Shown: positions 1 to 64,000 of the stretch, piece after piece
How the letters are laid out: every line of letters starts with the position of its first letter
Numbering within the stretch: position 1 is the stretch's first letter
Origin: an uncultured Faecalibacterium sp.
GTDB lineage: Bacteria; Bacillota; Clostridia; Oscillospirales; Ruminococcaceae
Direction of reading: 5' to 3'
DNA length: 64,000 nt
NCBI GenBank assembly: GCA_900539945.1
Contig: UQDV01000009.1
Span: 13,187 to 77,186, forward strand
The notes under the pieces: generated by a model
Told to the model about the DNA's origin: nothing
Seen by the model: only the letters and a program-made list of their open reading frames with translations
Databases searched by the model: none
Position numbers and translations under genes: made by a program

Positions 1-198
1 ATCGGCATTGCAAACCAGTATGTGGCTGACGGCAAGACCAGTGTGGACTGGTGCTTCTCCACCATGCCTTCCGAGGAGTGGAAGAACGGCGTGGGCAGCG
101 CTCTGACTGCATACGCAGCAGGCACCGGCAAGTGGGACGACGTTGTCACCGCATTTGTGGATGGCTGGGCCAAGGAGTACAAGCTGGCCAACGGCTAA
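1..198 (+). CDS. Sugar ABC transporter substrate-binding protein, C-terminal end (partial)
   Basis: The window opens inside a reading frame whose last 65 residues run to a TAA at 196-198. The tail is rich in Trp, Lys and Ala, with a segment reading DDVVTAFVDGWAKEY, which is typical of the last helices of family 1 extracellular sugar-binding proteins. It sits immediately upstream of two MalF/MalG-type permeases and a terminator hairpin, the usual order binding protein - terminator - permeases. The protein would be a lipid-anchored receptor delivering an oligosaccharide to those permeases. The N-terminal part lies outside the window, so the substrate cannot be judged; the downstream malQ makes malto-oligosaccharides the best guess. 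Confidence 0.8.
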   Translation: MGIANQYVADGKTSVDWCFSTMPSEEWKNGVGSALTAYAAGTGKWDDVVTAFVDGWAKEYKLANG

Positions 199-232
199 GC
201 CTTTGACCGGAGTTTTCCCTAAGAACTGAACC

Positions 233-274
233 GGGAGGCGGGCGAAGAAGTTCGCCCGCCTCCCTTCTTTTTTT
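233..274 (+). terminator. Intrinsic terminator / attenuator after the binding protein
   Basis: A perfect 14-bp stem (233-246 with 251-264) with a GAAG loop is followed by TTCTTTTTTT. It stands between the binding-protein gene and the permeases. It probably lets only part of transcription through, so that binding protein is made in excess over the membrane subunits. Confidence 0.9.
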
Positions 275-303
275 GACAACCACTCCATCGCAGGAGGTAT
301 ATC

Positions 304-1155
304 ATGCAAAAAGCCATCAGCAAATACTGGCCGGTGTTTGTGCTGCCTACTCTGGTCGCCTTTATCATCGGCTTCATCTGGCCCTTCATCTGGGGCACTT
401 ACCTGTCTTTCCAGCGGTTCACCACCGTGAGCAAGACCACCTTCGTGGGCATCCAGAACTACATTTCGGTATTCCAGGATTCCACCTTCCTCCATGCCTT
501 TGGCTTTACGGCGGTCTTTACTGTGGTGAGCACCGTGCTCATCAACGTGTGTGCCTTTGCCATTGCTCTGGTGCTCACCCGCGGCATCAAGGGCACCAAC
601 CTGTTCCGTACCGTGTACTTCATGCCCAACCTGATCGGCGGCATCCTGCTGGGCTACATCTGGCAGATCCTGCTCAACGGCGTGCTGGCCAACCTGCAGA
701 AGCCCCTGCTGGCACTGGATGCCAAGGCTGGTTTCATCGGTCTGGTCATCCTGATGTGCTGGCAGCAGATCGGTTACATGATGATCATCTATGTGGCCGG
801 CCTGCAGAGCGTGCCCGGCGACCTGATCGAGGCCGCCAAGATCGACGGTGCCAACGACCGCGAGATCCTGTTCAAGATCAAGATCCCCATGGTCATGCCC
901 AGTGTGACCATCTGCACCTTCCTCACCCTGACCAACAGCTTCAAGCTGTTTGACCAGAACGTGGCCCTGACCGCCGGTGAACCCGCCAACGCCAGTGAAA
1001 TGCTGGCCCTGAACATCTACAACACCTTCTACGGCCGCTCCGGTGCCCAGTGGAAGGGCATTGGTCAGGCAAAGGCTGTGGTGTTCTTCCTGATCGTGGT
1101 GGTCATCTCGCTCATCCAGCTCCACTTTACCCGCTCCAAGGAGGTGCAGCAGTAA
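304..1155 (+). CDS. Sugar ABC transporter permease, MalF type
   Basis: A 283-residue integral membrane protein with about six hydrophobic segments, beginning at residues 10-30. It carries the ABC importer EAA loop (LIEAAKIDGANDREILFKIK, about residues 177-196), the site that docks the ATPase. The ATG at 304 is preceded by AGGAGG at good spacing. It would form the translocation pore with the next gene, which it overlaps by one base (TAATG). No ATPase is encoded nearby; Firmicutes sugar importers of this class commonly borrow a shared MsmK/UgpC-type ATPase from elsewhere. The substrate is inferred only from the neighbouring MalQ. Confidence 0.9.
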   Translation: MQKAISKYWPVFVLPTLVAFIIGFIWPFIWGTYLSFQRFTTVSKTTFVGIQNYISVFQDSTFLHAFGFTAVFTVVSTVLINVCAFAIALVLTRGIKGTNLFRTVYFMPNLIGGILLGYIWQILLNGVLANLQKPLLALDAKAGFIGLVILMCWQQIGYMMIIYVAGLQSVPGDLIEAAKIDGANDREILFKIKIPMVMPSVTICTFLTLTNSFKLFDQNVALTAGEPANASEMLALNIYNTFYGRSGAQWKGIGQAKAVVFFLIVVVISLIQLHFTRSKEVQQ

Positions 1156-1997
1156 TGCCTAAACAGAAAAAGATGTGGGATAACATCCTCACCGTCATCA
1201 TGAGTGTGCTGTGCCTGCTGTGGATCTACCCCATCGTGCTGATCCTGCTGAACAGCCTGAAAAAAGAGGGCACCTTTACCACCTCCACGGTGTTCCAGCT
1301 GCCCACGAAGGAGACCTTTGTGGGCCTGTCCAACTACGTTTACGGCGTGACCAAGATGGGCTTTCTGTCCAGCCTGGGCTACAGCCTTCTGATCACCATT
1401 ACCAGTGTGTTCCTGATCCTGCTGTGCTGCTCCATGACCGGCTGGTACCTCACCCGCGTGAACAACAAGCTGAGCAAGTTCATGAACCTGCTGATCGTGT
1501 TCTCCATGGTCGTGCCCTTCCAGATGGTCATGTTCACCCTGTCTAAGACTGCTGACCAGCTGAAGCTGAACACCCCCTGGAACATCTGCATCATCTACCT
1601 GGGCTTCGGTGCCGGTCTGGCCGTGTTCATGTTCACCGGCTTTATGAAGAGCGTGCCCATGGAGATTGAGGAAGCCGCCATGATCGACGGCTGCAACCCC
1701 ATCCAGATCTTCTTTAAGGTCGTGTTCCCCATCCTGAAGCCTACCATGATCTCCACTGCCATTCTGGAGACTATGTGGGTGTGGAACGACTACCTGCTGC
1801 CCACCCTGGTTCTGGACATCAAGAAGTACCGCACCATCCCCATGGCCATCCAATACTTCCGCGGTGGCTACGGTCGTGTGGAGCTGGCCCCCATGATGGC
1901 CTGCATCATCATTGCCATCATCCCCATCATCATCCTGTATATGACCTGCCAGAAGTACATCATCGAGGGCGTCGTGGCAGGTGCTGTCAAGGGCTAA
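1155..1997 (+). CDS. Sugar ABC transporter permease, MalG type
   Basis: This 280-residue permease starts at the ATG overlapping the previous stop (TAATG at 1153-1157), which implies translational coupling; a longer upstream reading of this frame has no ribosome site. It has six predicted membrane spans and the EAA motif EIEEAAMIDGCNPIQIFFKV, followed by the FPILKP sequence typical of MalG-like subunits. It pairs with the MalF-type protein to form a carbohydrate importer. The next gene, malQ, begins 13 bases after its stop, so the three genes form one operon. Confidence 0.9.
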   Translation: MPKQKKMWDNILTVIMSVLCLLWIYPIVLILLNSLKKEGTFTTSTVFQLPTKETFVGLSNYVYGVTKMGFLSSLGYSLLITITSVFLILLCCSMTGWYLTRVNNKLSKFMNLLIVFSMVVPFQMVMFTLSKTADQLKLNTPWNICIIYLGFGAGLAVFMFTGFMKSVPMEIEEAAMIDGCNPIQIFFKVVFPILKPTMISTAILETMWVWNDYLLPTLVLDIKKYRTIPMAIQYFRGGYGRVELAPMMACIIIAIIPIIILYMTCQKYIIEGVVAGAVKG

Positions 1998-2010
1998 GGA
2001 GGTGCGCACC

Positions 2011-3483
2011 ATGCGTGCAAGCGGCATTCTGATGCCCGTGTTCAGCCTGCCGGGGCCCTTTGGCATCGGCACGCTGGGCAAAGAGGCCTTCGCATTTGTC
2101 GATTTCCTCGCCGAGGCAAAACAGACCTACTGGCAGATTTTGCCCATCGGCCCCACCGGCTACGGTGACAGCCCTTACCAGAGTTTTTCCGCCTTCGCCG
2201 GCAACCCCTACTTCATTGACTACCGCCTGCTGGCCGACACCGGTCTGCTGACGGCCGATGAAGTGCCCGCCGCACGGCCTGTAGGCCCCATCGACTACGG
2301 CGCACTGTACAACGAGCGGCCTGTGATCCTGAAAAAGGCAGCCGACCGCCTGCTGGCAGCCCCCTCCCCCGCCTATGAAGCCTTCTGCGAGGCGCAGAGC
2401 TTCTGGCTGGAGGATTACGCCCTGTTTATGGCTGTCAAGGCCGAACAGGGGCAGGCAGGCCTTGCCGACTGGCCGGATGACCTGCGCTGCCGCAAACCGG
2501 AAGCCATTGCTGCCGCAAAACAGCGTCTCGCCGGTGCGGTGGATTACTACAAGGCGGTGCAATTCTTCTTCTACACTCAGTGGAACGCCCTGAAGGCTTA
2601 CGCCAACGGCAAGGGCGTCCGCCTGGTGGGCGATATTCCCATCTATGTCAGCCCGGATTCCAGTGACCTGTGGACCCACCCGGAGCTGTTCCAGACCGAC
2701 GGAGAAATGCATCTGACCCAGGTGGCCGGATGCCCGCCGGACGCCTTTGCAGCAGACGGCCAGCTGTGGGGCAACCCCCTGTATGACTGGCCCACGCACA
2801 AAGCCACCGGCTTTGCCTGGTGGAAACGCCGGATGCAGCACGCCACCTCCATTTACGATGTGGTGCGCATCGACCATTTCCGCGGTTTTGAGAGCTACTA
2901 CTCCATCCCCGCCGGAAACAAGACCGCAGCGGGCGGCCACTGGGAAAAGGGCCCGGACCGTGATTTTATCCACACCATGCACGAAGCTTTGGGCGAAGGC
3001 GGCATCATTGCCGAGGACCTGGGCTACCTGACCCCGGAGGTCAAGGCCATGCTGGCAGAGAGCGGCTACCCCGGCATGAAGATCATGCAGTTTGCCTTTG
3101 ACAGCCGGGAGTCCGGCAATTACCTGCCTCATACCTACCCCCGCAACAGCGTGGTGTACACCGGCACCCATGACAACGTGACCACCGAAGGCTGGCGCAC
3201 CAATGCCAGCCCGGAAGATGTGGCCTATGCCTGCCGCTACCTGCGCTGCAAGCCGGAGGATCTGACCGAGGCCATGATCTGCGCCTGCCTTGCCAGTGTG
3301 TCGGACATGGCGATTATTCCGCTGGCCGACTGGCTGCATCTGGGCAGTGAGGCCCGCATCAACACCCCCAGTACCCAGGGTGCCAACTGGCAGTGGCGGC
3401 TCGGCAGCCCTATGCCCGGCAGCCTTGCAGCACACATCGCACAGCTGACTGCACTGTACGAGCGCACCCCCTGCGGCGAATAA
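2011..3483 (+). CDS. malQ: 4-alpha-glucanotransferase (amylomaltase), first copy
   Basis: A 490-residue GH77 enzyme that transfers alpha-1,4-glucan segments between malto-oligosaccharides and releases glucose, in the cytoplasm. Visible family signatures are GILMPVFSLPGPFGIG at the start, TYWQILPIGPT, GDIPIYVSPDSSDLW, VRIDHFRGFESYYSIPAG (the Asp nucleophile region), IIAEDLGYLTPEV (the acid/base Glu region) and YTGTHDNVTT near the end. The start at 2011 is chosen because AAGGAGGTG lies 7-15 bases upstream; an in-frame start 30 bases earlier overlaps the permease. It is the last gene of the ABC-importer operon. A second, diverged malQ lies at 46607-48109 with a PTS permease. Confidence 0.95.
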   Translation: MRASGILMPVFSLPGPFGIGTLGKEAFAFVDFLAEAKQTYWQILPIGPTGYGDSPYQSFSAFAGNPYFIDYRLLADTGLLTADEVPAARPVGPIDYGALYNERPVILKKAADRLLAAPSPAYEAFCEAQSFWLEDYALFMAVKAEQGQAGLADWPDDLRCRKPEAIAAAKQRLAGAVDYYKAVQFFFYTQWNALKAYANGKGVRLVGDIPIYVSPDSSDLWTHPELFQTDGEMHLTQVAGCPPDAFAADGQLWGNPLYDWPTHKATGFAWWKRRMQHATSIYDVVRIDHFRGFESYYSIPAGNKTAAGGHWEKGPDRDFIHTMHEALGEGGIIAEDLGYLTPEVKAMLAESGYPGMKIMQFAFDSRESGNYLPHTYPRNSVVYTGTHDNVTTEGWRTNASPEDVAYACRYLRCKPEDLTEAMICACLASVSDMAIIPLADWLHLGSEARINTPSTQGANWQWRLGSPMPGSLAAHIAQLTALYERTPCGE

Positions 3484-3500
3484 GCGTTTTCTCCCCTTTT

Positions 3501-3535
3501 GGCATCCGCAGCTTCCGGCTGCGGATGCCTTTTTT
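3501..3535 (+). terminator. Terminator after malQ
   Basis: A perfect 12-bp stem (3501-3512 with 3518-3529), a five-base loop and a run of six T close the ABC/malQ operon. Confidence 0.93.
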
Positions 3536-3668
3536 GCGTTTTTGCGGAACATTTTTTCAGCGGCCGAAAGCGCCGCATTCACACTGTTTCCATCGTCTGT
3601 TCGCAGTTATTCTCTTGTCCGTTCACGGTTTGTTCACAAAGGTATCATCTTTTTTTTCGCCGCATCCC

Positions 3669-3697
3669 TTGTTATTTTTATACAGATATGCTACAAT
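3669..3697 (+). promoter_or_regulatory. Sigma-A promoter of the double-glycine-leader gene pair
   Basis: TTGTTA at 3669-3674 and TACAAT at 3692-3697 are separated by 17 bases. The gene start is about 55 bases downstream. Confidence 0.7.
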
Positions 3698-3756
3698 TCA
3701 GATAACATATCGTCTGCCTTTGGGCGGATTTCACGAGTGAAAGGAGCCTTTCCATT

Positions 3757-4218
3757 ATGGATCATACATATCAGAGCACCATGCTGATGCCCGCCTCCTA
3801 TGCGGTTCTCTCGGAAGAAGAAATGACCTACCTCGACGGCGGTGCCGACTACAGCTTCAACGTCGGTGACTACACCGTTACCTTACACCCGGAAGTTTTG
3901 GTCACCTATGCCATGAATGTGGTGGTGAACGGCGTTTATATGCTGAGCCAGGGTTCCTTCCAGTACTTTATCAATACCTTCAAAGAGGGTCTGTCCGACG
4001 GCCTGAGCCTGACCGGTGTGGTCAAACACAATTGGAACCGTATGAATACCTGGAGCCGCGTTGCCACCGTCGGCATGGCAGGACTGGCCGGTTACTACGC
4101 TTATGCACAGGTGCGCAGCATGTACCTGTCGCTGAAGAACCTGTTCGGCTCTATGTTTGGCACTACCACGAATACCGACACACAGGATCCTTCCGTGGCC
4201 GCAGGTCTGGCCGCCTGA
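3757..4218 (+). CDS. MAM-like small protein with double-glycine leader (1)
   Basis: A 153-residue protein whose first 29 residues form a double-glycine leader: PASYAVLSEEEMTYLDGG, then Ala30. Such leaders are normally cut after GG by C39-peptidase ABC exporters. The leader matches, almost residue for residue, that of the MAM homologue at 29501-29950 (PANFSAISENEMTYVNGG). The mature part (about 124 residues) has an N-terminal beta-rich stretch, then hydrophobic or amphipathic segments (about residues 100-118) and a Thr-rich tail. It has its own promoter and a good AAGGAG site, and is followed 36 bases later by a second leader protein. No function can be assigned; bacteriocin-like or envelope/exported peptide are both possible. 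No exporter is encoded in the window. Confidence 0.75.
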   Translation: MDHTYQSTMLMPASYAVLSEEEMTYLDGGADYSFNVGDYTVTLHPEVLVTYAMNVVVNGVYMLSQGSFQYFINTFKEGLSDGLSLTGVVKHNWNRMNTWSRVATVGMAGLAGYYAYAQVRSMYLSLKNLFGSMFGTTTNTDTQDPSVAAGLAA

Positions 4219-4254
4219 GTGTTTCGGATTTCTGCCTGAAAGGAGTGTTCGTTC

Positions 4255-4587
4255 ATGAAAAAGCTCCAACTGCCTTCGTCGTATGCTGTGCTTTCGGAGG
4301 AAGAACAGCGGACCGTTTCGGGCGGCGGTGAACTCAAGGACTCTCTGGACGATTTTTTTGGCAGCCTGCACCTGTATGATTTCACAATGGGCGGAGGACT
4401 TATTTCCTTCTCCATCACCTTTGTGCCCATGCTGCTGTTCACGGCTGTCAAAAACACAGTAAGTTTTGCTTACCGCATCTACAACAAGCTGCTGGCATCC
4501 TCCATTTTCCGGCTGGGCACCTCGACCTCGGAAACGGTCCAGCATCTTGCAGCCCAGCAGGAGACCAATTCCTTCCCGCTGCGCTGA
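4255..4587 (+). CDS. MAM-like small protein with double-glycine leader (2)
   Basis: A 110-residue protein starting at an ATG behind AAAGGAG. Residues 1-24 (PSSYAVLSEEEQRTVSGG) repeat the leader of its upstream neighbour, with cleavage expected after Gly24. The Met of the EMTY motif is replaced by Gln. The mature part has one long hydrophobic stretch (about residues 41-72, GGGLISFSITFVPMLLFTAV) and would associate with a membrane. The shared leader, short spacing and common terminator suggest co-expression of a two-peptide product. The mature sequences of the pair do not resemble each other, so only the leader is clearly homologous. Confidence 0.7.
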   Translation: MKKLQLPSSYAVLSEEEQRTVSGGGELKDSLDDFFGSLHLYDFTMGGGLISFSITFVPMLLFTAVKNTVSFAYRIYNKLLASSIFRLGTSTSETVQHLAAQQETNSFPLR

Positions 4588-4609
4588 GTCCATTTGAATC
4601 AAAAAATTG

Positions 4610-4647
4610 AAAAGGGTCTGCTGCAAATTTGCAGCAGACCCTTTTTT
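4610..4647. terminator. Bidirectional terminator between the leader-peptide genes and galK
   Basis: A self-complementary palindrome of 36 bases (4610-4627 with 4628-4645) flanked by A-rich sequence on the left and T-rich on the right. It serves the plus-strand peptide genes and the minus-strand galK. Confidence 0.88.
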
Positions 4648-4660
4648 GTTGCTTCTGCAG

Positions 4661-5953
4661 TTACAGCACTTGTCTTGCGCCCTGTTCCCGCAGCCGGAGC
4701 ACATAGCAGCTGCCCGGGCCGAACACCCGCTCCATGGCGGTATGGTAGCGCTGCAGCAACGTTTCCGGCACATAGGCCTGAATGGTGCCCGCAAAGCCGC
4801 CGCCCTGCATCCGCCATGCGCCGCTGCTGCCCTGCAGGATGCTCTGGCTCAACGCAAGCGCCACCGACAGCCCCTGATGCCGGACATCCGTGGCGCAGTA
4901 CACATTCTGGCACAGTGCAAAGGAGGCGCGCCCGCTTTCCAGCACCATCGCGGCAAAATCGGCAAAGCGTTTTTCCAGCAAAGCCCGGCGCTGGGCCAGC
5001 GTGCGGGCATTTTCTTCGTAATAGTGGATTGCACGCAGCACCGCGCGGTCGCCGCAGACGGTACGCAGCCGGGGCAGTGCTGCCCAAAAATCGGTTTCCG
5101 GCACCTGACCCAACACTTTGCCGCCCAGGCAGGCCGCCACAGCCTCCATCTCCTGCCGGATGGCCGCGAACTCCCCGGTCAACTCGCTGTGGCTGCCCCG
5201 GGTGTCGGTCACGCACAGGGTCATGCCGGGCGGCAGCAGGCCGTCTGCGTGGATCTTTTCCACCTGCGGGGCGGTCGGGTCTGCGAAGTCGGCAAAAATG
5301 ACGCCGCCCACCGCGCTGGCCAGCTGGTCCAGCTGACCGCTGGGTTTGCCAAAGTAAGTATTCTCCGCATACTGGCAGATGCCGGCCAGTGCCCGGGCAT
5401 CCAGCCCACAGGCGTACTCCCCGTTCCAGATGCAGGCCATGCCCATCTCAAAGGCCGCAGAGCTGGAAAGGCCGCTGCCCCGCAGCACGTCGCTGGCCGT
5501 GTAAGCATCAAAGCCGCCAATAGCCTTTCCCGCCGTACGGAAGCCCTCGGCAATGCCCCGGATCAGGCTGGCCGAGTGGGTGCTCTCCCCTTCCTGCGGC
5601 TCTGCCGTAGCCAGGTCGATCACATCCAGCTTGTTGAACCCGCGGGACTTGACCCGCACATAGCCGTCCGTGTTCCGGGCCGCTACCGCCACCAGATCCA
5701 GCGTGACCGCCGCCGCCAGCCCGTAGCCATGCTGGTGGTCGGTGTGGTTGCCGCCCAGCTCCGCACGCCCCGGGGCCGAGTACACCTGCACCTGCCGCCC
5801 CGGGCCGAAATACAGCTCGAACTGCTCCAGCGCCGCGCAGTACCGCGCCCGCTGCCGGGCCAGTTCCTGCGGGGCGGTGCCGTAAAGCGCGGCAAGGGGC
5901 CCGTCCCACCTCCCTGCCGCGATCTGTTCCCTGAGTTGTGCGCTGGTTGCCAT
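4661..5953 (-). CDS. galK: Galactokinase
   Basis: A 430-residue GHMP kinase that phosphorylates galactose at C1 for the Leloir pathway. Motif 1 is YSAPGRAELGGNHTDHQHG (substrate binding), motif 2 is VLRGSGLSSSAAFEMG (the phosphate loop), and motif 3 is WRMQGGGFAGTIQAYVP near the C terminus. The start at 5953 follows AGGGAGGG; an earlier in-frame Met at 6034 lies upstream of the promoter and is rejected. It is slightly longer than typical galactokinases (about 390 residues), with about 60 residues before the first motif. No galT or galE is adjacent. Expression probably responds to the operator just after its promoter. Confidence 0.92.
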   Translation of the reverse strand: MATSAQLREQIAAGRWDGPLAALYGTAPQELARQRARYCAALEQFELYFGPGRQVQVYSAPGRAELGGNHTDHQHGYGLAAAVTLDLVAVAARNTDGYVRVKSRGFNKLDVIDLATAEPQEGESTHSASLIRGIAEGFRTAGKAIGGFDAYTASDVLRGSGLSSSAAFEMGMACIWNGEYACGLDARALAGICQYAENTYFGKPSGQLDQLASAVGGVIFADFADPTAPQVEKIHADGLLPPGMTLCVTDTRGSHSELTGEFAAIRQEMEAVAACLGGKVLGQVPETDFWAALPRLRTVCGDRAVLRAIHYYEENARTLAQRRALLEKRFADFAAMVLESGRASFALCQNVYCATDVRHQGLSVALALSQSILQGSSGAWRMQGGGFAGTIQAYVPETLLQRYHTAMERVFGPGSCYVLRLREQGARQVL

Positions 5954-5976
5954 CCGCGATCCCTCCCTGAAACATT

Positions 5977-6034
5977 CAAACAGTGTTTGTAGGTTTGTTA
6001 GGTCTATTGTAATGCATCCCTTCTGTTTTTTCAA
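5977..6034 (-). promoter_or_regulatory. galK promoter with palindromic operator
   Basis: On the minus strand TTGAAA (6029-6034) and TACAAT (6006-6011) are 17 bases apart. About 10 bases past the predicted start of transcription lies the 13-base palindrome CAAACACTGTTTG (5977-5989), well placed to act as a repressor roadblock. The regulator is unknown; the adjacent AraC protein is one candidate, a LacI/GalR-type repressor another. Confidence 0.75.
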
Positions 6035-6095
6035 TTTCTATCGAAGAAAAAGCGCGAAATTTGGCGTCCGGCTCAAAGAATAAGATGTACTTTTG

Positions 6096-6125
6096 TTGAA
6101 TTTGCAGGCGGTTCTGTGGTATACT
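6096..6125 (+). promoter_or_regulatory. Promoter of the AraC-type regulator
   Basis: TTGAAT (6096-6101) and TATACT (6120-6125) with an 18-base spacer, about 40 bases before the coding start and divergent from galK. Confidence 0.7.
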
Positions 6126-6162
6126 GGTCAAAAGACGTGACAACGAGGGAGGTCAAGCCGCC

Positions 6163-7020
6163 ATGGCAGACGTTTACAAGCAATCCTTCAAACAGAACTA
6201 CACGAACAACATCGAACTTTCCATCTTCAACTGCGGCATTGAGCGCTGCGCCCCGTCCAAGACCTGGGGTCCTGGCATCCGTGACCATTACCTGATCCAC
6301 CTGGTGCTCTCGGGCAAGGGCGAATTCGAGGTAGGCGGCCGAACCTGGCAAGTCAGCACCGGAGATCTGTTCTTTGCGCGCCCCAGCCAGCTCATCCGCT
6401 ACACCGCCGATGAGCAGTACCCCTGGGAGTACAGTTGGGTGGGCTTCAACGGTGCCTGCGCCCACAAGCTGGCAGCCCAGCTGCCCTTTACCGACGACGC
6501 CCCCGTACACCACACCAGCGACCCGGACGGCATGCGCGCCGCCCTGGCTAACATCTACTCCTCCCGCGGGCTGCAGCCCCAGGACGAGGCCGCCATGGTG
6601 GGTTACCTTTATTTGTTCATTGCCGCTCTGATGAAGGAAACCATCGCCGGTAAGCCGCACTCCACCTCGTCCTCCAGCCAGTATGTGCTCAACGCCATCA
6701 AATACATCCAGTTCAACTACTCCCACGACATCTCCATTGACGATGTCGCCAAGAGCGTGGGCGTTTCCCGCAGCCACCTGTACCGGGTGTTCATGCTCAA
6801 TGTGGGCAAAAGCCCCATCGACTACCTCACCGAATACCGCATCAACGAAGCCTGCAAGCTGCTGCGTGCCGGTCACCTTTCCATTGCAGAGGTGGCCGTG
6901 TCCGTAGGCTTCTTCGACCAGTTCTATTTTTCGCGGGTGTTCAAGCGCGCCAAGGGCGTACCGCCCAGCAAGTATTTTGCCACCCAGGCAGATGCTGCCC
7001 CCGCCGAACCGCAGCCGTGA
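6163..7020 (+). CDS. AraC/XylS-family transcriptional regulator
   Basis: A 285-residue regulator. Residues 1-150 form a cupin-like ligand domain (HYLIHLVLSGKGEFEVGG, then a GDLFFARP turn), and residues about 175-270 form two helix-turn-helix units (ISIDDVAKSVGVSRSHLYRVF and LSIAEVAVSVGFFDQFYFSR). The overall layout is that of MsmR/RafR-type activators of oligosaccharide operons. The start at 6163 follows GGGAGG. It is divergent from galK, which makes galK or other galactoside genes the likeliest target. The effector is unknown. Confidence 0.88.
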   Translation: MADVYKQSFKQNYTNNIELSIFNCGIERCAPSKTWGPGIRDHYLIHLVLSGKGEFEVGGRTWQVSTGDLFFARPSQLIRYTADEQYPWEYSWVGFNGACAHKLAAQLPFTDDAPVHHTSDPDGMRAALANIYSSRGLQPQDEAAMVGYLYLFIAALMKETIAGKPHSTSSSSQYVLNAIKYIQFNYSHDISIDDVAKSVGVSRSHLYRVFMLNVGKSPIDYLTEYRINEACKLLRAGHLSIAEVAVSVGFFDQFYFSRVFKRAKGVPPSKYFATQADAAPAEPQP

Positions 7021-7057
7021 CCCGGCGCATTTCCACTACCAAAGGAGACTATGACCC

Positions 7058-8437
7058 ATGCCCTTACAGAAGAACCAGATCCTGACCCTGCGCATCGAGC
7101 GGCTTTCCAGCGACGGCAGCGGTGTGACCCACAGCCCGGACGGCGAGACCGTTTTTGTGCCGGGTGCCGCCCCCGGTGACGAAGCCGATGTGCGCATCGT
7201 AAAGGACTGCAAGCGCTACGCCTTTGGCATTCTGGACCATCTGCGCACCCCCTCGCCGGACCGCATTCCGGTGGACTGTGCCGTGGCGGGACCCTGCGGC
7301 GGCTGCAGCCTGCGGCATCTGGATTACACTGCCGAGCTGCGTGCCAAGCAGGAGAATGTGACCGATGCCTTCCGCCGCATCGGTGGGCTGGACGTGCCGG
7401 TGCTGGACATCTGCCCCTCCCCCGAAGTGGACCGCTACCGCAACAAGGTCCAGTTCCCGGTAGGGCTGGACAAGAACGGTAACCCCTGCATCGGCTTCTA
7501 CGCCGGGCGCACTCACCGCATCGTGCCCTGCCCGGACTGCAAATTGCAGCCCGGCGTGCTCAACGACATCGGCAATGCACTGTGCAGGTTCTTTGCCGAA
7601 AACGGCATCCAGCCTTACAACGAAGAGACCGGCCGGGGCCTGGTACGGCACATCTTCCTGCGGCGGGGCGCGCACCGCGGACAGATCATGGTGTGTCTGG
7701 TGTGCACCCGCCCGAACCTCCCCCACGCCGATGCGCTGTGCACCCGTCTGCGGGAGCAGTTTGCGGACATTGCCACCATCCTGCTCAATGTCAACAGCAA
7801 AAACACCAACGTGATCCTGGGCACCGAGACCCACACCCTGTACGGGCCGGGCTACATCGAAGATACGCTCTGCGGGGTTCCGGTGCAGCTGGGGCCGCTG
7901 TCGTTCTACCAGGTGAACACGCTGGCCGCCGAGCGGCTGTACGGCATTGCCGCACAGTACGCCCAGCTGACCCCGGATGACCTGTTGCTGGACCTCTACT
8001 GCGGCATGGGTACCATCGGCCTTTCCATGGTGGACCACTGCCGGGAGCTGGTGGGCGTGGAGATCGTGCCCGAAGCCATCGAGAGCGCCAAGGCCAACGC
8101 CGCCCGCATGGGGGATGCTGTGGCCGCAAAGAGCTGCTTCTTCTGTGCCGACGCCGGGCAGGCGGCCACCCGGCTGGCCGCCGAGGGCCTGCACCCGGAC
8201 GTGGTGATGCTGGACCCGCCCCGCAAGGGCTGCGACGAGGCCACCCTCTCCGCCGTGGTGCGCATGGCTCCCCGCCGGGTGGTCTACGTCAGCTGCAACC
8301 CCGCCACCGCCGCCCGCGATGCCGCCTGGCTGGAGCAGAACGGCTACCACACCGAGAAGGTGCAGCCCGTGGATCTGTTCCCCAGGACGAAGCATTGTGA
8401 AGCGGTCATTCTTCTAACCAAGGTCCATGTCAACTGA
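7058..8437 (+). CDS. rlmD: 23S rRNA (uracil-5-)-methyltransferase, RlmD/RlmCD type
   Basis: A 459-residue TrmA/RumA-family enzyme that makes 5-methyluridine in 23S rRNA using SAM. Residues 1-60 are a TRAM RNA-binding domain. Cys74, Cys80 and Cys83 plus a later PCPDC pair supply the 4Fe-4S ligands. LLDLYCGMGTIGLSM is the SAM loop, VMLDPPRKGCDE the motif IV region and YVSCNPAT contains the catalytic Cys. The start has AAAGGAGA upstream. The frame stops at TGA 8435-8437, yet homologous-looking sequence continues in the same frame (next entry). Whether the activity is RlmD-only or dual RlmCD cannot be told from the sequence. Confidence 0.9.
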   Translation: MPLQKNQILTLRIERLSSDGSGVTHSPDGETVFVPGAAPGDEADVRIVKDCKRYAFGILDHLRTPSPDRIPVDCAVAGPCGGCSLRHLDYTAELRAKQENVTDAFRRIGGLDVPVLDICPSPEVDRYRNKVQFPVGLDKNGNPCIGFYAGRTHRIVPCPDCKLQPGVLNDIGNALCRFFAENGIQPYNEETGRGLVRHIFLRRGAHRGQIMVCLVCTRPNLPHADALCTRLREQFADIATILLNVNSKNTNVILGTETHTLYGPGYIEDTLCGVPVQLGPLSFYQVNTLAAERLYGIAAQYAQLTPDDLLLDLYCGMGTIGLSMVDHCRELVGVEIVPEAIESAKANAARMGDAVAAKSCFFCADAGQAATRLAAEGLHPDVVMLDPPRKGCDEATLSAVVRMAPRRVVYVSCNPATAARDAAWLEQNGYHTEKVQPVDLFPRTKHCEAVILLTKVHVN

Positions 8438-8541
8438 CACATCGAAGCGGAAGTAAGCATGGATGAGCTGGATGTGACTGCCGCCGAAAGCAAGGCCGCT
8501 TACAAAGAGATTCTGGATTATGTGTGGGAACACCACCTAAC
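8438..8541 (+). other. In-frame remnant of a C-terminal extension after the rlmD stop
   Basis: Directly after the TGA the same frame stays open and encodes HIEAEVSMDELDVTAAESK and about 15 more residues before running into the terminator. From memory, a MDELDxTAAESKATYxEI segment is a common tail following methyltransferase genes of this kind in other Clostridia, usually several tens of residues longer. Here it looks like a tail cut off by a nonsense change and then truncated by the terminator region. It could also start at ATG 8459 as a tiny separate frame, but no ribosome site is seen. Confidence 0.5.
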
Positions 8542-8545
8542 AAGC

Positions 8546-8594
8546 AAATCCCCAGTCTGTGCCACCTGGAATCGGCACAGACTGGGGATTTTTT
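8546..8594 (+). terminator. Terminator after rlmD
   Basis: An 18-bp perfect stem (8546-8563 with 8574-8591) with a ten-base loop and a T run. It lies between convergent genes. Confidence 0.93.
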
Positions 8595-8608
8595 CAGGTT
8601 CTGTAATA

Positions 8609-10600
8609 TCAGATGCCGGCGGCAGCGTTCTGACCGGCAAAGCGGCCGAAGGTGGCGCTGCGGCCTGCGGCGGCACCGGCCATCAGGCAGGGATAGCTGC
8701 CGGAGAAGTAGTTGCCGCTCATGTCGCCGATGACGTACAGGCCTGGGATGGCCTTGAAGTCGTGGTCCAGTGCGTGCATGTTGTCGTCGATCTGGATGCC
8801 GTCCATGGTGCAGATGAGGTAGCCGCCGGACTGGCGCACACCGTAGAAGGGAGCTTCGCTCAGGGTGGACAGACGGTAGTCCTCCTTACCGTAATCCTCG
8901 TCCTCGCCCTTGGCAGCCAGCTCATTGTAGCGATCCACCGTTGCGGTGAAGGTGTCCTTGGGCAGGCCCAGCTTGTCGGCCAGCTCCTCCACGGTGTCGG
9001 CCTGCACGATGTAACCCTGGTCCTGCAGATCGGCGTTCATGCCCTCGATGTACTCCATGGGGAACACCGGAGCGGTGCCGTTCACATGCGGGTACAGGCG
9101 GCTGCAGCCGTGGGTGGCAAAGCGCTCCACATCCTCGGGGTACTTGCTGTCCCACACAGTGCAGTAGGTGTGGTAGGGCTGGCTGGCTGCAGCGTGCAGC
9201 ACCAGATCGTAAGGCATGTACTCGTTCATAAAGCGCTCACCGTTCAGGTTCACCTTCAGGAACGGCTGGCTACCCATCCAGAACAGGGCACCGTCGTTGG
9301 CTTTGCCGTACTCGCCCACCTGGTCGGGCTTGATAGCACCGCGGTCAAAGATCATGGAGGTGTGGGTCTGGTCCATGATGGCACCGGCCCACAGGCAGGC
9401 CTTGATGCCGTCGCCCTTGGCACCGGGCTTGGAATAGTTGATGCAGGTCTGCTCCACGCTCTGGGGCTGCAGGGCGTTCATCATGGTTTCATTGCCGCTG
9501 TAGCCGCCGCAGGCCAGAATGACGCCCTTGGATGCATTGTAGCGCACATACTCGTCGTTGGCATTCTTGGCGATCAGGCCGGTGACGCGGTTGCCGTCCT
9601 TTTCCAGCTTGACCATGGTGATCTCGTACTGCACTTCCAGACCGTCGGCCTCGGCGTGCTTGAGCACGGCGTCCATGGTCAGCTGCTCGCTGTACTCGTC
9701 GCCGTACTGGGTGCTGTGGCCCACGTCCAGCACCTCGTAGTTGTCGTTGTCATGCTTTTCGTCGATCTCGTGGCGGAAGTCGATGCCGCTCTCGGCCAGT
9801 ACGTCGGTGAACCAGTCGATGGTCTCACCGCTGCGGTCTGCCCACACCTGTGCCAGGCTGCGGCGGGTATAGCCCTGGCTCCAATTGCACAGGTAGCGCA
9901 CAGCGTCCTTCTTGTTCACGTCATCGCCGTCCTCCTGCTGCTGCTTGGAGCCGCAGGCAGCCAGCGTGTCGCGGATGCCGCTGGCCATGTCGTGGCCGAA
10001 CTTTTCGATGAGGATGGTCTTGGCACCGGCCTCGGCCGCGGCGGCAGCGGCAAAGCTGCCGGAGGAACCGGCACCCACCACCAGCACCTCACACTCCACG
10101 GTCTGCTTGATGTCGCTCTCGGCCACTTCGGGCTCCTCGCCCAGCCAGTCGGCGGTAGAGGCAGTCTCCTCGGTGGTCTGCTCAGCGGGGTTGATGGCAC
10201 CGCCGCTGGCCTGACGGATGCAGTCGGCCACAGCGTTCTGCACAGCCTTGCTGGTCACGGTGGCACCGGTCACACCGTCGATCTGGCTGGTCTGAGCGTT
10301 CATCACCTGCTCGATCAGCTTGTCCTTGGCGGCCTGGCCGATGCTGTCGGTCTCGCCGGACAGGTCCAGCTCCACCTTGGTGATGGTGTTGGCATCAAAG
10401 GTAACGGTAGCGGTGATCTCGCTCATGCCCTTGGCAGTGGCGGTGTAGGTGCCGGGGGTGTAGATGCCGGCTGCACCGGAAGATGCAGCAGCGGTGGAGC
10501 TGCCGGCTGCATTGCAGGCAGCCAGACCGGCTGCGGTGACGCTGCTCATGGCGGCAGCGGCAGCGATCTTCAGAAAGCCTTTGCGGGAGATCTTTTCCAT
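8609..10600 (-). CDS. Secreted FMN-binding/FAD-dependent reductase (fumarate reductase flavoprotein family)
   Basis: A 663-residue lipoprotein. The signal region has an SRKGFLK motif (twin-arginine-like, the second Arg replaced by Lys) and a lipobox LAAC with Cys29. Residues about 48-125 are an FMN-binding domain ending in DGVTGATVTS, whose Thr114 is the expected site for covalent FMN added by ApbE. From about residue 160 an FAD-binding fold begins (VLVVGAGSSGSFAAAAAAEAG), with the fumarate-reductase-like catalytic domain behind it. Extracellular flavin reductases of this class use fumarate, urocanate or similar acceptors, and some take part in extracellular electron transfer. The acceptor is unknown. 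It is divergent from a LysR gene that probably controls it. Confidence 0.88.
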   Translation of the reverse strand: MEKISRKGFLKIAAAAAMSSVTAAGLAACNAAGSSTAAASSGAAGIYTPGTYTATAKGMSEITATVTFDANTITKVELDLSGETDSIGQAAKDKLIEQVMNAQTSQIDGVTGATVTSKAVQNAVADCIRQASGGAINPAEQTTEETASTADWLGEEPEVAESDIKQTVECEVLVVGAGSSGSFAAAAAAEAGAKTILIEKFGHDMASGIRDTLAACGSKQQQEDGDDVNKKDAVRYLCNWSQGYTRRSLAQVWADRSGETIDWFTDVLAESGIDFRHEIDEKHDNDNYEVLDVGHSTQYGDEYSEQLTMDAVLKHAEADGLEVQYEITMVKLEKDGNRVTGLIAKNANDEYVRYNASKGVILACGGYSGNETMMNALQPQSVEQTCINYSKPGAKGDGIKACLWAGAIMDQTHTSMIFDRGAIKPDQVGEYGKANDGALFWMGSQPFLKVNLNGERFMNEYMPYDLVLHAAASQPYHTYCTVWDSKYPEDVERFATHGCSRLYPHVNGTAPVFPMEYIEGMNADLQDQGYIVQADTVEELADKLGLPKDTFTATVDRYNELAAKGEDEDYGKEDYRLSTLSEAPFYGVRQSGGYLICTMDGIQIDDNMHALDHDFKAIPGLYVIGDMSGNYFSGSYPCLMAGAAAGRSATFGRFAGQNAAAGI

Positions 10601-10767
10601 AATAAGGTTCCTTTCTCTTCTTTTTCTTCGTGCTTTGTTCCAGAATGGCAAAAATGCTTTGCCATTCTTGTTAAAAGTATCACATTTACAACCAAAGAAA
10701 AAGAAGTTATAATATCCCTGTAGGTATCAAGAAAAACTTGCGTTTTATTTCTGGAAAGGAACCTCCC

Positions 10768-11652
10768 ATGACCATTCAGCAGCTGCGCTATTTTCTGGCC
10801 CTGTGTCAGGACCTGAACTATACCCGCACGGCCGGGCGGATGTATCTGTCCCGGCAGGCGCTGCGCCTCAGCATTGCCGCGCTGGAAAACGAGCTCTGCG
10901 GCCCGCTGTTCATCAATGTGCGCAATCACCTTGCCCTGACCGAAAAGGGCCAGCGCTTCCGGGCGCAGGCTGCGCCGGTGGTGGAGCAATTTGACCGGAT
11001 GTGCGCGCAGGCGTATCAGGATATCCGGTCCCCCGCCCTGCGGCTGGGCATCAGTGTGGCGTTGGTGCCCAGCTACCTGCCCATGCTGGGGGATGTGCTG
11101 GAGCAGTTCCGGCAGCAATACCCGGGCATCCCGCTGGAAACCGCATTGCTCTCCAACGACGCCGTATGTGCACAATTGCAGAACGGCACGCTGGACGCCG
11201 GGCTGGTGATGGACCTGGGCGGCTGCGCGGCCGGGCTTGCCCGCACCGCGCTCACCCGGCACACCGCAGCCCTGCTGGTGCCCCGCTGCAGCCCGTTCTG
11301 GGGGCGCAGCAGCATCGCCCCGGCAGAGCTGGACGGTCGGCTGCTGTTGGTGCCGGGCCTTGCGCCGGAGCCGCTGGCCCCGCTGTGGAATACCCTGCGG
11401 CAGGCCGGTGCCCGCCCGAAGGTAGAGATCGGCGAGCAATACTATCAAGTGCTTTACCGCACCCAGGAGCGCAACGGTCTGGCCCTGGACCGGTTGGAGA
11501 TCACCTCCGACCACTGCATGGACAATGTTCAGGACGTGGCACTGGACGGCATGCCGCCCATCTGCGCCGCCTTTTTGCAGCCGGAGCACGCAGAGCACCC
11601 CTGTGTCCGGCTTTTGTGCAGCTTTTTGCAGGAACACCTGCGCAATCTATGA
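10768..11652 (+). CDS. LysR-family regulator, divergent from the flavin reductase
   Basis: A 294-residue LysR-type protein. The N-terminal winged helix reads MTIQQLRYFLALCQDLNYTR, followed by a recognition helix region with YLSRQALRLSIAALENEL. The rest is a periplasmic-binding-like effector domain. The start at 10768 has GGAAAGGAAC upstream; an in-frame Met 30 bases earlier lacks one. The 167-base divergent gap with the flavin reductase is a standard LysR arrangement, so control of that reductase is inferred. The pyruvate-kinase-like gene follows after 15 bases and may be co-transcribed. Confidence 0.85.
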   Translation: MTIQQLRYFLALCQDLNYTRTAGRMYLSRQALRLSIAALENELCGPLFINVRNHLALTEKGQRFRAQAAPVVEQFDRMCAQAYQDIRSPALRLGISVALVPSYLPMLGDVLEQFRQQYPGIPLETALLSNDAVCAQLQNGTLDAGLVMDLGGCAAGLARTALTRHTAALLVPRCSPFWGRSSIAPAELDGRLLLVPGLAPEPLAPLWNTLRQAGARPKVEIGEQYYQVLYRTQERNGLALDRLEITSDHCMDNVQDVALDGMPPICAAFLQPEHAEHPCVRLLCSFLQEHLRNL

Positions 11653-11667
11653 AAGAAGGGACCCCTT

Positions 11668-12621
11668 ATGCATTTTTATGGAACCATCGGCCCGGCCTGC
11701 GCCAGTGCCGGAACTCTGCGCCGCCTTGTGGACGCCGGCATGACCGGCCTGCGCATGAACCTTTCCCACGGGGCGCTGGCCGAACACACTGACTGGCTGG
11801 CAATGATCCACGCTGTCGGCATTCCGGACCTGCTCATCGACCTGCAGGGGCCGGAACTGCGTGTCGGGCGGCTGGCCAGCCCGGTCACCCTGCCGGAGGG
11901 CGGCACGGTACAGCTTGGGACAGGCGGCATCCCCTGCCCTGTCCAGCTGGTACAGGCAGCCCGGCCCGGACAGCAGCTTTTGCTGGATGACGGCAAGCTG
12001 CTGGTGGAAGTAACTGCCGCCGGGCCGGATGCACTGGTCTGCACCGTACTGCGGGGCGGCGTTCTGCAAAGCCGCAAGAGCATTGCCGCCCCGGGTCTGT
12101 CGGTGCCCATGCCCACCCTGACAAGTGAGGACCTTGCCAACCTGCGCATCGCAGCTTCCTGCGGCGTCACCGGGGTCATGCTGCCCTTCGTGCGCGGGAA
12201 ACAGGACATCCTTGCTTTGCGGCAGGCGCTGGCCGAGGCCGGTGCGCCGCAGATCCGCATCTTTGCAAAGATCGAGAACCTTGCCGGGGTGCAGGCCCTG
12301 CCGGAGTTTCTGTCCCTCGTGGACGAGGTGGTCATTGCCCGCGGCGACCTGGGCAACGCCATGCCGCTGTGGGAGCTGCCCCGCTGTCAGAAACAGCTTT
12401 CCGCCGCCTGCCGGGCCGCCGGGGTACCCTTTATGGTGGTCACCCAGATGCTGGACAGCATGTGCACCCGTGCCGTGCCCACCCGCGCCGAGGTGAGCGA
12501 TATTTACAATGCTGTGTTGGATGGTGCGTCCAGCCTGATGCTCACCGGCGAGACCGCCGCCGGGCAGTACCCCGTGCAGGCCATGGAGTTCCTGGTTCGG
12601 ACGGCAAACACCGCCCTGTAA
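11668..12621 (+). CDS. Short pyruvate kinase-like protein lacking the C-terminal domain
   Basis: A 317-residue protein, against about 470 or more for ordinary pyruvate kinases. Family signatures are present in order: TIGPAC, GLRMNLSHG, DLQGPELRVG, KIEN, VIARGDLG, VTQMLDSM and the AEVSDIYNAVLDGASS/MLTGETAAGQYP region. These cover the catalytic barrel and a short B domain. The frame ends where the barrel ends, so the allosteric C-terminal domain is absent. The second signature residue of T-K-I-G-P is missing (GTIGPA). It may be an unregulated pyruvate kinase or a paralogue with another phosphoenol substrate. Its position directly after a LysR gene is unusual for a glycolytic housekeeping enzyme. 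Confidence 0.8.
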   Translation: MHFYGTIGPACASAGTLRRLVDAGMTGLRMNLSHGALAEHTDWLAMIHAVGIPDLLIDLQGPELRVGRLASPVTLPEGGTVQLGTGGIPCPVQLVQAARPGQQLLLDDGKLLVEVTAAGPDALVCTVLRGGVLQSRKSIAAPGLSVPMPTLTSEDLANLRIAASCGVTGVMLPFVRGKQDILALRQALAEAGAPQIRIFAKIENLAGVQALPEFLSLVDEVVIARGDLGNAMPLWELPRCQKQLSAACRAAGVPFMVVTQMLDSMCTRAVPTRAEVSDIYNAVLDGASSLMLTGETAAGQYPVQAMEFLVRTANTAL

Positions 12622-12670
12622 GGCAGTTCGGTCTTCTGCGCGCTTTTTCGGCCCGAAATGACAAAAAGGA

Positions 12671-12699
12671 TGGATTCTGTCGGAAAGAGTTGGTATAAT
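12671..12699 (+). promoter_or_regulatory. Promoter of the PfkB-family kinase
   Basis: TGGATT (12671-12676) and a perfect TATAAT (12694-12699), spacer 17. The -35 is poor. Confidence 0.6.
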
Positions 12700-12732
12700 G
12701 AAGGCAAAATATTTTTGCAGGAAGGTTTTTCT

Positions 12733-13665
12733 ATGGGAATCGTAGTCATCGGAGCCGTTTTTGTGGACATCAAGGGGTACCCCCTTTCCACCTACATCCC
12801 GGGCGGGCGCAACTCCGGCCGGGTCGAGCAGGTACACGGTGGTGTGAGCCGCAACATCGTGGAGGACATCGCCAATGTGGAGCTGCGCCCCACCTTTGTG
12901 GGTCTGGTGGACGACACCGGCATGGGCCAGGATGTCATCGACAAACTGCGCAACCACAAGGTGAACACCCAGTTCATCCGCCGCGTGAAGGACGGCATGG
13001 GCACCTGGCTGGCCGTGTTCAACAACGACGGTGACGTATGCGCCTCCATCTCCAAGCGCCCGGACACCACTCCCCTCACCGCTCTGCTGAAAGAGCAGGG
13101 AGACGAGATCTTCAAGGCCTGCGACAGCATCGCGCTGGAGCTGGATCTGGAAAAAGAGACGGTCAAGCAGGTGCTGCGCTTTGCCAAAAAGTACAACAAG
13201 CGGGTCTACGCGGCCATCTCCAACATGAGCATCGCCATGGAGCGCCGCGACTTTTTGCAGCAGGTGGACTGCTTTGTGTGCAACCAGCAGGAAGCCGGGC
13301 TGCTCTTCTCGGACGATTACGACCACCTTTCCCCCGCTGCCATGCGGGAGGTGCTGGCCGCCAATGTACACAGCGCCAACATCCCCTGCATGGTGGTCAC
13401 CATGGGCGGGCAGGGTGCCGTGTATGCCCGCGCCAACGGCGAAAGCGGCGTTGTGCCCGCCAAGAAGGTGGATGTGATCGACACCACCGGTGCCGGTGAC
13501 GCCTTCTTTGCCGGTACGGTCATCGGCCTGACCTACGGCAAGAACCTGCCCGCCTCCTGCGAGATCGGCAGCCGTCTGGCCGCCTCGGTGATCTCCATCA
13601 CCGAAAACGTCTGCCCCCGGTTCCGCCCGCTGGAATTCGGGCTGGACATTCCCGTGCTGGACTGA
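12733..13665 (+). CDS. PfkB-family carbohydrate/nucleoside kinase
   Basis: A 310-residue ribokinase-fold kinase. The N terminus GIVVIGAVFVDIKGYP and the GGVSRNIVEDIA substrate-lid region resemble the pseudouridine kinase branch (PsuK) more than fructokinases. The ATP/anion hole is DTTGAGDAFFAGTVIG near the C terminus with the catalytic Asp. The start at 12733 follows AGGAAGG; an upstream Met at 12658 precedes the promoter. It stands alone between a promoter and a terminator. No psuG-type glycosidase is adjacent, so the substrate remains open. Confidence 0.8.
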   Translation: MGIVVIGAVFVDIKGYPLSTYIPGGRNSGRVEQVHGGVSRNIVEDIANVELRPTFVGLVDDTGMGQDVIDKLRNHKVNTQFIRRVKDGMGTWLAVFNNDGDVCASISKRPDTTPLTALLKEQGDEIFKACDSIALELDLEKETVKQVLRFAKKYNKRVYAAISNMSIAMERRDFLQQVDCFVCNQQEAGLLFSDDYDHLSPAAMREVLAANVHSANIPCMVVTMGGQGAVYARANGESGVVPAKKVDVIDTTGAGDAFFAGTVIGLTYGKNLPASCEIGSRLAASVISITENVCPRFRPLEFGLDIPVLD

Positions 13666-13677
13666 GTTACACCCAAA

Positions 13678-13729
13678 AGCGCCGGAGCATTCCCGCAAAA
13701 GGGAGCGCTCCGGTGCTTGTTTTTTGTTT
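13678..13729 (+). terminator. Terminator after the PfkB kinase
   Basis: An imperfect 17-bp stem (13678-13694 with about 13701-13717, two wobble pairs and one mismatch) followed by TTGTTTTTTG. Confidence 0.85.
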
Positions 13730-13730
13730 G

Positions 13731-16049
13731 TCAGAGTTCGTTGATTGCTGCTGTGACGGGCATTGCCTGCAATCGCTTCACCGGGCCGTGCACCGCAAGC
13801 GCCGCTGCACCTGCCACGAACAGACAGAGCACTGCCAGCAGCCCGAAGGGCACCCGCCACACGACGCCGAAATAGTGGGTGATCAGTCGGGTATACAGTG
13901 CACGGTGCAGCACAAGGCCGGCAGCAACGCCCATCAGCAGGCCGGACGCCGCATAGGTCCCGGCCTCCGCCGCGATCATCCGGCACAGTTGGACATCCTC
14001 CATGCCCACGGCGCGCATGGCACCGTACTGCCGGGCACGGGCGGAAACGCTCATGGAGATGCTGTTGACGATGTTCAGCAGCGAGATGCCGCCGATGATG
14101 GCCAGAAAACCGTACAGCACGATGCGTACCGCGTAATAGGTGCCGCGGTCCTGCCGGTTGCTCTCCCGCAGGTCCTGCATGATGACGTCATCCGTGGCAA
14201 GGTCCGCCAGCGTGAAGAGGGTGTCCTCGTCGGCGGTGCGGTCCAACTGCACACCTACCATATTATAGTTCTGGTCGCCTGCCACCTGTCGGAACAGCGC
14301 TTCCGGTGCAATAAGGGTCACATCATCCGGGAAGGCGCCCTCCGAGAAGGCACCCACGATGGTAAGCGGCACCCCGTTCACTATGATGACGTCCCCGATC
14401 TGCATGGGGTTGTTCTTATTGTAGAGGGTCATCACTTCATTGCCTGCGCCGGGCATCCGACCCCGTACCACCACGGAACGGCTGGATTCCAGCATATAAT
14501 CATCGTAGGAGCAGAAGACAACGTGGTCCACGTTGCCCTTGTCGCTGCTGGCCGGGGTATCCACCAGACCAGTGCAGCCCCACGCATGGGCGACGCCCGG
14601 CACTTTCAGCAGTGTCCGGGTCATGCTGCCGGGCAGCACCTGCGCATTGCCGTAGCCGTTGTAAAGCACATCGGGCTGCCACGGCACCAGACTGGGCAAC
14701 AGCAGAGAGGCGAACTGCAAGAGCACGGTAAAGCCCAGCGCCAGCACAATGCTCAGCGCAAAGCTGGCGGTCATCAGGGCCCAGTTCTTTTTGCTGGCGG
14801 TGGCATGGCGGACGCCCAGTGCCAGTTCCACCCGGCCCTTCCCGGCATGGGCCGCACGGCCCACCGGCACATTCTGGGTGCTGCCGGAGACCGCCGCCAT
14901 CGGCGAGACCTTTGCTGCCCGTTTTGCCGGGGCCTGCGCAGCCAGCAGCACCGTCACCACACCCACCACGGCACCGGCGCACAGGCCCGCAGGGCTCAGC
15001 TGCCAGACTGGCGTTGCCGCAAACTCGCCGCCGATGCCGTACCGCAGCGCGGCGCAGATCGTCCAGCTGGCCAAAGTGCCCAGCACAAGGCCGATGGGCA
15101 CCGCCGTCCTGCACCAGTTGAGGGCTTCCAGCCGGACGAACCGGATGACCTGCCGTTTGCTCATGCCGATGCAGCGCATCATGCCAAAGAACTGGGTGCG
15201 CTGGGCCAGATTGCTGTTCATGCTGCCGGAGATCATCAGCACTCCGGCCAGCAGCACCAGCACGAACAGCACTGCTGCCATACCGTACACGGTCTGAAAA
15301 GCCGTACTGCTGCTCTGCCCTGCCGAACCCATCACCTGCAGGTTTTCCTGCACAGCCGTCTCCCCATACCGGCTGCGCAGCTTCGGCAGGGCCTTTGCTG
15401 CTCTGGCCGCGCTGGTGTATTCCAGCTCATAATGTGTCTGGGGCAGTGCCTCGCTGTTTACAGTCAGCAGGGCCGCAAAGGCTTCCTGCGGCAGGTAGGC
15501 ATCCACGATGCTGTACTGCTCGCCGTAAAAATCCTCGTCGATGCCGCCGACGCCGGTGACCGTGAGGGGCTTTTCCGTTCCGTCCGGCAGTGTCAGCGTT
15601 ACAGTGTCTCCGCTGCCCACATGCAGCACCCGTGCAGCGGTCTTGCCCAGCAGCACTTCGTTTTCCGCCTGCGGGTAGGTGCCCGCAAAGGCTGCGGCAC
15701 GGTTCAGGCTCACATAATCTGCATCGGCACCATACAGCACCACCCGCTTGCCGTTCAGGCGGTATGCGCTTTCGCCGTTCTCATTGAATACTGCTCCGGC
15801 ACCCACCCGCACCACGTCCGGCTGGCCGACCAGCTGCGCAGCCTGCTCCGGCGTGATGCCGGTGACCTCCAGATGCCAGCTGCCGCTTTTTCCGGCTGCA
15901 CGGCCCGTCTGGGTGCGCAGCATCATGTCCGCCACACTGAAGATGGCCGTGACCAGGAACACTGCCGTGACGATGCACAGGATGGTCAGCCGGTTCTGCC
16001 GCCTGCGCACCCTGGCAGAAATGGGGATCAGGCTCAGATAGCTTTTCAT
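13731..16049 (-). CDS. FtsX-type ABC transporter permease
   Basis: A 772-residue membrane protein. It has one N-terminal span (about residues 22-42), a large extracytoplasmic domain, and two FtsX-like clusters of three to four spans (about 255-400 and near the C terminus). This is the double-FtsX/MacB-like architecture used for lipid, peptide or antibiotic-response export rather than solute uptake. It overlaps the ATPase gene by ATGA (16046-16049). The ATG at 16049 is chosen because a GTG nine bases upstream falls inside the GGGAGG ribosome site. It forms one unit with the ATPase and lies behind the two-component genes. Confidence 0.87.
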   Translation of the reverse strand: MKSYLSLIPISARVRRRQNRLTILCIVTAVFLVTAIFSVADMMLRTQTGRAAGKSGSWHLEVTGITPEQAAQLVGQPDVVRVGAGAVFNENGESAYRLNGKRVVLYGADADYVSLNRAAAFAGTYPQAENEVLLGKTAARVLHVGSGDTVTLTLPDGTEKPLTVTGVGGIDEDFYGEQYSIVDAYLPQEAFAALLTVNSEALPQTHYELEYTSAARAAKALPKLRSRYGETAVQENLQVMGSAGQSSSTAFQTVYGMAAVLFVLVLLAGVLMISGSMNSNLAQRTQFFGMMRCIGMSKRQVIRFVRLEALNWCRTAVPIGLVLGTLASWTICAALRYGIGGEFAATPVWQLSPAGLCAGAVVGVVTVLLAAQAPAKRAAKVSPMAAVSGSTQNVPVGRAAHAGKGRVELALGVRHATASKKNWALMTASFALSIVLALGFTVLLQFASLLLPSLVPWQPDVLYNGYGNAQVLPGSMTRTLLKVPGVAHAWGCTGLVDTPASSDKGNVDHVVFCSYDDYMLESSRSVVVRGRMPGAGNEVMTLYNKNNPMQIGDVIIVNGVPLTIVGAFSEGAFPDDVTLIAPEALFRQVAGDQNYNMVGVQLDRTADEDTLFTLADLATDDVIMQDLRESNRQDRGTYYAVRIVLYGFLAIIGGISLLNIVNSISMSVSARARQYGAMRAVGMEDVQLCRMIAAEAGTYAASGLLMGVAAGLVLHRALYTRLITHYFGVVWRVPFGLLAVLCLFVAGAAALAVHGPVKRLQAMPVTAAINEL

Positions 16050-16729
16050 TCCGCGCACCTCCCGAAGTCGGTCAGCACGCCGTCCGACACCTGCAGCACC
16101 CGGTCTGCCGTCTGGGCGATGCTGCGGCTGTGGGTGATCATGACGATGGTCTGGGCGTATTTGCGGGAAGCCTCCTTCAACAGGGCGATCACCTCGCCGC
16201 TGTTGCGGGTGTCCAGATTGCCGGTCGGCTCATCGGCTAAAATCAGCGCCGGACGGGTGATGAGCGCCCGCCCAATGGCCACGCGCTGCTGCTGCCCGCC
16301 GGAAAGCTGGCCGGGCAGGTGACTGCGCCGCTTGCGGAGGTCCAGCACATCCAGCAGTTCTTCCAGATACGCCGTGTCCGGCTTCTGGTAGTCCAGCAAT
16401 ACCGGGAACAGGATATTCTGCTCCACGGTCAGCTCCGGGATCAGGTTGAACGCCTGAAACACAAAGCCGATGTTCCGGCGGCGGAAGATGGTGCGCTCCC
16501 GCTCTTTCATGGCAAACAGATCCCGCCCGTCCAGCAGCACCTTGCCGGAGGTAGGGGTGTCCAGCCCGCCCAGCAGATTGAGCAGAGTGCTCTTGCCGGA
16601 ACCGCTCTCGCCCACCACGGCCACAAATTCGCCCTTGGGCACCGAGAAGCTCACGTCCTTCAGCGCCTGCACGGCAGTCTCGCCGGTGCCGTAAGTCTTG
16701 CAAAGGGCCTGTGCCTGCAACAGATTCAT
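16046..16729 (-). CDS. ABC transporter ATP-binding protein (MacB/LolD type)
   Basis: A 227-residue ATPase with Walker A GESGSGKST (residues 40-48), Q loop FVFQAFNLIPELTVEQN, signature LSGGQQQR, Walker B ALILADEPTGNLDT and the H loop THS. It powers the FtsX-type permease encoded next, with which it overlaps by four bases. The start at 16729 has AGAAGG upstream; an earlier Met at 16798 would abut the kinase gene and lacks a site. About 70 bases separate it from the histidine kinase. Confidence 0.9.
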   Translation of the reverse strand: MNLLQAQALCKTYGTGETAVQALKDVSFSVPKGEFVAVVGESGSGKSTLLNLLGGLDTPTSGKVLLDGRDLFAMKERERTIFRRRNIGFVFQAFNLIPELTVEQNILFPVLLDYQKPDTAYLEELLDVLDLRKRRSHLPGQLSGGQQQRVAIGRALITRPALILADEPTGNLDTRNSGEVIALLKEASRKYAQTIVMITHSRSIAQTADRVLQVSDGVLTDFGRCAE

Positions 16730-16800
16730 ACAAAAACCTTCTTTCGTTTTGATCTGTCCACAGCATACCACCCGTTTGCTACAGCCCGGTGACTGCAAGA

Positions 16801-17865
16801 CTACAATTTTGTAGGAATCGCCGGAGCGGGCCTGTTCCGCAGCAGGATGGTGAAGGCGGTGCCCCGGCCCAGCTCACTTTCCACTTCCAGTGTGCCGCCG
16901 TGGACCTCCACAATGGATTTCGCCAGCGGCAGCCCCAGCCCGATGCCCGGCGTGTCCTGCGCAAAGCGACTGCGGTAGAATCGCTTGAACAGATGGGGCA
17001 GGTCCTCCGGGTGGATGCCGGTGCCGGTGTCCACCACCCGGATGCGCACAAAGTCGGCAAAGCGGCTGCCCTCCACCGTCACGGTGTCCCCGGCGCGGGT
17101 GTGGTCCAGCGCATTCTTGATCAGGTTGCCCACGGCCTCGCGCATCCACACCCGGTCACAGCACAGGCACACCCCCTGCTCTGCCGTGACGGCCAGCTGC
17201 TTTTGATCCTGCCGGGCGCGGCAGGCAAAGGGCCGGGCAGTCTGCTCCAGCAGACCTTGCAGATCTTGTTCCGTTTTTTCCAGCTGTACAGTCCCCGCAT
17301 CCAGCCGGGTGAGCTTGAGCAGACTTTGCACCAGCTGTTCCATCCGGTCCAGCTCCTGTTCGGAAAGTTCGGCCAGTTCCCGCACATTTTCTGCGTCATC
17401 CGTTCCGGCCTGCAGCAGACCGTTGTAGATATTCAGAGCGGCCAGCGGCGTCTTGAGCTGGTGAGAGATATCGGCCATGGTGTTCTTCAAAAACTGCTTT
17501 TCCCGCTGTTCCCGGTCGGCATGGGCGTTGAGCACTGCCGCCATCTCATTCACTTCATGGAACAGCCGGTACAACTGCCCTTCACGGCCGCTGTCCAGCC
17601 GGGCAGTGGCGTCCCCGTCCAGCAGGGCACGCACCTGCGCAGCCGCTTCCTCCAGCCGTTTCTGCCGTCGGGCAAAATAAGCAGCGGCACTGCTCAGCGT
17701 CCCGGCGCTCAACAGCAAAAACAGCCCCAGCAGCGGCAGGCACAGTGCCGGGCACAGTGCCCACGACGCGCATTCTGCCGCCAGCAGGGCCGCAGCCAGC
17801 CCGGTGCACAACCGGGCAAACAGCTGCCGGACATCGTCCTCCACCAGAAATTTCATCTCACACAT
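16801..17865 (-). CDS. Sensor histidine kinase
   Basis: A 354-residue kinase with two close N-terminal membrane spans (about residues 20-65) and almost no extracellular loop. Then come a linker or HAMP-like region, the H box ISHQLKTPLAAL with His135, the N box NLIKNALDHT, and G boxes VVDTGTGI and GIGLGLPLAK. A sensor lacking an extracellular domain often depends on its ABC transporter for sensing, as in Bce-type modules, and this one sits beside such a transporter. It overlaps the response regulator by eight bases; a start at 17856 (Met4) is equally possible. Confidence 0.87.
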   Translation of the reverse strand: MCEMKFLVEDDVRQLFARLCTGLAAALLAAECASWALCPALCLPLLGLFLLLSAGTLSSAAAYFARRQKRLEEAAAQVRALLDGDATARLDSGREGQLYRLFHEVNEMAAVLNAHADREQREKQFLKNTMADISHQLKTPLAALNIYNGLLQAGTDDAENVRELAELSEQELDRMEQLVQSLLKLTRLDAGTVQLEKTEQDLQGLLEQTARPFACRARQDQKQLAVTAEQGVCLCCDRVWMREAVGNLIKNALDHTRAGDTVTVEGSRFADFVRIRVVDTGTGIHPEDLPHLFKRFYRSRFAQDTPGIGLGLPLAKSIVEVHGGTLEVESELGRGTAFTILLRNRPAPAIPTKL

Positions 17866-18547
17866 CCCCGTTCCAGCGGTAGCCCATGCCCCGCACCGTG
17901 ACCAGCCGCTGCGGGCTGCCGGGGTCGTCCTCTACCTTGAGCCGCAGCCGCCGGATGTACACCGTGAGGGTGTTGGTATCTACATAATTGCCCTCGCAAT
18001 CCCACAGGGCGTTCAGAATGGTCTCTTTGGTCAGCACCTGCCCCGGGCTGCGCAGAAACAGGCACAGCAGCTTGTACTCCGCTGCCGTGAGTTCCAGCGG
18101 AACGCCGTTCTTTTCGGCCCGGCCGGCCAGCAGATCTACTCGGATGCCGCCGGAGCACAGCTCGGTGGCCTGCTGTGCCCCGAACCCTCCGGCCCGGCGC
18201 AGCAGTGCGTGCACCCGGCTCAGCAGCACCCCCAGCTTGAAGGGCTTGGTGATGTAATCGTCACCACCCAGGTCCAGCCCGGTGATGATGTCCATTTCCT
18301 CATCCGACGCGGTCAGAAACAGGATGGGCACCCCGGAAGTGCGGCGCACCTCACGGCAGAAGTCGAAGCCGGTGCCGTCCGGCAGGGTCACGTCCAGCAT
18401 CAGCAGGTCGTAGCGGCCCGCCTGCCACAGACGGTTGGCCTCGGCCAGGGTGCGGGCCGTGTCCAGCGCATAACCCGCCCGGCCCAGTGCAAGGGTCAGC
18501 CCGGTGACCAGACTTTTGTCATCCTCCAGCAGTAAGATCCGCTCCAT
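17858..18547 (-). CDS. OmpR-family response regulator
   Basis: A 229-residue protein. The receiver domain has the acidic pair ED near residue 9 and phospho-acceptor Asp52 in LLMLDVTLPDGTG, plus the TKPF Lys. The winged-helix C-terminal domain ends in VRGMGYRWNGDV. The start at 18547 follows AAAAAAGGAG. It is the first gene of the unit regulator - kinase - ATPase - permease and probably activates the transporter genes in response to a peptide or envelope stress. Confidence 0.9.
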   Translation of the reverse strand: MERILLLEDDKSLVTGLTLALGRAGYALDTARTLAEANRLWQAGRYDLLMLDVTLPDGTGFDFCREVRRTSGVPILFLTASDEEMDIITGLDLGGDDYITKPFKLGVLLSRVHALLRRAGGFGAQQATELCSGGIRVDLLAGRAEKNGVPLELTAAEYKLLCLFLRSPGQVLTKETILNALWDCEGNYVDTNTLTVYIRRLRLKVEDDPGSPQRLVTVRGMGYRWNGDV

Positions 18548-18565
18548 GGTGCAGTTTCTCCTTTT

Positions 18566-18611
18566 TTACAAAAAATGCCGGGTGCTGCCGCAGATACGGC
18601 AGCTGCCCGGC
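18566..18611 (-). terminator. Terminator after the HxlR gene
   Basis: A GC-rich stem of about 14 bp (18577-18590 with 18597-18611) is followed on the minus strand by a run of T (18570-18575). Confidence 0.85.
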
Positions 18612-18617
18612 GCGCAG

Positions 18618-18944
18618 TCACGCATTCTGTTGTTTGTACTGTTCGCCCCACACCCGCATGGCATCCATGATGGGCTGCAGGCTCCGGCCCAGCGGGGTCA
18701 GGCTGTACTCCACCCGGGGCGGCACCTCCGGGTAGGCCTTGCGCTCCACCAGACCGTTTTCCTCCATCTCCCGCAGCTGGGAGGTGAGCACCTTCTGGCT
18801 CACGCCGGTCAGCGATTTTTTCAGCTCGCCGAAACGCTTGGTTCCGGTGAGCAGGTCCCGCAGAATCAGCACCTTCCATTTGTCACTGATCATGGTGAGG
18901 GTGGTTTCCACCGGGCAGGCCGACAGTTCCTTTTTGGTACACAT
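18618..18944 (-). CDS. HxlR-family transcriptional regulator
   Basis: A 108-residue winged helix-turn-helix protein with the family landmarks: Cys10 near the start (SACPVETTLTMISDKWKVLI), KRFGELKKSLTGVSQKVLT and VEYSLTPLGRSLQPIM. HxlR proteins are often thiol or redox sensors using the N-terminal Cys. It is divergent from a PNPOx-like flavoprotein gene. A perfect palindrome (19135-19149) next to that gene's promoter is its likely operator. Confidence 0.88.
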   Translation of the reverse strand: MCTKKELSACPVETTLTMISDKWKVLILRDLLTGTKRFGELKKSLTGVSQKVLTSQLREMEENGLVERKAYPEVPPRVEYSLTPLGRSLQPIMDAMRVWGEQYKQQNA

Positions 18945-19134
18945 CTGTCGTTTCTCCCCTCCGGCCCGTCGCGGGCCGTTTTTTCTATTTTACGGCACAG
19001 ACGCGGTGCTTGTCAAGCAGGGGCCGGGCACCCCCGCACATCCGGCTCAAAAATTTTTTCGCAGTCCAAATTGCGAGAAATCAGCGGTTCACCGCAAAAG
19101 TTCCCGAATCGTAACCGGTCAAAAGTCACTCGCC

Positions 19135-19191
19135 GGTAACCAGGTTACCGCATTGTGCGTACTTTACGCCGGGCAAAAAGGGGTGTATCAT
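19135..19191 (+). promoter_or_regulatory. Promoter with palindromic operator before the PNPOx-like gene
   Basis: A perfect 7-1-7 inverted repeat, GGTAACC-A-GGTTACC, occupies 19135-19149. It is followed by TTTACG (19163-19168) and TATCAT (19186-19191) with a 17-base spacer. The 316-base gap 18945-19260 otherwise shows no gene. HxlR binding is inferred from position only. Confidence 0.6.
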
Positions 19192-19260
19192 AGCTTCGTC
19201 AGCCGGGGCACGCCGAGATGCCCCGCACACCCAATGCAATAATCCTGGAGGTACCAAACC

Positions 19261-19662
19261 ATGTCTCTGAACAAAGTCGTTGAATTCCTGAATGCCAACC
19301 CCGTGCAGTATCTGGCCACCGTTGGCCGTGACGGCAAGGCCAAGTGCCGTCCCTTCATGTTCGCCGGTGAGCTGGACGGCAAGCTGTGGTTCTGCACCAA
19401 CAGCCAGAAGGACGTATACAAGGATCTGCAGGCCAACCCCTACACCGAGATCTCGGTGTCCAGCCCGGAATACGCCTGGATCCGCCTGCACGGCAAAGCT
19501 GTGTTTGAAAACAACATGGCTGCCAAGGAGATGAGCATCGCCAACCCCATCGTGAAGGGCCAGTACGGCGAAGCCACCAACCCCATCTTTGAGGTGTTCT
19601 ACCTGGAGGATGCTCACGGCGCCATCGCCGACTTCTCCGGCAACCCTCCCTACGAGTTCTGA
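19261..19662 (+). CDS. PNPOx-like flavoprotein
   Basis: A 133-residue split-barrel protein of the pyridoxamine 5'-phosphate oxidase superfamily (LNANPVQYLATVGRDGKAKC at the start, then RPFMFAGELDGKLWF). Small members bind FMN or F420 and are often oxidoreductases of unknown substrate; true PNP oxidases are longer. AGGAGG... sits upstream of the ATG. It is divergent from an HxlR gene, which suggests redox- or electrophile-induced expression. A second, disrupted relative lies at 58469-58955. Confidence 0.85.
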   Translation: MSLNKVVEFLNANPVQYLATVGRDGKAKCRPFMFAGELDGKLWFCTNSQKDVYKDLQANPYTEISVSSPEYAWIRLHGKAVFENNMAAKEMSIANPIVKGQYGEATNPIFEVFYLEDAHGAIADFSGNPPYEF

Positions 19663-19741
19663 TTCCCATTTCGTGCAGATCGCCTTGGAAACGCTGTTTT
19701 CAGGGCGTTTTGCCGTTTGGTACCGCAAAGGAGGTCTTTCT

Positions 19742-20530
19742 ATGACCCAGACCGAACGCCGCCGTTTTTTGCTCAGCAGCCTGCTGGCAGAAGCCCCCGA
19801 ATACCGGCAGCTGGCCGTCCCGGACGATGCCGCCGGGCAGAAGCAGCTGCTGCGCGCACTGCTCAATGTGCGCCCGCCCCGGGATGCCAGCCCGGAGTTT
19901 TTGCAGGTGCAGGACGAATACCTGCGCGCCGAGCTTGCCCAGAAGGGCGTTACCGTCCTTGAAAGCCTGACCCCCGCCGCCCGCTGCGGGGAAGCCGCCC
20001 TTTACCTGTGGCAGGGCGACATCACCACGCTGCAGTGCGACGCCATCGTCAACGCCGCCAACAGCGGCATGACCGGCTGCTATGTGCCCGGCCACCGCTG
20101 CATCGACAACTGCATCCATACCTTTTCCGGGGTACAGCTGCGCAGCGCCTGTGCCCGCCTGATGGCACAGCAGGGCCACGAAGAGCCCACCGGGCAGGCC
20201 AAACTCACCCCGGCCTTCAACCTGCCCTGCCGGTATGTCCTGCACACGGTGGGGCCCATCGTGACCGGGCGCGTCACCGCACGGGACCGCACCCTGCTGG
20301 CCTCCTGCTACTGCACCTGCCTGACGAAGGCCGCAGAAGCCGGGCTGGAAAGCATCGCATTCTGCTGCATCTCCACCGGCGTGTTCTGTTTCCCGAATGA
20401 GGATGCGGCAGAAATTGCCGTACAGACTGTGAAGGAGTTCCTGCAAACACCCACAACCATCAAAAAGGTGATCTTCAATGTTTTCAAAGATTTGGACAAG
20501 GAAATCTACACCCGACTGCTCACAGCCTGA
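19742..20530 (+). CDS. Zinc-type macrodomain protein (ADP-ribosyl hydrolase)
   Basis: A 262-residue macrodomain. The fold signatures are GDITTLQCDAIVNAANSGM and VLHTVGPIV, with CCISTGVFCFPNEDAA near the end. Between them lies GCYVPGHRCIDNCIH, the Cys-x-x-x-x-His-x-Cys motif of the zinc-containing subgroup found next to SirTM sirtuins. Established work on that subgroup in Staphylococcus and Streptococcus shows removal of ADP-ribose from lipoylated GcvH-L. It overlaps the sirtuin gene by 53 bases. The start follows AAAGGAGG. It lies 79 bases after the PNPOx gene. Confidence 0.9.
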   Translation: MTQTERRRFLLSSLLAEAPEYRQLAVPDDAAGQKQLLRALLNVRPPRDASPEFLQVQDEYLRAELAQKGVTVLESLTPAARCGEAALYLWQGDITTLQCDAIVNAANSGMTGCYVPGHRCIDNCIHTFSGVQLRSACARLMAQQGHEEPTGQAKLTPAFNLPCRYVLHTVGPIVTGRVTARDRTLLASCYCTCLTKAAEAGLESIAFCCISTGVFCFPNEDAAEIAVQTVKEFLQTPTTIKKVIFNVFKDLDKEIYTRLLTA

Positions 20531-21395
20531 GCAGCTCAAAAAGGCCCTGCACGAGGCTGATGCCGTCATCATCGGCGCAGGAGCCGGGCTGTCCACCTCC
20601 GCCGGGTTCACCTACGCCGGGGAACGATTCCGAACATATTTCTCCGATTTTGCCAGCAAATACGGCTTTACGGATATGTATTCCGGTGGGTTCTACCCCT
20701 ACTCCACCATGGAGGAATACTGGGCGTACTGGAGCCGGTACATTTATATCAACCGCTATCAGAACGCCCCGAAGCCTGTATACGACGCGCTGTTCCGGCT
20801 GGTGCAGGATAAGGATCACTTTGTAATCACCACCAATGTGGACCACTGCTTCCAGAAAGCAGGGTTCGACAAAAAGCGGCTGTTCTACACGCAGGGCGAT
20901 TACGGCCTGTTCCAATGCAGTGAACCGTGCTGCCAGGAGACTTTCGACAATGAGGCACTCATCCGGCAGATGGTAGAAGCACAGGGGTATGTCCTCGCAC
21001 CGGATGGTCAACTGACCGTGCCGGAGAATACCATCCTGAAAACTTCTGTTCCGTCCGAGCTTGTCCCCCACTGCCCGCACTGCGGCAAGCTGCTCACGAT
21101 GAACCTGCGCAGTGATGACAGCTTTGTAGAGGATGCCGGCTGGCACGCCGCCGCCGAGCGGTACAGCGAATTTCTGCGCCGCCACGAGGGACAGAAGATT
21201 TTGTTCTTAGAGTTAGGCGTTGGCTATAATACGCCGGTCATCATCAAGTATCCTTTCTGGCGGATGACAGCCAGGAACCCCAATGCCACCTACGTCTGCA
21301 TCAACAAGGGCGAGGCCGTCTGTCCGAATGAGATCGCCAAGCAGTCACTGCTTTTTGACGGTGACATTGCTGCGGTGCTGGCACAGATCAAATAA
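20478..21395 (+). CDS. SirTM-class sirtuin (macrodomain-linked ADP-ribosyltransferase)
   Basis: A 305-residue sirtuin starting inside the macrodomain gene behind AAGGTG. It has the NAD loop GAGAGLSTSAGFTY, the TTNVDHCFQKAGFD segment, and two Cys pairs (CSEPCC and CPHCG) for structural zinc. Where ordinary sirtuins have the catalytic His of the HG motif it has TQGDYG; a Gln at that place is the hallmark of the SirTM class, which ADP-ribosylates rather than deacylates. Known SirTM operons also carry gcvH-L and lplA2; neither is present here, so the target must be encoded elsewhere or differ. Confidence 0.88.
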   Translation: MFSKIWTRKSTPDCSQPEQLKKALHEADAVIIGAGAGLSTSAGFTYAGERFRTYFSDFASKYGFTDMYSGGFYPYSTMEEYWAYWSRYIYINRYQNAPKPVYDALFRLVQDKDHFVITTNVDHCFQKAGFDKKRLFYTQGDYGLFQCSEPCCQETFDNEALIRQMVEAQGYVLAPDGQLTVPENTILKTSVPSELVPHCPHCGKLLTMNLRSDDSFVEDAGWHAAAERYSEFLRRHEGQKILFLELGVGYNTPVIIKYPFWRMTARNPNATYVCINKGEAVCPNEIAKQSLLFDGDIAAVLAQIK

Positions 21396-21452
21396 TTACT
21401 TTTTCTATTCCATAGCGCACTTTCTGTCCTCTCGCTACAGTCCTGCACCCCG

Positions 21453-21515
21453 ATAAAAAGCTGCCCGCATACCGTGTGATCTTGTCACATCCGGTATGCG
21501 GGCAGCTTGTCTTTT
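21453..21515. terminator. Bidirectional terminator between sirtuin and flavodiiron genes
   Basis: A 17-bp perfect stem (21458-21474 with 21492-21508) with A run on the left and T-rich sequence on the right, serving two convergent genes. Confidence 0.88.
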
Positions 21516-21538
21516 CTGATTTTACGCGCTTTTGGGGC

Positions 21539-22720
21539 TTATTTTGCCACGATCTCGTCGGCCAGAGCGTCCATCTGGGCCTCCGCAGCAGCATTGGCAG
21601 CAGAGCGGACGGTGACCACGTTCTCGCAGACCGTGATGTTCTTCATGCCTTCCAGCTCAGCGCGCATGAGTTTGGCAGCCATGGGGGCCCAGGTGCCGTT
21701 CTCCATCAGGCCGACGGTACGGTTCTGGAACGCCTTGGTCTTGAGGTGGGTCAGCAGGGACTCCATCGGCGGGAAGAGGAAGCCGTCATAGGTGGCGCAG
21801 GCCAGAACGATCTTTCCGCAGCGGAATGCCTCGGTGACGGCGTAGGACACATCGGTGCGGGTCAGGTCCATCTCCACCACCTTTGCGCCCTTGGCACGCA
21901 GCTTTTCGGCCATGGTGTGGGCCGCGGCGCGGGTATGGCCGTGGATGGAAGCACTGGCCACAAGGATCTTTTCCGGCTCCTCCGGCTTGTAGCTGGACCA
22001 GGTATCATAATAGGCCAGATACTTGCCCAGGTCCCCGGTGAGCACCGGGCCGTGCAGCGGGCAGATGGTGGCAATATCCAGTGCGGCTGCCTTTTTGAGC
22101 AGTGCCTGCACCTGCGGGCCGTACTTGCCCACGATGTTCAGGTAATACCGGCGGGCTTCGCTGGCCCAGTCGGCCTTTTCGTCAAACTTTGCCACCGCCC
22201 CGAAGCGGCCGAAACCGTCGGCGGAGAACAGCACCTTTTCGCTGCTCTCATAGCTGACCATGACCTCCGGCCAGTGCACCATGGGTGCAAACACAAAGGT
22301 GAGGGTGTGGCTCCCCAGAGACAAGCTCTCGCCGTCCTTCACCACCACACGGCGCTCCTTGGCCACGGCATCCGGGCCGAAGAACTGCTCCATATACACA
22401 AAGGTCTTGGCGTTGCCCACCACCTTCATGTCCGGGTACTTAGCGGCCAGGCGGGCAATGTTGGCACCATGGTCCGGCTCCATGTGGGAGACCACCAGAT
22501 ATTCCGGCATGCGGTCGCCCAGCGCTTCGGTGAGGTTTGCCAGCCAGGCATCCGTGGCACGGTTGTCCACCGTGTCCAGAATGGCGACCTTTTCATCCAG
22601 AATGACATAGGAGTTGTAGCTGACGCCGGTAGGCACCGGGTACTGACTTTCAAACAGGTCGATGGTGGTATCGTCCACCCCCACGCCCAGAATGGCATTG
22701 CTGATCTTCTGTACGCTCAT
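21539..22720 (-). CDS. FprA-type flavodiiron protein (A-type flavoprotein)
   Basis: A 393-residue enzyme reducing O2 to water (or NO to N2O), protecting an anaerobe. The N-terminal metallo-beta-lactamase-like domain has the diiron ligands in SHMEPDHGAN (His79, Glu81, Asp83, His84) and CPLHGPVL. The C-terminal flavodoxin domain begins near residue 250 (ILVASASIHGHT, the FMN phosphate loop). The start at 22720 is preferred over an ATG nine bases upstream because that one abuts AAAGGAG. It is monocistronic, with its own promoter. Confidence 0.92.
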   Translation of the reverse strand: MSVQKISNAILGVGVDDTTIDLFESQYPVPTGVSYNSYVILDEKVAILDTVDNRATDAWLANLTEALGDRMPEYLVVSHMEPDHGANIARLAAKYPDMKVVGNAKTFVYMEQFFGPDAVAKERRVVVKDGESLSLGSHTLTFVFAPMVHWPEVMVSYESSEKVLFSADGFGRFGAVAKFDEKADWASEARRYYLNIVGKYGPQVQALLKKAAALDIATICPLHGPVLTGDLGKYLAYYDTWSSYKPEEPEKILVASASIHGHTRAAAHTMAEKLRAKGAKVVEMDLTRTDVSYAVTEAFRCGKIVLACATYDGFLFPPMESLLTHLKTKAFQNRTVGLMENGTWAPMAAKLMRAELEGMKNITVCENVVTVRSAANAAAEAQMDALADEIVAK

Positions 22721-22789
22721 AAATCCCATGCTCCTTTATTTTTATGCTGTGCCGCAGAAAGCGGCCGATTTTTCTTAAGAACAATTCCT

Positions 22790-22818
22790 AGTATAGCACA
22801 TTGTCAGAAATTTAGCAA
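22790..22818 (-). promoter_or_regulatory. Promoter of the flavodiiron gene
   Basis: Minus strand TTGCTA (22813-22818) and TATACT (22790-22795), spacer 17. Confidence 0.68.
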
Positions 22819-22859
22819 GAGGAATCTGCGGCTTTTCCTGCCCCCCCTGACCACAACCG

Positions 22860-24197
22860 TTATTCATCGCCCCTGCTTTCCGGCAGGCGGGCAGACACAG
22901 GGCGGCCCGGCTCGGTGTCCAGCTCCAGCAGGGCCGCAGCGCTGGCGTCGTCCATCGTCTGTACGGCCCGCAATTTGCGGCTGATGGCACGGCTGCGCAC
23001 GCCGATAAGGTTGTCCAGCTCTTCGTCGGTCTGGCGCAGACGCTGCTGCAGCTTGGAAAGCCCCTGCCCGAACTTGTCGAACTCAGTCTTGACGGCACCC
23101 AGCAGCTGCCACACCTCGCCCGAACGTTTCTGGATGGCAAGAGTCTTGAAGCCCATCTGCAGGCTGTTGAGCAGGGCCGCCATGGTGCTGGGGCCGGCCA
23201 CGTTCACTTGATAGTCCCGCTGCAGCACCTCCAGCAGGCCCGCATTCACCACCTCAGCGTACAGGCCCTCGAAGGGCAGAAACAGGATGCCGAAGGCTGT
23301 GGTATAAGGCGGCTCCACATACTTTTCGCGGATGTCCTTGGCCTCGCTGCGCAGCACCAGTTCCAGTGCATGGCGGGCGTTTTCAACAGCCTGCGCATCA
23401 CCGGATGCCTGCGCATCCTGCAGGTGGGCGTAGGTATCACCGGGGAACTTGGAGTCGATCGGCAGCCAGACACTGCCGCCGTCGGCACCCGGCATTTTGA
23501 TAGCGTACTCCACCCGCTGGGTGCTGCCGGGGATGGTGGCCACATTGGTGTCGTACTGCTCTGGGGCCAGAATTTCTTCCAGAATGGCTCCCAGCTGGAT
23601 CTCGCCCAGGATGCCGCGGGTCTTGACGCCCGACAGCACCTGTTTCAGGCCGCCCACATCGGCGGCAAGGCTCTGCATCTCACCCAGGCCCTTGTACACC
23701 TGTTCCAGCTGGGCGTTGACCGCCTTGAAGCTCTCGGTCACCCGCTTCTGCAGGGCATCCTGCAGCTGCTCGTCCACCGTGCAGCGGATCTCGTCCAGCT
23801 TCTGGGCATTCTGTGCCTGCAGGGCGGCCATGCTTTCGGCCAGCGTTTTGCGCATTTCTTCCAGCTTGCGGGCGTTGGAAGCTTCCAGCCCCTGCAGGCG
23901 CTGTTCCATGGTCTGCTGCTGCGCGGCCTGCCCGGCATTCAGGGTGCTGCTCATACCCTGCACAGCGGTCTGCAGCGTTTCGCTGATGCCGCGCATGGCG
24001 TCGTAGTTCTGCCGGGCCAGCTCGGCCTGCTTCTGGGCAAAGAGCTTCGACTGGACGTCCAGCTGCTGACGCACCCACTCCTTGAGGGCTTCGTCGTCCT
24101 GCCGGGGTGCCGGTTTTCCGGATCGGTACAGCAGCAGTGCCTGCTGCAGGCAGATGGCCACCAGCAGAACCGTATACAAAAGCGAAAGAAATTCCAT
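22860..24197 (-). CDS. rmuC: RmuC-family DNA recombination protein
   Basis: A 445-residue protein with one N-terminal hydrophobic segment (about residues 3-22), a long Gln/Ala-rich coiled coil (about 40-190) and the conserved RmuC nuclease-like domain (RGILGEIQLGAILEEIL, VWLPIDSKFPGDTY, ETFGILFLP-like FGILFLPFEGLYAEV, VAGPSTMAALLNSLQMGFK). RmuC proteins limit inversions and are thought to process DNA structures; the biochemical role is still poorly defined. The start at 24197 follows AAGGAGA. It lies 65 bases downstream of the transglutaminase-like gene and may be in the same operon. Confidence 0.9.
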   Translation of the reverse strand: MEFLSLLYTVLLVAICLQQALLLYRSGKPAPRQDDEALKEWVRQQLDVQSKLFAQKQAELARQNYDAMRGISETLQTAVQGMSSTLNAGQAAQQQTMEQRLQGLEASNARKLEEMRKTLAESMAALQAQNAQKLDEIRCTVDEQLQDALQKRVTESFKAVNAQLEQVYKGLGEMQSLAADVGGLKQVLSGVKTRGILGEIQLGAILEEILAPEQYDTNVATIPGSTQRVEYAIKMPGADGGSVWLPIDSKFPGDTYAHLQDAQASGDAQAVENARHALELVLRSEAKDIREKYVEPPYTTAFGILFLPFEGLYAEVVNAGLLEVLQRDYQVNVAGPSTMAALLNSLQMGFKTLAIQKRSGEVWQLLGAVKTEFDKFGQGLSKLQQRLRQTDEELDNLIGVRSRAISRKLRAVQTMDDASAAALLELDTEPGRPVSARLPESRGDE

Positions 24198-24262
24198 GGG
24201 ATGTCTCCTTATAAAATCCAAGATCCGGGCCGTGCAGATGCAAAGCCCGGACCTTTTGCTTT

Positions 24263-25726
24263 TTACAGTGTCTCGTAGCGGCGCAGCGTCTGGCTCCACT
24301 GCAGCTGCTCGCCGTACAGGCCCACACCGTCGGCTTCCACCTCGCCCACCTGATTGTCACAGGGGTCGGCGCGGAAGGAGCACATGGGCGGGTCAAAGGG
24401 TGCGCAGAGGGCACGGTTGGCCACCATGCGCCCGGTGTCCAGATTGCCGAAGTAGTGCAGGCGCATCTTCTCGTTCCCGGCACGGGCCATGGAGGCACCG
24501 GCCGAGCAGTCGGCGTACATCCAGCCGTAGGGCGCGATGTAGAACGCGGCCCAGTCGTGGCAGCCCACCATCCCCCGCCGCACCACCAGACCGCTCTGCC
24601 ACTGGGCCGGGATACCGGCCAGGCGGCACAGCACGATGAAGGTAGAGGCCATGATGCCGCAGTCGCCCCGGCGGTTGTGGGCACAGCCGTCGGTGATGTT
24701 TTCCTGCACGAAGTAGGGCGGCTGGTAGTGATAGTGAGTGTTGAGGGTCACATAGTCGTAAATGCGCTTTGCCTTCTGCACCGGGTCGGTGAGCCCCTGG
24801 GTGAGCTGGGCCGCCAGTGCCCGCAAATAGGGCGTGAACTCCAGATGCGGCAGCTCCTCCTGCGTGTCAAAATCCGGCTGCACGGGGTCCGCCTGCATGT
24901 GCAGCGGGTCGGCATAGCGGGCCGTGGTACGGTAGCTGTACACTGCGCCAAAGGGCCGGTTCTCGGCAAGGTCGGCCTCCCAATACGCCGTGCGCTGGGC
25001 GGCATCTTCCGGTGCAATGTGGGTCGGCGGCTCGGTGAAGGAATCCAGCGTGATGCCGCTCTGTGCCGGGCAGGCCGCCGGGAGCGGCAGCCACACCCGG
25101 ACGTGCACGGTGCTGCGCCCCTGCTGCTTTGCGGCCGCAAGGGCTGCGGCAAAGGCCGCGTCACTCATGCCGATGCTGGTTTCCAGCGTGATGTCCGCGC
25201 TGACTGCGCCGGTGCGCACCATCTGGTCGTGCTCCGGCTCATACCGCTCCCAGCTGGGGTGCTGCAGGGGCGGGTCGATCTGCCGTGCTGCCAGCTCCGG
25301 ATGGGTGGCCAGCAGGGTCTCGGCAAAGGAGCGGATGTACCGCTTCTCCCCTTCCACGAACCGCCAGTCCATGGCCCCGGCGCGGTCCAGTGCCCGGAAT
25401 TCCTCCGGGGTAAAGTCCCGCACAAGGTCCTGCAGCAGTTCCAGCGCCTGTGCTTCGGGCACCGTATAGTCCAGCGGCAGACGGCGCAGGATCTCCCGCT
25501 GGGCCAGCAGAGCATCCCGCATGGCGTCCACCCCGTGGGGCGTGGGGTTTTCCGGCAGAGGGCCGCCGGGCTGCACCGGCTGGTTCTGCGTTTTTGTCCA
25601 GTCCTCCGCAAGATATGCGTCGATGCGGGCAATGGCCTCGGTGTAATAGCCCGCCTCCTTCAGACGGCGCACATCGTCCGGCAGGCCGAGGTTCAGGCTT
25701 GCCAGACATGCATTCAGATCTTTCAT
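24263..25726 (-). CDS. Transglutaminase-like cysteine peptidase domain protein
   Basis: A 487-residue protein with no signal peptide. The N-terminal half is alpha-helical; about residues 200-290 look beta-rich. From about residue 340 there is a transglutaminase-like core: RRGDCGIMASTFIVLCRLAG (catalytic Cys), CHDWAAFYIAP (His) and MYADCS (Asp). Such proteins act as peptidases or amidases. The absence of a signal argues for a cytoplasmic role. AAAAGGAGC precedes the ATG. It heads a possible operon with rmuC. The substrate is unknown. Confidence 0.83.
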   Translation of the reverse strand: MKDLNACLASLNLGLPDDVRRLKEAGYYTEAIARIDAYLAEDWTKTQNQPVQPGGPLPENPTPHGVDAMRDALLAQREILRRLPLDYTVPEAQALELLQDLVRDFTPEEFRALDRAGAMDWRFVEGEKRYIRSFAETLLATHPELAARQIDPPLQHPSWERYEPEHDQMVRTGAVSADITLETSIGMSDAAFAAALAAAKQQGRSTVHVRVWLPLPAACPAQSGITLDSFTEPPTHIAPEDAAQRTAYWEADLAENRPFGAVYSYRTTARYADPLHMQADPVQPDFDTQEELPHLEFTPYLRALAAQLTQGLTDPVQKAKRIYDYVTLNTHYHYQPPYFVQENITDGCAHNRRGDCGIMASTFIVLCRLAGIPAQWQSGLVVRRGMVGCHDWAAFYIAPYGWMYADCSAGASMARAGNEKMRLHYFGNLDTGRMVANRALCAPFDPPMCSFRADPCDNQVGEVEADGVGLYGEQLQWSQTLRRYETL

Positions 25727-25753
25727 CGCATTCCGCTCCTTTTTTGTTCAGAT

Positions 25754-26842
25754 TCAGCCGTTGATCTGGGTCTCCCAGAAGTTCGCAGCGTCCAGCATCC
25801 AGCCGTCGGCATCGGTGCCTGCGCCGGTACCCACGCCGTGGGTCGCATTGGGGAACAGCACCTCTTTGCAGGGCACATGGTGCTTTTCCAGTGCGCGGCT
25901 CAGCGCCGGGCGCTGAGCCGGGTAGCACAGCAGCGGGAACACATAATCGTTCTCGCCGTACCAGTGATACACCGGCGGGTAATCGTCGGTGACACAGTCA
26001 GAGATGTTCAGTTCATAGTACCGGCCCTCCAGTACAAAGGGGTCGATAGCAGCATGATAGACCGGCTTATACTCAAAGAAATTGTTGATGGGATAGCCCA
26101 GCAGCAAAGCACCGGGCTTGGGTACCCCATAGTGCTTGTAGCCCAGTTCGTCGCCGGAGAACACACCGGCCAGATGGCCGCCGGAGGAATAGCCCAGCAG
26201 TGCGTAGTTTTCCGGCTGCACATTGAACTGGTCTGCATGAGTGGTGATGAACCGGACAGCGTTGCCAAGGTCAGCCACCGGGGCGTTGTCCTTTGCCTTG
26301 AGGAACACGCGGTAGCGCAGCACGAAGGCTGCATAGCCCATCTGGTGCAGCCGCCATGCCGTGGCATAGCCCTCGGACATATTGGCAGTATTGTTGAGCA
26401 CATTGCCGGACATGACCACCACAAACTTGCTGCCGGGCACTTCCGACGGCCAGTAATACAGTTCCACGCCATCACGGGTGGCGTCTGCGGCGATCTCCTC
26501 CGGGGAGTACACTTTATATGTCACCTGAGTGCCGGCTTCATAGGTATCGGCCAGATAGTTCAGGGCGTCGGCGCTGTCCTGTGCCATGTTGGCGCCCACA
26601 TAGTCCGACAGCGTGGTGCCTGCTTCCGGGGTGTCCGGGCTGTCCACGGCACTCTGCCAGGTCCACACGCCGCTGGCGGCGAATGTCGGGTCGGCACGCA
26701 GGTCAGAGACGAGGGTATCCGGCGTAACGGTCAGATGGCCCGATGCGGCAGAGGCCTCCACCGGCAGGCCGGCCAGCAGCAGCGCGGCGGCCGAGGCACC
26801 GGTCACCTGCAGAAACTGGCGGCGAGAGATCTTGTTTTGCAT
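25754..26842 (-). CDS. Secreted alpha/beta-hydrolase, paralogue 1 (Tat-type signal)
   Basis: A 362-residue protein with a Tat-type signal (KISRRQFLQV, then a hydrophobic stretch ending near ASAAS). The hydrolase fold shows the nucleophile elbow LGYSSGGHLAG, an HG-like strand FVVVMSGNV (oxyanion side), and a late NATHGVG with the probable catalytic His. It is the last of three tandem paralogues; about 40 % identity by eye to the next two, with shared blocks SPEEIAAD, PENYAL and TDADGWM. Likely an exported esterase or peptidase-like enzyme. The Tat signal differs from the Sec signals of its sisters. Confidence 0.8.
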   Translation of the reverse strand: MQNKISRRQFLQVTGASAAALLLAGLPVEASAASGHLTVTPDTLVSDLRADPTFAASGVWTWQSAVDSPDTPEAGTTLSDYVGANMAQDSADALNYLADTYEAGTQVTYKVYSPEEIAADATRDGVELYYWPSEVPGSKFVVVMSGNVLNNTANMSEGYATAWRLHQMGYAAFVLRYRVFLKAKDNAPVADLGNAVRFITTHADQFNVQPENYALLGYSSGGHLAGVFSGDELGYKHYGVPKPGALLLGYPINNFFEYKPVYHAAIDPFVLEGRYYELNISDCVTDDYPPVYHWYGENDYVFPLLCYPAQRPALSRALEKHHVPCKEVLFPNATHGVGTGAGTDADGWMLDAANFWETQING

Positions 26843-26881
26843 AAAAGCATCCCCTTTTTTATAAATTCAAATTCTGATATT

Positions 26882-27949
26882 TCAGGAAGTGTGCTGCTCC
26901 CAGAAAGCCACCGCATCCGTCATCCAGCCCTCTGCATCGGTGCCGTTGGCGGTACCGATGGCGTGGGGTGCATTTTCATAGACGTGCACCTCACAGGGCA
27001 CACCGTTTGCCTCCAACGCCTTCCGGACGGCCGGTCCCTGGAACGGATATCCCAGAGTCTTCAGGGAAACATCATTCTTGCCGTACCAGAAATAGGTCGG
27101 CGGGAAGTCCGGTGTGATGCCGCCTGAGATATCCGACCAGTAATACCTCCATCTGCAGGATGCCGGGTCCATCACGGCATGGTACACCGGCTTGATCTCT
27201 GCAAAATCGTTGACGGGGTAGCCCATCAGCAGTGCACCGGGCTTTGGCACATCATAGGCCTTGTAGCCATAGCGCTTATCCGAACTGAACAGCCCGCACA
27301 GCTGCCCGCCGGAGGAAAAGCCCACGAGGGCATAGTTTTCCGGCTGCACGCCGAACTGCTGTGCATGGTTCGTGATGAACTGCACCGCCCGGCCCAGATC
27401 CTGCAGGGGGCCGTTGTTGCTGATATCCCACCAGATGCGATACCGCAGCACAAAGACGCTATAGCCCATCTTGTTCAGCTTCGCTGCCACAGCAATGCCC
27501 TCGTTCAGGTCGCCGCTTTTCATGGCCGCATTGCCGCCCACCACCAGCGCATATTTGCCATCGGCATTCGTGCCGGGGAACCAGTACAGCTGCACACAGC
27601 CCAGCGAGGAGTCGGCTGCGACCTCTTCCGGGCTGTACACCTGCCAGGTCACCTGCTTACCGGCTTCGTAATTCTCAATGACGATGTTCAGGCCGTCGGC
27701 GCTGTCCTGTGCCGTGGTCTCACCCACATAGTCCAGAAGGGTCTTGTTTTCATACAGGCGGCGCAGTGCAAGGCTGTCCGCATCGCCTTTGATATACGTC
27801 GAGATTCCGCTGCCCGCAATGGCCGGGTCGGAGCGGATCTCCTTCATGGTCATATCGGTGGTGATGCGGCCTTCCGCATAGGCCGGCAGGGCAAGAACAG
27901 CCGCAAGGCACAGCATGGCCGCACCGCGTTTCAGCAGATGTCCGAACAT
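26882..27949 (-). CDS. Secreted alpha/beta-hydrolase, paralogue 2
   Basis: A 355-residue protein with a Sec signal peptide (LLKRGAAMLCLAAVLALPAYA, cut after AYA). It carries the nucleophile elbow VGFSSGGQLCG, FVLRYRIW, NGVPCEV and the C-terminal NAPHAIGTANGTDAEGWMTD with the presumed catalytic His. The ATG at 27949 lies nine bases after AAAGGA; an ATG nine bases earlier touches that site and is rejected. It lies between two paralogues with 39- and 25-base gaps, so all three share a transcript. Confidence 0.8.
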   Translation of the reverse strand: MFGHLLKRGAAMLCLAAVLALPAYAEGRITTDMTMKEIRSDPAIAGSGISTYIKGDADSLALRRLYENKTLLDYVGETTAQDSADGLNIVIENYEAGKQVTWQVYSPEEVAADSSLGCVQLYWFPGTNADGKYALVVGGNAAMKSGDLNEGIAVAAKLNKMGYSVFVLRYRIWWDISNNGPLQDLGRAVQFITNHAQQFGVQPENYALVGFSSGGQLCGLFSSDKRYGYKAYDVPKPGALLMGYPVNDFAEIKPVYHAVMDPASCRWRYYWSDISGGITPDFPPTYFWYGKNDVSLKTLGYPFQGPAVRKALEANGVPCEVHVYENAPHAIGTANGTDAEGWMTDAVAFWEQHTS

Positions 27950-27974
27950 TTCACCCATTCCTTTCCGATTTGAA

Positions 27975-29057
27975 TCAGCCGGTGGTATGTGCTTCCCAGA
28001 AATCCACCGCATCCGTCATCCAGCCCTCTGCATCCGTACCGTTGCCGGTGCCGATGGCGTGGGGTGCGTGCTGATATGTCACACGTTTGTAGGGTACATT
28101 GCAGGCCTGCAGAGCCTTTTCAAAATCGTTATACTGGCCGGGCACCCAGGCAGGGCCCAGCATACTGTCGTCGTTTCCGCGCCAGAAGTATACCGGCGGA
28201 TATCCTTCTTCCACAGCCTTGTCCAGAGAGGTCCAGTAATAACGCCACCCACAGGTGCCGATATCGTACAGGGTGTAGTATACCGGCTTCATCACGGAGG
28301 TGTCGGAGACGGAATACCCCAGCAGCAACACGCCGGGTTTTGCCACATGATACCGACCATAGCCTCGCTTGCTGTTGGCAAACACTCCTGCCACCTGTCC
28401 GCCGGAGGAAAAGCCCACCAGGGCGTAGTCCTCTGGCTGCACGCCAAGTTCCTCTGCATGGGCCGTGATATATTCCACCGCCCGGGCCAGGTCCTCCAGG
28501 GGAGCATTGTCGCCCATATCCATCCAGATGCGGTACCGCAGCACGAACACCCCGTACCCCATATCATGGAGCTGAGCCGCTGACGCCATACCCTCCCGCA
28601 GCTCGCCGCTGGTAAAGGCAATGTTGCCGCCCAGCACCACCGCAAATTTGGCGTTTGCCTGCTCCGCCGGGAAATAATACAGTTCCACCGCTGCCTTGGC
28701 TGGCGTGGCGGCGATCTCCTCCTCCGTGTAGACCTTGTAGGTTACCTGACGGCCTGCATTGTAGTTTTCTACTACCAGGTTCAGGGCTGCCGCACAGTCC
28801 TCTGCCTGTTCCTGGCCTGCGTATTCTGCCAAGGTCTGGTTCTGAAAGCAAGCTCGCAGCAGTGCGCTGCCATCATCGGCGTTGCCAAAGGTGAAGATGC
28901 CCGACTTTGCAATGCTGGGGTCCTGCCGGATTTCCTGCATCGTGGTCTGGGCTGTGATGGGGCCAGTGTTTTCCGCTGCCCACACCGGCAGGCTCAGGCA
29001 GGCCAGCTGTGCCAGGCACACCGCCCCACACAGCAGCTTGTAGTTCCATGATCTCAT
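27975..29057 (-). CDS. Secreted alpha/beta-hydrolase, paralogue 3
   Basis: A 360-residue protein with a Sec signal (KLLCGAVCLAQLACLSLPVW, then AAE). The nucleophile elbow is VGFSSGGQVAG, the catalytic-His region QHAPHAIGTGNGTDAEGW, identical in its core to paralogue 2. The N-terminal block TTMQEIRQDPSIAKSGIFTF recurs in all three and is not part of a standard hydrolase core, so it may be a family-specific segment. GGAGGAAC precedes the ATG at 29057; a Met 150 bases earlier lies upstream of the promoter. First gene of the three-gene transcript. Confidence 0.8.
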   Translation of the reverse strand: MRSWNYKLLCGAVCLAQLACLSLPVWAAENTGPITAQTTMQEIRQDPSIAKSGIFTFGNADDGSALLRACFQNQTLAEYAGQEQAEDCAAALNLVVENYNAGRQVTYKVYTEEEIAATPAKAAVELYYFPAEQANAKFAVVLGGNIAFTSGELREGMASAAQLHDMGYGVFVLRYRIWMDMGDNAPLEDLARAVEYITAHAEELGVQPEDYALVGFSSGGQVAGVFANSKRGYGRYHVAKPGVLLLGYSVSDTSVMKPVYYTLYDIGTCGWRYYWTSLDKAVEEGYPPVYFWRGNDDSMLGPAWVPGQYNDFEKALQACNVPYKRVTYQHAPHAIGTGNGTDAEGWMTDAVDFWEAHTTG

Positions 29058-29103
29058 TTTTTGTTCCTCCTTTGGTCCGGTCCCAACCGGACGATATAGG
29101 TTT

Positions 29104-29131
29104 ATTGTATCACATCCCAGGCTATTGTCAA
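29104..29131 (-). promoter_or_regulatory. Promoter of the hydrolase triplet
   Basis: Minus strand TTGACA (29126-29131) and TACAAT (29104-29109), spacer 16. Confidence 0.8.
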
Positions 29132-29404
29132 AACAATTCTGCAGCCCCGCCCGCTGCAAATCCAAGACCAGATCAAACAAAGCAGGTGCCGCACTCCGCT
29201 CAGACAATCGTGTCTGACAGAACTGTGCTGCCCCTGCTTTGATCTCGTGCGCAGACCCTCACGGTTTTGAAGCCCACGGTCGAAATGCCGAAGTCCTTTC
29301 TGTAACACGCCCCGTCATTCTGTCTGCACCGCGAACCATTGACAAAAAAACGCCAGACCCTCCTGTACCAACCAAAAAGGCTTCCTCCTAGAGGGAGCTG
29401 CACG
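29132..29404. other. Gene-free stretch upstream of the hydrolase promoter
   Basis: No open frame here has a ribosome site or recognisable product, and I see no repeat or RNA motif. It separates the hydrolase promoter from the terminator of the MAM-like gene. Confidence 0.5.
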
Positions 29405-29440
29405 CAAAAATGGGCCCGGAGACTTTCGTCTCCGGGCCCA
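29405..29440 (-). terminator. Terminator after the MAM homologue
   Basis: A perfect 13-bp GC-rich stem (29411-29423 with 29428-29440), four-base loop, followed on the minus strand by five T. Confidence 0.92.
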
Positions 29441-29500
29441 TTCAGAACCTGTTCTTTGGTCTGCCCTCAGGCAAACCAGCTAGTCAGTCACAAATACTGA

Positions 29501-29950
29501 TTAGCCAGCGATGGTCCAAGCCTTCTCACTGGCATCGTTCTTCACGGTGCCGGTAGCCAGGTTGTAGATAGCAGCAGCGGAACCGACCATACGCAGGCCA
29601 GCGTTCAGAACGCCGTTAGCACCGTTCAGGAACTTGTCGCCAGCGGTCAGCTCACCCTCATGCTTGCCGAAGCCAGCAGCGGAGCCGGTGCCGTAAGCAT
29701 CCTTGACGCCGGTGAGCCATGCGTTGCCCAGGTTGCCGGGCTTGTAAGCGCCGTTGAACAGCTGGCCGACAGTGTTCTTGATGTAGCTGCTCATGAAGCT
29801 GTTACCGATGATGGTAACCATGTTGGTGTTGAACTTCTGCCAGTTCTTGACTTCCAGAGACGGAGCCAGGATGTCAGCCAGAGAAGCGCCACCGTTGACG
29901 TAGGTCATCTCGTTCTCAGAGATTGCGGAAAAGTTTGCAGGCATCATCAT
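29501..29950 (-). CDS. Microbial anti-inflammatory molecule (MAM) homologue
   Basis: A 149-residue (about 15 kDa) protein. The start [20 protein letters not shown] closely matches the published F. prausnitzii MAM N terminus as I recall it ([20 protein letters not shown]), and the blocks [13 protein letters not shown] and AAAIYNLA also fit. MAM peptides were reported to dampen NF-kB signalling in gut epithelium. Gly20-Gly21 forms a double-glycine leader end, so processing and export by a C39-type ABC transporter is expected. It stands alone with its own strong promoter, AAGGGAG site and terminator. The central part differs from the A2-165 protein, as expected for another strain type. Confidence 0.88.
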   Translation of the reverse strand: [149 protein letters not shown]

Positions 29951-30033
29951 AATGAATTACTCCCTTCAAAATGTAGAAAGATATTTTGCAAGCTCACTTT
30001 CGTGTGCTCACCAATCCTTACTAGGATGGCAAT

Positions 30034-30062
30034 AATATACCACACTTTCCAGAAATGTTCAA
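30034..30062 (-). promoter_or_regulatory. Promoter of the MAM homologue
   Basis: Minus strand TTGAAC (30057-30062) and TATATT (30034-30039), spacer 17. The transcript would have a leader of about 75 bases. Confidence 0.75.
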
Positions 30063-30202
30063 GTACCTTTTTGCAAAAAGTGTAAAAAATGTGAAACAAG
30101 GTCTATAAAAGTATTGCTTTTGTACAGTCCGCAGGCGGTTTTCCGGTTCCGACAAGCTTTGCCGCCGCCGGGCGGTACACTGGTTGCAAGGGGGCTGCAG
30201 CA

Positions 30203-31039
30203 TTGAAAAGCGTGATCTACCTCGACGAGCTTCTGCTGACCAATTTTGTCCTTGCTGTGCTGTTTCTCACCGCAGCCGGTCTGCTGTGCGCCACCGTGTG
30301 CACTGGGGTGCGGCTGTGCACCGGGGCGGCGCTGGCGGCAGTGTCGGCATTGGTACTGCTGGCCCCGGAGCTGCCGGGAGCCGTGGCAGTTGGTTATAAA
30401 ATTTTCACAGGTTGCGCGGTGGTGGCCGCCGCCTACGGCCTGCCCGGGCGGGGGCGTTTTGCCCGGTTGTGTGCGTGGTATGCACTGCTCAACCTGCTTT
30501 TGTGCGGAGCGGTGGTGCTGCCCGGCGTGCAGAGCCGCAACCTGAGTGTCAGCCTGCCCCTGTCCCCCGGGCGGCTGCTGGCCAGCTGTGCGGGGGTGTA
30601 TGCCGTACTGCGGGCCCTGCTGTACTGCTTTGGCCGCAGCGGCGCGCCCAGCGTGCCCGCCACGCTGGAGGTGGCCGGGGTGCAGCTGCCGGTACAGGCC
30701 TTCCACGACACCGGCTTTGCCCTGCAGGAGCCGCTGAGCGGCAAGGCCGTGGTTCTGGTGCAGTACCCGGCGGTGCGGCACCGCCTGCCGCAGGCAGCCC
30801 GGCAGTATCTCGATGGCTGGTTTGCCCACAGCACAGCCCCGCCCCCGCCGGAGCTGGGGGTGCATCTGGTGCCCTGCCGCAGCATCCACGGGCAGAGCAT
30901 GCTGCCTGCCCTGCCCGCTGCCCTGCAGTTGGGCAAAGACCGCGCAGGCGGGCTGCTGGCGGCGTTCTGCTGCCCCACGCCGCCGGACCCTGCATGGGAG
31001 CTGCTGTACGGCGAGGATGCGGCACAGCTGCTCTTATAA
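30203..31039 (+). CDS. spoIIGA: Sporulation sigma-E factor processing peptidase
   Basis: A 278-residue protein starting at TTG (AAGGGGG upstream). The N-terminal half has about five membrane spans beginning with IYLDELLLTNFVLAVLFL, and the C-terminal half has the aspartic-protease motif HDTGFALQEPLSG with Asp169-Thr-Gly. In Bacillus this protein dimerises in the septal membrane and cuts the pro-sequence from sigma-E. The gene precedes sigE by 24 bases, as in spore formers. Faecalibacterium is described as non-spore-forming, so retention of an intact-looking protease is noteworthy. GC is very high, with many opposite-strand shadow frames. Confidence 0.82.
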   Translation: MKSVIYLDELLLTNFVLAVLFLTAAGLLCATVCTGVRLCTGAALAAVSALVLLAPELPGAVAVGYKIFTGCAVVAAAYGLPGRGRFARLCAWYALLNLLLCGAVVLPGVQSRNLSVSLPLSPGRLLASCAGVYAVLRALLYCFGRSGAPSVPATLEVAGVQLPVQAFHDTGFALQEPLSGKAVVLVQYPAVRHRLPQAARQYLDGWFAHSTAPPPPELGVHLVPCRSIHGQSMLPALPAALQLGKDRAGGLLAAFCCPTPPDPAWELLYGEDAAQLLL

Positions 31040-31063
31040 TACTTATTATAGGGAGGACTGCTC

Positions 31064-31768
31064 ATGTTCCAGTTTTTGCGGCAGCTCTGGCACCGCCTGT
31101 GTGCGCGGCTGCGGTTTTGCGGCGGCGTGCAGTATCTGGCCGGCACCGCCAGCCTGCCCTCTCCCCTCTCCCCCGCCGAGGAAAAAGCCCTACTGGCCCG
31201 CATGGCCGCCGGAGAGGCAGACGCCCGCGATGCGCTCATCCTGCACAATCTGCGGCTGGTGGTGTACCTTGCCAAAAAGTACGAGAACAGCGGTGTGCCC
31301 GCCGAGGACCTGATCAGCATCGGCACCATCGGGCTGATCAAGGCCGTGAACACCTTCACGCCGGAACGCAGCATCAAGCTGGCCACCTACGCCAGCCGCT
31401 GCATCGGCAACGAGATCCTGATGTACCTGCGCAAGACCTCCAACCGCCGCCAGGAGGCCAGCCTTGACGAGCCGCTGAATGTGGACGGCGACGGCAACGA
31501 GCTGCTGCTGTCGGACATCCTCGGCAGCGACGAGAACATGGTGGGCCAGCAGCTGGAGCAGGACGCCGAGCGCGCCGGTCTGCGCCGCGCCGTGAACAGC
31601 CTTTCGGCCCGGGAGCGCCGGATCATGGAGCTGCGCTTCGGCCTGACCGACGGCGTGGAACGCACCCAGAAGGAAGCCGCCGACGCCCTGGGCATCAGCC
31701 AGAGTTACATCTCCCGCCTTGAAAAGCGCATCATCCAGACCCTGAAGCTCCAACTGGAAGGGCAATAA
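31064..31768 (+). CDS. sigE: RNA polymerase sporulation sigma factor sigma-E
   Basis: A 234-residue sigma-70 family protein. The first about 24 residues form an amphipathic pro-sequence (FQFLRQLWHRLCARLRF) ending in VQYLAG, aligned with the site cut by SpoIIGA. Region 2 reads NLRLVVYLAKKYENSGVPAE, then DLISIGTIGLIKAVNTF and LATYASRCIGNEILMYLR. Region 4 ends in GISQSYISRLEKRIIQTLK. In spore formers it drives early mother-cell genes. The retained pro-sequence next to spoIIGA implies the activation step is preserved. Confidence 0.92.
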   Translation: MFQFLRQLWHRLCARLRFCGGVQYLAGTASLPSPLSPAEEKALLARMAAGEADARDALILHNLRLVVYLAKKYENSGVPAEDLISIGTIGLIKAVNTFTPERSIKLATYASRCIGNEILMYLRKTSNRRQEASLDEPLNVDGDGNELLLSDILGSDENMVGQQLEQDAERAGLRRAVNSLSARERRIMELRFGLTDGVERTQKEAADALGISQSYISRLEKRIIQTLKLQLEGQ

Positions 31769-31786
31769 AAAAGCGCGGCCTTGTCC

Positions 31787-31815
31787 TTGACAAACCGCGT
31801 GGAATCGTCTATACT
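31787..31815 (+). promoter_or_regulatory. Promoter of antitoxin RNA copy 1
   Basis: Consensus TTGACA (31787-31792) and TATACT (31810-31815) with a 17-base spacer, located only 18 bases after the sigE stop. Confidence 0.85.
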
Positions 31816-31821
31816 GAAAAT

Positions 31822-31920
31822 ACAAAAGGCGCTGGCCCATACAAACGACTAGCTCCTTACCAGATTGATCAGAAAAAATGACCGTTCAGGCTTGGGAACT
31901 TGAAGGCGGTCATTTTTTCT
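31822..31920 (+). ncRNA. Small RNA, type I antitoxin copy 1
   Basis: A transcript of about 100 nt is predicted from a consensus promoter to a hairpin (31873-31884 with 31907-31918) with T runs on both strands. It has no open frame with a ribosome site. It contains ACGACTAGCTCCTTACC, a sequence complementary to a Shine-Dalgarno. It reads antisense into the 3' end of a truncated toxin copy. A nearly identical unit repeats 191 bases downstream. The ends are inferred from promoter and terminator only. Confidence 0.65.
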
Positions 31921-31972
31921 TTTTATCATCCCTGTGCGAGACAGTCCATGTGATCTGAAATGTAACACGGCC
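31913..31972 (-). pseudogene. 3' remnant of a holin-like toxin gene
   Basis: The minus strand encodes VTFQITWTVSHRDDKKKK and a stop, equal to the last 18 codons of the toxin at 32103-32213 with one change (Ser to Arg). Upstream of this the sequence passes into the next antitoxin promoter, so start codon and membrane segment are gone. It shows that the antitoxin unit was duplicated together with only the toxin's tail. Confidence 0.7.
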
Positions 31973-31977
31973 TGCCC

Positions 31978-32006
31978 TTGACAAACCGCGCGGAATCGTC
32001 TATACT
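31978..32006 (+). promoter_or_regulatory. Promoter of antitoxin RNA copy 2
   Basis: TTGACA (31978-31983) and TATACT (32001-32006), spacer 17, differing from copy 1 by one base in the spacer. Confidence 0.85.
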
Positions 32007-32012
32007 GAAAAT

Positions 32013-32112
32013 ACAAAAGGCGCTGGCCCATACAAACGACTAGCTCCTTACCATATAGTGATCAGAAAAGATGACCGTTCAGGTGTGGAGACTTGAAGGC
32101 GGTCATTTTTTC
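32013..32112 (+). ncRNA. Small RNA, type I antitoxin copy 2
   Basis: The second copy of the about 100-nt RNA, ending in hairpin 32070-32081 with 32099-32110. It overlaps the 3' end of the complete toxin gene on the opposite strand, as in TxpA/RatA- and BsrG/SR4-type pairs where the antisense RNA meets the toxin mRNA tail. It differs from copy 1 mainly in the loop and in the CATATAGTGATC segment. Confidence 0.7.
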
Positions 32113-32213
32113 TTTTTATCATCACTGTGCGAGACAGTCCATGTGATCTGAAATGTAACGTAGATTGCTCCGCCAAGCAACGAAAGTAGCATTACGACCT
32201 GTTCAAACGTCAT
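32103..32213 (-). CDS. Small holin-like membrane toxin (type I toxin-antitoxin)
   Basis: A 36-residue peptide: MTFEQVVMLLSLLGGAIYV, then TFQITWTV and a basic tail ending DDKKKK. One membrane span followed by lysines is the form of the putative holin-like (BsrG/TxpA-related) toxins of Firmicutes. AAAGGGGGGA lies eight bases before the ATG. The stop overlaps the terminator of the antisense RNA. The product is too short for most gene callers. Toxicity is inferred from form and from the facing RNA. Confidence 0.75.
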   Translation of the reverse strand: MTFEQVVMLLSLLGGAIYVTFQITWTVSHSDDKKKK

Positions 32214-32365
32214 GGTGCATCCCCCCTTTCCGCCCTTGGGCATCCGGGGGAGGCCGAGATTTCAAGAAAAATTCGCTCCACCGGGCACTCAGGTGCCGGT
32301 AAGGAGCTCAGCCGCCTGCATTTGTGGGACGCAGCGCCTCGTGGCAGCCTTGCGGCTGCGTTTAA

Positions 32366-32394
32366 AGCATACCATAATTATGGGCCAATTGCAA
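32366..32394 (-). promoter_or_regulatory. Promoter of the toxin mRNA
   Basis: Minus strand TTGCAA (32389-32394) and TATGCT (32366-32371), spacer 17. It predicts a long 5' leader of about 145 bases, usual for type I toxins. The leader itself contains GAGCTCCTTACCGG, nearly the same CUCCUUACC stretch as in the small RNAs. Confidence 0.6.
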
Positions 32395-32450
32395 TTGCGG
32401 CTTTTTTGCACGCTCATCCGGCTGCCGGGTGGGCGTGTAATTTTTTCCAC

Positions 32451-32480
32451 GCATAGTGGTTTGCCCCTGCGGCCATACTC
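32451..32480 (+). promoter_or_regulatory. Candidate sigma-F/sigma-G-type promoter of sigG
   Basis: GCATA (32451-32455), a 15-base gap and GGCCATACTC (32471-32480) fit the forespore consensus GYATA-N15-GGNNANANTR in all but the last base. It lies 35 bases before the sigG start. No sigma-A promoter is obvious there. Confidence 0.5.
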
Positions 32481-32514
32481 CCGGTGAACTTCAAAACAGA
32501 CCGGGGGCGTTTGG

Positions 32515-33282
32515 ATGTACAATAAGGTGGAACTGTGCGGCGTGAACACGGCGCAGCTTCCTGTTTTGTCCGAAAGCGAAAAGCGGCAGCTGCTCCTGCA
32601 GGCCCACGCCGGGGATGCAGGAGCACGGGAACGCATGGTGGAGGGCAACCTGCGGCTGGTGCTGAGCGTGGTGCAGCGCTTTGCCCAGCGGGGCGAAAAC
32701 CTCGACGACCTGTTTCAGGTGGGGTGCATCGGGCTCATCAAAGCCATCGACAACTTTGACCCTGCCCAGCCGGTGCGGTTTTCCACCTACGGCGTGCCCA
32801 TGATCATCGGCGAGATCCGGCGCTTTTTGCGGGATAACAATGCCCTGCGGGTAAGCCGCAGCCTGCGCGATACCGCCTACCGGGCCATGCAGGCCCGCGA
32901 AACGCTGGAGAAGCAGCTGGGCCGGGAACCCACCATGGACGAGATCGCCGGGGAGGCAGGCCTGTCCCGCCGGGAGGTGACCGCGGCACTGGAATCGGTG
33001 GTAGAGCCGGTAAGCCTGGAAGAGCCGGTGTATACCGACGGCGGCGATGCCATGTACCTCATCGACCAGGTGCGCGACCCGGATGGCGAGGACAGCTGGA
33101 TCAGCGGGCTGCAGTTCCGGCAGACCGTGGCCGGGCTGACCCCGCGCGAAAAGCGGATCATGGAGCTGCGCTATCTCCGGGGCAAGACCCAGATGGAGGT
33201 GGCGCAGGAGATCGGCATCAGTCAGGCGCAGGTGTCCCGGCTGGAAAAAGGTGCCTTGAATCAGTTCCGGGCCGGGCACTGA
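32515..33282 (+). CDS. sigG: RNA polymerase sporulation sigma factor sigma-G
   Basis: A 255-residue sigma-70 family protein of the sigma-F/G group. It begins YNKVELCGVNTAQLPVL (the sigma-G N terminus), has region 2 GNLRLVLSVVQRFAQRGENL and DLFQVGCIGLIKAIDNFDP, region 3, and region 4 ending GISQAQVSRLEKGALNQFR. In Bacillus it directs late forespore genes and follows sigE on the chromosome, as here, but with the toxin-antitoxin locus in between. GGGGGCG precedes the ATG. Confidence 0.92.
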   Translation: MYNKVELCGVNTAQLPVLSESEKRQLLLQAHAGDAGARERMVEGNLRLVLSVVQRFAQRGENLDDLFQVGCIGLIKAIDNFDPAQPVRFSTYGVPMIIGEIRRFLRDNNALRVSRSLRDTAYRAMQARETLEKQLGREPTMDEIAGEAGLSRREVTAALESVVEPVSLEEPVYTDGGDAMYLIDQVRDPDGEDSWISGLQFRQTVAGLTPREKRIMELRYLRGKTQMEVAQEIGISQAQVSRLEKGALNQFRAGH

Positions 33283-33287
33283 ACACA

Positions 33288-33335
33288 GCAGCGCCCCTGC
33301 TCCGTCCATCCGGCGGCGTGCAGGGGCGCTGCGCT
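33288..33335. terminator. Terminator between sigG and spoIIID
   Basis: A perfect 13-bp stem (33288-33300 with 33320-33332) with a 19-base loop between convergent genes. The T tract is weak. Confidence 0.6.
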
Positions 33336-33336
33336 T

Positions 33337-33582
33337 CTATTTACGGTATTTTCGGCGGGTGGCAGCCCCGCCGCGCAGATGCCGCTCGGCTTTGTTGCGT
33401 GCCAACACCGCCCGCACCTGTGCCGACAGCCCCGGGCTGACCCGGACCAGCCGCACCGAAACGTCCTTGTGCACGGTGGACTTGCTGCACCCAAACGCTG
33501 CAGCCGCAGCGCGCACGGTGGCCCCCTGCTCCACGATGTATTCTGCCAGCTGTACCGCCCGCTGTTCCGGATCTGCTCTCAT
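33337..33582 (-). CDS. spoIIID: Sporulation transcriptional regulator SpoIIID
   Basis: An 81-residue helix-turn-helix protein: LAEYIVEQGATVRAAAAAFG, CSKSTVHKDVSVRLVRVSP, then the basic tail NKAERHLRGGAATRRKYRK, all close to Bacillus SpoIIID (93 residues). In spore formers it modulates the sigma-E regulon in the mother cell. GGGGG lies before the ATG. Upstream on the minus strand there is a GATACA box, reminiscent of a sigma-E -10, but the spacing to a possible -35 is off, so no promoter is claimed. Confidence 0.9.
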   Translation of the reverse strand: MRADPEQRAVQLAEYIVEQGATVRAAAAAFGCSKSTVHKDVSVRLVRVSPGLSAQVRAVLARNKAERHLRGGAATRRKYRK

Positions 33583-33650
33583 ACCCCCACGCCCCCTGTA
33601 TCGTGCTGCTACAGCCTATGCGCCGGGCCGGGCAATTATGTCGGCAAGGG

Positions 33651-33680
33651 TTGACTTTTGCCGCCCGGCTGCGCTATACT
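33651..33680 (+). promoter_or_regulatory. Promoter of the thiamine-regulated gene
   Basis: TTGACT (33651-33656) and TATACT (33675-33680), spacer 18, just before the riboswitch. Confidence 0.78.
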
Positions 33681-33695
33681 GGACGCGGACATAAA

Positions 33696-33776
33696 AACAG
33701 GGGCGCCGTAAGGCTGAGATCCGCACTGAGCGGAGTACCCTTTACCTGATCCGGGCAATGCCGGCGTAGGGAGTTT
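33696..33776 (+). ncRNA. TPP riboswitch (THI element)
   Basis: The element contains the invariant blocks of the thiamine-pyrophosphate aptamer in order: AGGGGCGCC, GGCTGAGAT, ACCCTTTACCTGATC, then GGGCAATGCCGGCGTAGGGA. Binding of TPP should favour the terminator at 33809-33843 and shut off the transporter gene that follows. Confidence 0.95.
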
Positions 33777-33808
33777 GCGGAGCTGTCCGTTCTTTCTCAA
33801 ACACCCTT

Positions 33809-33843
33809 GCGCCTGCTTGCAAAAGTGGGCGCATTTTGTTTTT
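33809..33843 (+). terminator. Riboswitch-controlled terminator
   Basis: An eight-pair stem (33809-33816 with 33825-33832, two wobbles) followed by ATTTTGTTTTT, between the TPP aptamer and thiT. Confidence 0.75.
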
Positions 33844-33875
33844 GTGTACTATTTATAAAGAGAAGAGGAATCTCT

Positions 33876-34505
33876 ATGACCAAAACCTATTCCAAGACCC
33901 GCATTCTGGTGGAGGGTGCACTGATGATCGCTCTGTCCACCGTTTTGAGCATGATCCAGATCCCGCTCATGCCCCACGGCGGTTCCATCACCCTGTTCAG
34001 CATGGTGCCCATTCTGGTAATGAGCTACCGCCACGGCGCAAAGTGGGGCGTCATGACCGCTTTCGTCAACAGCCTGATCCAGCTTGTGCAGGGCCTTGGC
34101 AATCTGGCATACTGCCAGACCCTCACGGCACAGGTGGGCTGCGTGCTGCTAGACTACCTTCTGGCCTTCACGGTGCTGGGCTTTGCCTGCCTGATCGCAA
34201 AGCCGTTCCGCAGCCGCACCGTGGGTGTCGGTGTCAGCGCCTTTGTGGTGTGCCTGCTGCGCTTTTTGTGCAGCTTTCTGTCCGGTTACATCGTCTGGAA
34301 GGACTACGACTACGCTTTCAGCTGGATGACCGAGATCGGCTTTCCCGGCATCTCCAACATGAGCGTGGACGGTCTGTGCTGGCTGTACAGCGCCGTGTAC
34401 AACGCCACCTACATGCTGCCTGAAGCCATCCTGACCACCGTCCTTGTGGTGATCCTGATCCGTGTCGCCCCGCAGATCTTCGACCGGCAGAACGCCAGAG
34501 CGTAA
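33876..34505 (+). CDS. thiT: ECF-type thiamine transporter, S component
   Basis: A 209-residue membrane protein with about six spans, the size and layout of ThiT. The N-terminal segment RILVEGALMIALSTVLSMI and the thiamine-site residues around the SWMTEIGFPGISN and YSAVYNATYMLPE regions fit the family. It captures thiamine with high affinity and is powered by the shared EcfAA'T module encoded elsewhere. The TPP riboswitch directly upstream confirms the role. The start at 33876 follows AGAGGAA; an upstream Met falls inside the terminator. Confidence 0.92.
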   Translation: MTKTYSKTRILVEGALMIALSTVLSMIQIPLMPHGGSITLFSMVPILVMSYRHGAKWGVMTAFVNSLIQLVQGLGNLAYCQTLTAQVGCVLLDYLLAFTVLGFACLIAKPFRSRTVGVGVSAFVVCLLRFLCSFLSGYIVWKDYDYAFSWMTEIGFPGISNMSVDGLCWLYSAVYNATYMLPEAILTTVLVVILIRVAPQIFDRQNARA

Positions 34506-34521
34506 GTTTTTTCGCGATCAT

Positions 34522-34563
34522 TTTTCCCGCCGGGAAGGGCATTTCCCCGGCGGGAATTTTTTT
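34522..34563 (+). terminator. Terminator after thiT
   Basis: An 11-bp stem (34524-34534 with 34546-34556) followed by seven or more T. Confidence 0.9.
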
Positions 34564-34585
34564 GCAGAAAATCCCAAAAAAGCTG

Positions 34586-34614
34586 TTGACAATCCGGCAA
34601 AGCGCTGGTATAAT
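34586..34614 (+). promoter_or_regulatory. tRNA-Ala promoter
   Basis: Full consensus TTGACA (34586-34591) and TATAAT (34609-34614), spacer 17, about 33 bases before the mature tRNA. Confidence 0.9.
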
Positions 34615-34646
34615 TACTTCTGTCGTCAGGCACGGCACGAACATCT

Positions 34647-34722
<76 letters not shown>

Positions 34723-34730
34723 ATCAAGAG

Positions 34731-34787
34731 CAAAACGAACACGAAGTCACCATTCAAATGGTAGGCAACGTGTTCGTTTTGTTTTGT
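34731..34787 (+). terminator. Terminator after tRNA-Ala
   Basis: A 13-bp outer stem (34731-34743 with 34769-34781) around a second small hairpin, followed by TTTTG. Confidence 0.82.
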
Positions 34788-34825
34788 GGCCTTCCCTGCG
34801 TGACCACATCGTAAAACATAAAACG

Positions 34826-34878
34826 AAAAATCCCCCCCTACGCTGACCCGGTTCAAAGGTCAATGCAGGGGGATTTTG
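34826..34878. terminator. Second hairpin downstream of tRNA-Ala
   Basis: AAAATCCCCC pairs with GGGGGATTTT across a loop that includes a smaller GACC/GGTC hairpin. A or T runs on both sides would let it work in either direction. It probably belonged to the broken gene that follows or marks a former junction. Confidence 0.55.
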
Positions 34879-34956
34879 CTGTAAAATCAAGAGCGGAACC
34901 AGATTGATGCTGCTCTCTACAAAAGCTGTCGCTTTTCAAGTAGATTTATTCCACTC

Positions 34957-35146
34957 GATGCTGCCGCACCCGTCAAGTCTGAAGAGCTGGGCGAGATTTC
35001 CAGCTATCCTCCGGGATATAAAGAGACCGCCGGCATCTTCTGCCACAACAACCCGTGGGTGTCCTGTGCAGAAACCGTTGTCGACCACGGCGACCGGGCG
35101 CTTGAGATCTACCAAAAGACCGGTCCGGCCTACATTGAGGATAAGA
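34957..35146 (+). pseudogene. GH94 (cellobiose/cellodextrin phosphorylase) fragment
   Basis: One frame, without a start or ribosome site, encodes [20 protein letters not shown] then [20 protein letters not shown] and [13 protein letters not shown] before running into a terminator. The [18 protein letters not shown] block is characteristic of the C-terminal catalytic region of GH94 phosphorylases. Only about 60 of about 800 residues remain, so this is a decayed gene piece. It shows that the lineage had or has a disaccharide phosphorylase of this type nearby. The stretch 34723-35441 holds no intact gene. Confidence 0.75.
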
Positions 35147-35196
35147 TAAAAGCGGGCCTCTCTGGAATGAACGCATTCCGAAGAGGCCCGCTTTTT
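35147..35196 (+). terminator. Terminator at the end of the GH94 remnant
   Basis: A 13-bp stem (35149-35161 with 35182-35194) enclosing a small GGAATG/CATTCC hairpin, followed by T residues. Confidence 0.88.
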
Positions 35197-35345
35197 AAGT
35201 CTATGCTGAATTTGCAGCTCAGAAGTTTCATCCTTGTTATCTTTTCTTATAAATCATCGTTTTTGCGTGAATCATCATTTATCCACAGAGCTTTGTGCTG
35301 CCGATGCACAAAGTGCCGCCCGGGGCCGGACATCCTCACTTTTGC

Positions 35346-35374
35346 TTGACATTTTCTGCCGGAACCGTTATGTT
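35346..35374 (+). promoter_or_regulatory. Promoter of the molybdenum-cofactor operon
   Basis: TTGACA (35346-35351) and TATGTT (35369-35374), spacer 17. I see no recognisable Moco riboswitch between it and the first gene. Confidence 0.75.
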
Positions 35375-35441
35375 GGTACTGACAGCTGAATCATCCGTTC
35401 CGCCGCGAACCAGCTGCCTGCGTTGTAAGGAGATTAAAAAG

Positions 35442-36461
35442 ATGAAATTGATCCGCACTGTTGACGCGGCAGGGCAGGTGCTCTGCCACGATATCACCCA
35501 GATCATCCCAGGCGAGTTCAAGGGCCCGCGCTTCCGTAAGGGGCACATCGTCCAGCCCGAGGACATCCCAGTGCTGCTGTCCATCGGCAAAGAAAACCTC
35601 TATGTCTGGGAAAAGCGCCCCGGCATCCTGCATGAGGACGAGGCAGCGGCCCTGCTGTACAAAGCTGCTGCCGGCAAAAACATCCACGGCACCGAACCGA
35701 AAGAGGGCAAGATCGAGCTGATCGCCGACTGCGACGGCCTGCTCAAGATCGATCGCGCCGCATTGCTGGCTGTGAACCGCACGCCCCAGATGATGATCGC
35801 CACCATCCACGGTGATATGCCCGTGAAAAAAGGCCAGAAGCTGGCCGGCACCCGCATCATCCCACTGGTGATCGAGCAGGAAAAGATGGACGCCATGCAG
35901 GCCGCTGCCGGGCCGGACCCCATCCTGAACGTGCTGCCCTTCCGTGCGAAGAAGTTTGCCGTCATCCCCACCGGCAGCGAGGTGTTCAAGGGCCGCATCG
36001 AGGACAAATTCACCCCGATTTTGCAAAACAAGCTGGCCGAATATGGCTGTGAGATGACCTTCTGCAAGGTCTGCGATGATGACCCGGCGGGCATCACGGC
36101 CGCCATTCTGGAGGCAAAAGACGCAGGCTGTGAGCTGATCTTCACCACCGGCGGCATGAGCGTGGACCCCGACGACCGCACCCCGCTGGCCATCAAAAAC
36201 ACCGGCGCCGACATCATCAGCTACGGCGCGCCGGTGCTGCCGGGTGCCATGTTCCTGGTCAGCTATCTGGACGGGGTACCCGTGTGCGGCCTGCCCGGCT
36301 GTGTGATGTACGCCAAGCGAACGATTTTTGACCTGCTGCTGCCCCGCCTGCTGGCCGATGCCCCCATCACCGCCGAGGACATTGCCCGGCTGGGCGAGGG
36401 CGGGCTGTGCCTGGGCTGTGCGGAATGCCACTGGCCCAACTGCGGCTTCGGCCATTGCTGA
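35442..36461 (+). CDS. Molybdopterin-binding protein (MoeA/MogA-like)
   Basis: A 339-residue protein. The middle and C-terminal part holds a MoaB/Mog-type molybdopterin-binding fold (FAVIPTGSEVFKGRIEDKFT, CELIFTTGGMSVDPDDRTP, GVPVCGLPGCVMYAKRT). The tail CLGCAECHWPNCGFGHC has five Cys and two His and may bind a metal or Fe-S cluster, which plain MogA proteins lack. It probably handles molybdopterin or inserts molybdate in place of MoeA. AAGGAG precedes the ATG at 35442. First gene of the moa operon. Confidence 0.85.
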   Translation: MKLIRTVDAAGQVLCHDITQIIPGEFKGPRFRKGHIVQPEDIPVLLSIGKENLYVWEKRPGILHEDEAAALLYKAAAGKNIHGTEPKEGKIELIADCDGLLKIDRAALLAVNRTPQMMIATIHGDMPVKKGQKLAGTRIIPLVIEQEKMDAMQAAAGPDPILNVLPFRAKKFAVIPTGSEVFKGRIEDKFTPILQNKLAEYGCEMTFCKVCDDDPAGITAAILEAKDAGCELIFTTGGMSVDPDDRTPLAIKNTGADIISYGAPVLPGAMFLVSYLDGVPVCGLPGCVMYAKRTIFDLLLPRLLADAPITAEDIARLGEGGLCLGCAECHWPNCGFGHC

Positions 36462-36531
36462 GAAACCCTCTCCGTCTCGCTGTCGAACGGCAGGGAGTTT
36501 TGCAATAGAGCGTAATAAGGACAAGAAATAA

Positions 36532-37029
36532 ATGAGTGAAAATAATCTGACCCATTTTGATGCCGCCGGAAATGCCGTGATGGTGGATGTGAGCGGCAAA
36601 CCGGTCACCGCCCGGGAGGCTACGGCCCGGGGCACCCTTACCATGAACGCCGAAGCCTTTGCCGCCGTGCAGAGCGGCACGGTGAAAAAGGGCGACGTGC
36701 TGGGCGTGGCCCGCATCGCCGGCATTATGGCCGCCAAACGCACCAGCGAGCTGATCCCGCTGTGCCATCCCCTGCCGCTGACCAAGGTACACGTGGATTT
36801 TGAACTGCTGCCCGAACAGCAGGCCGTGGAAGCCCGCTGCACGGTCAAAACCAGCGGCGTCACCGGCGTGGAGATGGAAGCCCTGACCGGCGTTTCCACA
36901 GCCCTGCTGACCATCTACGACATGTGCAAAGCTGTGGACAAGGGCATGGAGCTGAGCGGCATCCATCTGGTGGAAAAGACCGGCGGCAAGAGCGGCCATT
37001 ACATCCGGTCGGAGGGCGGCTATGTTTGA
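36532..37029 (+). CDS. moaC: Cyclic pyranopterin monophosphate synthase MoaC
   Basis: A 165-residue protein that with MoaA converts GTP to cyclic pyranopterin monophosphate. Signatures: [58 protein letters not shown] and the catalytic Lys region in [20 protein letters not shown] followed by KSGHY. Length is as usual (about 160). It overlaps moaA by eight bases. Confidence 0.95.
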
Positions 37030-37990
37030 TTCCTGCCGCCGGGATATCCACTACCTGCGCCTGTCGGTCACCGACCGCTGCAACCTGCGCTGCCGGTACT
37101 GTATGCCGGACGGCGCAAAAATACCGGAGCACGAAGAAGTGCTGACCCATGAAGAATTTCTGCGTCTGGCCGCGCTGTTTGCGCAGTGCGGCATCGACAC
37201 GGTGCGGGTGACCGGTGGTGAACCGTTGGTGCGCAAGAGTGTGGCACAGCTGGTGGCCGGGCTGAAAGCAACGCCCGGCATCCGTCATGTCAGCATGACC
37301 ACCAACGGCACTCTGCTGGCGCAGCAGCTGCCCGCTTTACTGGACGCGGGCCTTGACAGCGTGAACATCAGTCTGGACACGCTGGACCCGGCGGTGTTCC
37401 GGCACATCACCGCCCGGGACGAATTCGCCGCCGTGCAGGCGGGCCTGCGCGCCGCATTGGAAAGTCCCCTGCCGGTCAAGCTCAACTGTGTGCCGCAAGT
37501 GGGCGTCAACGAGGGCGAACTGGAGGCGATTGCAGCGCTGGCCCGGGACAACGATCTGCAGGTGCGGTTCATTGAGATGATGCCCATCGGCTACGGCGCG
37601 GCCATGCCCTGCGTCTCCGGCCCGGAGCTGCGGGCGCGGTTTGCCAACCGCTGGCCGGAACTGCATCCTGTGGAAGGCACCACCTTTGGCAATGGCCCTG
37701 CCGTCTATTATACCGTGCCCGGCTGGAAGGGCAGCATTGGCTTCATTGCCGCCGTGCACGGCAAATTCTGCGTCTCCTGCAACCGGGTGCGGCTGACGAG
37801 TCAGGGCTTTCTGCGTCCCTGCCTTGCCAGCGAGACCGGGTGTGACCTGCGTGCCCTGCTGCGCGGCGGGGCCGACGACGCCCGGCTGCGGACGGCCATC
37901 CGGGAGACCATCTGGTCCAAACCCCGGGAGCATCATTTTGAGGACCGGTGCATGCCCGCGACACGCAGCATGTACCGCATCGGAGGATAA
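37022..37990 (+). CDS. moaA: GTP 3',8-cyclase MoaA
   Basis: A 322-residue radical-SAM enzyme. The N-terminal cluster is CNLRCRYC, the C-terminal second 4Fe-4S site is [19 protein letters not shown], and the TGGEPLVR block contacts SAM. The protein ends in YRIGG, and the terminal Gly-Gly is known to be needed for activity in the family. It overlaps moaC and is followed by the MOSC-MoaB fusion six bases after its stop. Confidence 0.95.
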
Positions 37991-37996
37991 TATTTT

Positions 37997-38929
37997 ATGG
38001 GTAAAATTCTGGCCATCTGCACAAGCCCCCGGCGCGGCACCGTCAAGACCGCGGTGCCCAGCGCCGTGCTCACCCCGGAATGGGGCATCGTGGGCGACGC
38101 CCACGGCGGCAATTGGCACCGCCAGGTCAGTATGTTGAGCGCTGAAAAGATCGAAGCCTTCCGCAAAAAGGTCTGGGTGGACTACGGTGCCTTTGGCGAA
38201 AATCTGGTCGTCGAAGGGTTTGATTTCCGCACCCTTCCGGTCACCAGCCGGTTTGCCATCGGAGACGTGGTACTGGAGATGACCCAGATCGGCAAGGAAT
38301 GCCACAACGACTGTGTCATCAAGCAGCAGACCGGCGAATGCATCATGCCGCGGGAGGGCGTGTTTGCCCGGGTAATTGCCGGCGGCGAGATCCGTGTGGG
38401 CGACGAAGTGACCCTGCTGCCCCCGCCGGAGAATCCGCCCCTGCGGGCTGCCGTCATTACCCTTTCTGACAAGGGCAGCCGCGGTGAACGAGAGGACAAA
38501 AGTGGCCCGCTCATCGTCAAAATGCTCGCCGCCGCAGGCTACAAAGTGGAAGAGACACTGCTTCTGCCCGACGAGGCAGCTGCCCTGAAAGCCCAGCTCA
38601 TCCGGCTGGCCGACGGCCGTCAGGTCAACCTGATCCTCACCACCGGCGGCACCGGCTTTTCGCCCCGGGATATCACCCCGGAGGCCACCCTTGCCGTGGC
38701 CGACCGCAACGCGCCCGGCATCGCCGAGGCCATGCGGTACCACAGCCTGAGCATCACCCCGCGCGGGATGCTCAGCCGTGCAGCCAGTGTCCTCCGCGGC
38801 AAAACGCTCATCGTCAACCTGCCGGGCAGCCCCAAAGCTGTGCAGGAAAATCTGGAGTACATCCTGTCCAGTCTGGAACATGGGTTGCGCATCGCCGCCG
38901 GTCTGGACGGTGAATGTGCACGCCATTGA
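37997..38929 (+). CDS. MOSC domain - MoaB/MogA fusion protein
   Basis: A 310-residue two-domain protein. Residues 1-145 are a MOSC domain (AVLTPEWGIVGDAHGG, GAFGENLVVEGFDFRTLP, IGKECHNDC with the conserved Cys), a fold linked to sulfur transfer to Mo cofactor. Residues about 150-310 are a MoaB/MogA molybdopterin adenylyltransferase (AVITLSDKGSRGEREDKSGP, LILTTGGTGFSPRDITPEAT, NLPGSPKAVQENL). The fusion puts molybdopterin activation and sulfuration on one chain. GGAGG precedes the ATG. Last gene of the moa group. Confidence 0.92.
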   Translation: MGKILAICTSPRRGTVKTAVPSAVLTPEWGIVGDAHGGNWHRQVSMLSAEKIEAFRKKVWVDYGAFGENLVVEGFDFRTLPVTSRFAIGDVVLEMTQIGKECHNDCVIKQQTGECIMPREGVFARVIAGGEIRVGDEVTLLPPPENPPLRAAVITLSDKGSRGEREDKSGPLIVKMLAAAGYKVEETLLLPDEAAALKAQLIRLADGRQVNLILTTGGTGFSPRDITPEATLAVADRNAPGIAEAMRYHSLSITPRGMLSRAASVLRGKTLIVNLPGSPKAVQENLEYILSSLEHGLRIAAGLDGECARH

Positions 38930-38994
38930 CTTTTCAAAAAAGCAATACTATGCATCGGTCATCCCTCAATTTTGACCGATGTGCGCAGAAATTT

Positions 38995-39161
38995 TGGCCG
39001 GTTTTCCGCTTGACGGACCGGCCTGTTTTTTTGTATTCTATTCCTTGGAATTCTTTTATCCCGGTGGGCGGCACCGCATCCTGTACCGTATCGTGCAAAA
39101 TCATTTCTTTCAAAGAACAGGAGAATAAGCCATGAACCTGAACAAGATTTCCCGCCGGAAC
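38995..39161 (+). repeat. Duplicated modA upstream/leader segment, copy 1
   Basis: This segment, from the hairpin through the ribosome site and the first codons (KISRRN) of modA, is repeated at 43896-44062 with roughly 80 % identity by eye, including the block CCCGGTGGGCGGCACCGCAT. Confidence 0.8.
38996..39031 (+). terminator. Attenuator-like hairpin before modA
   Basis: GGCCGGT...ACCGGCC (38996-39002 with 39017-39023), extended by inner pairs and followed by TGTTTTTTT, lies between the MOSC-MoaB gene and modA. The same hairpin recurs at 43897-43932. Confidence 0.7.
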
Positions 39162-40013
39162 TTTCTGTGTGCGGTCGGTCTGACCACCGCCGCTGCCCTG
39201 ACTGCCTGCGGCAGCTCCGCTTCCAGCGCGGCCGCATCCTCTACCGCCGCTTCCTCCGGAGCCGCTGCAGAACCGGTGGAGCTCATCGTCTTTGCCGCCG
39301 CCTCCCTCACTGAGACCCTGACCGCCATCGGCGAAACGTACCCGGCAGAGAACCCGGGCGTGACCTTCCGGTTCAACTTTGATTCCTCCGGCACCCTCAA
39401 GACCCAGATCCAGGAAGGTGCCGACTGCGACGTGTTCATTTCGGCCGGTCAAAAGCAGATGAACCAGCTGGACAGCACCGATTCTGCGGATGTAAACACC
39501 GAAGGGCTGGACTTTGTGGACAGCGACAGCCGCGTGGACCTGCTGGAAAACAAAGTGGTGCTCTGCGTGCCGGAGGGCAGCGACAAGGGCATCGACAGCT
39601 TTGACGCCCTGGCCGAGCACCTGAAGGCCGAGGACATCCTCTTCTGCATGGGCAACAGTGATGTGCCGGTGGGCCAGTACACCCAGAAAATTCTGGCCTA
39701 TTATGATCTGGACGAGGCCGCTCTGGCTGCCGCCGGGGTCATCACCTACGGTTCCAATGTCAAGGAGGTGACCACCCAGGTCACTGAGGGCAGCGTGGAT
39801 GCCGGTGTAGTCTACTGCACCGACGCCTACAGCGCCGGTCTGACCCCGGTGGACGAGGCCACCAAGGAGATGTGCGGTCAGGTCATCTACCCTGCCGCCG
39901 TGATGAAAGCCGCTCCCAATGCCGACGCCGCCAAGGCTTTCCTCGCCTATCTGCAGACCGAAGAGGCCACGACGGTGTTCGAGGGCGTCGGTTTCAGCGC
40001 TGTGGCGCAGTAA
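39132..40013 (+). CDS. modA: Molybdate ABC transporter substrate-binding lipoprotein
   Basis: A 293-residue binding protein. The signal region KISRRNFLCAVGL is followed by lipobox LTAC with Cys26, a Ser/Ala-rich linker, then the ModA fold: ELIVFAAASLTETLTAIGE, FNFDSSGTLKTQIQEGADCD, VDAGVVYCTDA and FLAYLQTEEATTVFEGVGF. The Ser and Asp/Tyr residues that coordinate the oxyanion in ModA are in place. AGGAG precedes the ATG at 39132. Its permease and ATPase are 4 kb downstream, behind a second, deleted modA copy. Confidence 0.92.
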   Translation: MNLNKISRRNFLCAVGLTTAAALTACGSSASSAAASSTAASSGAAAEPVELIVFAAASLTETLTAIGETYPAENPGVTFRFNFDSSGTLKTQIQEGADCDVFISAGQKQMNQLDSTDSADVNTEGLDFVDSDSRVDLLENKVVLCVPEGSDKGIDSFDALAEHLKAEDILFCMGNSDVPVGQYTQKILAYYDLDEAALAAAGVITYGSNVKEVTTQVTEGSVDAGVVYCTDAYSAGLTPVDEATKEMCGQVIYPAAVMKAAPNADAAKAFLAYLQTEEATTVFEGVGFSAVAQ

Positions 40014-40189
40014 AACGGTGCAGATCGGAAACAAATCCAGTATACCCGGCGCATTCCTGCAAATCAACCGTGCTTTTGTAAAATCCTGTAAAGTTCCCCG
40101 CGCAGGTCATTCCAACTTTGTCTGGCCCCATTCTACAAAATACGGTGTCCCATAAATATCTCTTTCACGCATTTTCCGGGACAAATGCA

Positions 40190-41047
40190 CTATTTTTTGC
40201 GGTGTTCCCGCGGGGTCAGGCCAAAGTGCGCCTTGAATGCCCGGTTGAAATAGGAGAGGTTCTCGAACCCGCAGCGGGAAGCAATGCTCAGCACCGTGTC
40301 ATCCGTTGTGTGCAGGGCTTCGGCAGCGGCATTGAGCCGGTATTCCTTGAGAAAAGCAATGAAGCTCTGCCCGGTCATCTGCCGGAACCACCGCATAAAA
40401 TGGCTCTCGCTGCAAGGCACCAGCTGTGCTGCATCGGAGATATGCATCTCTTCGCCATAATGGTCCGCCACCCATTGCAAAATCTTTTTCAATCGCCGGG
40501 AGTCGGCGGTCTCCATCGGCGGCAGGTTCTTCCCCTGTGCAATGAGCAGCGCCAGAAAGCGCAGCAATGCCCCTTTGATAAACAGCTCATAGCCCGGCTC
40601 CTTGGCACGGTTCACATCCTCGGTCTCCCGCAGGCAGGCGGCGGCACGAGCATAACATGGCTCGTCCGGGGTCAGGCGCTGGGTCAGCGACAGCCGCCCA
40701 CTTTGCAGCGGCAACAGGTATTTTTCGGCACAGAGGTCCCCCGCGCCGCCCAGCAGTTCCAAATCAAAGATGATGTTCTCATATTCCATGGAACAGCCCT
40801 CCTTCTGCCGCAGGGCATGGAGTGTCCCCGGCGAAAAGACAAAGATATCCCCTGTATGCGCCGGATAGGCCGCTGTGCCCATCTGCACAAGGCCGCTGCC
40901 GCGCTTGACAAAGACCAGCTCCATGCTGTCCTGCCAGTGCAGTGCCACCTGCGGGAAGTCCCCCGGGATGGTGCAGGGATAGATGTTGAATGGAAAACGC
41001 ACGGCACCGTGTTGCTTTGTTTCCTGCAAAAAAGATGGATTTCCCAT
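40190..41047 (-). CDS. AraC-family regulator, divergent from glycogen phosphorylase
   Basis: A 285-residue regulator with a cupin ligand domain (MELVFVKRGSGLVQMGTAAY, GDIFVFSPGTLHAL) and a C-terminal double helix-turn-helix (ISDAAQLVPCSESHFMRWFR, LSIASRCGFENLSYFNRAFK). AGGAGG lies before the ATG at 41047; an in-frame Met 42 bases earlier is rejected. It is divergent from glgP, whose promoter lacks a good -35 and may therefore depend on this protein as activator. With glgP it interrupts the mod genes. Confidence 0.88.
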   Translation of the reverse strand: MGNPSFLQETKQHGAVRFPFNIYPCTIPGDFPQVALHWQDSMELVFVKRGSGLVQMGTAAYPAHTGDIFVFSPGTLHALRQKEGCSMEYENIIFDLELLGGAGDLCAEKYLLPLQSGRLSLTQRLTPDEPCYARAAACLRETEDVNRAKEPGYELFIKGALLRFLALLIAQGKNLPPMETADSRRLKKILQWVADHYGEEMHISDAAQLVPCSESHFMRWFRQMTGQSFIAFLKEYRLNAAAEALHTTDDTVLSIASRCGFENLSYFNRAFKAHFGLTPREHRKK

Positions 41048-41177
41048 GTCTGTTTCCTCCTGATGATAGGATTGTATCACAATTTGCACTGTTTAGGCAA
41101 GATTTTGCACGTTTTGTGTGGTATATCTTGAGACACAGATGTCAAACCTGCTTTCCGTATCAAAGGAGGATCCTGTT

Positions 41178-43439
41178 ATGAACTTTACTGAAACCTTACA
41201 AAGCCTTACCGGCAAACCTCTTTCTGCCTGCACGAATCAGGAACTGTATCTTGCCCTGCTGGAACTTGTCCGGCGCAAGAGTGCTGACCGTGTGCAGCCG
41301 GTGACCGGCCGTAAGCTCTATTATATCAGTGCCGAATTTCTCATCGGCAAGCTGCTGTCCAACAACCTCATCAATCTGGGTTTGTACGACGAAGCCCGCG
41401 ACGCGCTGGCTGCTGCCGGGAAGAGCCTTGCAGACATTGAAGAAGTGGAGCCGGAGCCGTCTCTCGGCAACGGCGGTCTGGGCCGTCTGGCCGCCTGCTT
41501 CCTTGACTCGCTGGCCACGCTGAACCTGCCCGGCGACGGTGTAGGTCTGCGGTATCACTTTGGCCTGTTCCGGCAGTCTTTTGAGAACGGCGTCCAGAAT
41601 GAGAAGCCCGACCCGTGGCTCACCGCCCACAGCTGGGCCGAAAAGACCGATATCACCTATCCGGTCCAGCTGGCCGGCAAGGAATACACCGCCCGCCTGT
41701 ACAAGCTGGCCGTCACCGGTTACGAGGGCCGCACCAATACCCTGAACCTGTTCGACCTCGACACCATCGACGAGAGCATCGTCCACGACGGCATCGAATT
41801 TGACAAGACTGCCATTGACAAGAACCTGACCTTGTTCCTCTACCCGGACGATTCCGACGAAGCAGGCCGCCGTCTGCGGGTCTACCAGCAGTATCTGATG
41901 GTCTCTGCCGGTGCCCAGCTTATTCTGGCCGAGTGCGCCGCCCGGGGCTGCAACTACCACAACCTGGCCGATTATGCCGCCATCCAGATCAACGACACCC
42001 ACCCCAGCATGGTCATCCCGGAGCTGATCCGTCTGCTGGGTGAAAAAGGCATTGATTTTGACGAAGCCGTAGAGATCGTTACCAAGACCTGCGCCTACAC
42101 CAACCACACCATTCTGGCCGAAGCACTGGAAAAGTGGCCCCGTTCCTATCTGGATGCCGTGGTGCCCCAGCTGATGCCCATCATTGAGAAGCTGGATGCA
42201 CTGGCCCGCACCCGCACCGAGGACGAAGGTCTTGCTATCATCGACAAGGACGACCGGGTGCACATGGCACACATGGATATCCACTTCACCCACTCCACCA
42301 ACGGTGTGGCCGCCCTGCACACCGAGATTTTGAAAAACTCCGAGCTGCACGGTTTTTACGAGCTGTACCCGGAAAAATTCAACAACAAGACCAACGGCAT
42401 CACCTTCCGCCGCTGGCTGCTGGAATGCGACCCGGCCCTGACCGCTGAGTTGGAACAGCACATCGGCTCCGGCTTCCGCAAGGATGCCGCCGAACTGGAA
42501 AAGCTGCTGGCCTTTGCGGAGGACGAGACGGTGCTGAACGAGCTGACCGCCGTGAAGAAGGCCAACAAACAGGCCCTTGCCGACTGGCTGCTGCATACGC
42601 AGAATGTCACTGTAAACACCGATGCCGTGTTTGATATCCAGTCCAAACGTCTGCATGAGTACAAGCGTCAGCAGCTCAACCTGCTCTATCTCATCCACCA
42701 GTATCACGAGATCAAGGCAGGCCATCTGCCCGCGGTGCCGCTGGTAAGCATCTTTGGTGCCAAGGCTGCGCCTGCCTACACGATCGCAAAGGACATCATC
42801 CACGCCCTGCTGACCCTTTCCAAGGTCATTGCGGCAGACCCGGAAGTGTCCAAGTGGTTACAGGTCGTGTTCATCGAGAACTACAACGTCACCGCTGCTG
42901 AAAAGCTGATCCCGGCCTGCGACCTGTCCGAGCAGATCAGCCTTGCCTCCAAGGAGGCTTCCGGCACCGGCAACATGAAGTTTATGTTGAACGGTGCGCT
43001 GACCCTCGGCACCATGGACGGTGCCAACGTGGAGATCTGCCAGCAGGTGGGCGAAGAGAACATCTATATCTTCGGCCAGACTTCCGATCAGGTCATCCAC
43101 CGCTACGCCGCCGGGGATTACTGCGCGGCTCAGTGGTATGAGGGCGATGCCAACATCCGCCGTGCCATCGACTTCTTGACTGGGCCGGAGATGCTGGCCG
43201 CAGGCCACGCCGAGAACCTGACCCGCCTGCACGACGAGCTCGTCCACAAGGACTGGTTCCAGACCCTGCCGGACTTCAACGCCTATGTGGTACGCAAGGG
43301 GCAGGCCCTGAACGATTACGCCTGCGACCCGCTGGGCTGGCGCAAAAAGTGCCTGGTGAACATCGCCAAGGCAGGCTTCTTCTCCAGTGACCGCACCATT
43401 GGCGAATACGACCGCGACATCTGGCATCTGGGGCAGTAA
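41178..43439 (+). CDS. glgP: Glycogen/maltodextrin phosphorylase
   Basis: A 753-residue GT35 enzyme releasing glucose 1-phosphate from alpha-glucans. Signatures: [90 protein letters not shown] and the PLP site [20 protein letters not shown], with the Schiff-base Lys inside NMKFM. Slightly short of the usual 800 residues. AAAGGAGG precedes the ATG at 41178. Together with the two MalQ enzymes it completes maltodextrin breakdown. Confidence 0.94.
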
Positions 43440-43475
43440 CCATTATTTCTTAGCGTTTCACGATCCTTTTCTCAG

Positions 43476-43527
43476 CCTCTTTGCTTTCCCGACAGGTTCT
43501 GCCGGGCGGCAAAGAGGTCTTTTTTTG
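43476..43527 (+). terminator. Terminator after glgP
   Basis: Nine-bp stem (43476-43484 with 43509-43517) and seven or more T. Confidence 0.9.
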
Positions 43528-43661
43528 CCCGTCCGACCGTTTCTTTACAAATGCAACTTGAAGCACGCTTATAGACGTGTTATACTAAAAATACATTTTC
43601 AGCAAAGAAATTTTGCAGCACACTTTACAAACTTGTGGCATAAAAGAGAGGAATCCGCCCA

Positions 43662-43873
43662 TGATGGAAGAGAATATTTTCAGAGCGGAGTGCAAGCCCC
43701 TGACGCTGGACGATTACCTGTGCTATGACGTTGCAAGCCGCGGCAACCTTACCATCTGACCTGGCAGGCCAAGCAGGTGGCCAAGGGCGATTATACCCAG
43801 ACCGTTTCCTATCTGGGCGAGTTCTCCAAGGCGTTCAACACAATGACCGCCAGACTGCCGGGAGCCTGTAAGT
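43662..43873 (+). pseudogene. Fragment of a HAMP-type signalling protein, frameshifted
   Basis: An ATG at 43662 begins a 32-codon frame, EENIFRAECKPLTLDDYLCY and so on, stopping at 43758-43760. Immediately after, another frame reads TWQAKQVAKGDYTQTVSYLG then EFSKAFNTMTARLPG, the end of a HAMP linker seen before GGDEF or kinase domains. A two-base loss near 43752 explains the break (a RGNL...HLTWQ sequence is expected). The catalytic domain is missing. It is a relic lying between glgP and the mod genes. Confidence 0.6.
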
Positions 43874-43895
43874 TTCACAATTTCGCACCGAGATC

Positions 43896-44062
43896 TGGCC
43901 GGTCTGCCACTTGACGGACCGGCCTGTTTTTTGTATCTTATTCTTCGGGATCTTTTTATCCCGGTGGGCGGCACCGCATCCTGTACCGTATTGCACGATC
44001 CGCATCCATTTCAAAAGACAGGAGAACAAACCATGAAACAACACAAGATTTCCCGCCGGAAC
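43896..44062 (+). repeat. Duplicated modA upstream/leader segment, copy 2
   Basis: Counterpart of 38995-39161: the same attenuator-like hairpin (43897-43932, with T run), the same spacer block and ribosome site, then the start of a modA-like gene. Confidence 0.8.
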
Positions 44063-44134
44063 GTTCTTTGCGCAGCCGGTCTGCAGCCCGAAAAATTCTA
44101 TGAGAGCGTCGGCTTCAGCGCTGTGGCGCAGTAA
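44033..44134 (+). pseudogene. modA copy with large internal deletion
   Basis: A 33-codon frame joins the signal-peptide start MKQHKISRRNVLCAAGL directly to QPEKFYESVGFSAVAQ. The last seven residues are identical to the end of the intact ModA (FEGVGFSAVAQ in the complete protein). About 250 codons are gone but the frame stays open and ends nine bases before modB. It may still be translated and couple ribosomes to modB. Confidence 0.85.
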
Positions 44135-44143
44135 GGACGAGCG

Positions 44144-44815
44144 ATGGACTGGTATCCACTCTGGAACAGCCTGCGCATTGCGCTCATCAGCTGCGCAGCC
44201 GTGTTCTTTCTCGGCATTTTTGCCGCCTATTACATTGCCCGGCTGCCCCGGGCCGTCAAGGGCGTGCTGGACGTGGTGCTCACCCTGCCCATGGTACTGC
44301 CGCCCACGGTGGTGGGTTATTTCCTGCTGCTTCTCTTCGGGGCAAGGCGGCCGCTGGGCATCTTCTTCCTGGAACACTTCGGCGTGAAACTGGTCATGAA
44401 CTGGTACAGCGCCATTTTCGCTTCCATTGTGGTGGCTTTTCCGCTGATGTACCGCACCGCCCGGGGTGCCTTCGAGAGCTTTGACGAAACGTTGGCCTGG
44501 TCGGCCCAGACCCTGGGACAGTCCAACACCTGGATCTTCTGGCGGGTGCGGATGCCTTACTGTCGGCAAGGCATTCTGGCAGGCACCGTGCTGGCCTTTG
44601 CCCGTGCCCTGGGCGAATACGGCGCCACCAGCATGATCGCGGGCTATACCCCCGGCAAGACCGCCACCATTGCCACCACGGTGTATCAGCTCTGGCGCAC
44701 CAATGACGAAGCCGGGGCCCTGCGCTGGGTGCTGGTGGACATCGTCATTTCAGCGGTGGTTCTGCTGGCCGTGAACCTGCTGGAAAAGCAGCAGAAAGCA
44801 GGTGGACGCGCATGA
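44144..44815 (+). CDS. modB: Molybdate ABC transporter permease
   Basis: A 223-residue membrane protein with about five to six spans. It has LPMVLPPTVVGYFLLLLFG near the start and the ModB-type EAA loop FARALGEYGATSMIAGYTPG. It forms the molybdate channel with ModC. It follows the deleted modA copy by nine bases and overlaps modC by four (ATGA). Confidence 0.93.
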   Translation: MDWYPLWNSLRIALISCAAVFFLGIFAAYYIARLPRAVKGVLDVVLTLPMVLPPTVVGYFLLLLFGARRPLGIFFLEHFGVKLVMNWYSAIFASIVVAFPLMYRTARGAFESFDETLAWSAQTLGQSNTWIFWRVRMPYCRQGILAGTVLAFARALGEYGATSMIAGYTPGKTATIATTVYQLWRTNDEAGALRWVLVDIVISAVVLLAVNLLEKQQKAGGRA

Positions 44816-45861
44816 GCCTGGAAGTGAACATTGAAAAGAAGCTGGATGGCTTCACCCTGCGGGCTGCCTTTTCTGCCGGAAACACCCCCACTGCCCTGCT
44901 GGGCGCTTCCGGCTGCGGCAAAAGCATGACCCTGCGCTGCATTGCCGGCATCGTGAAGCCGGACAAAGGCCGCATCGTGCTGGACGGGCGGGTACTGTTT
45001 GACAGTGAACAGCACATCGACCTGCCGCCTCAGCAGCGGGGCGCAGGACTGCTGTTCCAGAATTACGCCCTCTTCCCGAATATGACGGTGGAACAGAACA
45101 TTCTCTGCGGCCTGAAAGCCGAAAAAGACCGCGCTGCCCGGCAGGCGCGCTGCGCCGAACTGCTGCGGGCCATGCGGCTGGAGCCGCTGGCAAAGCGGTA
45201 CCCGGCCCAGCTTTCCGGCGGGCAGCAGCAGCGCACCGCACTGGCCCGCATCCTTGCCGGGCGGCCGCGCATCCTGATGCTGGACGAGCCCTTCAGCGCG
45301 CTGGACAGTTACCTGCGCGAGGCTGTGGAAAGCGAAGTGGGCAGTCTGCTGGCCGGGTTTGACGGCACCGCGCTTCTGGTCACCCACAACCGGGACGAAG
45401 CCTACCGCCTTTGCCCGGAAATGGTGGTACTGGACAGTGGCCGGGTGCTGCGCTCCGGCCACACCCGGGACGTCTTTGCGGACCCGCGCAGCATCACGGC
45501 AGCCCGGCTCACCGGCTGCAAGAACATTCTGCCCTGCACCCGGCTGGACGCGCACGCGGTGCGTCTGACCGGCTGGGATGTGCCGCTGCAGCTGGCGCTT
45601 CCGGTGCCGGAAGGCTGCACCGCCGTGGGCATCCGCGCACACGACTTTGTGCCCTGCGATGCCGGGGCACCGAACGCCTTACCGGTAGCAGCCCTTTCTT
45701 CCAGTGAAAATCCCTTTGACTGGAACCTCATCTGTACCGCTCCGGACGGTACGGCCCGCCTGTGGTGGAAGGTAAGCAAATCCACCCTTTCCTCCCCCGC
45801 TCCGGTGCCGCCGCATTTCCTGTGCGCTGCACCGGAAAGTATCATGCCCCTGACCAACTGA
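44812..45861 (+). CDS. modC: Molybdate ABC transporter ATP-binding protein
   Basis: A 349-residue ATPase: Walker A LLGASGCGKSMTLR, Q loop LLFQNYALFPNMTVEQN, signature LSGGQQQRTALARIL, Walker B ILMLDEPFSALDS and the switch His in LLVTHNRDEAY. Residues about 235-349 are an OB-like regulatory region (GIRAHDFVP) as in ModC/CysA-type ATPases, where oxyanion binding can inhibit transport. Last gene of the mod operon. Confidence 0.92.
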   Translation: MSLEVNIEKKLDGFTLRAAFSAGNTPTALLGASGCGKSMTLRCIAGIVKPDKGRIVLDGRVLFDSEQHIDLPPQQRGAGLLFQNYALFPNMTVEQNILCGLKAEKDRAARQARCAELLRAMRLEPLAKRYPAQLSGGQQQRTALARILAGRPRILMLDEPFSALDSYLREAVESEVGSLLAGFDGTALLVTHNRDEAYRLCPEMVVLDSGRVLRSGHTRDVFADPRSITAARLTGCKNILPCTRLDAHAVRLTGWDVPLQLALPVPEGCTAVGIRAHDFVPCDAGAPNALPVAALSSSENPFDWNLICTAPDGTARLWWKVSKSTLSSPAPVPPHFLCAAPESIMPLTN

Positions 45862-45893
45862 GCTGCATCTTTGACAAAGCCCCGCCCGGTGCT

Positions 45894-45921
45894 TGTACCG
45901 CACCGCAAATTCTGCTATACT
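45894..45921 (+). promoter_or_regulatory. Promoter of the GNAT gene
   Basis: TTGTAC (45894-45899) and TATACT (45916-45921), spacer 16. Confidence 0.62.
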
Positions 45922-45979
45922 AAAAATAGTGCATTTTGCAAAATCAGGGAGCATTGCGGCTCCCATTGGGGATGGGAAC

Positions 45980-46498
45980 ATGAGTGAAATAACGATCCGG
46001 CCCATGGTGCCGGAGGACTGGGACGATGTGGCCCGGATCTATCTGGAAGGCATTGCCACCGAGCACGCCACCTTCCAGACCGACTGTCCGCCCTATGCTG
46101 CATGGGACGCCTCCCACACCAAAGAGTGTCGGCTGGTCATTCTGGCCGACGGTGTGCTGGCCGGGTGGGCTGCCCTGCACCGGGTAGATCCCCGCTGGTG
46201 CTACCGGGGCGTGGCCGAGGTGAGCATTTATGTGGGCGAGCGCTTCCGTGGGAAGGGACTGGGCTCCCAGCTCCTGAACGCTCTGTGCGCTGACGCCGAG
46301 AAGGCAGGCTACTGGACCCTGCAGTCCACCGTGCTGCAGGACAACACGGCCAGCCGCGCCCTGCATACTAAATGCGGGTTCCGTCTGGTAGGGCGGCGGG
46401 AGCGCATCGCCCGCGACTGCCACGGCCGCTGGCTGGACACCTACCTGATGGAGCGCCGTGCTAAAGCCGATGAGCCAGAGGGCATCAAAAAACTGTAA
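45980..46498 (+). CDS. GNAT-family N-acetyltransferase (phosphinothricin acetyltransferase-like)
   Basis: A 172-residue acetyltransferase. It opens with ITIRPMVPEDWDDVARIYLEGI and carries the acetyl-CoA loop VGERFRGKGLGSQLLNAL and the late NTASRALHTKCGFRLVGRRE. This pattern, with EHATFQTDCP, matches the PAT/Bar-like branch that acetylates phosphinothricin, methionine sulfoximine or related amino acids. The natural substrate is unknown. GGGGATGGGA lies before the ATG. Confidence 0.85.
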   Translation: MSEITIRPMVPEDWDDVARIYLEGIATEHATFQTDCPPYAAWDASHTKECRLVILADGVLAGWAALHRVDPRWCYRGVAEVSIYVGERFRGKGLGSQLLNALCADAEKAGYWTLQSTVLQDNTASRALHTKCGFRLVGRRERIARDCHGRWLDTYLMERRAKADEPEGIKKL

Positions 46499-46529
46499 CG
46501 CCCCCCGCCCGGGCTGCTGATTTCAGGAC

Positions 46530-46578
46530 AAAACGAAAGTCCCTGTGAACGCAAAGGTTCACAGGGACTTTTGTTTTG
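46530..46578. terminator. Bidirectional terminator between GNAT gene and malQ
   Basis: A 15-bp perfect stem (46536-46550 with 46557-46571), six-base loop, AAAAC before and TTTTGTTTT after, between convergent genes. Confidence 0.9.
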
Positions 46579-46606
46579 CTCGTTTCAGATTTTACAGAAC
46601 TTCTCG

Positions 46607-48109
46607 TTATGCCCAGTTCATCCGGCCATAGCGGGTGGTGATACTGCAAATTTCTTTTTGCAGCTTTGGGGTCAGCTGGCTCTTTTTTAGCCGCCAGCGC
46701 CAGTTCTGGCCCACGGTGGAGGGCTTGTTGATCCGGGCGGAATTGTTCAGTCCCAGCCAGTCCTGCATGGGGATGATGCAGGTGGCTGCGGCACTGCGGA
46801 AGATAAGGGCGATCATGCTCTTATAGAGCTGCGCTTCCGGCGTGGCATAATCGTACAGATAATCCCGCACCCGTGCACGTTCGGCAGAGGTGATGGTCTG
46901 GTACCACGACACCAGTGTTTCGTTGTCGTGGGTGCCGGTGTAGGCCACGCTGTTCACCGGGTAATTATGGGGCAGGTAATCGCTGGCACTGCCGGTGTCG
47001 CGGGAATCGAAGGCAAATTCCAGCACCTTCATGCCGGGGAAACCGCTGTCCCGCACCAGCTGCCGGACAGTCTCGCTCATATAGCCCAGATCCTCGGCAA
47101 TGATCTCCCGCTTGCCCAGTGCCTGCTCCACCGCACGGAACAGCTCGATGCCAGGGCCTTTTTCCCAATGGCCGGGTGCCGCAGTTTCACTGCCGTAAGG
47201 AATGGAAAAATACTCGTCGAAACCGCGGAAGTGGTCGATGCGAACCACATCGTACAGTTCAAAGCAATACCACAAGCGGGTGATCCACCACTGATAGCCC
47301 GTTTCCCGGTGCTTTTCCCAGCGGTAGAGCGGATTGCCCCAGAGCTGGCCGGTGGGCGAAAAACCATCCGGCGGAACACCTGCCACAGCGGTGGGAATGT
47401 TGTCCTCATCCAGCTGGAACATCTGCGGGTTCGCCCATGCATCGGCAGAATCCAGTGCCACATAGATGGGGATATCGCCGATGATGCGGATGCCCTTTTC
47501 GTTGGCGTAAGCCTTTAGTGCACGCCACTGCTGGTCGAATTTGAACTGGAGATATTTGTAGTACTCCACCTCAAAATACAATTCCCGGCGGTAGTAGTCC
47601 ATGGCATTCTGCCAGCGCAGGCGGATATCCTCCGCCCACTCGATCCACGGCTTGCCCTCAAAGCGATCCTTCACCGCCATGAACAGGGCAAAGTCATCCA
47701 GCCACCACTTGTTCTGTTCACCGAAGGCCGCAAACTCCGCATTGTGGCCGATGTCGCTGCGGGAGTAGGCCAGCCGCAGCAGGCGGCCCCGCTCCTTGTA
47801 GAGCTGGCTGTAGTCGATATCGTCCGCCTTGCGGCCGAACTTTGCCTTTTTGCACTCTTCTGCCGTGAGCACACCCTCTTTGACCAGCTCATCCAGACTG
47901 ATGAAATAGGGGTTGCCAGCAAAGGCGGAAAAGCTCTGATACGGGCTGTCGCCGTAGCTGGTCACACCCAGCGGCAGGATCTGCCAGTAGGTCTGCCCGG
48001 CGTCCTTCAGCCAATCTACAAAATCGTATGCTTCCTGCGAAAAGCAGCCGATGCCGTAGGGGGACGGCAGACTGCTGACGGGCAGTAAAATGCCTGCACT
48101 TCTTTGCAT
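46607..48109 (-). CDS. malQ: 4-alpha-glucanotransferase, second copy
   Basis: A 500-residue GH77 enzyme with the same landmarks as the copy at 2011-3483: GILLPVSSLPSPYGIG, GDIPIYVALDSADAW, VRIDHFRGFDEYFSIPYG, IIAEDLGYMSETV and YTGTHDNETL. The two proteins are clearly diverged (roughly half identical by eye). AGAAGGAAA lies before the ATG at 48109; an upstream in-frame Met would overlap the preceding gene. It ends the PTS operon and would process maltose or maltodextrins that arrive through that permease. Confidence 0.94.
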   Translation of the reverse strand: MQRSAGILLPVSSLPSPYGIGCFSQEAYDFVDWLKDAGQTYWQILPLGVTSYGDSPYQSFSAFAGNPYFISLDELVKEGVLTAEECKKAKFGRKADDIDYSQLYKERGRLLRLAYSRSDIGHNAEFAAFGEQNKWWLDDFALFMAVKDRFEGKPWIEWAEDIRLRWQNAMDYYRRELYFEVEYYKYLQFKFDQQWRALKAYANEKGIRIIGDIPIYVALDSADAWANPQMFQLDEDNIPTAVAGVPPDGFSPTGQLWGNPLYRWEKHRETGYQWWITRLWYCFELYDVVRIDHFRGFDEYFSIPYGSETAAPGHWEKGPGIELFRAVEQALGKREIIAEDLGYMSETVRQLVRDSGFPGMKVLEFAFDSRDTGSASDYLPHNYPVNSVAYTGTHDNETLVSWYQTITSAERARVRDYLYDYATPEAQLYKSMIALIFRSAAATCIIPMQDWLGLNNSARINKPSTVGQNWRWRLKKSQLTPKLQKEICSITTRYGRMNWA

Positions 48110-48126
48110 GTTTCTTGATTTCCTTC

Positions 48127-48951
48127 TTATCGTTCTACTTCGATCAGAACGCCCGCATGGTCGGAGACCCGGGGCTCCTGTTTTCCGCCGAATACCACCC
48201 GGCTGCTGTGCACCGGCACCGCCTGGGAGCACCAGATCTGGTCAATGCGTTTTTTGGCAGACGCGTCCGGAGCATCCCGCCAGCCGTCAATGGCCTGCAC
48301 GACGGTATAGCCGTCATCCCGCTGCCGGGCCAGCCGGTAGGTATCCTGCCAGCCGCTGCGCAGAATGAGGTCGTAGCCCTCACCCCGCACATCGGCTTCA
48401 CTGTTGAAATCGCCCAGCAGGAACGCCAGCGGTTTTGCACCGGCTGCCGCCGCCAGAATGTTCCACTGATCGGCAAAGGGCTCTTCCTCGTCCTTCCACC
48501 AGCCCAGATGCACCGCGTAATACCAGACATCTCCTGCACAGATGCCCAGCGCCCGACGGGTCTTCCAGTTGTTGTAATCGTTGATTTGGCTCAGCAGCAG
48601 GTTCTCGGCGGCGGTGATGGGTGCCCGGCTGAATACCGCCATGCCCTCGTCGTATCTGTCGTAGCCGATCTTGGCCGGGAGCCAGCTCCAATGGTAGGCA
48701 CAGCCCGCTTCTTCCAGCATCCGGGCCACCGCAGCGGCATGGTTGTCCGCTTTCAGCAGCACCATATTGCCGGGGCAGGGGTAGTACCCCGCCGGGACAT
48801 CTGCCAGCAGCGGCGCAGCGGCGGTCTGGTTCACCTCCTGCAGGGCGAACACATCCGGCTGTTCCTTTCGGATAAACTCCACAAAAGCATCCCGCTTGGC
48901 CTCATATGCCGGTTCGATGAGACTGTGGGTATTCAATGTCAGCAGTTTCAT
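48127..48951 (-). CDS. Endonuclease/exonuclease/phosphatase-family protein
   Basis: A 274-residue protein with the family core: KLLTLNTHSLIEP at the start, VFALQEVNQT (catalytic Glu), LLGDFNSEAD and RIDQIWCS, ending in VSDHAGVLIEVE with the catalytic His. Members hydrolyse phosphodiesters or sugar/inositol phosphates. Placed between the PTS permease (six bases before) and malQ (17 bases after), a role on a sugar phosphate made by the PTS is plausible but not shown. No clear ribosome site; translational coupling is likely. Confidence 0.8.
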   Translation of the reverse strand: MKLLTLNTHSLIEPAYEAKRDAFVEFIRKEQPDVFALQEVNQTAAAPLLADVPAGYYPCPGNMVLLKADNHAAAVARMLEEAGCAYHWSWLPAKIGYDRYDEGMAVFSRAPITAAENLLLSQINDYNNWKTRRALGICAGDVWYYAVHLGWWKDEEEPFADQWNILAAAAGAKPLAFLLGDFNSEADVRGEGYDLILRSGWQDTYRLARQRDDGYTVVQAIDGWRDAPDASAKKRIDQIWCSQAVPVHSSRVVFGGKQEPRVSDHAGVLIEVER

Positions 48952-48957
48952 AGTTTT

Positions 48958-50637
48958 TTACAGAATATCGTTAATATCAGATTTCAGAACGTCTGCCTTG
49001 GGGCCGTACACCGCCTGGATGCCGTCGCCCTTGACCAGCAGGCTCAGGGCACCCTCGGCCTTCCATGCGGCGAGGTCGGCCACCTTGGCGGGGTCCTTCA
49101 CGGTGACACGCAGACGGGTCATGCAGGCATCCACCAGCACGATGTTCTCCCGGCCGCCCAGCAGGGCGATGATGCGCTCGGCCTGACCGTTGTCCGCCTT
49201 TTTGTCGGCCTTCTTCTCGGTCTTGGTGTCAGCTGCGGCATCGTTTGCGTTGTCATCGGTGTAGTTGCCCAGACGGCCCGGGGTAGCCAGATTGAGCTTG
49301 CCGATCATGAAGTAGGCCACGAAATAGCCGATGAGGAAGAATGCCACCACGCAGAGCACAAAGTTGATGATATCACCGCCCAGACCGGCCTGCAGGGACA
49401 TGGGGATACGGGTGATGAATTCCAGATTGCCGAAGGAGTGCAGGCGCAGATGGATGATGCCCGCCATGGCAAAGGCACAGCCCTGCAGGATGGCGTATAC
49501 AATGTACAGCGGCATGGCGCAGAACATGAACATGAACTCCAGCGGCTCGGTCACACCGGTGAGGAACACAGCCAGTGCGGTGGAAATGAACATGGATTTG
49601 TAATTCTTGCGCTTGTCGGCATCCACGCGGCGGTACATGGCCAGGGCGATGCCCAGCAGCAGGCCGGTGGCGCCGATCATCTGACCAACCTTGAAGCGGG
49701 CGGGAGTGACGGTAGCCAGCAGATTATTATAGGCGGCCATGTCACCGCCCTTCTTGAAGTTGATGAGGTCGTTGGCCCATGCCAGCCACAGCGGGTCCTG
49801 ACCAAACACCTGACTGCCTGCGTTCACGCCGGTGGCGATGGTGTAGGTGCCGCCGAAGGAGGTATAGTTCATGGGGATGGTCAGCATATGGTGCAGACCA
49901 AAGGGCAGCAGCAGACGCTCCAGAGTACCATAGATGAACGGAGCCAGCACCGGAGAAGTCTCGGAAGAGTTGGCGATCCAGATGCCAAAGTTGTTGATGC
50001 CGGTCTGCACCACAGGCCAGAACAGCGCCAGCACCATGGAGATGACCACCGAGTAGGCAATGACCACCATGGGCACGAAGCGCTTGCCGTTGAAGAAAGC
50101 CAGCGCATCCGGCAGCTTGCGGAAGTTGTAGTATTTATTGTAAGCCACGCCGCCCACAAAACCGGCAATGATGCCCACGAACACGCCCATGTTCAGAGCC
50201 GGTGCGCCCAGCACAGAGGTGAAGTAGCCGTTGACGGCGATTTCCTGCCCGAACAGGGTGTGGGTCACGGCGTTGGGGTCTGCCAGCATGGCGCTGGTAA
50301 CGCCGAAGATGTTGCCGGTGATGACGTTGATGAGCGCAAAGGCCAGCACAGCCGCAAAGGCACCGCCTGCGCGTTCTTTTGCCCAGCTGCCGCCGATGGC
50401 GACGGCGAACAGGATATGCAGGTTGTTGATGACGGCCCAGCCGATGTTCTCCATCGTAGTGCCGATGGTCATGACGGCGGCAATGTCACCGCCGCTCATC
50501 TGCACTAGCTTGCCCAGACTGATCATCAGACCCGCCGCAGGCATGACGGCGATGACGGTCATCAGAACTTTGCCCAGTTTTTGCAAAAAGTCGAAATTGA
50601 TGAGCCCCTTCTTGGGAGCTGTCTGTGTGATTGCCAT
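48958..50637 (-). CDS. PTS maltose/glucose-type transporter, EIICB
   Basis: A 559-residue protein. EIIC has about ten membrane spans (ITMVMPAAGLM-like AVMPAAGLMISLG, FAVAIGGSWAKE, the GLHHMLTIPMNYTSFGGTY block, GVTEPLEFMFMFCAMPLY with the sugar-site Glu). A Lys/Asp-rich linker (about 450-480) leads to EIIB (IALLGGRENIVLVDACMTRL) with phospho-Cys505. It imports and phosphorylates an alpha-glucoside or glucose; the MalX-like form and the downstream malQ favour maltose. AAGGAGG precedes the ATG. No EIIA is fused. Confidence 0.92.
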   Translation of the reverse strand: MAITQTAPKKGLINFDFLQKLGKVLMTVIAVMPAAGLMISLGKLVQMSGGDIAAVMTIGTTMENIGWAVINNLHILFAVAIGGSWAKERAGGAFAAVLAFALINVITGNIFGVTSAMLADPNAVTHTLFGQEIAVNGYFTSVLGAPALNMGVFVGIIAGFVGGVAYNKYYNFRKLPDALAFFNGKRFVPMVVIAYSVVISMVLALFWPVVQTGINNFGIWIANSSETSPVLAPFIYGTLERLLLPFGLHHMLTIPMNYTSFGGTYTIATGVNAGSQVFGQDPLWLAWANDLINFKKGGDMAAYNNLLATVTPARFKVGQMIGATGLLLGIALAMYRRVDADKRKNYKSMFISTALAVFLTGVTEPLEFMFMFCAMPLYIVYAILQGCAFAMAGIIHLRLHSFGNLEFITRIPMSLQAGLGGDIINFVLCVVAFFLIGYFVAYFMIGKLNLATPGRLGNYTDDNANDAAADTKTEKKADKKADNGQAERIIALLGGRENIVLVDACMTRLRVTVKDPAKVADLAAWKAEGALSLLVKGDGIQAVYGPKADVLKSDINDIL

Positions 50638-50656
50638 GATGTTCCTCCTTGTTCTT

Positions 50657-50737
50657 TTGCATTTGATTATGCAAGTATTGCATTACGCTTGCATTAGATT
50701 GCGCAATAAGAATAGCTTACTTTCGCAAAGTTTACAA
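50657..50737 (-). promoter_or_regulatory. PTS operon promoter with operator array
   Basis: Minus strand TTGTAA (50732-50737) and TATTCT (50709-50714), spacer 17, with palindrome ACTTTGCGAAAGT (50719-50731) inside the spacer. Downstream lie ATTGCGCAAT (50698-50707) and the inverted repeat TTGCAT-N6-ATGCAA (50657-50674), plus further TTGCA half-sites. These are likely binding places for the divergent LacI protein. Confidence 0.7.
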
Positions 50738-50860
50738 GAGTTTTTTGAGTTTCAGAGTGTCTTTCTGCATCTTGTACATTGTCGAAAGCGATTTTTGTTG
50801 AAAATGTCAAACCTTTGCAGCAGCACCGTTGCGCGATTTACGCAAACGAGCACGCAAACG

Positions 50861-50889
50861 TTGACTTTGCGTGCAAAGCCCTTTACAAT
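50861..50889 (+). promoter_or_regulatory. LacI-family regulator promoter with internal operator
   Basis: TTGACT (50861-50866) and TACAAT (50884-50889), spacer 17. CTTTGCGTGCAAAG (50865-50878), arms perfectly symmetric, lies within it. It resembles the operator in the PTS promoter, which suggests autoregulation. Confidence 0.72.
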
Positions 50890-50916
50890 AGAGATATCAG
50901 AAAGGAGATTCAGAGC

Positions 50917-51972
50917 ATGGCAGTCACGATCAAAGATATTGCGGCCGCTGCGGGCGTTTCGCCGTCCACGGTCTCCCGCACCTGCAAGGACAGCCCATCC
51001 ATCAGCCGGGACACAAAAGAACGCATCCGCCGCATCATGGCGCAGATGGGCTATGAACCAAATTTTGAGGCTGAACCGTCCGAAGCATTTTCCAAGACCA
51101 TCGGCATCATCCTGCCTTCCTCCCAGCGGGACGTATATGAAAATGCCTTTCATCTGGAGATCATCCGGGGCATCGGGCAGTTCTGCAACCAGCGCCGTTA
51201 TGTAAACACCGTCATCACCGGCGAGGACGATGCCGAAGTGCTGGATGCTATCCAGAGTATGGTAGCCAACACGCAGGCCGATGGATTCATCCTGCTCTAC
51301 TCCAAAAAAGATTGTCCGGTGGCTGCCTATCTGCGCAGCGAGGGTCTGCTTCACGTTATCGTGGGCAAGGCAGCGCAGTCGGCCAACCAAACCATCTATA
51401 TCGACAACGACAACGCACTGGCGGGCGAGGAAGCCACCGACTATCTCTACGAGATGGGACATCGCCGCATCGCCTATTTTGGGGTCAGCAATGCCATGCT
51501 GTTTTCTGCCGAGCGCAAGCGGGGCTACCAGCTGTCTCTGCTCAAGCATGGCATCACCCCGCGGGAAGGGGACTGTGTGGAGATCGATACCCTGAATGAT
51601 TCCTATGAACCCGCCCTGAAAGCGCTGCTTACCGCTCCTGACCGCCCTACAGCGGTTCTGGTCAGCGATGACATTCTTGCGGTGGTACTGGAACAGTTCT
51701 GCAGCAAGCTGGGCCTGCGCATCCCGAAAGATCTGTCCATCGTATCCTTTAACAACTCGCTGTTCTCCCGCATCACCAACCCGCCGCTGACGACCGTGGA
51801 CGTCAATCCCTATCAGCTTGGCATTGAGGCGGCAAGCCAGACCATCAACCACATCGAGAACCCCAACCTGCTGGCCACCAAGATCATCGTGCCGCATCAG
51901 CTCATCGTACGGGAAAGCTGCTGCCCACCGCCGGAAAATCGCACGGCTGCCTTGCCCGGCGGGGCACTGTGA
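50917..51972 (+). CDS. LacI-family transcriptional regulator (MalR-like)
   Basis: A 351-residue repressor: helix-turn-helix VTIKDIAAAAGVSPSTVSRT, hinge helix IRRIMAQMGYEPN, then a periplasmic-binding-like effector domain (TIGIILPSS, DGFILLYSKKD, GHRRIAYFGVSNAM, AVLVSDDILAV, PLTTVDVNPYQLG). It resembles MalR-type regulators of maltose operons. The start at 50917 follows AAAGGAG and lies behind the promoter; a longer upstream frame is rejected. Divergent from the PTS operon. Confidence 0.9.
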   Translation: MAVTIKDIAAAAGVSPSTVSRTCKDSPSISRDTKERIRRIMAQMGYEPNFEAEPSEAFSKTIGIILPSSQRDVYENAFHLEIIRGIGQFCNQRRYVNTVITGEDDAEVLDAIQSMVANTQADGFILLYSKKDCPVAAYLRSEGLLHVIVGKAAQSANQTIYIDNDNALAGEEATDYLYEMGHRRIAYFGVSNAMLFSAERKRGYQLSLLKHGITPREGDCVEIDTLNDSYEPALKALLTAPDRPTAVLVSDDILAVVLEQFCSKLGLRIPKDLSIVSFNNSLFSRITNPPLTTVDVNPYQLGIEAASQTINHIENPNLLATKIIVPHQLIVRESCCPPPENRTAALPGGAL

Positions 51973-52006
51973 CCCCGCAGTACACCGCGCTCCATTGTCC
52001 ATGAAC

Positions 52007-52156
52007 TGAATGGATATCTGCCATGACGGCCAGCTTCAACGGTCGTTCCAGCGGCAGAGCCGCCGGAGCCTCTGTACGCTTCCGGAACACTGCCGCGCCC
52101 AGCACGCCTGCCGCCGCGCACCCAGCACAGCCCATCAGAAAGGTCCTCCGTTTCAT
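52007..52156 (-). pseudogene. Metallophosphoesterase, 5' fragment
   Basis: The first 50 codons of a gene remain: a signal anchor (KRRTFLMGCAGCAAAGVLGA), a linker, and KLAVMADIHS, the first metal-binding motif of the calcineurin-like family. Downstream of this the sequence becomes the 3' flank of the LacI gene, so at least 80 % of the enzyme is lost. The frame stays open to 51902 by chance. Confidence 0.7.
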
Positions 52157-52872
52157 ACGCTCAGCTTCTCCACTGTGTGCCGATGTTCTTCACCTTTCCG
52201 CGCACCGAGATGTCCACCGTGGACAGGGTGTCCTGCACTTTCCGGGAAGTACGCACTTTCGGGTGGGTTGGTTACCTGTTGGAAACCATAGCGGCATCGG
52301 AAAAAAACCATCCCCCTCATGGTGATGACCGCAAACAGGAAGGTCACCGAGATGATGCGCAGGGCGGGCACCCCAAAGGTCAGCATTTCCTCACTGGCCG
52401 AGAACAGCCCCAGCAGCTGCCGCGGAAAGAGCAGGAACACCGCCGTCCCGCACAGGGCAAACACGATGCCGGTGGGCAACAGCACCTTCCATGCCTGCTT
52501 CACGCGGTCGGACTGCTTGCTGCCGTAATTGTAGCCAACCACCGGGATGGCGGCCTGTCCCAAACCGTTGACCGGCATCAGGAACAGGCCGGTGGTGGCA
52601 CGGCAGGCTTCCTCCGGCTTTTTCTGGCCCAGCTTGCGGGAAAGCAAGGCGTTCAGCCCCACCGCGGTGCCCACGCCGATGGCGATCATCAGAAACTGGA
52701 TGGCATACACCAGTGAGGCGGCGGTCAGTGCCGTTTCGGACAGGCGCGCCACAAAAATGCTGTCTACGATGTTATACAGCGACTGGATGAGCAGTGAAAG
52801 CATCAGCGGTACCGCTATCGTATACAGCAGTGGGCGGACGGGCATCGCGCCCAGTTTATTTTTCGGGTCCAT
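52153..52872 (-). pseudogene. MATE-family efflux protein, internally deleted and frameshifted
   Basis: From ATG 52872 the frame shows the MATE N terminus (MPVRPLLYTIAVPLMLSLLI, QSLYNIVDSIFVARLSETAL) to about residue 95. It then jumps to IPVVGYNYGSKQSDRVKQAW, which in full-length MATE proteins lies about 150 residues further on, at the start of the second half. After RGMVFFRCRYG the sequence loses resemblance to the family. About 240 codons remain of about 450. A fuller in-frame start at 52932 lies in the hairpin region. Confidence 0.75.
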
Positions 52873-52901
52873 AAGTTTCTTTTCTCCTTTTCCGTGCAAA
52901 C

Positions 52902-52957
52902 AAAAAAGCGCGAAATCGTTGAGGAACAGCACTTCCTCAGGATTTCACGCTTTGTAA
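52902..52957 (-). terminator. Nested hairpin / attenuator before the MATE remnant
   Basis: On the minus strand AAAGCGTGAAATC pairs with GATTTCGCGCTTT around an inner TGAGGAAG/CTTCCTCA-like hairpin, followed by TTTTTTG. It lies about 30 bases before the MATE start codon, as an attenuator would. Confidence 0.6.
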
Positions 52958-53042
52958 GCCGGCTTGTGTTTTGATTCTTGACGATGTGTATTATGCTCGA
53001 AACCGACCGGATTTTCAAGATGGATTTTATCCAGATCTGACG

Positions 53043-53079
53043 CAAAAAGCCCCTGCGGGCAATCAGCTCGCAGGGGCTT
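53043..53079 (-). terminator. Terminator after hsp20 copy 1
   Basis: An 11-bp stem (53047-53057 with 53069-53079) followed by T residues on the minus strand. A related hairpin ends hsp20 copy 2. Confidence 0.87.
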
Positions 53080-53122
53080 CGCTATGCGATGGACTGATGC
53101 TCCTCGCACCAGCACACGGCAG

Positions 53123-53590
53123 TTATTCAATTTCAATCCGATTGGGGTTTGCAGGCAGAGCCTTCTGCTGCTGGGGTGCAGGCAGCTGGATGTGCAGGAT
53201 GCCATCCTCGAACTTTGCGTGGATGTCCTCTTTCTTCACGGCATCGCCCACATAAAAGCTGCGGGCGCAGGTGCCGGAGAAGGTCTCGCGGCGGATGTAG
53301 CGGCCGTTGTTGTCCTTCTCATCGTTCGAGTGGCTGCGCACGGCCTGAATGGTCAGGTAGCCGTCGTTCAGTTCCATCTGAACGTCTTCCTTCTTGCAGC
53401 CCGGCAGGTCCACGGCCACATCGTAGCCGTTCTCGGTCTGCCTCACATCGGTCTTCATCATGTTTGCACCGCGCTTGCCGAAGGTCTCGCGCTCTTCACG
53501 GTTCATCGCACGCTCCAGCGCACCATCGTTCCAGAACGGATCAAAGAGATCATCGAACAGATTCTCATGGAAAACAGCAGGCATAAACAT
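53123..53590 (-). CDS. Hsp20/alpha-crystallin small heat-shock protein, copy 1
   Basis: A 155-residue holdase chaperone. The N-terminal arm (AVFHENLFDDLFDPFWNDG) precedes the alpha-crystallin domain (about residues 43-140: MKTDVRQTENGYDVAVDLPG, GYLTIQAVRS, CARSFYVGD, KFEDGILHIQLP). The C-terminal I-x-I anchor reads RIEIE. AGGAATG lies just before the ATG. Control is by a CIRCE-type operator over the promoter (53712-53754). The copy at 63379-63846 differs only in NRIEIE versus NLIEIE. Confidence 0.94.
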   Translation of the reverse strand: MFMPAVFHENLFDDLFDPFWNDGALERAMNREERETFGKRGANMMKTDVRQTENGYDVAVDLPGCKKEDVQMELNDGYLTIQAVRSHSNDEKDNNGRYIRRETFSGTCARSFYVGDAVKKEDIHAKFEDGILHIQLPAPQQQKALPANPNRIEIE

Positions 53591-53744
53591 AAATCATTCC
53601 TCCAATCCCGGCGTTCGGGTCGGGTCAAAAATCTTTATGTCGTTCACTCGAAAGGGCCTTCCTGGGAGCCTTGCGGCTCTCTCTTTTGCCCTTCCTCCTG
53701 AGCACGGCTTAGTTATAGCACCGTTTGTTAGCAGTGTCAAGTGT
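53123..53744. repeat. hsp20 direct repeat, copy 1
   Basis: The stretch, covering the hsp20 gene and its upstream promoter, is repeated at 63379-64000 in the same orientation, offset 10,256 bases. By eye the two are identical except for a few bases near the 3' end of the gene. The second copy runs off the window edge. Confidence 0.93.
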
Positions 53745-53754
53745 TGAGTGCTAA
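53712..53754 (-). promoter_or_regulatory. hsp20 promoter with CIRCE operator
   Basis: Minus strand TTGACA (53735-53740) and TATAAC (53712-53717), spacer 17. TTAGCAGTG-N9-GAGTGCTAA (53728-53754) is the CIRCE inverted repeat (TTAGCACTC-N9-GAGTGCTAA) with two changes in one arm. HrcA should block the -35 until heat stress. Confidence 0.85.
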
Positions 53755-53804
53755 AATTCACAGAAAGATAATTTTCTGATAATCTTTCATGCAATCTTTC
53801 ATCT

Positions 53805-53990
53805 CTTACAAGGTCATATTTTGTCTTGCGTTTCGGGTTGTCCGACACTTCCAGACGCACTGCTGCACCGGGCAGCAGCAGTTCCTTGCACCGCCCGGTG
53901 TTTTTGACATGGACGGTTTCCACGGTGCCATTCACATCTACATGGGCAATAAAGCGGTTCGGCCGGTCGATAAAGATGCCGTCTGTGATT
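53805..53990 (-). pseudogene. SfsA (sugar fermentation stimulation protein) 5' fragment
   Basis: The minus strand encodes GIFIDRPNRFIAHVDVNGTV then ETVHVKNTGRCKELLLPGAA and PKRKTKYDLV, the conserved first domain of SfsA. After KYDLV the sequence diverges and stops, and no start codon with ribosome site is visible. About 60 of 230 residues are left. Confidence 0.7.
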
Positions 53991-54054
53991 TCTTTATCAC
54001 CTGCAGGGCGAGGTCTTTTTTCGCAGCTGCTTGGGGAGCGGCGGCGTTCCCGGG

Positions 54055-54729
54055 TCAGGCCTCTGCGCTGCCCTCAGCCTTCATGGCGTTGTAGCCAATG
54101 AGGACGGTCCACACATAAGCGCAGGTCTTGGGGATCATCAGCATACCGATCAGGGGGTTCACGTCAGCCCACAGCACCACAGGGATGTAGAAACCGAAGC
54201 TCAGCACGATGGTGAGCCACATCCAACGGAAAGCCTTATCGCCGTGGTCCTTTGCGCTGCGGTAGAACAGCACGATGATCAGCAGGCCCAGCAGAGCAAA
54301 GGGTACGTTCCGCAGGATGCCCCAGGTGAGGGAGGTCTTGTTGGTGAGCCACTGGTTCTGGGGCATCATGCACAGCAGCACACGGACAGCAGACAGAGCG
54401 TACACAGCGATGGTCAGGTTCTTCTCGCCCTCTACCTGGTAACGCTTACGCCAGACGTAGTACAGCAGCACATAAAAGACGGTCATGGTGATGGAGGTGA
54501 TCCACTTACCCAGGCCCAGGGGAACAGCGTAGTTCTCCAGGCCGGTGGTGCACAGAGCCAGTGCACGAGGTACCAGGTGGAAGGAATCGCCGGCACCCAG
54601 CACCACAGCCATGAGGCCGAACAGCTTGAACTGAGAGCCGCTCTTGCTGCCACGGATCATACGAATGCCCACCGTGAGAACGGCAGCCAGGTAAAAGATG
54701 TCAAACACAGTTTCAATGATTGCACGCAT
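54055..54729 (-). CDS. Multi-span membrane protein of unknown function, TetR-controlled
   Basis: A 224-residue protein with about seven hydrophobic segments (first: FDIFYLAAVLTVGIRMI) joined by short loops, and no signal or enzymatic motif I recognise. AAAAAGGAG precedes the ATG at 54729. The tetR gene lies directly upstream in the same direction, and the same 13-base operator stands before both genes. That arrangement suggests an inducible membrane function such as a response to an amphiphilic compound. I do not recognise the family. Confidence 0.75.
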   Translation of the reverse strand: MRAIIETVFDIFYLAAVLTVGIRMIRGSKSGSQFKLFGLMAVVLGAGDSFHLVPRALALCTTGLENYAVPLGLGKWITSITMTVFYVLLYYVWRKRYQVEGEKNLTIAVYALSAVRVLLCMMPQNQWLTNKTSLTWGILRNVPFALLGLLIIVLFYRSAKDHGDKAFRWMWLTIVLSFGFYIPVVLWADVNPLIGMLMIPKTCAYVWTVLIGYNAMKAEGSAEA

Positions 54730-54815
54730 AGGTTTTTACTCCTTTTTCAGATTGGTTTTTGGGGAGGGGGGATTTATGTGAACAGGACGCTTCCGTCCTG
54801 CAGCACCGCCCATAC

Positions 54816-54828
54816 TGAACATCGTTCA
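54816..54828 (-). promoter_or_regulatory. TetR operator 2 (membrane-protein gene)
   Basis: TGAAC-ATC-GTTCA, the same arms as the operator before tetR (55443-55455). It lies about 90 bases before the membrane-protein gene; a -10/-35 pair is not clear. A small AGGACG/CGTCCT hairpin lies between (54784-54799). Confidence 0.7.
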
Positions 54829-54838
54829 CTTTCGTCCT

Positions 54839-54869
54839 AAAAAAATCCCACAGTTTTGTGGGATGTTTT
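54839..54869. terminator. Terminator after tetR
   Basis: ATCCCAC-AG-TTTT-GTGGGAT-like stem (54845-54851 with 54858-54864) with seven A/T on each side; on the minus strand it follows tetR. Confidence 0.8.
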
Positions 54870-55427
54870 TTAGTAGATGGCTCGCCGGACGATCTCCAGC
54901 ACGGTAGAGGGGTCAAAGTCCTGCCGCACCAGGGCAGACAGCATCAGAGAGAAGAGTGTTTCCGCAAACTTTTCAACGGTAAACTCCTCTGTGAATGCGT
55001 CGGCCCGGATCTTGGTATCATTCTGCAGCACCACACACAGGGCTTCCAGAATGTGCCGCCAGGCACGCTGCATCTGCTGTTTGCCGTCGGCAGTATCCTG
55101 CCGGACAAAGCCCAGCGCATGGTGGGTAAAAAAGCCCGGATACCGCTGGCAGCCGTCCTCCAGCTGCTGATACATCCACCGGACGCAGGACAAGGTATCT
55201 TGAAAAACCACTTCGTTCTCCGGATGGTGGAAGATATCGCTCCAGATGCTTTCCACTGTAGCACTCAGCAGTTCGGTCTTGGATGCAAAGTAATTGTAGA
55301 TGCACCCCACCGAGACCCCACAGGCAGCGGCCACCGAGCGGATGTTCACACCTGCCCATCCGTTTTGCTGGATAATCTCCCGGCTGGTTTTCAGGATATT
55401 CGCTTTTGACGTTGCATTTAGATTCAT
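54870..55427 (-). CDS. TetR-family transcriptional regulator
   Basis: A 185-residue repressor. The N-terminal helix-turn-helix reads ILKTSREIIQQNGWAGVNIR and SVAAACGVSVGCIYNYFASK. The C-terminal ligand domain has no close match I can name. The start follows GAGGTGATCCG. A palindrome TGAAC-GCC-GTTCA sits just downstream of its own promoter and recurs before the next gene, so it should repress both. Confidence 0.88.
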   Translation of the reverse strand: MNLNATSKANILKTSREIIQQNGWAGVNIRSVAAACGVSVGCIYNYFASKTELLSATVESIWSDIFHHPENEVVFQDTLSCVRWMYQQLEDGCQRYPGFFTHHALGFVRQDTADGKQQMQRAWRHILEALCVVLQNDTKIRADAFTEEFTVEKFAETLFSLMLSALVRQDFDPSTVLEIVRRAIY

Positions 55428-55442
55428 CGGATCACCTCAACA

Positions 55443-55492
55443 TGAACGCCGTTCATGATGCATAGTATACAAGCCATCCAGGGCATTGTCAA
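55443..55492 (-). promoter_or_regulatory. tetR promoter and operator 1
   Basis: Minus strand TTGACA (55487-55492) and TATACT (55464-55469), spacer 17, then TGAACGGCGTTCA (55443-55455) at the start of transcription. Confidence 0.82.
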
Positions 55493-55778
55493 GAGGGGGG
55501 GTAAAAATTTCCGAAGATTTGTCCCCTCTCTTTGCGGCGGCCTCAGCAGCTTAAAAGAGGCCTCTCTCCTGCCCTTGCAGTCATCCGTCCGGCACTCCTT
55601 ATCTGGAAAAGCAGCACACCGCTCCGCCCATTGAACAGCTGAAACAGCTGACTGATGTGGCGTTTGATATGCTACCCCTAGAGTAGACAGAGTAAAAACA
55701 AAACTCTGAATACTCTGGGGGTATTTTTCATGTCAAGAAAAAGGCTATACAGTCCGAGACCTCTGCCCACTGGTACAT
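55493..55778. other. Gene-poor relic stretch
   Basis: No intact gene. One plus-strand frame (about 55585-55685) ends in APPIEQLKQLTDVAFDMLPL and a stop, looking like the tail of a lost protein that I cannot identify. It borders the transposase fragments. Confidence 0.45.
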
Positions 55779-55944
55779 ATTGCGCGTTCATCTTATTACA
55801 AATGGCTGAACCATCCAAAAAGCAGCCATGAACTTGCAAACGAGAAGATTTCAGCGGCAATTCAAGAGATCTATAAGGAGCATCCGGATAAAGGACATCG
55901 CCGCATCCGTGATGATCTGGAGAAGGACTACGATATTCAGGTCT
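55779..55944 (+). pseudogene. IS3-family transposase (OrfB) fragment
   Basis: The plus strand encodes ARSSYYKWLNHPKSSHELAN, then EKISAAIQEIYKEHPDKGHR and RIRDDLEKDYDI, the N-terminal region of IS150/IS3-type OrfB before the DDE core. There is no start codon, DDE core or terminal repeat. About 55 of 280 residues remain. Confidence 0.75.
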
Positions 55945-55952
55945 CTCCCAAA

Positions 55953-56141
55953 TTAGGTACTGAGGTTGGCCCAGTTTTCCCGCCACGACTTTGCGATTTT
56001 GGGGTATTTATTGTCCCAGTTCTGCGCGAAGGTCTCCAAATCGTCCAGAGCAGCCTGCTCGTCCACTGCAGCATGGTCTCTCTTAATTTGCCCCCGGCAC
56101 CCCTGAGAAAGGGAAACATTCAGGCGTTGGATTTGCACCAC
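55953..56141 (-). pseudogene. IS256-family transposase fragment
   Basis: The minus strand reads GQIKRDHAAVDEQAALDDLE, then TFAQNWDNKYPKIAKSWREN and WANLST, the conserved C-terminal part of mutator/IS256 transposases (NWDxKYPxISxSWRxNWxxL). It is cut just before the expected NAIE motif. It lies tail to tail with the IS3 piece. Confidence 0.75.
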
Positions 56142-56384
56142 TCCATTGGCCTCTCGGCCACCCCGTCTTCTTTATGACCGGGCCTCGAATTACGGAAGTA
56201 TCATTGTCTGGAAGTACCTGAAGCTGCATATTCAATTTTCAAGGTCCGCACGGCCCCGGTCTTGCTCCCTTTCGGGGCCAGGCCGTTTCCGTGACATGAT
56301 TGTATCGTACTTTCGCAGAAAAGTTTAATGAAACATCCAACTTTTTGAATTGCGCTGTTCCATCACTCACCGCTGCAAAAAAAC
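56142..56384. other. Gene-free junction region
   Basis: No supported frame. A GGCCCCG/CGGGGCC hairpin at about 56255-56281 is the only structure seen. The region leads into the promoter of the permease gene. Confidence 0.45.
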
Positions 56385-56412
56385 TTGCATTTTGTTCCAC
56401 ATCTACTATACT
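56385..56412 (+). promoter_or_regulatory. Promoter of the SLC13/ArsB-like permease
   Basis: TTGCAT (56385-56390) and TATACT (56407-56412), spacer 16. Confidence 0.65.
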
Positions 56413-56458
56413 AAAGGATGTATTGATTATTCTTGAAAGTTGAAAGAAAGCGGATGCC

Positions 56459-57703
56459 ATGAAATCACAAATGAAGTTGAAGCAATTCGCGTTTGATGAG
56501 CGCAGCGAATCAATGAAAGCCCCAGTGGGGCTTTTAAGCGACCGAACGGTCTTGCGTAGCAAGATGAAGAGGCTTCGCCTCTTCAAGTTCTTCAAACAGG
56601 AGACCGTTCTTTCGGTCGCCGCTGTACTGGCCGTGCTCTCCATGTTCTTTGTGCCGCCGGATGCAGACTACCTCGGTTACATCGACCTGCGCACGCTCGC
56701 CATTCTGTTTTCCCTGATGACCATCATGGCCGGGCTGCGGCGGCAGGGCGTTTTTGACCGGATGGGCCGGGCGCTGTTGGCACGGACCGGCAGCACCTTG
56801 CAGCTGGCGCTCGTTCTGGTCGGACTGTGCTTCTTCGGGAGCATGGTCATCACCAACGATGTTTCCTTGCTGACCTTTGTGCCTTTTACATTTGTGGTAC
56901 TGAGCGGCCTTGCGCCGGACACCCGCCGGGCGCTGACCATCCCAGTGGTGTGCATGCAGACCATCGCGGCCAACCTTGGCAGTATGCTCACGCCCATCGG
57001 CAACCCGCAGAACCTCTACCTCTACGGCAAAAGCGGAATGCGCATGGCAGAGTTCCTCCTGCTCATGCTCCCCTACACGGTCGTTTCGCTGCTGCTTCTG
57101 GTGGGCTGGGCGGTCGCGGTCTGCCGCAAACAGGCATCCTCCTGCATCGGTGCGCTCCCGGAGCAGCCGAACACCACCGCAGACCGGAAAATCATCCTGC
57201 TGGATGCGGTGCTGTTTGCGGTCTGTCTGCTGGCGGTCGTCCGGGTATTGCCCTACGGCGTTGCCTTTGCCGCTGTGCTGGTCTGTACCCTCTGCGCTGA
57301 CCGCTCCACTCTCCGCAATGTGGATTACTCCCTGCTGCTGACCTTTGTGGCATTCTTCGTTTTCATCGGCAATCTGGGGCGCATCCCGGCCTTTTCGGGC
57401 TGGCTGCAAGCCATCCTCGCCGGGCGGGAAGTGCTGGTGGCAGTTCTGGCTTCGCAGGTCACCAGCAATGTTCCCGCTGCCCTGCTCCTGTCCGGGTTCA
57501 CGGATGAAACCGCCGCGCTTATCATCGGCACGAATCTCGGCGGCCTTGGCACCCTGATCGCGTCCATGGCCAGCCTGATTTCCTACCGCCAGATCGCGCG
57601 GGAGCTACCGGAGGAAAAAGACCTCTACTTCAAGCTGTTCACCCTGTCCAACCTGATTTTTCTGGTGATCCTGCTGGCTGAATGGAGGATCCTCGGGCGA
57701 TAA
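56459..57703 (+). CDS. SLC13/ArsB-superfamily anion permease with hairpin-element insertion
   Basis: A 414-residue transporter of the ion-transporter superfamily with about ten spans. It has VITNDVSLLTFVPFTFVVLS and the NLGSMLTPIGNPQNLYLYGK substrate hairpin, repeated in form near the end as QVTSNVPAALLLSGFTDETA. Likely substrates are dicarboxylates, sulfate or arsenite. Residues 11-44 (AFDERSESMKAPVGLLSDRT and following) are encoded by a 99-base hairpin-array element plus a repeated TTC. Without it the protein would begin MKSQMKLKQFFKQETVLS. The insertion is a multiple of three, so the frame survives; whether the protein works is unknown. Confidence 0.82.
   Translation: MKSQMKLKQFAFDERSESMKAPVGLLSDRTVLRSKMKRLRLFKFFKQETVLSVAAVLAVLSMFFVPPDADYLGYIDLRTLAILFSLMTIMAGLRRQGVFDRMGRALLARTGSTLQLALVLVGLCFFGSMVITNDVSLLTFVPFTFVVLSGLAPDTRRALTIPVVCMQTIAANLGSMLTPIGNPQNLYLYGKSGMRMAEFLLLMLPYTVVSLLLLVGWAVAVCRKQASSCIGALPEQPNTTADRKIILLDAVLFAVCLLAVVRVLPYGVAFAAVLVCTLCADRSTLRNVDYSLLLTFVAFFVFIGNLGRIPAFSGWLQAILAGREVLVAVLASQVTSNVPAALLLSGFTDETAALIIGTNLGGLGTLIASMASLISYRQIARELPEEKDLYFKLFTLSNLIFLVILLAEWRILGR
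56489..56587 (+). repeat. Hairpin-array insertion element, copy A
   Basis: A 99-base unit made almost wholly of consecutive short hairpins: AAAGCCCC-AGT-GGGGCTTT, GACCG-AA-CGGTC, CTTGC-GTA-GCAAG and AAGAGGC-TTC-GCCTCTT, led by ATTCGC...GCGAAT that overlaps the left edge. TTC flanks both sides (56486-56488, 56588-56590). Copy B at 58490-58580 has the same order with compensating stem changes. Confidence 0.8.
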
Positions 57704-57726
57704 GACCGAAACGTGGAGGTTCCGAA

Positions 57727-58380
57727 ATGAAGCATCGTATTGTCACGGCCGCACAGATGAAGGCCATCGAACAGGCCGGGAATGCTCACGGCCTACCCTA
57801 TCTGCAGATGATGGAGAATGCCGGGCTTGCAGTCTACGCTGAACTGAAAAAAGCCCTTCCGCAGCCCAGCACCCTGCTGGTGGTCTGCGGAAAGGGAAAC
57901 AACGGCGGGGACGGTTTTGTCATCGCCCGCGCCGCTGCAAAAGAGGGCTGGAAGGCAACCGTCCTTCTGGCCGAAGGCGAGCCGAAAACGCCCGATGCCA
58001 TCACAAATTTTGAACGCCTGCACGGCCTGCCGGTGGAAATTTTCACCGACGGTTCCGGACTTTCCGCTGAACCGTTTACCGCTGTCGTGGATGCGCTCTA
58101 CGGCACCGGATTCCATGGCAGTCTGCGTCCTTCCGGCCTTGCCGCCTGTGCGCTGATGAACCGTCAGCATGAAAACGGCGCGTTTGTTCTGGCGGTAGAC
58201 CTGCCCAGCGGCATCAACACCGACACCGGCGAGGTGGCCGAAGGTGCCGTCTGCGCCGACCTGACCGTCACGTTCGACAGCTGCAAGCCGCTGCACACGG
58301 CAGCATCGTCCGCACCGCTCTGCGGAAAAATCGTCTGCGCCGACATTGGCATCCGGGACGAGTGGCACCCGGCGTTCTGA
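57727..58380 (+). CDS. nnrE: NAD(P)H-hydrate epimerase (YjeF N-terminal domain type)
   Basis: A 217-residue protein that interconverts R- and S-NAD(P)HX for repair. It has YLQMMENAGLAVYAELKKAL, LVVCGKGNNGGDGFVIARAA, VVDALYGTGFHGSLRP and AVDLPSGINTDTGEV. The dehydratase half (NnrD), often fused, is absent and not adjacent. The start at 57727 follows GTGGAGG. It begins 23 bases after the permease stop and may be co-transcribed with it. Confidence 0.9.
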   Translation: MKHRIVTAAQMKAIEQAGNAHGLPYLQMMENAGLAVYAELKKALPQPSTLLVVCGKGNNGGDGFVIARAAAKEGWKATVLLAEGEPKTPDAITNFERLHGLPVEIFTDGSGLSAEPFTAVVDALYGTGFHGSLRPSGLAACALMNRQHENGAFVLAVDLPSGINTDTGEVAEGAVCADLTVTFDSCKPLHTAASSAPLCGKIVCADIGIRDEWHPAF

Positions 58381-58468
58381 TTTTCTATTATGCTTCAAGC
58401 TGTATTCTTGATTCGTTCATTTCTGGATGTTACAGTATAATAGATCAAGCAAAAAGGAGTGTACTGCA

Positions 58469-58955
58469 ATGGAAGAAATCGAAAAGTTCGCGTTTGCGCA
58501 GCAATGAAGTCCCCAGTGGGGACTTCAAGCGACCGAACGGTCTTGCCGCAGGCAAGATGGAGGGGCCTTGCCCCGACAAGTTCCTGAAAGAAGCCGAGAC
58601 CTACTATCTGGCAACCGTGGAAGGCGACCAGCCGAGAGTTCGCCCCTTTGGTACGGCGCACATTTTTGAGGGCAAGCTGTACATCCAGACCGGCAAGAAG
58701 AAGGATGTTTCCAAGCAGCTGCACGCCAACCCGAAAGCCGAGCTTTGCGCTTTCAAGGGCGGCGAGTGGATTCGCGTTGCTGGCGAACTGGTCGAGGATG
58801 ACCGCATCGAGGCACGGCAGTCCATGCTGGACGCTTACCCCAGCCTGAAAAAGATGTACGCCGCAGATGACGGCAACGCTGAGGTGTTCTACTTCAAGAA
58901 CGGTGTCGCCACCATCTACGCCTTCACTCATGAGCCGGTCGTCATCAAGTTCTGA
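58469..58955 (+). pseudogene. PNPOx-like flavoprotein gene interrupted by hairpin element
   Basis: A good AAAAAGGAG site and ATG 58469 start MEEIEKF, then the hairpin element adds AFAQQ and a stop. After the element the same protein resumes: FLKEAETYYLATVEGDQPRV, RPFGTAHIFEGKLYI and so on to the end. Removing the element and one TTC restores MEEIEKFLKEAETYYLATVE. An ATG within the element (58557) could restart a 132-residue product in the right frame, but no ribosome site precedes it. The parent family is the FMN split-barrel proteins related to 19261-19662. Confidence 0.78.
58490..58580 (+). repeat. Hairpin-array insertion element, copy B
   Basis: A 91-base unit: AAGTCCCC-AGT-GGGGACTT, GACCG-AA-CGGTC, CTTGCC-GCA-GGCAAG and GGGGC-CTT-GCCCC in the order of copy A. 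It is flanked by AAGTTC on both sides (58484-58489 region and 58578-58583). The GCGTTTG start and AAG end are shared with copy A. Its length shifts the host frame and brings in a stop. Confidence 0.8.
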
Positions 58956-59003
58956 GAAATCGCTTATATTTAGATATAATGCCCAAGGAGGTATTGTTGC
59001 CTA

Positions 59004-59201
59004 ATGTTATATTTGTTTGGTTGCTTAGTTTCATCTATAGCTTTTGGCATTCTCCTGATTTGCAAAATTGTTGATATGGTGCATTCTACTAACACGGATA
59101 AACTGAAAGATTATAAATTGATTTTATCCATCAGTGTGAGTGGCTTGGCAATATCGTGGTGGCTCTTTTTCATGGATTTGATTAACATTATTGGATATTA
59201 A
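59004..59201 (+). CDS. Small membrane protein, unknown
   Basis: A 65-residue protein with two hydrophobic segments (about 2-24 and 41-62) joined by a charged loop TNTDKLKDYK. AAGGAGG lies 12 bases before the ATG, slightly far; a TTG six bases upstream is an alternative start. Base composition is clearly AT-richer than the surrounding genes, a sign of acquisition. No family recognised. Confidence 0.6.
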   Translation: MLYLFGCLVSSIAFGILLICKIVDMVHSTNTDKLKDYKLILSISVSGLAISWWLFFMDLINIIGY

Positions 59202-59261
59202 CCACGGATTACTGCGTTTTGGAGAATGCCCCTGTTATTGTTGAAAAGGAGTAATTTGAAA

Positions 59262-59522
59262 ATGAGAAAAATTCAAAATTTTTTCTCGTATTTTCGAGCA
59301 AGCGAGTTGTCAACAAATCAAATTTTCGAGTTGTTCGATTCAAGCAACAAAGGGAAGGATATCTCTCCATATAAAATTGAATACTCGTTCAACAAGGATA
59401 TTTTAAGCGAATGCGAATTGGAAGCTTATGAAGAGTTGCTTAGGCTTGATAATAAAGTTGCTCTTTTATCCAAGAACGGAAAAGTAGCTGCTCTTATTGG
59501 TTATATTTCACCACAGAAATAG
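59262..59522 (+). CDS. Small soluble protein, unknown, AT-rich
   Basis: An 86-residue protein rich in Ser, Asn, Glu and Lys, with FFSYFRASELSTNQIFELFD near the start and ALLSKNGKVAALIGYIS at the end. The start at 59262 follows AAAGGAG; an in-frame Met 36 bases upstream lacks a site. Like its upstream neighbour it is AT-rich and probably of foreign origin. No family recognised. Confidence 0.6.
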   Translation: MRKIQNFFSYFRASELSTNQIFELFDSSNKGKDISPYKIEYSFNKDILSECELEAYEELLRLDNKVALLSKNGKVAALIGYISPQK

Positions 59523-59735
59523 ACTGATTTTTATTAACTTCATTCGATAATCTCATCTTTTCGCAGACAGTTGGAGTTTAGCTTCTTTTGAAATGTTTCT
59601 AAATCTTCAATTTTAACTGATATTACAAAACCGCCAGACCTATTTAACATATGACGGTTTTGCTGCGGCAGCAGACTCATCTGCAACGGCTGCAGCAATT
59701 GCGGCAAATGTCTGTGACAGCTCTGAAACAACGCA
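59523..59735. other. Gap between the AT-rich genes and the repeat
   Basis: No supported gene. A minus-strand frame of 74 codons crosses it without a ribosome site or recognisable product. Confidence 0.4.
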
Positions 59736-59825
59736 CGTCCCCTCCGTGCAGGCCCGGATCTCACGTTCCGGGTATCTGCGCGGAAGGGACGTTTCGTTTT
59801 ATCAGAGTTTTGTCATCCACAGGCC
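59736..59825. repeat. 90-bp direct repeat flanking the selenium-type cluster, copy 1
   Basis: This 90-base segment matches 62505-62594 at about 90 % by eye. It contains a long hairpin (CTCCGTGCAGGCCCGGA with TCCGGGTATCTGCGCGG) followed by TTCGTTTT, then the last seven codons and stop of desulfoferrodoxin read on the minus strand (GLWMTKL). The dfx gene itself is only at the other copy. Confidence 0.85.
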
Positions 59826-59845
59826 GGGAGCCATCGGTTCCTTTT

Positions 59846-60742
59846 TCAGGAAATGGCATAGAACTGCTTCATAAACGCAAAAAAGTGCGCCGTCTGTTCC
59901 GACATAAACTGTGTGGAAGAATACACGATATAGAGTTTCCGCAAGAAAGCCGACTGTTCCAGAGGAATGATCAACAGCTTTCCAAGCTGTGCATCGTTCT
60001 GAACCGTTGCGCGGGAAAGGATGGAGATGCCCATCCCCAGTGTGATGCAGCAGATCAGCGAAGCGGCATCATCCATCACAGCGATCACATTCAGATCGTC
60101 CAGCGAAAGCCCCCGGTTTTTCAGATAATAGAGCGTTTCCTGTTTTGTCCCCGAAGTATCCTCCCGCAGGAGAAACGGTTCTTTCAGCAGCATGGAAACC
60201 GGATCTTTCAATTCCAGACAAGCCTGAAAATGCGGTGTAGCCGGGGCCGCGATCACAAGTTCATCCGAAGTGACCGGCAGAAAGCGGCAGGGCGTATCCG
60301 AAATTTTCGTGCCGACCAGCCCGATATCGCAGGTTCCATCTGTTACTTTCCGAATGACATCCAGACTGTCCGAGCAGCTGGTACGGAAGCGGACATCCGG
60401 AATTTCCTGATGGTACGCCGACAGCAGTTCCGGCAGAAGATAGAGGGACGGAACGGAGGAAACACCGATGTGCAGCAGCTTCTGATTTTTATCGGAAAGT
60501 TCCAGAATCGCTTTCTGCTGGAGATTCAGGATCTCGGCTGCGTAGTTGTAAAGGGTCTGCCCTGCGGGCGTGACCGACAAACTCTTGGTCGTTCGCTTCA
60601 AAAGCTGCGTATGAAGTTCTTTTTCCAGATTGTTGATATGCGAACTGACGGTCGGCTGCGAAAGATAAAGCTTTTGAGCCGCAAGGGAAAAACTCTGGTA
60701 TTTTACGTTATACACAAAGGCTTCCAGTTGGCGGATATCCAT
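59846..60742 (-). CDS. LysR-family regulator, selenium-metabolism type
   Basis: A 298-residue LysR protein: MDIRQLEAFVYNVKYQSFSL, then the recognition region LYLSQPTVSSHINNLEKEL, and a CysB/Cbl-like effector domain (LLHIGVSSVPSLYLLPELLS, CDIGLVGTKI). Regulators of this kind are commonly annotated next to yedE and selenium genes. It is divergent from yedE, and a perfect ATTGAT-TAC-ATCAAT palindrome overlaps its own -35. AAGGAGCG precedes the ATG. Confidence 0.85.
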   Translation of the reverse strand: MDIRQLEAFVYNVKYQSFSLAAQKLYLSQPTVSSHINNLEKELHTQLLKRTTKSLSVTPAGQTLYNYAAEILNLQQKAILELSDKNQKLLHIGVSSVPSLYLLPELLSAYHQEIPDVRFRTSCSDSLDVIRKVTDGTCDIGLVGTKISDTPCRFLPVTSDELVIAAPATPHFQACLELKDPVSMLLKEPFLLREDTSGTKQETLYYLKNRGLSLDDLNVIAVMDDAASLICCITLGMGISILSRATVQNDAQLGKLLIIPLEQSAFLRKLYIVYSSTQFMSEQTAHFFAFMKQFYAIS

Positions 60743-60781
60743 GCTGCGCTCCTTTTTGTGCTGAAAAGGCTTTTTTCTTCT

Positions 60782-60811
60782 ATTATAATCCAGTTCATTG
60801 ATTACATCAAT
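60782..60811 (-). promoter_or_regulatory. lysR promoter with overlapping operator
   Basis: Minus strand TTGATG (60805-60810) and TATAAT (60782-60787), spacer 17. ATTGAT-N3-ATCAAT (60797-60811) covers the -35, and a second partial site (ATCAATAAAATCAAT) lies nearer yedE. Confidence 0.72.
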
Positions 60812-60841
60812 AAGTACATACGGATTATCAATAAAATCAAT

Positions 60842-60870
60842 TTCACCTGAAAAATCGTGTGTGTTATACT
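60842..60870 (+). promoter_or_regulatory. yedE promoter
   Basis: TTCACC (60842-60847) and TATACT (60865-60870), spacer 17. The poor -35 fits activation by the divergent LysR protein. Confidence 0.6.
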
Positions 60871-60908
60871 GAACTGGTAAAGTTTACCCGCTAAAAAAGG
60901 AGGCAATC

Positions 60909-62009
60909 ATGAAATTATTCGACAAAACATGGAAGCTGGCCTTGTCCGGTGTGGTCATCGGACTTCTGGTCATGCTTCTGGCCATGTCTGGCAACCCGGC
61001 CAACATGGCAATCTGCGTGGCCTGTTTCATCCGCGACGCGGCAGGCGCGCTCAAACTGCACACCGCTGCACCCGTTCAGTATTTCCGCCCTGAGATCGTC
61101 GGCTTTGTCTGCGGCTCGTTCCTGATTTCCATGGCAACCAAAGAGTATCGCTCTACCGCCGGTTCTGCGCCGATGGTGCGTTTTCTGCTGGGTGCCGTTA
61201 TGATGATCGGTGCACTGGTCTTTCTGGGCTGCCCGCTGCGCATGGTGCTACGGATGTCTGCCGGTGACCTGAATGCGTATGTGGCGCTCATCGGCTTTGC
61301 TGGCGGTGTCGCCACTGGCTCCTGCTTCTTGAAAAAAGGCTTTTCTCTGGGAAGAGCCTATGAAACCAAGTCGCTCAGCGGTGCGGTGCTGCCGGTTCTG
61401 CTGGCTGCTCTGCTGGTGATTGGTGTGGCAACGGGTGCTTATGCGGCAAGCACGGAAGGCCCCGGCAGCAAGCACGCTCCGCTGCTGCTGGCACTGGTGG
61501 TCGCATTGGTCATCGGTGCCCTCGCACAGAAAAGCCGTATGTGCTTTGCCGGAAGCATCCGCGATGTGATCCTGATGAAGAATTTCGACCTGCTCAGCAT
61601 TATTGCCGCGCTGTTTGCGGTCATGACCATTTATAACATTGCCACCGGCAATTTCCATCTGAGCTTCTCCGGCCAGCCCATTGCACATTCGCAGCATCTG
61701 TGGAACATCCTTGGCATGTACGTTGTCGGTTTTGCAGCGGTATTGGCCGGTGGCTGCCCGCTGCGTCAGCTGATCCTTGCAGGGCAGGGTTCCTCCGACA
61801 GCGCGGTAACGTTCCTCGGTATGCTTCTGGGTGCCGCTTTTGCACACAATTTTAATCTGGTCGGCAGCGCCGCCAAAGCTGCCACAGCGACCGATGCCGC
61901 TGTTCCCGGCGGCCCGGCCATACCCGGCAAGATTGCAGTCATCGTTTGCATTGTACTGTTGTTTGTGATTGCAGCAACCAAACTGCGCCGTAAAAAAGCG
62001 GCAAAGTGA
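60909..62009 (+). CDS. yedE: YedE/YeeE-family transporter (putative selenium/sulfur compound)
   Basis: A 366-residue membrane protein with about ten spans in two similar halves. Each half carries the family landmarks: GNPANMAICVACFIRD and LGCPLRMVLR in the first, KSRMCFAGSIRD and AGGCPLRQLI in the second, with Cys residues lining the presumed path. YeeE relatives carry thiosulfate; YedE forms linked with TusA and DUF3343 are attributed to selenium metabolism. AAAAGGAGG precedes the ATG. First gene of a three-gene operon. Confidence 0.88.
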   Translation: MKLFDKTWKLALSGVVIGLLVMLLAMSGNPANMAICVACFIRDAAGALKLHTAAPVQYFRPEIVGFVCGSFLISMATKEYRSTAGSAPMVRFLLGAVMMIGALVFLGCPLRMVLRMSAGDLNAYVALIGFAGGVATGSCFLKKGFSLGRAYETKSLSGAVLPVLLAALLVIGVATGAYAASTEGPGSKHAPLLLALVVALVIGALAQKSRMCFAGSIRDVILMKNFDLLSIIAALFAVMTIYNIATGNFHLSFSGQPIAHSQHLWNILGMYVVGFAAVLAGGCPLRQLILAGQGSSDSAVTFLGMLLGAAFAHNFNLVGSAAKAATATDAAVPGGPAIPGKIAVIVCIVLLFVIAATKLRRKKAAK

Positions 62010-62030
62010 TCTGAAAAAGGAGAAAGCACA

Positions 62031-62252
62031 ATGGCTAAATTTGTTGAAGTGGACGTTCGCGACCTTTCCTGCCCTGAACCAGTGTTGCTGACGATGGATG
62101 CGATGGAAGAGCATCCGGGCGAGATGATCCGCATTCTCGGTGATGAAGCGCACACCCGCAAAAACATTGAAAAAATGCTGGAATATGAACACAAGGACGG
62201 TCAGACGACCACGCGGGCGGATGGCTGTTTTGAGATCACCTTTCAGGCATAA
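62031..62252 (+). CDS. TusA/SirA-family sulfur (selenium) carrier protein
   Basis: A 73-residue protein with the family signature VDVRDLSCPEPVLLTMDAM, in which the Cys of CPEP carries persulfide or perselenide. AAAAAGGAG precedes the ATG, 21 bases after yedE. In this neighbourhood it would accept the chalcogen brought in by YedE and pass it on, by analogy with YeeE-TusA pairs. Confidence 0.9.
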   Translation: MAKFVEVDVRDLSCPEPVLLTMDAMEEHPGEMIRILGDEAHTRKNIEKMLEYEHKDGQTTTRADGCFEITFQA

Positions 62253-62261
62253 CGGCAGCGT

Positions 62262-62498
62262 ATGAGAGCAAAAAAGCCCTATCAGGTTTTGACATTCTAC
62301 ACTACTTCTGCGGTCATGGAACTGGAAGCCTTTTGCAAACAGAACGGGATTCCCGGCAGACTGATCCCTGTTCCGCGGGAACTTTCTGCCGGCTGCGGGA
62401 TCGCATGGCGGATGGAACCGGATGCGTACCGGCAGCATTCCGGCCTGCTTGCAGAGTGCCCTGTTGAAATCGAACAGACCAAAGAGGTTCTGCTATAA
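62262..62498 (+). CDS. DUF3343-family putative Se/S carrier-like protein
   Basis: A 78-residue protein. YQVLTFYTTSAVMELEAFCK and LIPVPRELSAGCGIAWRMEP are typical of DUF3343, where the Cys of the SAGCG motif is invariant. The family co-occurs with yedE, tusA-like yedF and selD in selenium-using bacteria. It starts nine bases after the TusA stop. Confidence 0.87.
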   Translation: MRAKKPYQVLTFYTTSAVMELEAFCKQNGIPGRLIPVPRELSAGCGIAWRMEPDAYRQHSGLLAECPVEIEQTKEVLL

Positions 62499-62504
62499 CA
62501 AAAT

Positions 62505-62594
62505 CGTCCCCTCCGTGCAGACCCGGATCTCTCTTTCCGGGTATCTGCGCGGAGGAGACTTGTCGTTTTATCAGAGTTTTGTCATCCACAGGCC
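62505..62594. repeat. 90-bp direct repeat flanking the selenium-type cluster, copy 2
   Basis: Matches 59736-59825. Here it includes the true 3' end of dfx (62571-62594) and the hairpin serving as terminator for both convergent genes. Confidence 0.85.
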
Positions 62595-62948
62595 ATGCAG
62601 ATTGCAGTAGGCATAGACCGCCACCGGTGTCTCGTCGCCCAGCTCAAAAACCGCTCTGGGTGCCTCGCCCGGATGGAGATAACGGATGTGGCCGCCCTGC
62701 GCCGTTTCCACATAGAGCCACTGGATATGGTGGACATCCACCATCGGATGCTCTACCGCACCCACCGTGACGGTCAGGGTGCTGCCGGAGCGCTCGACCA
62801 CCGGCAGATGCTTTTCTCCGCTGGCTTCCACGGTATTGGGGATCAGTTCACGCATCTTTTCGCCGCAGCAGAGCATCGGAACGCCTGCATCGTGGAGCGT
62901 GGTGATGAGGTTACCACAGTGGTCACAGATGTAAAACTTTGCACTCAT
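62571..62948 (-). CDS. dfx: Desulfoferrodoxin (superoxide reductase)
   Basis: A 125-residue non-haem iron protein reducing superoxide to peroxide. The N-terminal desulforedoxin domain has CDHCGN and CCGEKM (Cys8, Cys11, Cys27, Cys28). The C-terminal catalytic iron site has GEKHLPV, EHPM, HHIQW and YCNLHGLW, giving the four His and one Cys ligands. GGGAGG lies before the ATG. It protects against oxygen stress together with the flavodiiron protein at 21539-22720. Confidence 0.94.
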   Translation of the reverse strand: MSAKFYICDHCGNLITTLHDAGVPMLCCGEKMRELIPNTVEASGEKHLPVVERSGSTLTVTVGAVEHPMVDVHHIQWLYVETAQGGHIRYLHPGEAPRAVFELGDETPVAVYAYCNLHGLWMTKL

Positions 62949-63071
62949 ATCGAAATCCTCCCTGAGAATGTTTTGTGTTTCTTGTGTCTATATGATAACA
63001 GTTCTCAGTTTTAATTTCCGTGATCGGGTCACAGAAAGAAGGATTATTTTGTCAGACACACAGGACTTGGA

Positions 63072-63230
63072 TTACTTTTTTCCTTTTCGGAAATAAAGAA
63101 TTGCGGTAACAAGACACATCCCTGCAATTCCTGCCAGAAATGAATTGGAATAGTTCTTTGTCAGGATGGCCCAAAGGTTGATCGACACAAAGACAATTAA
63201 AAATATAACACCGATTATCCTATTTTTCAT
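63072..63230 (-). CDS. Small membrane protein, unknown
   Basis: A 52-residue protein with two hydrophobic segments (about 4-20 and 30-46) and a basic tail YFRKGKK. AGGGGG precedes the ATG at 63230; an in-frame Met 36 bases upstream is rejected. AT-rich relative to the neighbours. No family recognised. Confidence 0.55.
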   Translation of the reverse strand: MKNRIIGVIFLIVFVSINLWAILTKNYSNSFLAGIAGMCLVTAILYFRKGKK

Positions 63231-63304
63231 CTCTGTTACCCCCTGCAACTTCCGATTTATCGTCACAAGGATAGCATACTGCCGCCTGTAAGAAAAGGCA
63301 CAGA

Positions 63305-63341
63305 CGCAAAAGCCCCTGCGGGCAATTGCTCGCAGGGGCTT
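63305..63341 (-). terminator. Terminator after hsp20 copy 2
   Basis: An 11-bp stem (63310-63320 with 63331-63341) followed on the minus strand by a short T run, similar to that after copy 1. Confidence 0.82.
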
Positions 63342-63378
63342 GGGTTATGCGCCGGTGTTCCTCACACTGGCATAACGG

Positions 63379-63846
63379 TTATTCAATTTCGATGAGATTG
63401 GGGTTTGCAGGCAGAGCCTTCTGCTGCTGGGGTGCAGGCAGCTGGATGTGCAGGATGCCATCCTCGAACTTTGCGTGGATGTCCTCTTTCTTCACGGCAT
63501 CGCCCACATAAAAGCTGCGGGCGCAGGTGCCGGAGAAGGTCTCGCGGCGGATGTAGCGGCCGTTGTTGTCCTTCTCATCGTTCGAGTGGCTGCGCACGGC
63601 CTGAATGGTCAGGTAGCCGTCGTTCAGTTCCATCTGAACGTCTTCCTTCTTGCAGCCCGGCAGGTCCACGGCCACATCGTAGCCGTTCTCGGTCTGCCTC
63701 ACATCGGTCTTCATCATGTTTGCACCGCGCTTGCCGAAGGTCTCGCGCTCTTCACGGTTCATCGCACGCTCCAGCGCACCATCGTTCCAGAACGGATCAA
63801 AGAGATCATCGAACAGATTCTCATGGAAAACAGCAGGCATAAACAT
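63379..63846 (-). CDS. Hsp20/alpha-crystallin small heat-shock protein, copy 2
   Basis: A 155-residue protein identical to the copy at 53123-53590 except Arg to Leu in the C-terminal I-x-I region (LIEIE). Promoter bases TTGACA and TATAAC are present upstream and the CIRCE repeat begins at 63984 but is cut by the end of the window. Both copies should therefore be induced together by heat. Confidence 0.94.
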   Translation of the reverse strand: MFMPAVFHENLFDDLFDPFWNDGALERAMNREERETFGKRGANMMKTDVRQTENGYDVAVDLPGCKKEDVQMELNDGYLTIQAVRSHSNDEKDNNGRYIRRETFSGTCARSFYVGDAVKKEDIHAKFEDGILHIQLPAPQQQKALPANPNLIEIE

Positions 63847-64000
63847 AAATCATTCCTCCAATCCCGGCGTTCGGGTCGGGTCAAAAATCTTTATGTCGTT
63901 CACTCGAAAGGGCCTTCCTGGGAGCCTTGCGGCTCTCTCTTTTGCCCTTCCTCCTGAGCACGGCTTAGTTATAGCACCGTTTGTTAGCAGTGTCAAGTGT
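63379..64000. repeat. hsp20 direct repeat, copy 2 (truncated by window end)
   Basis: Second copy of 53123-53744, same orientation, nearly identical through gene, leader and promoter. Its true right end is outside the window. Confidence 0.93.

Follow-up and report, generated by a model that had tools for sequence, protein, structure and literature searches.

The 64,000-nt stretch of DNA analyzed here (the window) carries two related folded units, of 102 and 94 nt (Table 1), and comparison of their sites with orthologous genes indicates that both are insertions and that the family to which they belong is mobile. Alignment of the family indicates that its fold is conserved and that two short internal motifs, guides 1 and 2, covary with the left flank and with the right end of the element, respectively. 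Small folded non-autonomous repeats are already known; what is new here is a distinct fold combined with a left flank whose sequence varies along with internal bases. As to movement, we tentatively suggest, as a reading that falls short of probable, that the units represent a small non-autonomous element that an enzyme of the HUH/Y1 type moves in trans, in the form of a folded single strand, with a base-paired choice of target.

Both units start with GCGTTTG, end with CAAGTTC, and lie directly 3' of a host TTC. They have in common a 51-nt core that is 86% identical; the core AAGCGACCGAACGGTCTTG, with up to 3 mismatches, is found twice where shuffling predicts 0.01 occurrences, in agreement with the two related units recognized in an earlier reading of the letters alone (the sequence-only reading). 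That reading had the starts right, and the segments run slightly beyond its ends, to 56590 and 58583; the TTC flank that it reported holds, and AAGTTC fails as a rule for the left flank, since unit 1 has CAATTC. The lengths of 102 and 94 nt include the element's own right-end TTC, and the cut could fall on either side of the shared TTC. Relative to shuffled sequences, the sense strands of the two units fold more strongly (z of -4.1 and -3.6) than the antisense strands, which also beat shuffled folding (z of -3.0 and -3.4). No Rfam family matched at the units, with the window searched at gathering thresholds and nine loci at E values up to 1. With unit 1, the reading frame of the permease stays open and gains 34 residues; with unit 2, the start of PNPOx becomes a 12-residue reading frame, MEEIEKFAFAQQ followed by a stop, and both effects had been correctly anticipated. 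An in-frame ATG inside unit 2, at 58557, leaves the remainder of PNPOx open for 132 aa.

Table 1. Host genes and parts of the two units, in positions of the window; a vertical bar within a motif marks a junction.
Feature	Positions	Strand	Basis
Permease gene (CitMHS, PF03600), carries unit 1	56459..57703	+	Pfam
Unit 1 retained left target TTC, host Phe codon	56486..56488	+	TTC or TTT there in orthologues
Unit 1, 102-nt insertion in permease gene, frame kept	56489..56590	+	115 bits; 23 aligned orthologues empty
Unit 1 hairpin I, TTGAT/ATCAA	56493..56513	+	folding
Unit 1 hairpin II, TGAAAGCCCC/GGGGCTTTTA	56514..56536	+	folding, family alignment
Unit 1 guide 1 GCGA, complementary to TC|GC spanning left junction	56538..56541	+	alignment, cluster test
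Unit 1 guide 2 GAAC, complementary to right-end GTTC (56587-56590)	56544..56547	+	folding, alignment, cluster test
Unit 1 hairpin III, TCTTGC/GCAAGA	56550..56564	+	folding, family alignment
Unit 1 hairpin IV, GAAGAGGC/GCCTCTTC	56566..56584	+	folding, family alignment
Truncated PNPOx start MEEIEKFAFAQQ, stop supplied by unit 2	58469..58507	+	translation
Unit 2 retained left target TTC, host Phe codon	58487..58489	+	TTC or TTT in 5 empty orthologues
Unit 2, 94-nt insertion in PNPOx gene, frame broken	58490..58583	+	110 bits; 5 closest orthologues empty
Unit 2 hairpin I, TTGC/GCAA	58494..58504	+	sequence
Unit 2 hairpin II, TGAAGTCCCC/GGGGACTTCA	58505..58527	+	folding, family alignment
Unit 2 guide 1 GCGA	58529..58532	+	alignment, cluster test
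Unit 2 guide 2 GAAC, complementary to right-end GTTC (58580-58583)	58535..58538	+	alignment, cluster test
Unit 2 hairpin III, TCTTGCC/GGCAAGA	58541..58557	+	folding, family alignment
Rest of PNPOx (PF01243), open from ATG inside unit 2 (candidate start)	58557..58955	+	Pfam, translation
Unit 2 hairpin IV, GGGGC/GCCCC	58562..58574	+	folding, family alignment

The evidence for insertion comes from empty sites. The permease site is empty in 23 of 23 aligned orthologues, where the Phe codon is followed by the next codon without a break; these are the 23 best matches (74 to 97% identity) among the 31 genomes of the genus reached via named Faecalibacterium loci. Insertion of unit 1 looks recent, since the closest orthologue, in genome G002, encodes a 97% identical protein and has upstream DNA in common with the window, with the site empty. 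The PNPOx site is empty at the same codon in the five closest orthologues (53 to 78% identity), and the covariance model detected no unit in any of 14 PNPOx-like loci. Searches with joined flanks recovered empty sites reading AACTTC|CAGTTT in three relatives for a TTC-type copy (L073) and AAATTTCC|AATTY in four relatives for a CC-type copy (L071), whose filled site reads AAATTCC, with one T fewer than the empty sites; for a further copy (L010), 14 relatives were matched and the junction was too diverged to read. At every empty site read, the target is already present, as TTC, as TTT in some orthologues, or as CC. The sequence-only reading had held that removal of each unit plus one flanking repeat restores a sensible host start; the orthologues are empty at both sites. 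It had also named two outcomes that would speak against mobility, relatives all carrying the segment at the same place and no further copies anywhere; we found empty sites at both loci and many copies in other genomes.

A degenerate pattern retrieved 71 stretches from a species-level genome collection: eight named Faecalibacterium assemblies account for 70, and a Subdoligranulum MAG accounts for the other. The covariance-model search that had been proposed from the sequence proved productive, yielding 153 copies in nine genomes, with 3 to 37 in each. Within the genus, 16 of 31 genomes have matches, and 14 of these hold 6 to 37 copies. When 297 genomes sampled from the taxonomic family were searched with stricter filters, 13 matched: two had been counted before, and the other 11 carry diverged copies outside the genus, most of the 21 diverged copies listed showing, by eye, the same plan with different stems. 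BLAST returned 11 phage records with matches, two of which are the same phage, FP_Toutatis, where the copy sits between genes; the other nine are unverified faecal contigs that could hold bacterial DNA. Unit 1 had no match in the plasmid collection. The elements measure about 90 to 106 nt and also form tandem arrays of two to four units at a spacing of 94 to 104 nt. Because neighboring units differ in sequence in some arrays (L012, L019, L030, and L067), the arrays are not explained by slippage alone; at one common site, array size varies from one unit (L052) to three (L056).

The alignment of the family was built from 90 exact matches, one of which lacked an end and the remainder of which represent 77 distinct units; 74 were aligned, after exclusion of two whose ends had been misparsed and of one additional unit from an array. 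The fold comprises 32 pairs in six helices, with 98.7% of 2314 cells paired, versus 94.2% in shuffled and 37 to 48% in slid versions, and 14 of the 32 pairs changed on both sides, versus 5.3 in shuffles, so that the covariation of stems first noticed between the two units of the window is real. The six helices form two three-way modules, one running from the left target and the element 5' end through hairpins I and II to guide 1, the other from guide 2 through hairpins III and IV to the element 3' end. In the helix that closes the first module, the last two bases of the left flank and the GC of the element pair with an internal GCGR; in the one that closes the second, an internal GARC pairs with the 3' end. 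For unit 1, the bases of the left target involved are thus the last two of TTC. In the window, these appear as two stems beyond those of the sequence-only reading, UC|GC of the left flank with internal GCGA and right-end GUUC with internal GAAC. Hairpin I reads TTGC/GCAA and TTGT/ACAA in other copies (by eye).

Since copies are related, we grouped 159 sites into 39 clusters by flank similarity and retained one representative of each; each guide could be parsed in 27 of the 39 clusters, 12 being unparsed. For guide 1, 23 of the 27 parsed clusters show complementarity to the final two bases of the flank, where shuffles average 8.9; for guide 2, 21 of 27 show it to the right end, where they average 9.0. 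None of 100000 shuffles reached either count. The match of guide 1 to the flank is broken in four of the 27 parsed clusters, for example, with flanks TTA and TAA. The left flank is TTC in one large subtype and CC in another, with TTT or TTG in rarer subtypes; mapping of the flanks, suggested earlier as a way to find a constant target, therefore revealed a left flank that varies within the family. Guide GCGA accompanies TTC, and GCGG accompanies CC; flank TTT occurs with guide GCAA in two clusters and flank TTG with GCCA in one, and neither of these two rarer flanks has an empty site for comparison. At shared insertions in a Tn916-Xis-like gene, a joint change of flank and guide is seen, with TTC/GCGA in L020 and L053 and TTT/GCAA in L032 and L077.

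Beyond the paired bases, TTC-type targets show A enrichment on the left and a preference for T at +4 to +6, giving the consensus AANTTC|NNNTTT (19 clusters); a guided single-strand reading does not predict the T preference. TTC, or TCC shifted by one base in CC-type copies, can be read on both sides of the element, whose own end may supply it, so that a short target duplication may be involved. CC-type copies are often found in a hairpin loop that belongs to a second repeat, unrelated to the element; 11 uninterrupted sequences of this repeat, two of them nearly alike, show the loop CGCA. A stem of at least 6 is present around 17 of 35 CC-type junctions, compared with 3% of 700 controls. These are not independent events, because many of the CC-type sites lie in one common host repeat. 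A hairpin loop was also considered as a general target and discarded: TTC-type sites have such a stem in 2 of 42 cases versus 2% of 840 controls, with a mean stem still slightly longer than in controls (3.6 versus 3.1; p 0.006). The value for other sites is 6 of 23 versus 4% of 455 controls.

In the mechanism that we propose, one strand would fold into the two three-way modules, and a single-strand transposase of the IS200/IS605 type (HUH/Y1) or a relaxase, acting in trans, would cut and rejoin it; cut and target sites would be chosen via base pairing with the two internal guides, GCGA selecting TTC targets and GCGG selecting CC, and integration beside an existing copy would generate the tandem arrays. 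We liken the unit to a guided single-strand element because it keeps its target on the left, has internal guides and hairpins, and lacks inverted repeats; the class of the enzyme, the action of the guides in target choice, and DNA as the working strand are what we infer. The covariation itself is just as expected for a structural RNA, and this, like the modest bias of orientation relative to replication, counts against the mechanism. We consider rather doubtful the wider proposal of a gene-less unit with its own guides whose subtypes were retargeted naturally (TTC, CC, and perhaps also TTT and TTG) through changes of the guide matched by changes of the ends, possibly with more than one resident enzyme.

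In IS608, the target stays in the left flank, where a guide recognizes it by base pairing (PMC5934647); IS200/IS605 elements follow a logic that combines a left-kept target, guides complementary to the target side and the right end, hairpins, and no inverted repeats (PMC5934647, PMC8266576). With IS608 as the model, our unit resembles this group in inserting 3' of a short target that stays on the left (four copies with empty sites, where shared bases make the position ambiguous), in the complementarity of its guides to the target side (23/27) and right end (21/27), and in its hairpins, and one resident IS200-like group also uses TTC. It differs in having no transposase, in having two hairpins per module, and in that neither a parent with the same ends nor a Y1 transposase with ends like those of the unit was found. 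Unlike in IS608, guide 1 sits 3' of hairpins I and II; guide 2 is located 5' of its hairpins, as expected.

No cognate transposase was found in the element-bearing genomes. PF01797 is present in five of these nine genomes and was not found in four, all multi-contig; only a fragment was seen in a fifth. In one resident IS200-like group, the left end lies directly 3' of TTC in five of five copies, and a GAAA complementary to TTTC precedes the left hairpin; save for the target, its ends are unlike those of the unit, the only matches being 19-nt ones resembling hairpin II (E of 2.7). A second resident Y1 group has CTTGAG rather than TTC near its left end (three of three readable copies), and no unit lies near the resident Y1 loci. 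A parent with separated ends was looked for and rejected: every left-half match above 45 bits in eight genomes belongs, by eye, to a full unit, weaker left-half matches of 22 to 34 bits remain, and nine regions holding such matches score 14 to 27 bits with the full model. No inverted pair of at least 12 nt joins the ends of either unit, the termini GCGTTTG and AAGTTC are not inverted, and no recombinase gene was tied to the unit in a search that left out IS110-type genes. We do not class the unit as a member of IS200/IS605 because of its unlike ends, the second Y1 group without TTC, the gaps in PF01797, the missing parent, and the side on which guide 1 lies; our confidence in the mechanism is further lowered by that Y1 group, the possible short duplication, and the recurrence of many sites.

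With respect to genes, 23 of the 153 sites lie inside predicted ones (13 sense, 10 antisense) and 130 outside, based on a simple hexamer-model gene finder and with orthologous sites counted apart; phage copies, absent from these counts, are included in the 159 sites of the flank and neighbor analyses. Several of these 23 sites recur at the same place from one genome to another, as in the Tn916-Xis-like gene (PF09035). Length is divisible by three in 17 of the 23 in-gene copies versus 50 of the 130 outside, so the tolerance of coding sequence that the sequence-only reading had thought of is partial, most sites being elsewhere; the position near 5' ends that it noted for two genes does not hold as a rule for the family. 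A sense-strand rule was also dropped, because outside genes the orientation relative to the upstream gene is the same for 68 copies and opposite for 59. Of those 68, 14 sit 4 to 11 nt past the stop codon. Of the 159 sites, 16 have an integrase-like, 16 a relaxase-like, 13 a mobilization-like, and 10 a resolvase-like protein cluster within 1.5 kb, one representative of each cluster having been typed against Pfam.

Other routes to such a family deserve consideration. A site-specific recombinase (a tyrosine or serine integrase, or an IS110-type enzyme with a guide RNA) might act on a circular unit whose target resembles the element's own right-left junction. Both sides of the target consensus indeed look like the tandem junction CAAGTTC|GCGTTTG, and the arrays and the integrase-, relaxase-, mobilization-, and resolvase-like proteins near some sites would fit, but we regard this route as unlikely because target and element share only two to three bases at the crossover, the left flank varies with guide 1, and the recombinase search, outside IS110-type genes, tied none to the unit. 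Movement as a classical MITE, by a DDE transposase that acts in trans and duplicates TTC or TCC, would agree with the size, the absence of an enzyme gene, and the same three bases readable on both sides of TTC- and CC-type copies. It appears very unlikely to us, given that terminal inverted repeats are absent, that the eight genomes hold no parent transposon with the same ends above 45 bits, and that the duplicated bases would have to be nearly constant and paired with internal bases.

Two further explanations can be weighed. The fold might serve the host as a 3'-end stabilizer, attenuator, or regulator kept by host selection, mobility being secondary; the copies just past stop codons, the frequent G-U pairs on the sense strand, the joint change of flank and guide at the shared Tn916-Xis-like insertions, and the recurrence of sites (159 in 39 flank clusters) are compatible with this. 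The near-balanced orientation outside genes, the 10 antisense copies among the 23 in genes, and the emptiness of both window sites in all aligned orthologues make it quite unlikely. Finally, ribosomes might bypass the insert between two TTC codons, or RNA processing or splicing might remove it, so that PNPOx would still be made. TTC at the take-off and landing points, strong hairpins, and a frame-breaking length in PNPOx would suit such skipping, which is nevertheless highly improbable: 17 of 23 in-gene copies keep the frame without it, a start at the unit's own in-frame ATG would be simpler, and 130 of 153 sites are outside predicted genes.

REP/BIME sequences with TnpA-REP are small folded dispersed repeats, and a Y1 enzyme acting in trans has been proposed to move them (PMC8266576). 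Our unit is likewise a small folded dispersed repeat, but GTAG, present in 21 of 77 units, lies inside the loops of hairpin I or III and not at a hairpin foot. REP sequences are also shorter than the Faecalibacterium unit. The palindromic elements of Rickettsia, of about 150 bp, are small, folded, and able to insert in frame into protein genes (PMC10969869); compared by description, our family is likewise small and folded, with some copies in frame within genes, and it differs in having 130 of 153 sites outside predicted genes and a rule-bound left flank. The BOX, RUP, and SPRITE repeats of pneumococcus are described as small, folded, and interspersed, with tandem modules and insertion into one another (PMC3049150, PMC10969869), and the unit, too, is small, folded, interspersed, tandem, and nested in another repeat, with modules that differ from theirs as judged by those descriptions. 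No description of such an element in Faecalibacterium was found in the portions available of the open-licence full-text literature.

If our reading is true, the family would offer a set of natural variants among which a gene-less element's target changes with a few internal bases and would open base-paired target choice to study outside IS608. The family is also a recent cause of disrupted genes and of extra protein segments in a human gut genus of high abundance, and a marker occurring in phage records and near conjugative-element genes. Many of the insertion sites recur, and orientation relative to replication is modestly biased: in eight complete genomes, 89 of 133 collapsed copies among the matches listed are co-oriented with replication, with G002 represented by 26 of its 28 copies and the terminus placed half a genome from dnaA.

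One and the same insertion of the unit in a Tn916-Xis-like gene is shared by several genomes (loci L020, L053, L032, and L077), and the left flank and guide 1, the internal tetranucleotide complementary to it, differ together among these copies, reading TTC and GCGA in L020 and L053 versus TTT and GCAA in L032 and L077.

At three other loci (L042, L028, and L054), the left flank of the unit belongs to one recurrent context and the right flank to another, which suggests that recombination occurred inside the unit. The match between guide 2 and the right end of the unit is disrupted in L042 and L054. A diverged subtype is present in one genome, G003 (L090, L091, and L092), where some copies lie in tandem repeats of 166 nt; the double fold is retained, with different stems (TGCCC/GGGCA and GACC/GGTC).

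A second dispersed repeat, distinct from the unit, was found at L034, L049, L059, L062, L090, and other loci. Its 5' part consists of GTGAAAA followed by a long hairpin with a CGCA loop and arms that are variable yet paired, and CC-type units are inserted in the hairpin loop of this repeat, in both orientations. In its 3' part, an AT-rich stretch precedes CCGCT...ATGSSC...GCGG..SSCAT, a segment that resembles a pseudoknot. The two arms of this apparent pseudoknot change in concert between copies (ATGCGC/GCGCAT, ATGCCC/GGGCAT, and ATGGCC/GGCCAT, with covariation judged by eye).

We also observed a second resident group of Y1 transposons (L079, L083, and L084), whose left flanks have in common CTTGAG, 9 nt ahead of the left hairpin. 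Within the window, the opposite strand carries the pemK RNA motif, ∼280 nt upstream of unit 1.

Other features of the window
Feature	Position	Strand	Detail
pemK RNA motif (RF02913)	56143-56207	-	57.9 bits
300-nt repeat pair	53122-53421 and 63378-63677		99% identity, 10 kb apart
Two near-identical copies, side by side	31782-32159		∼190 nt each, 94-96%
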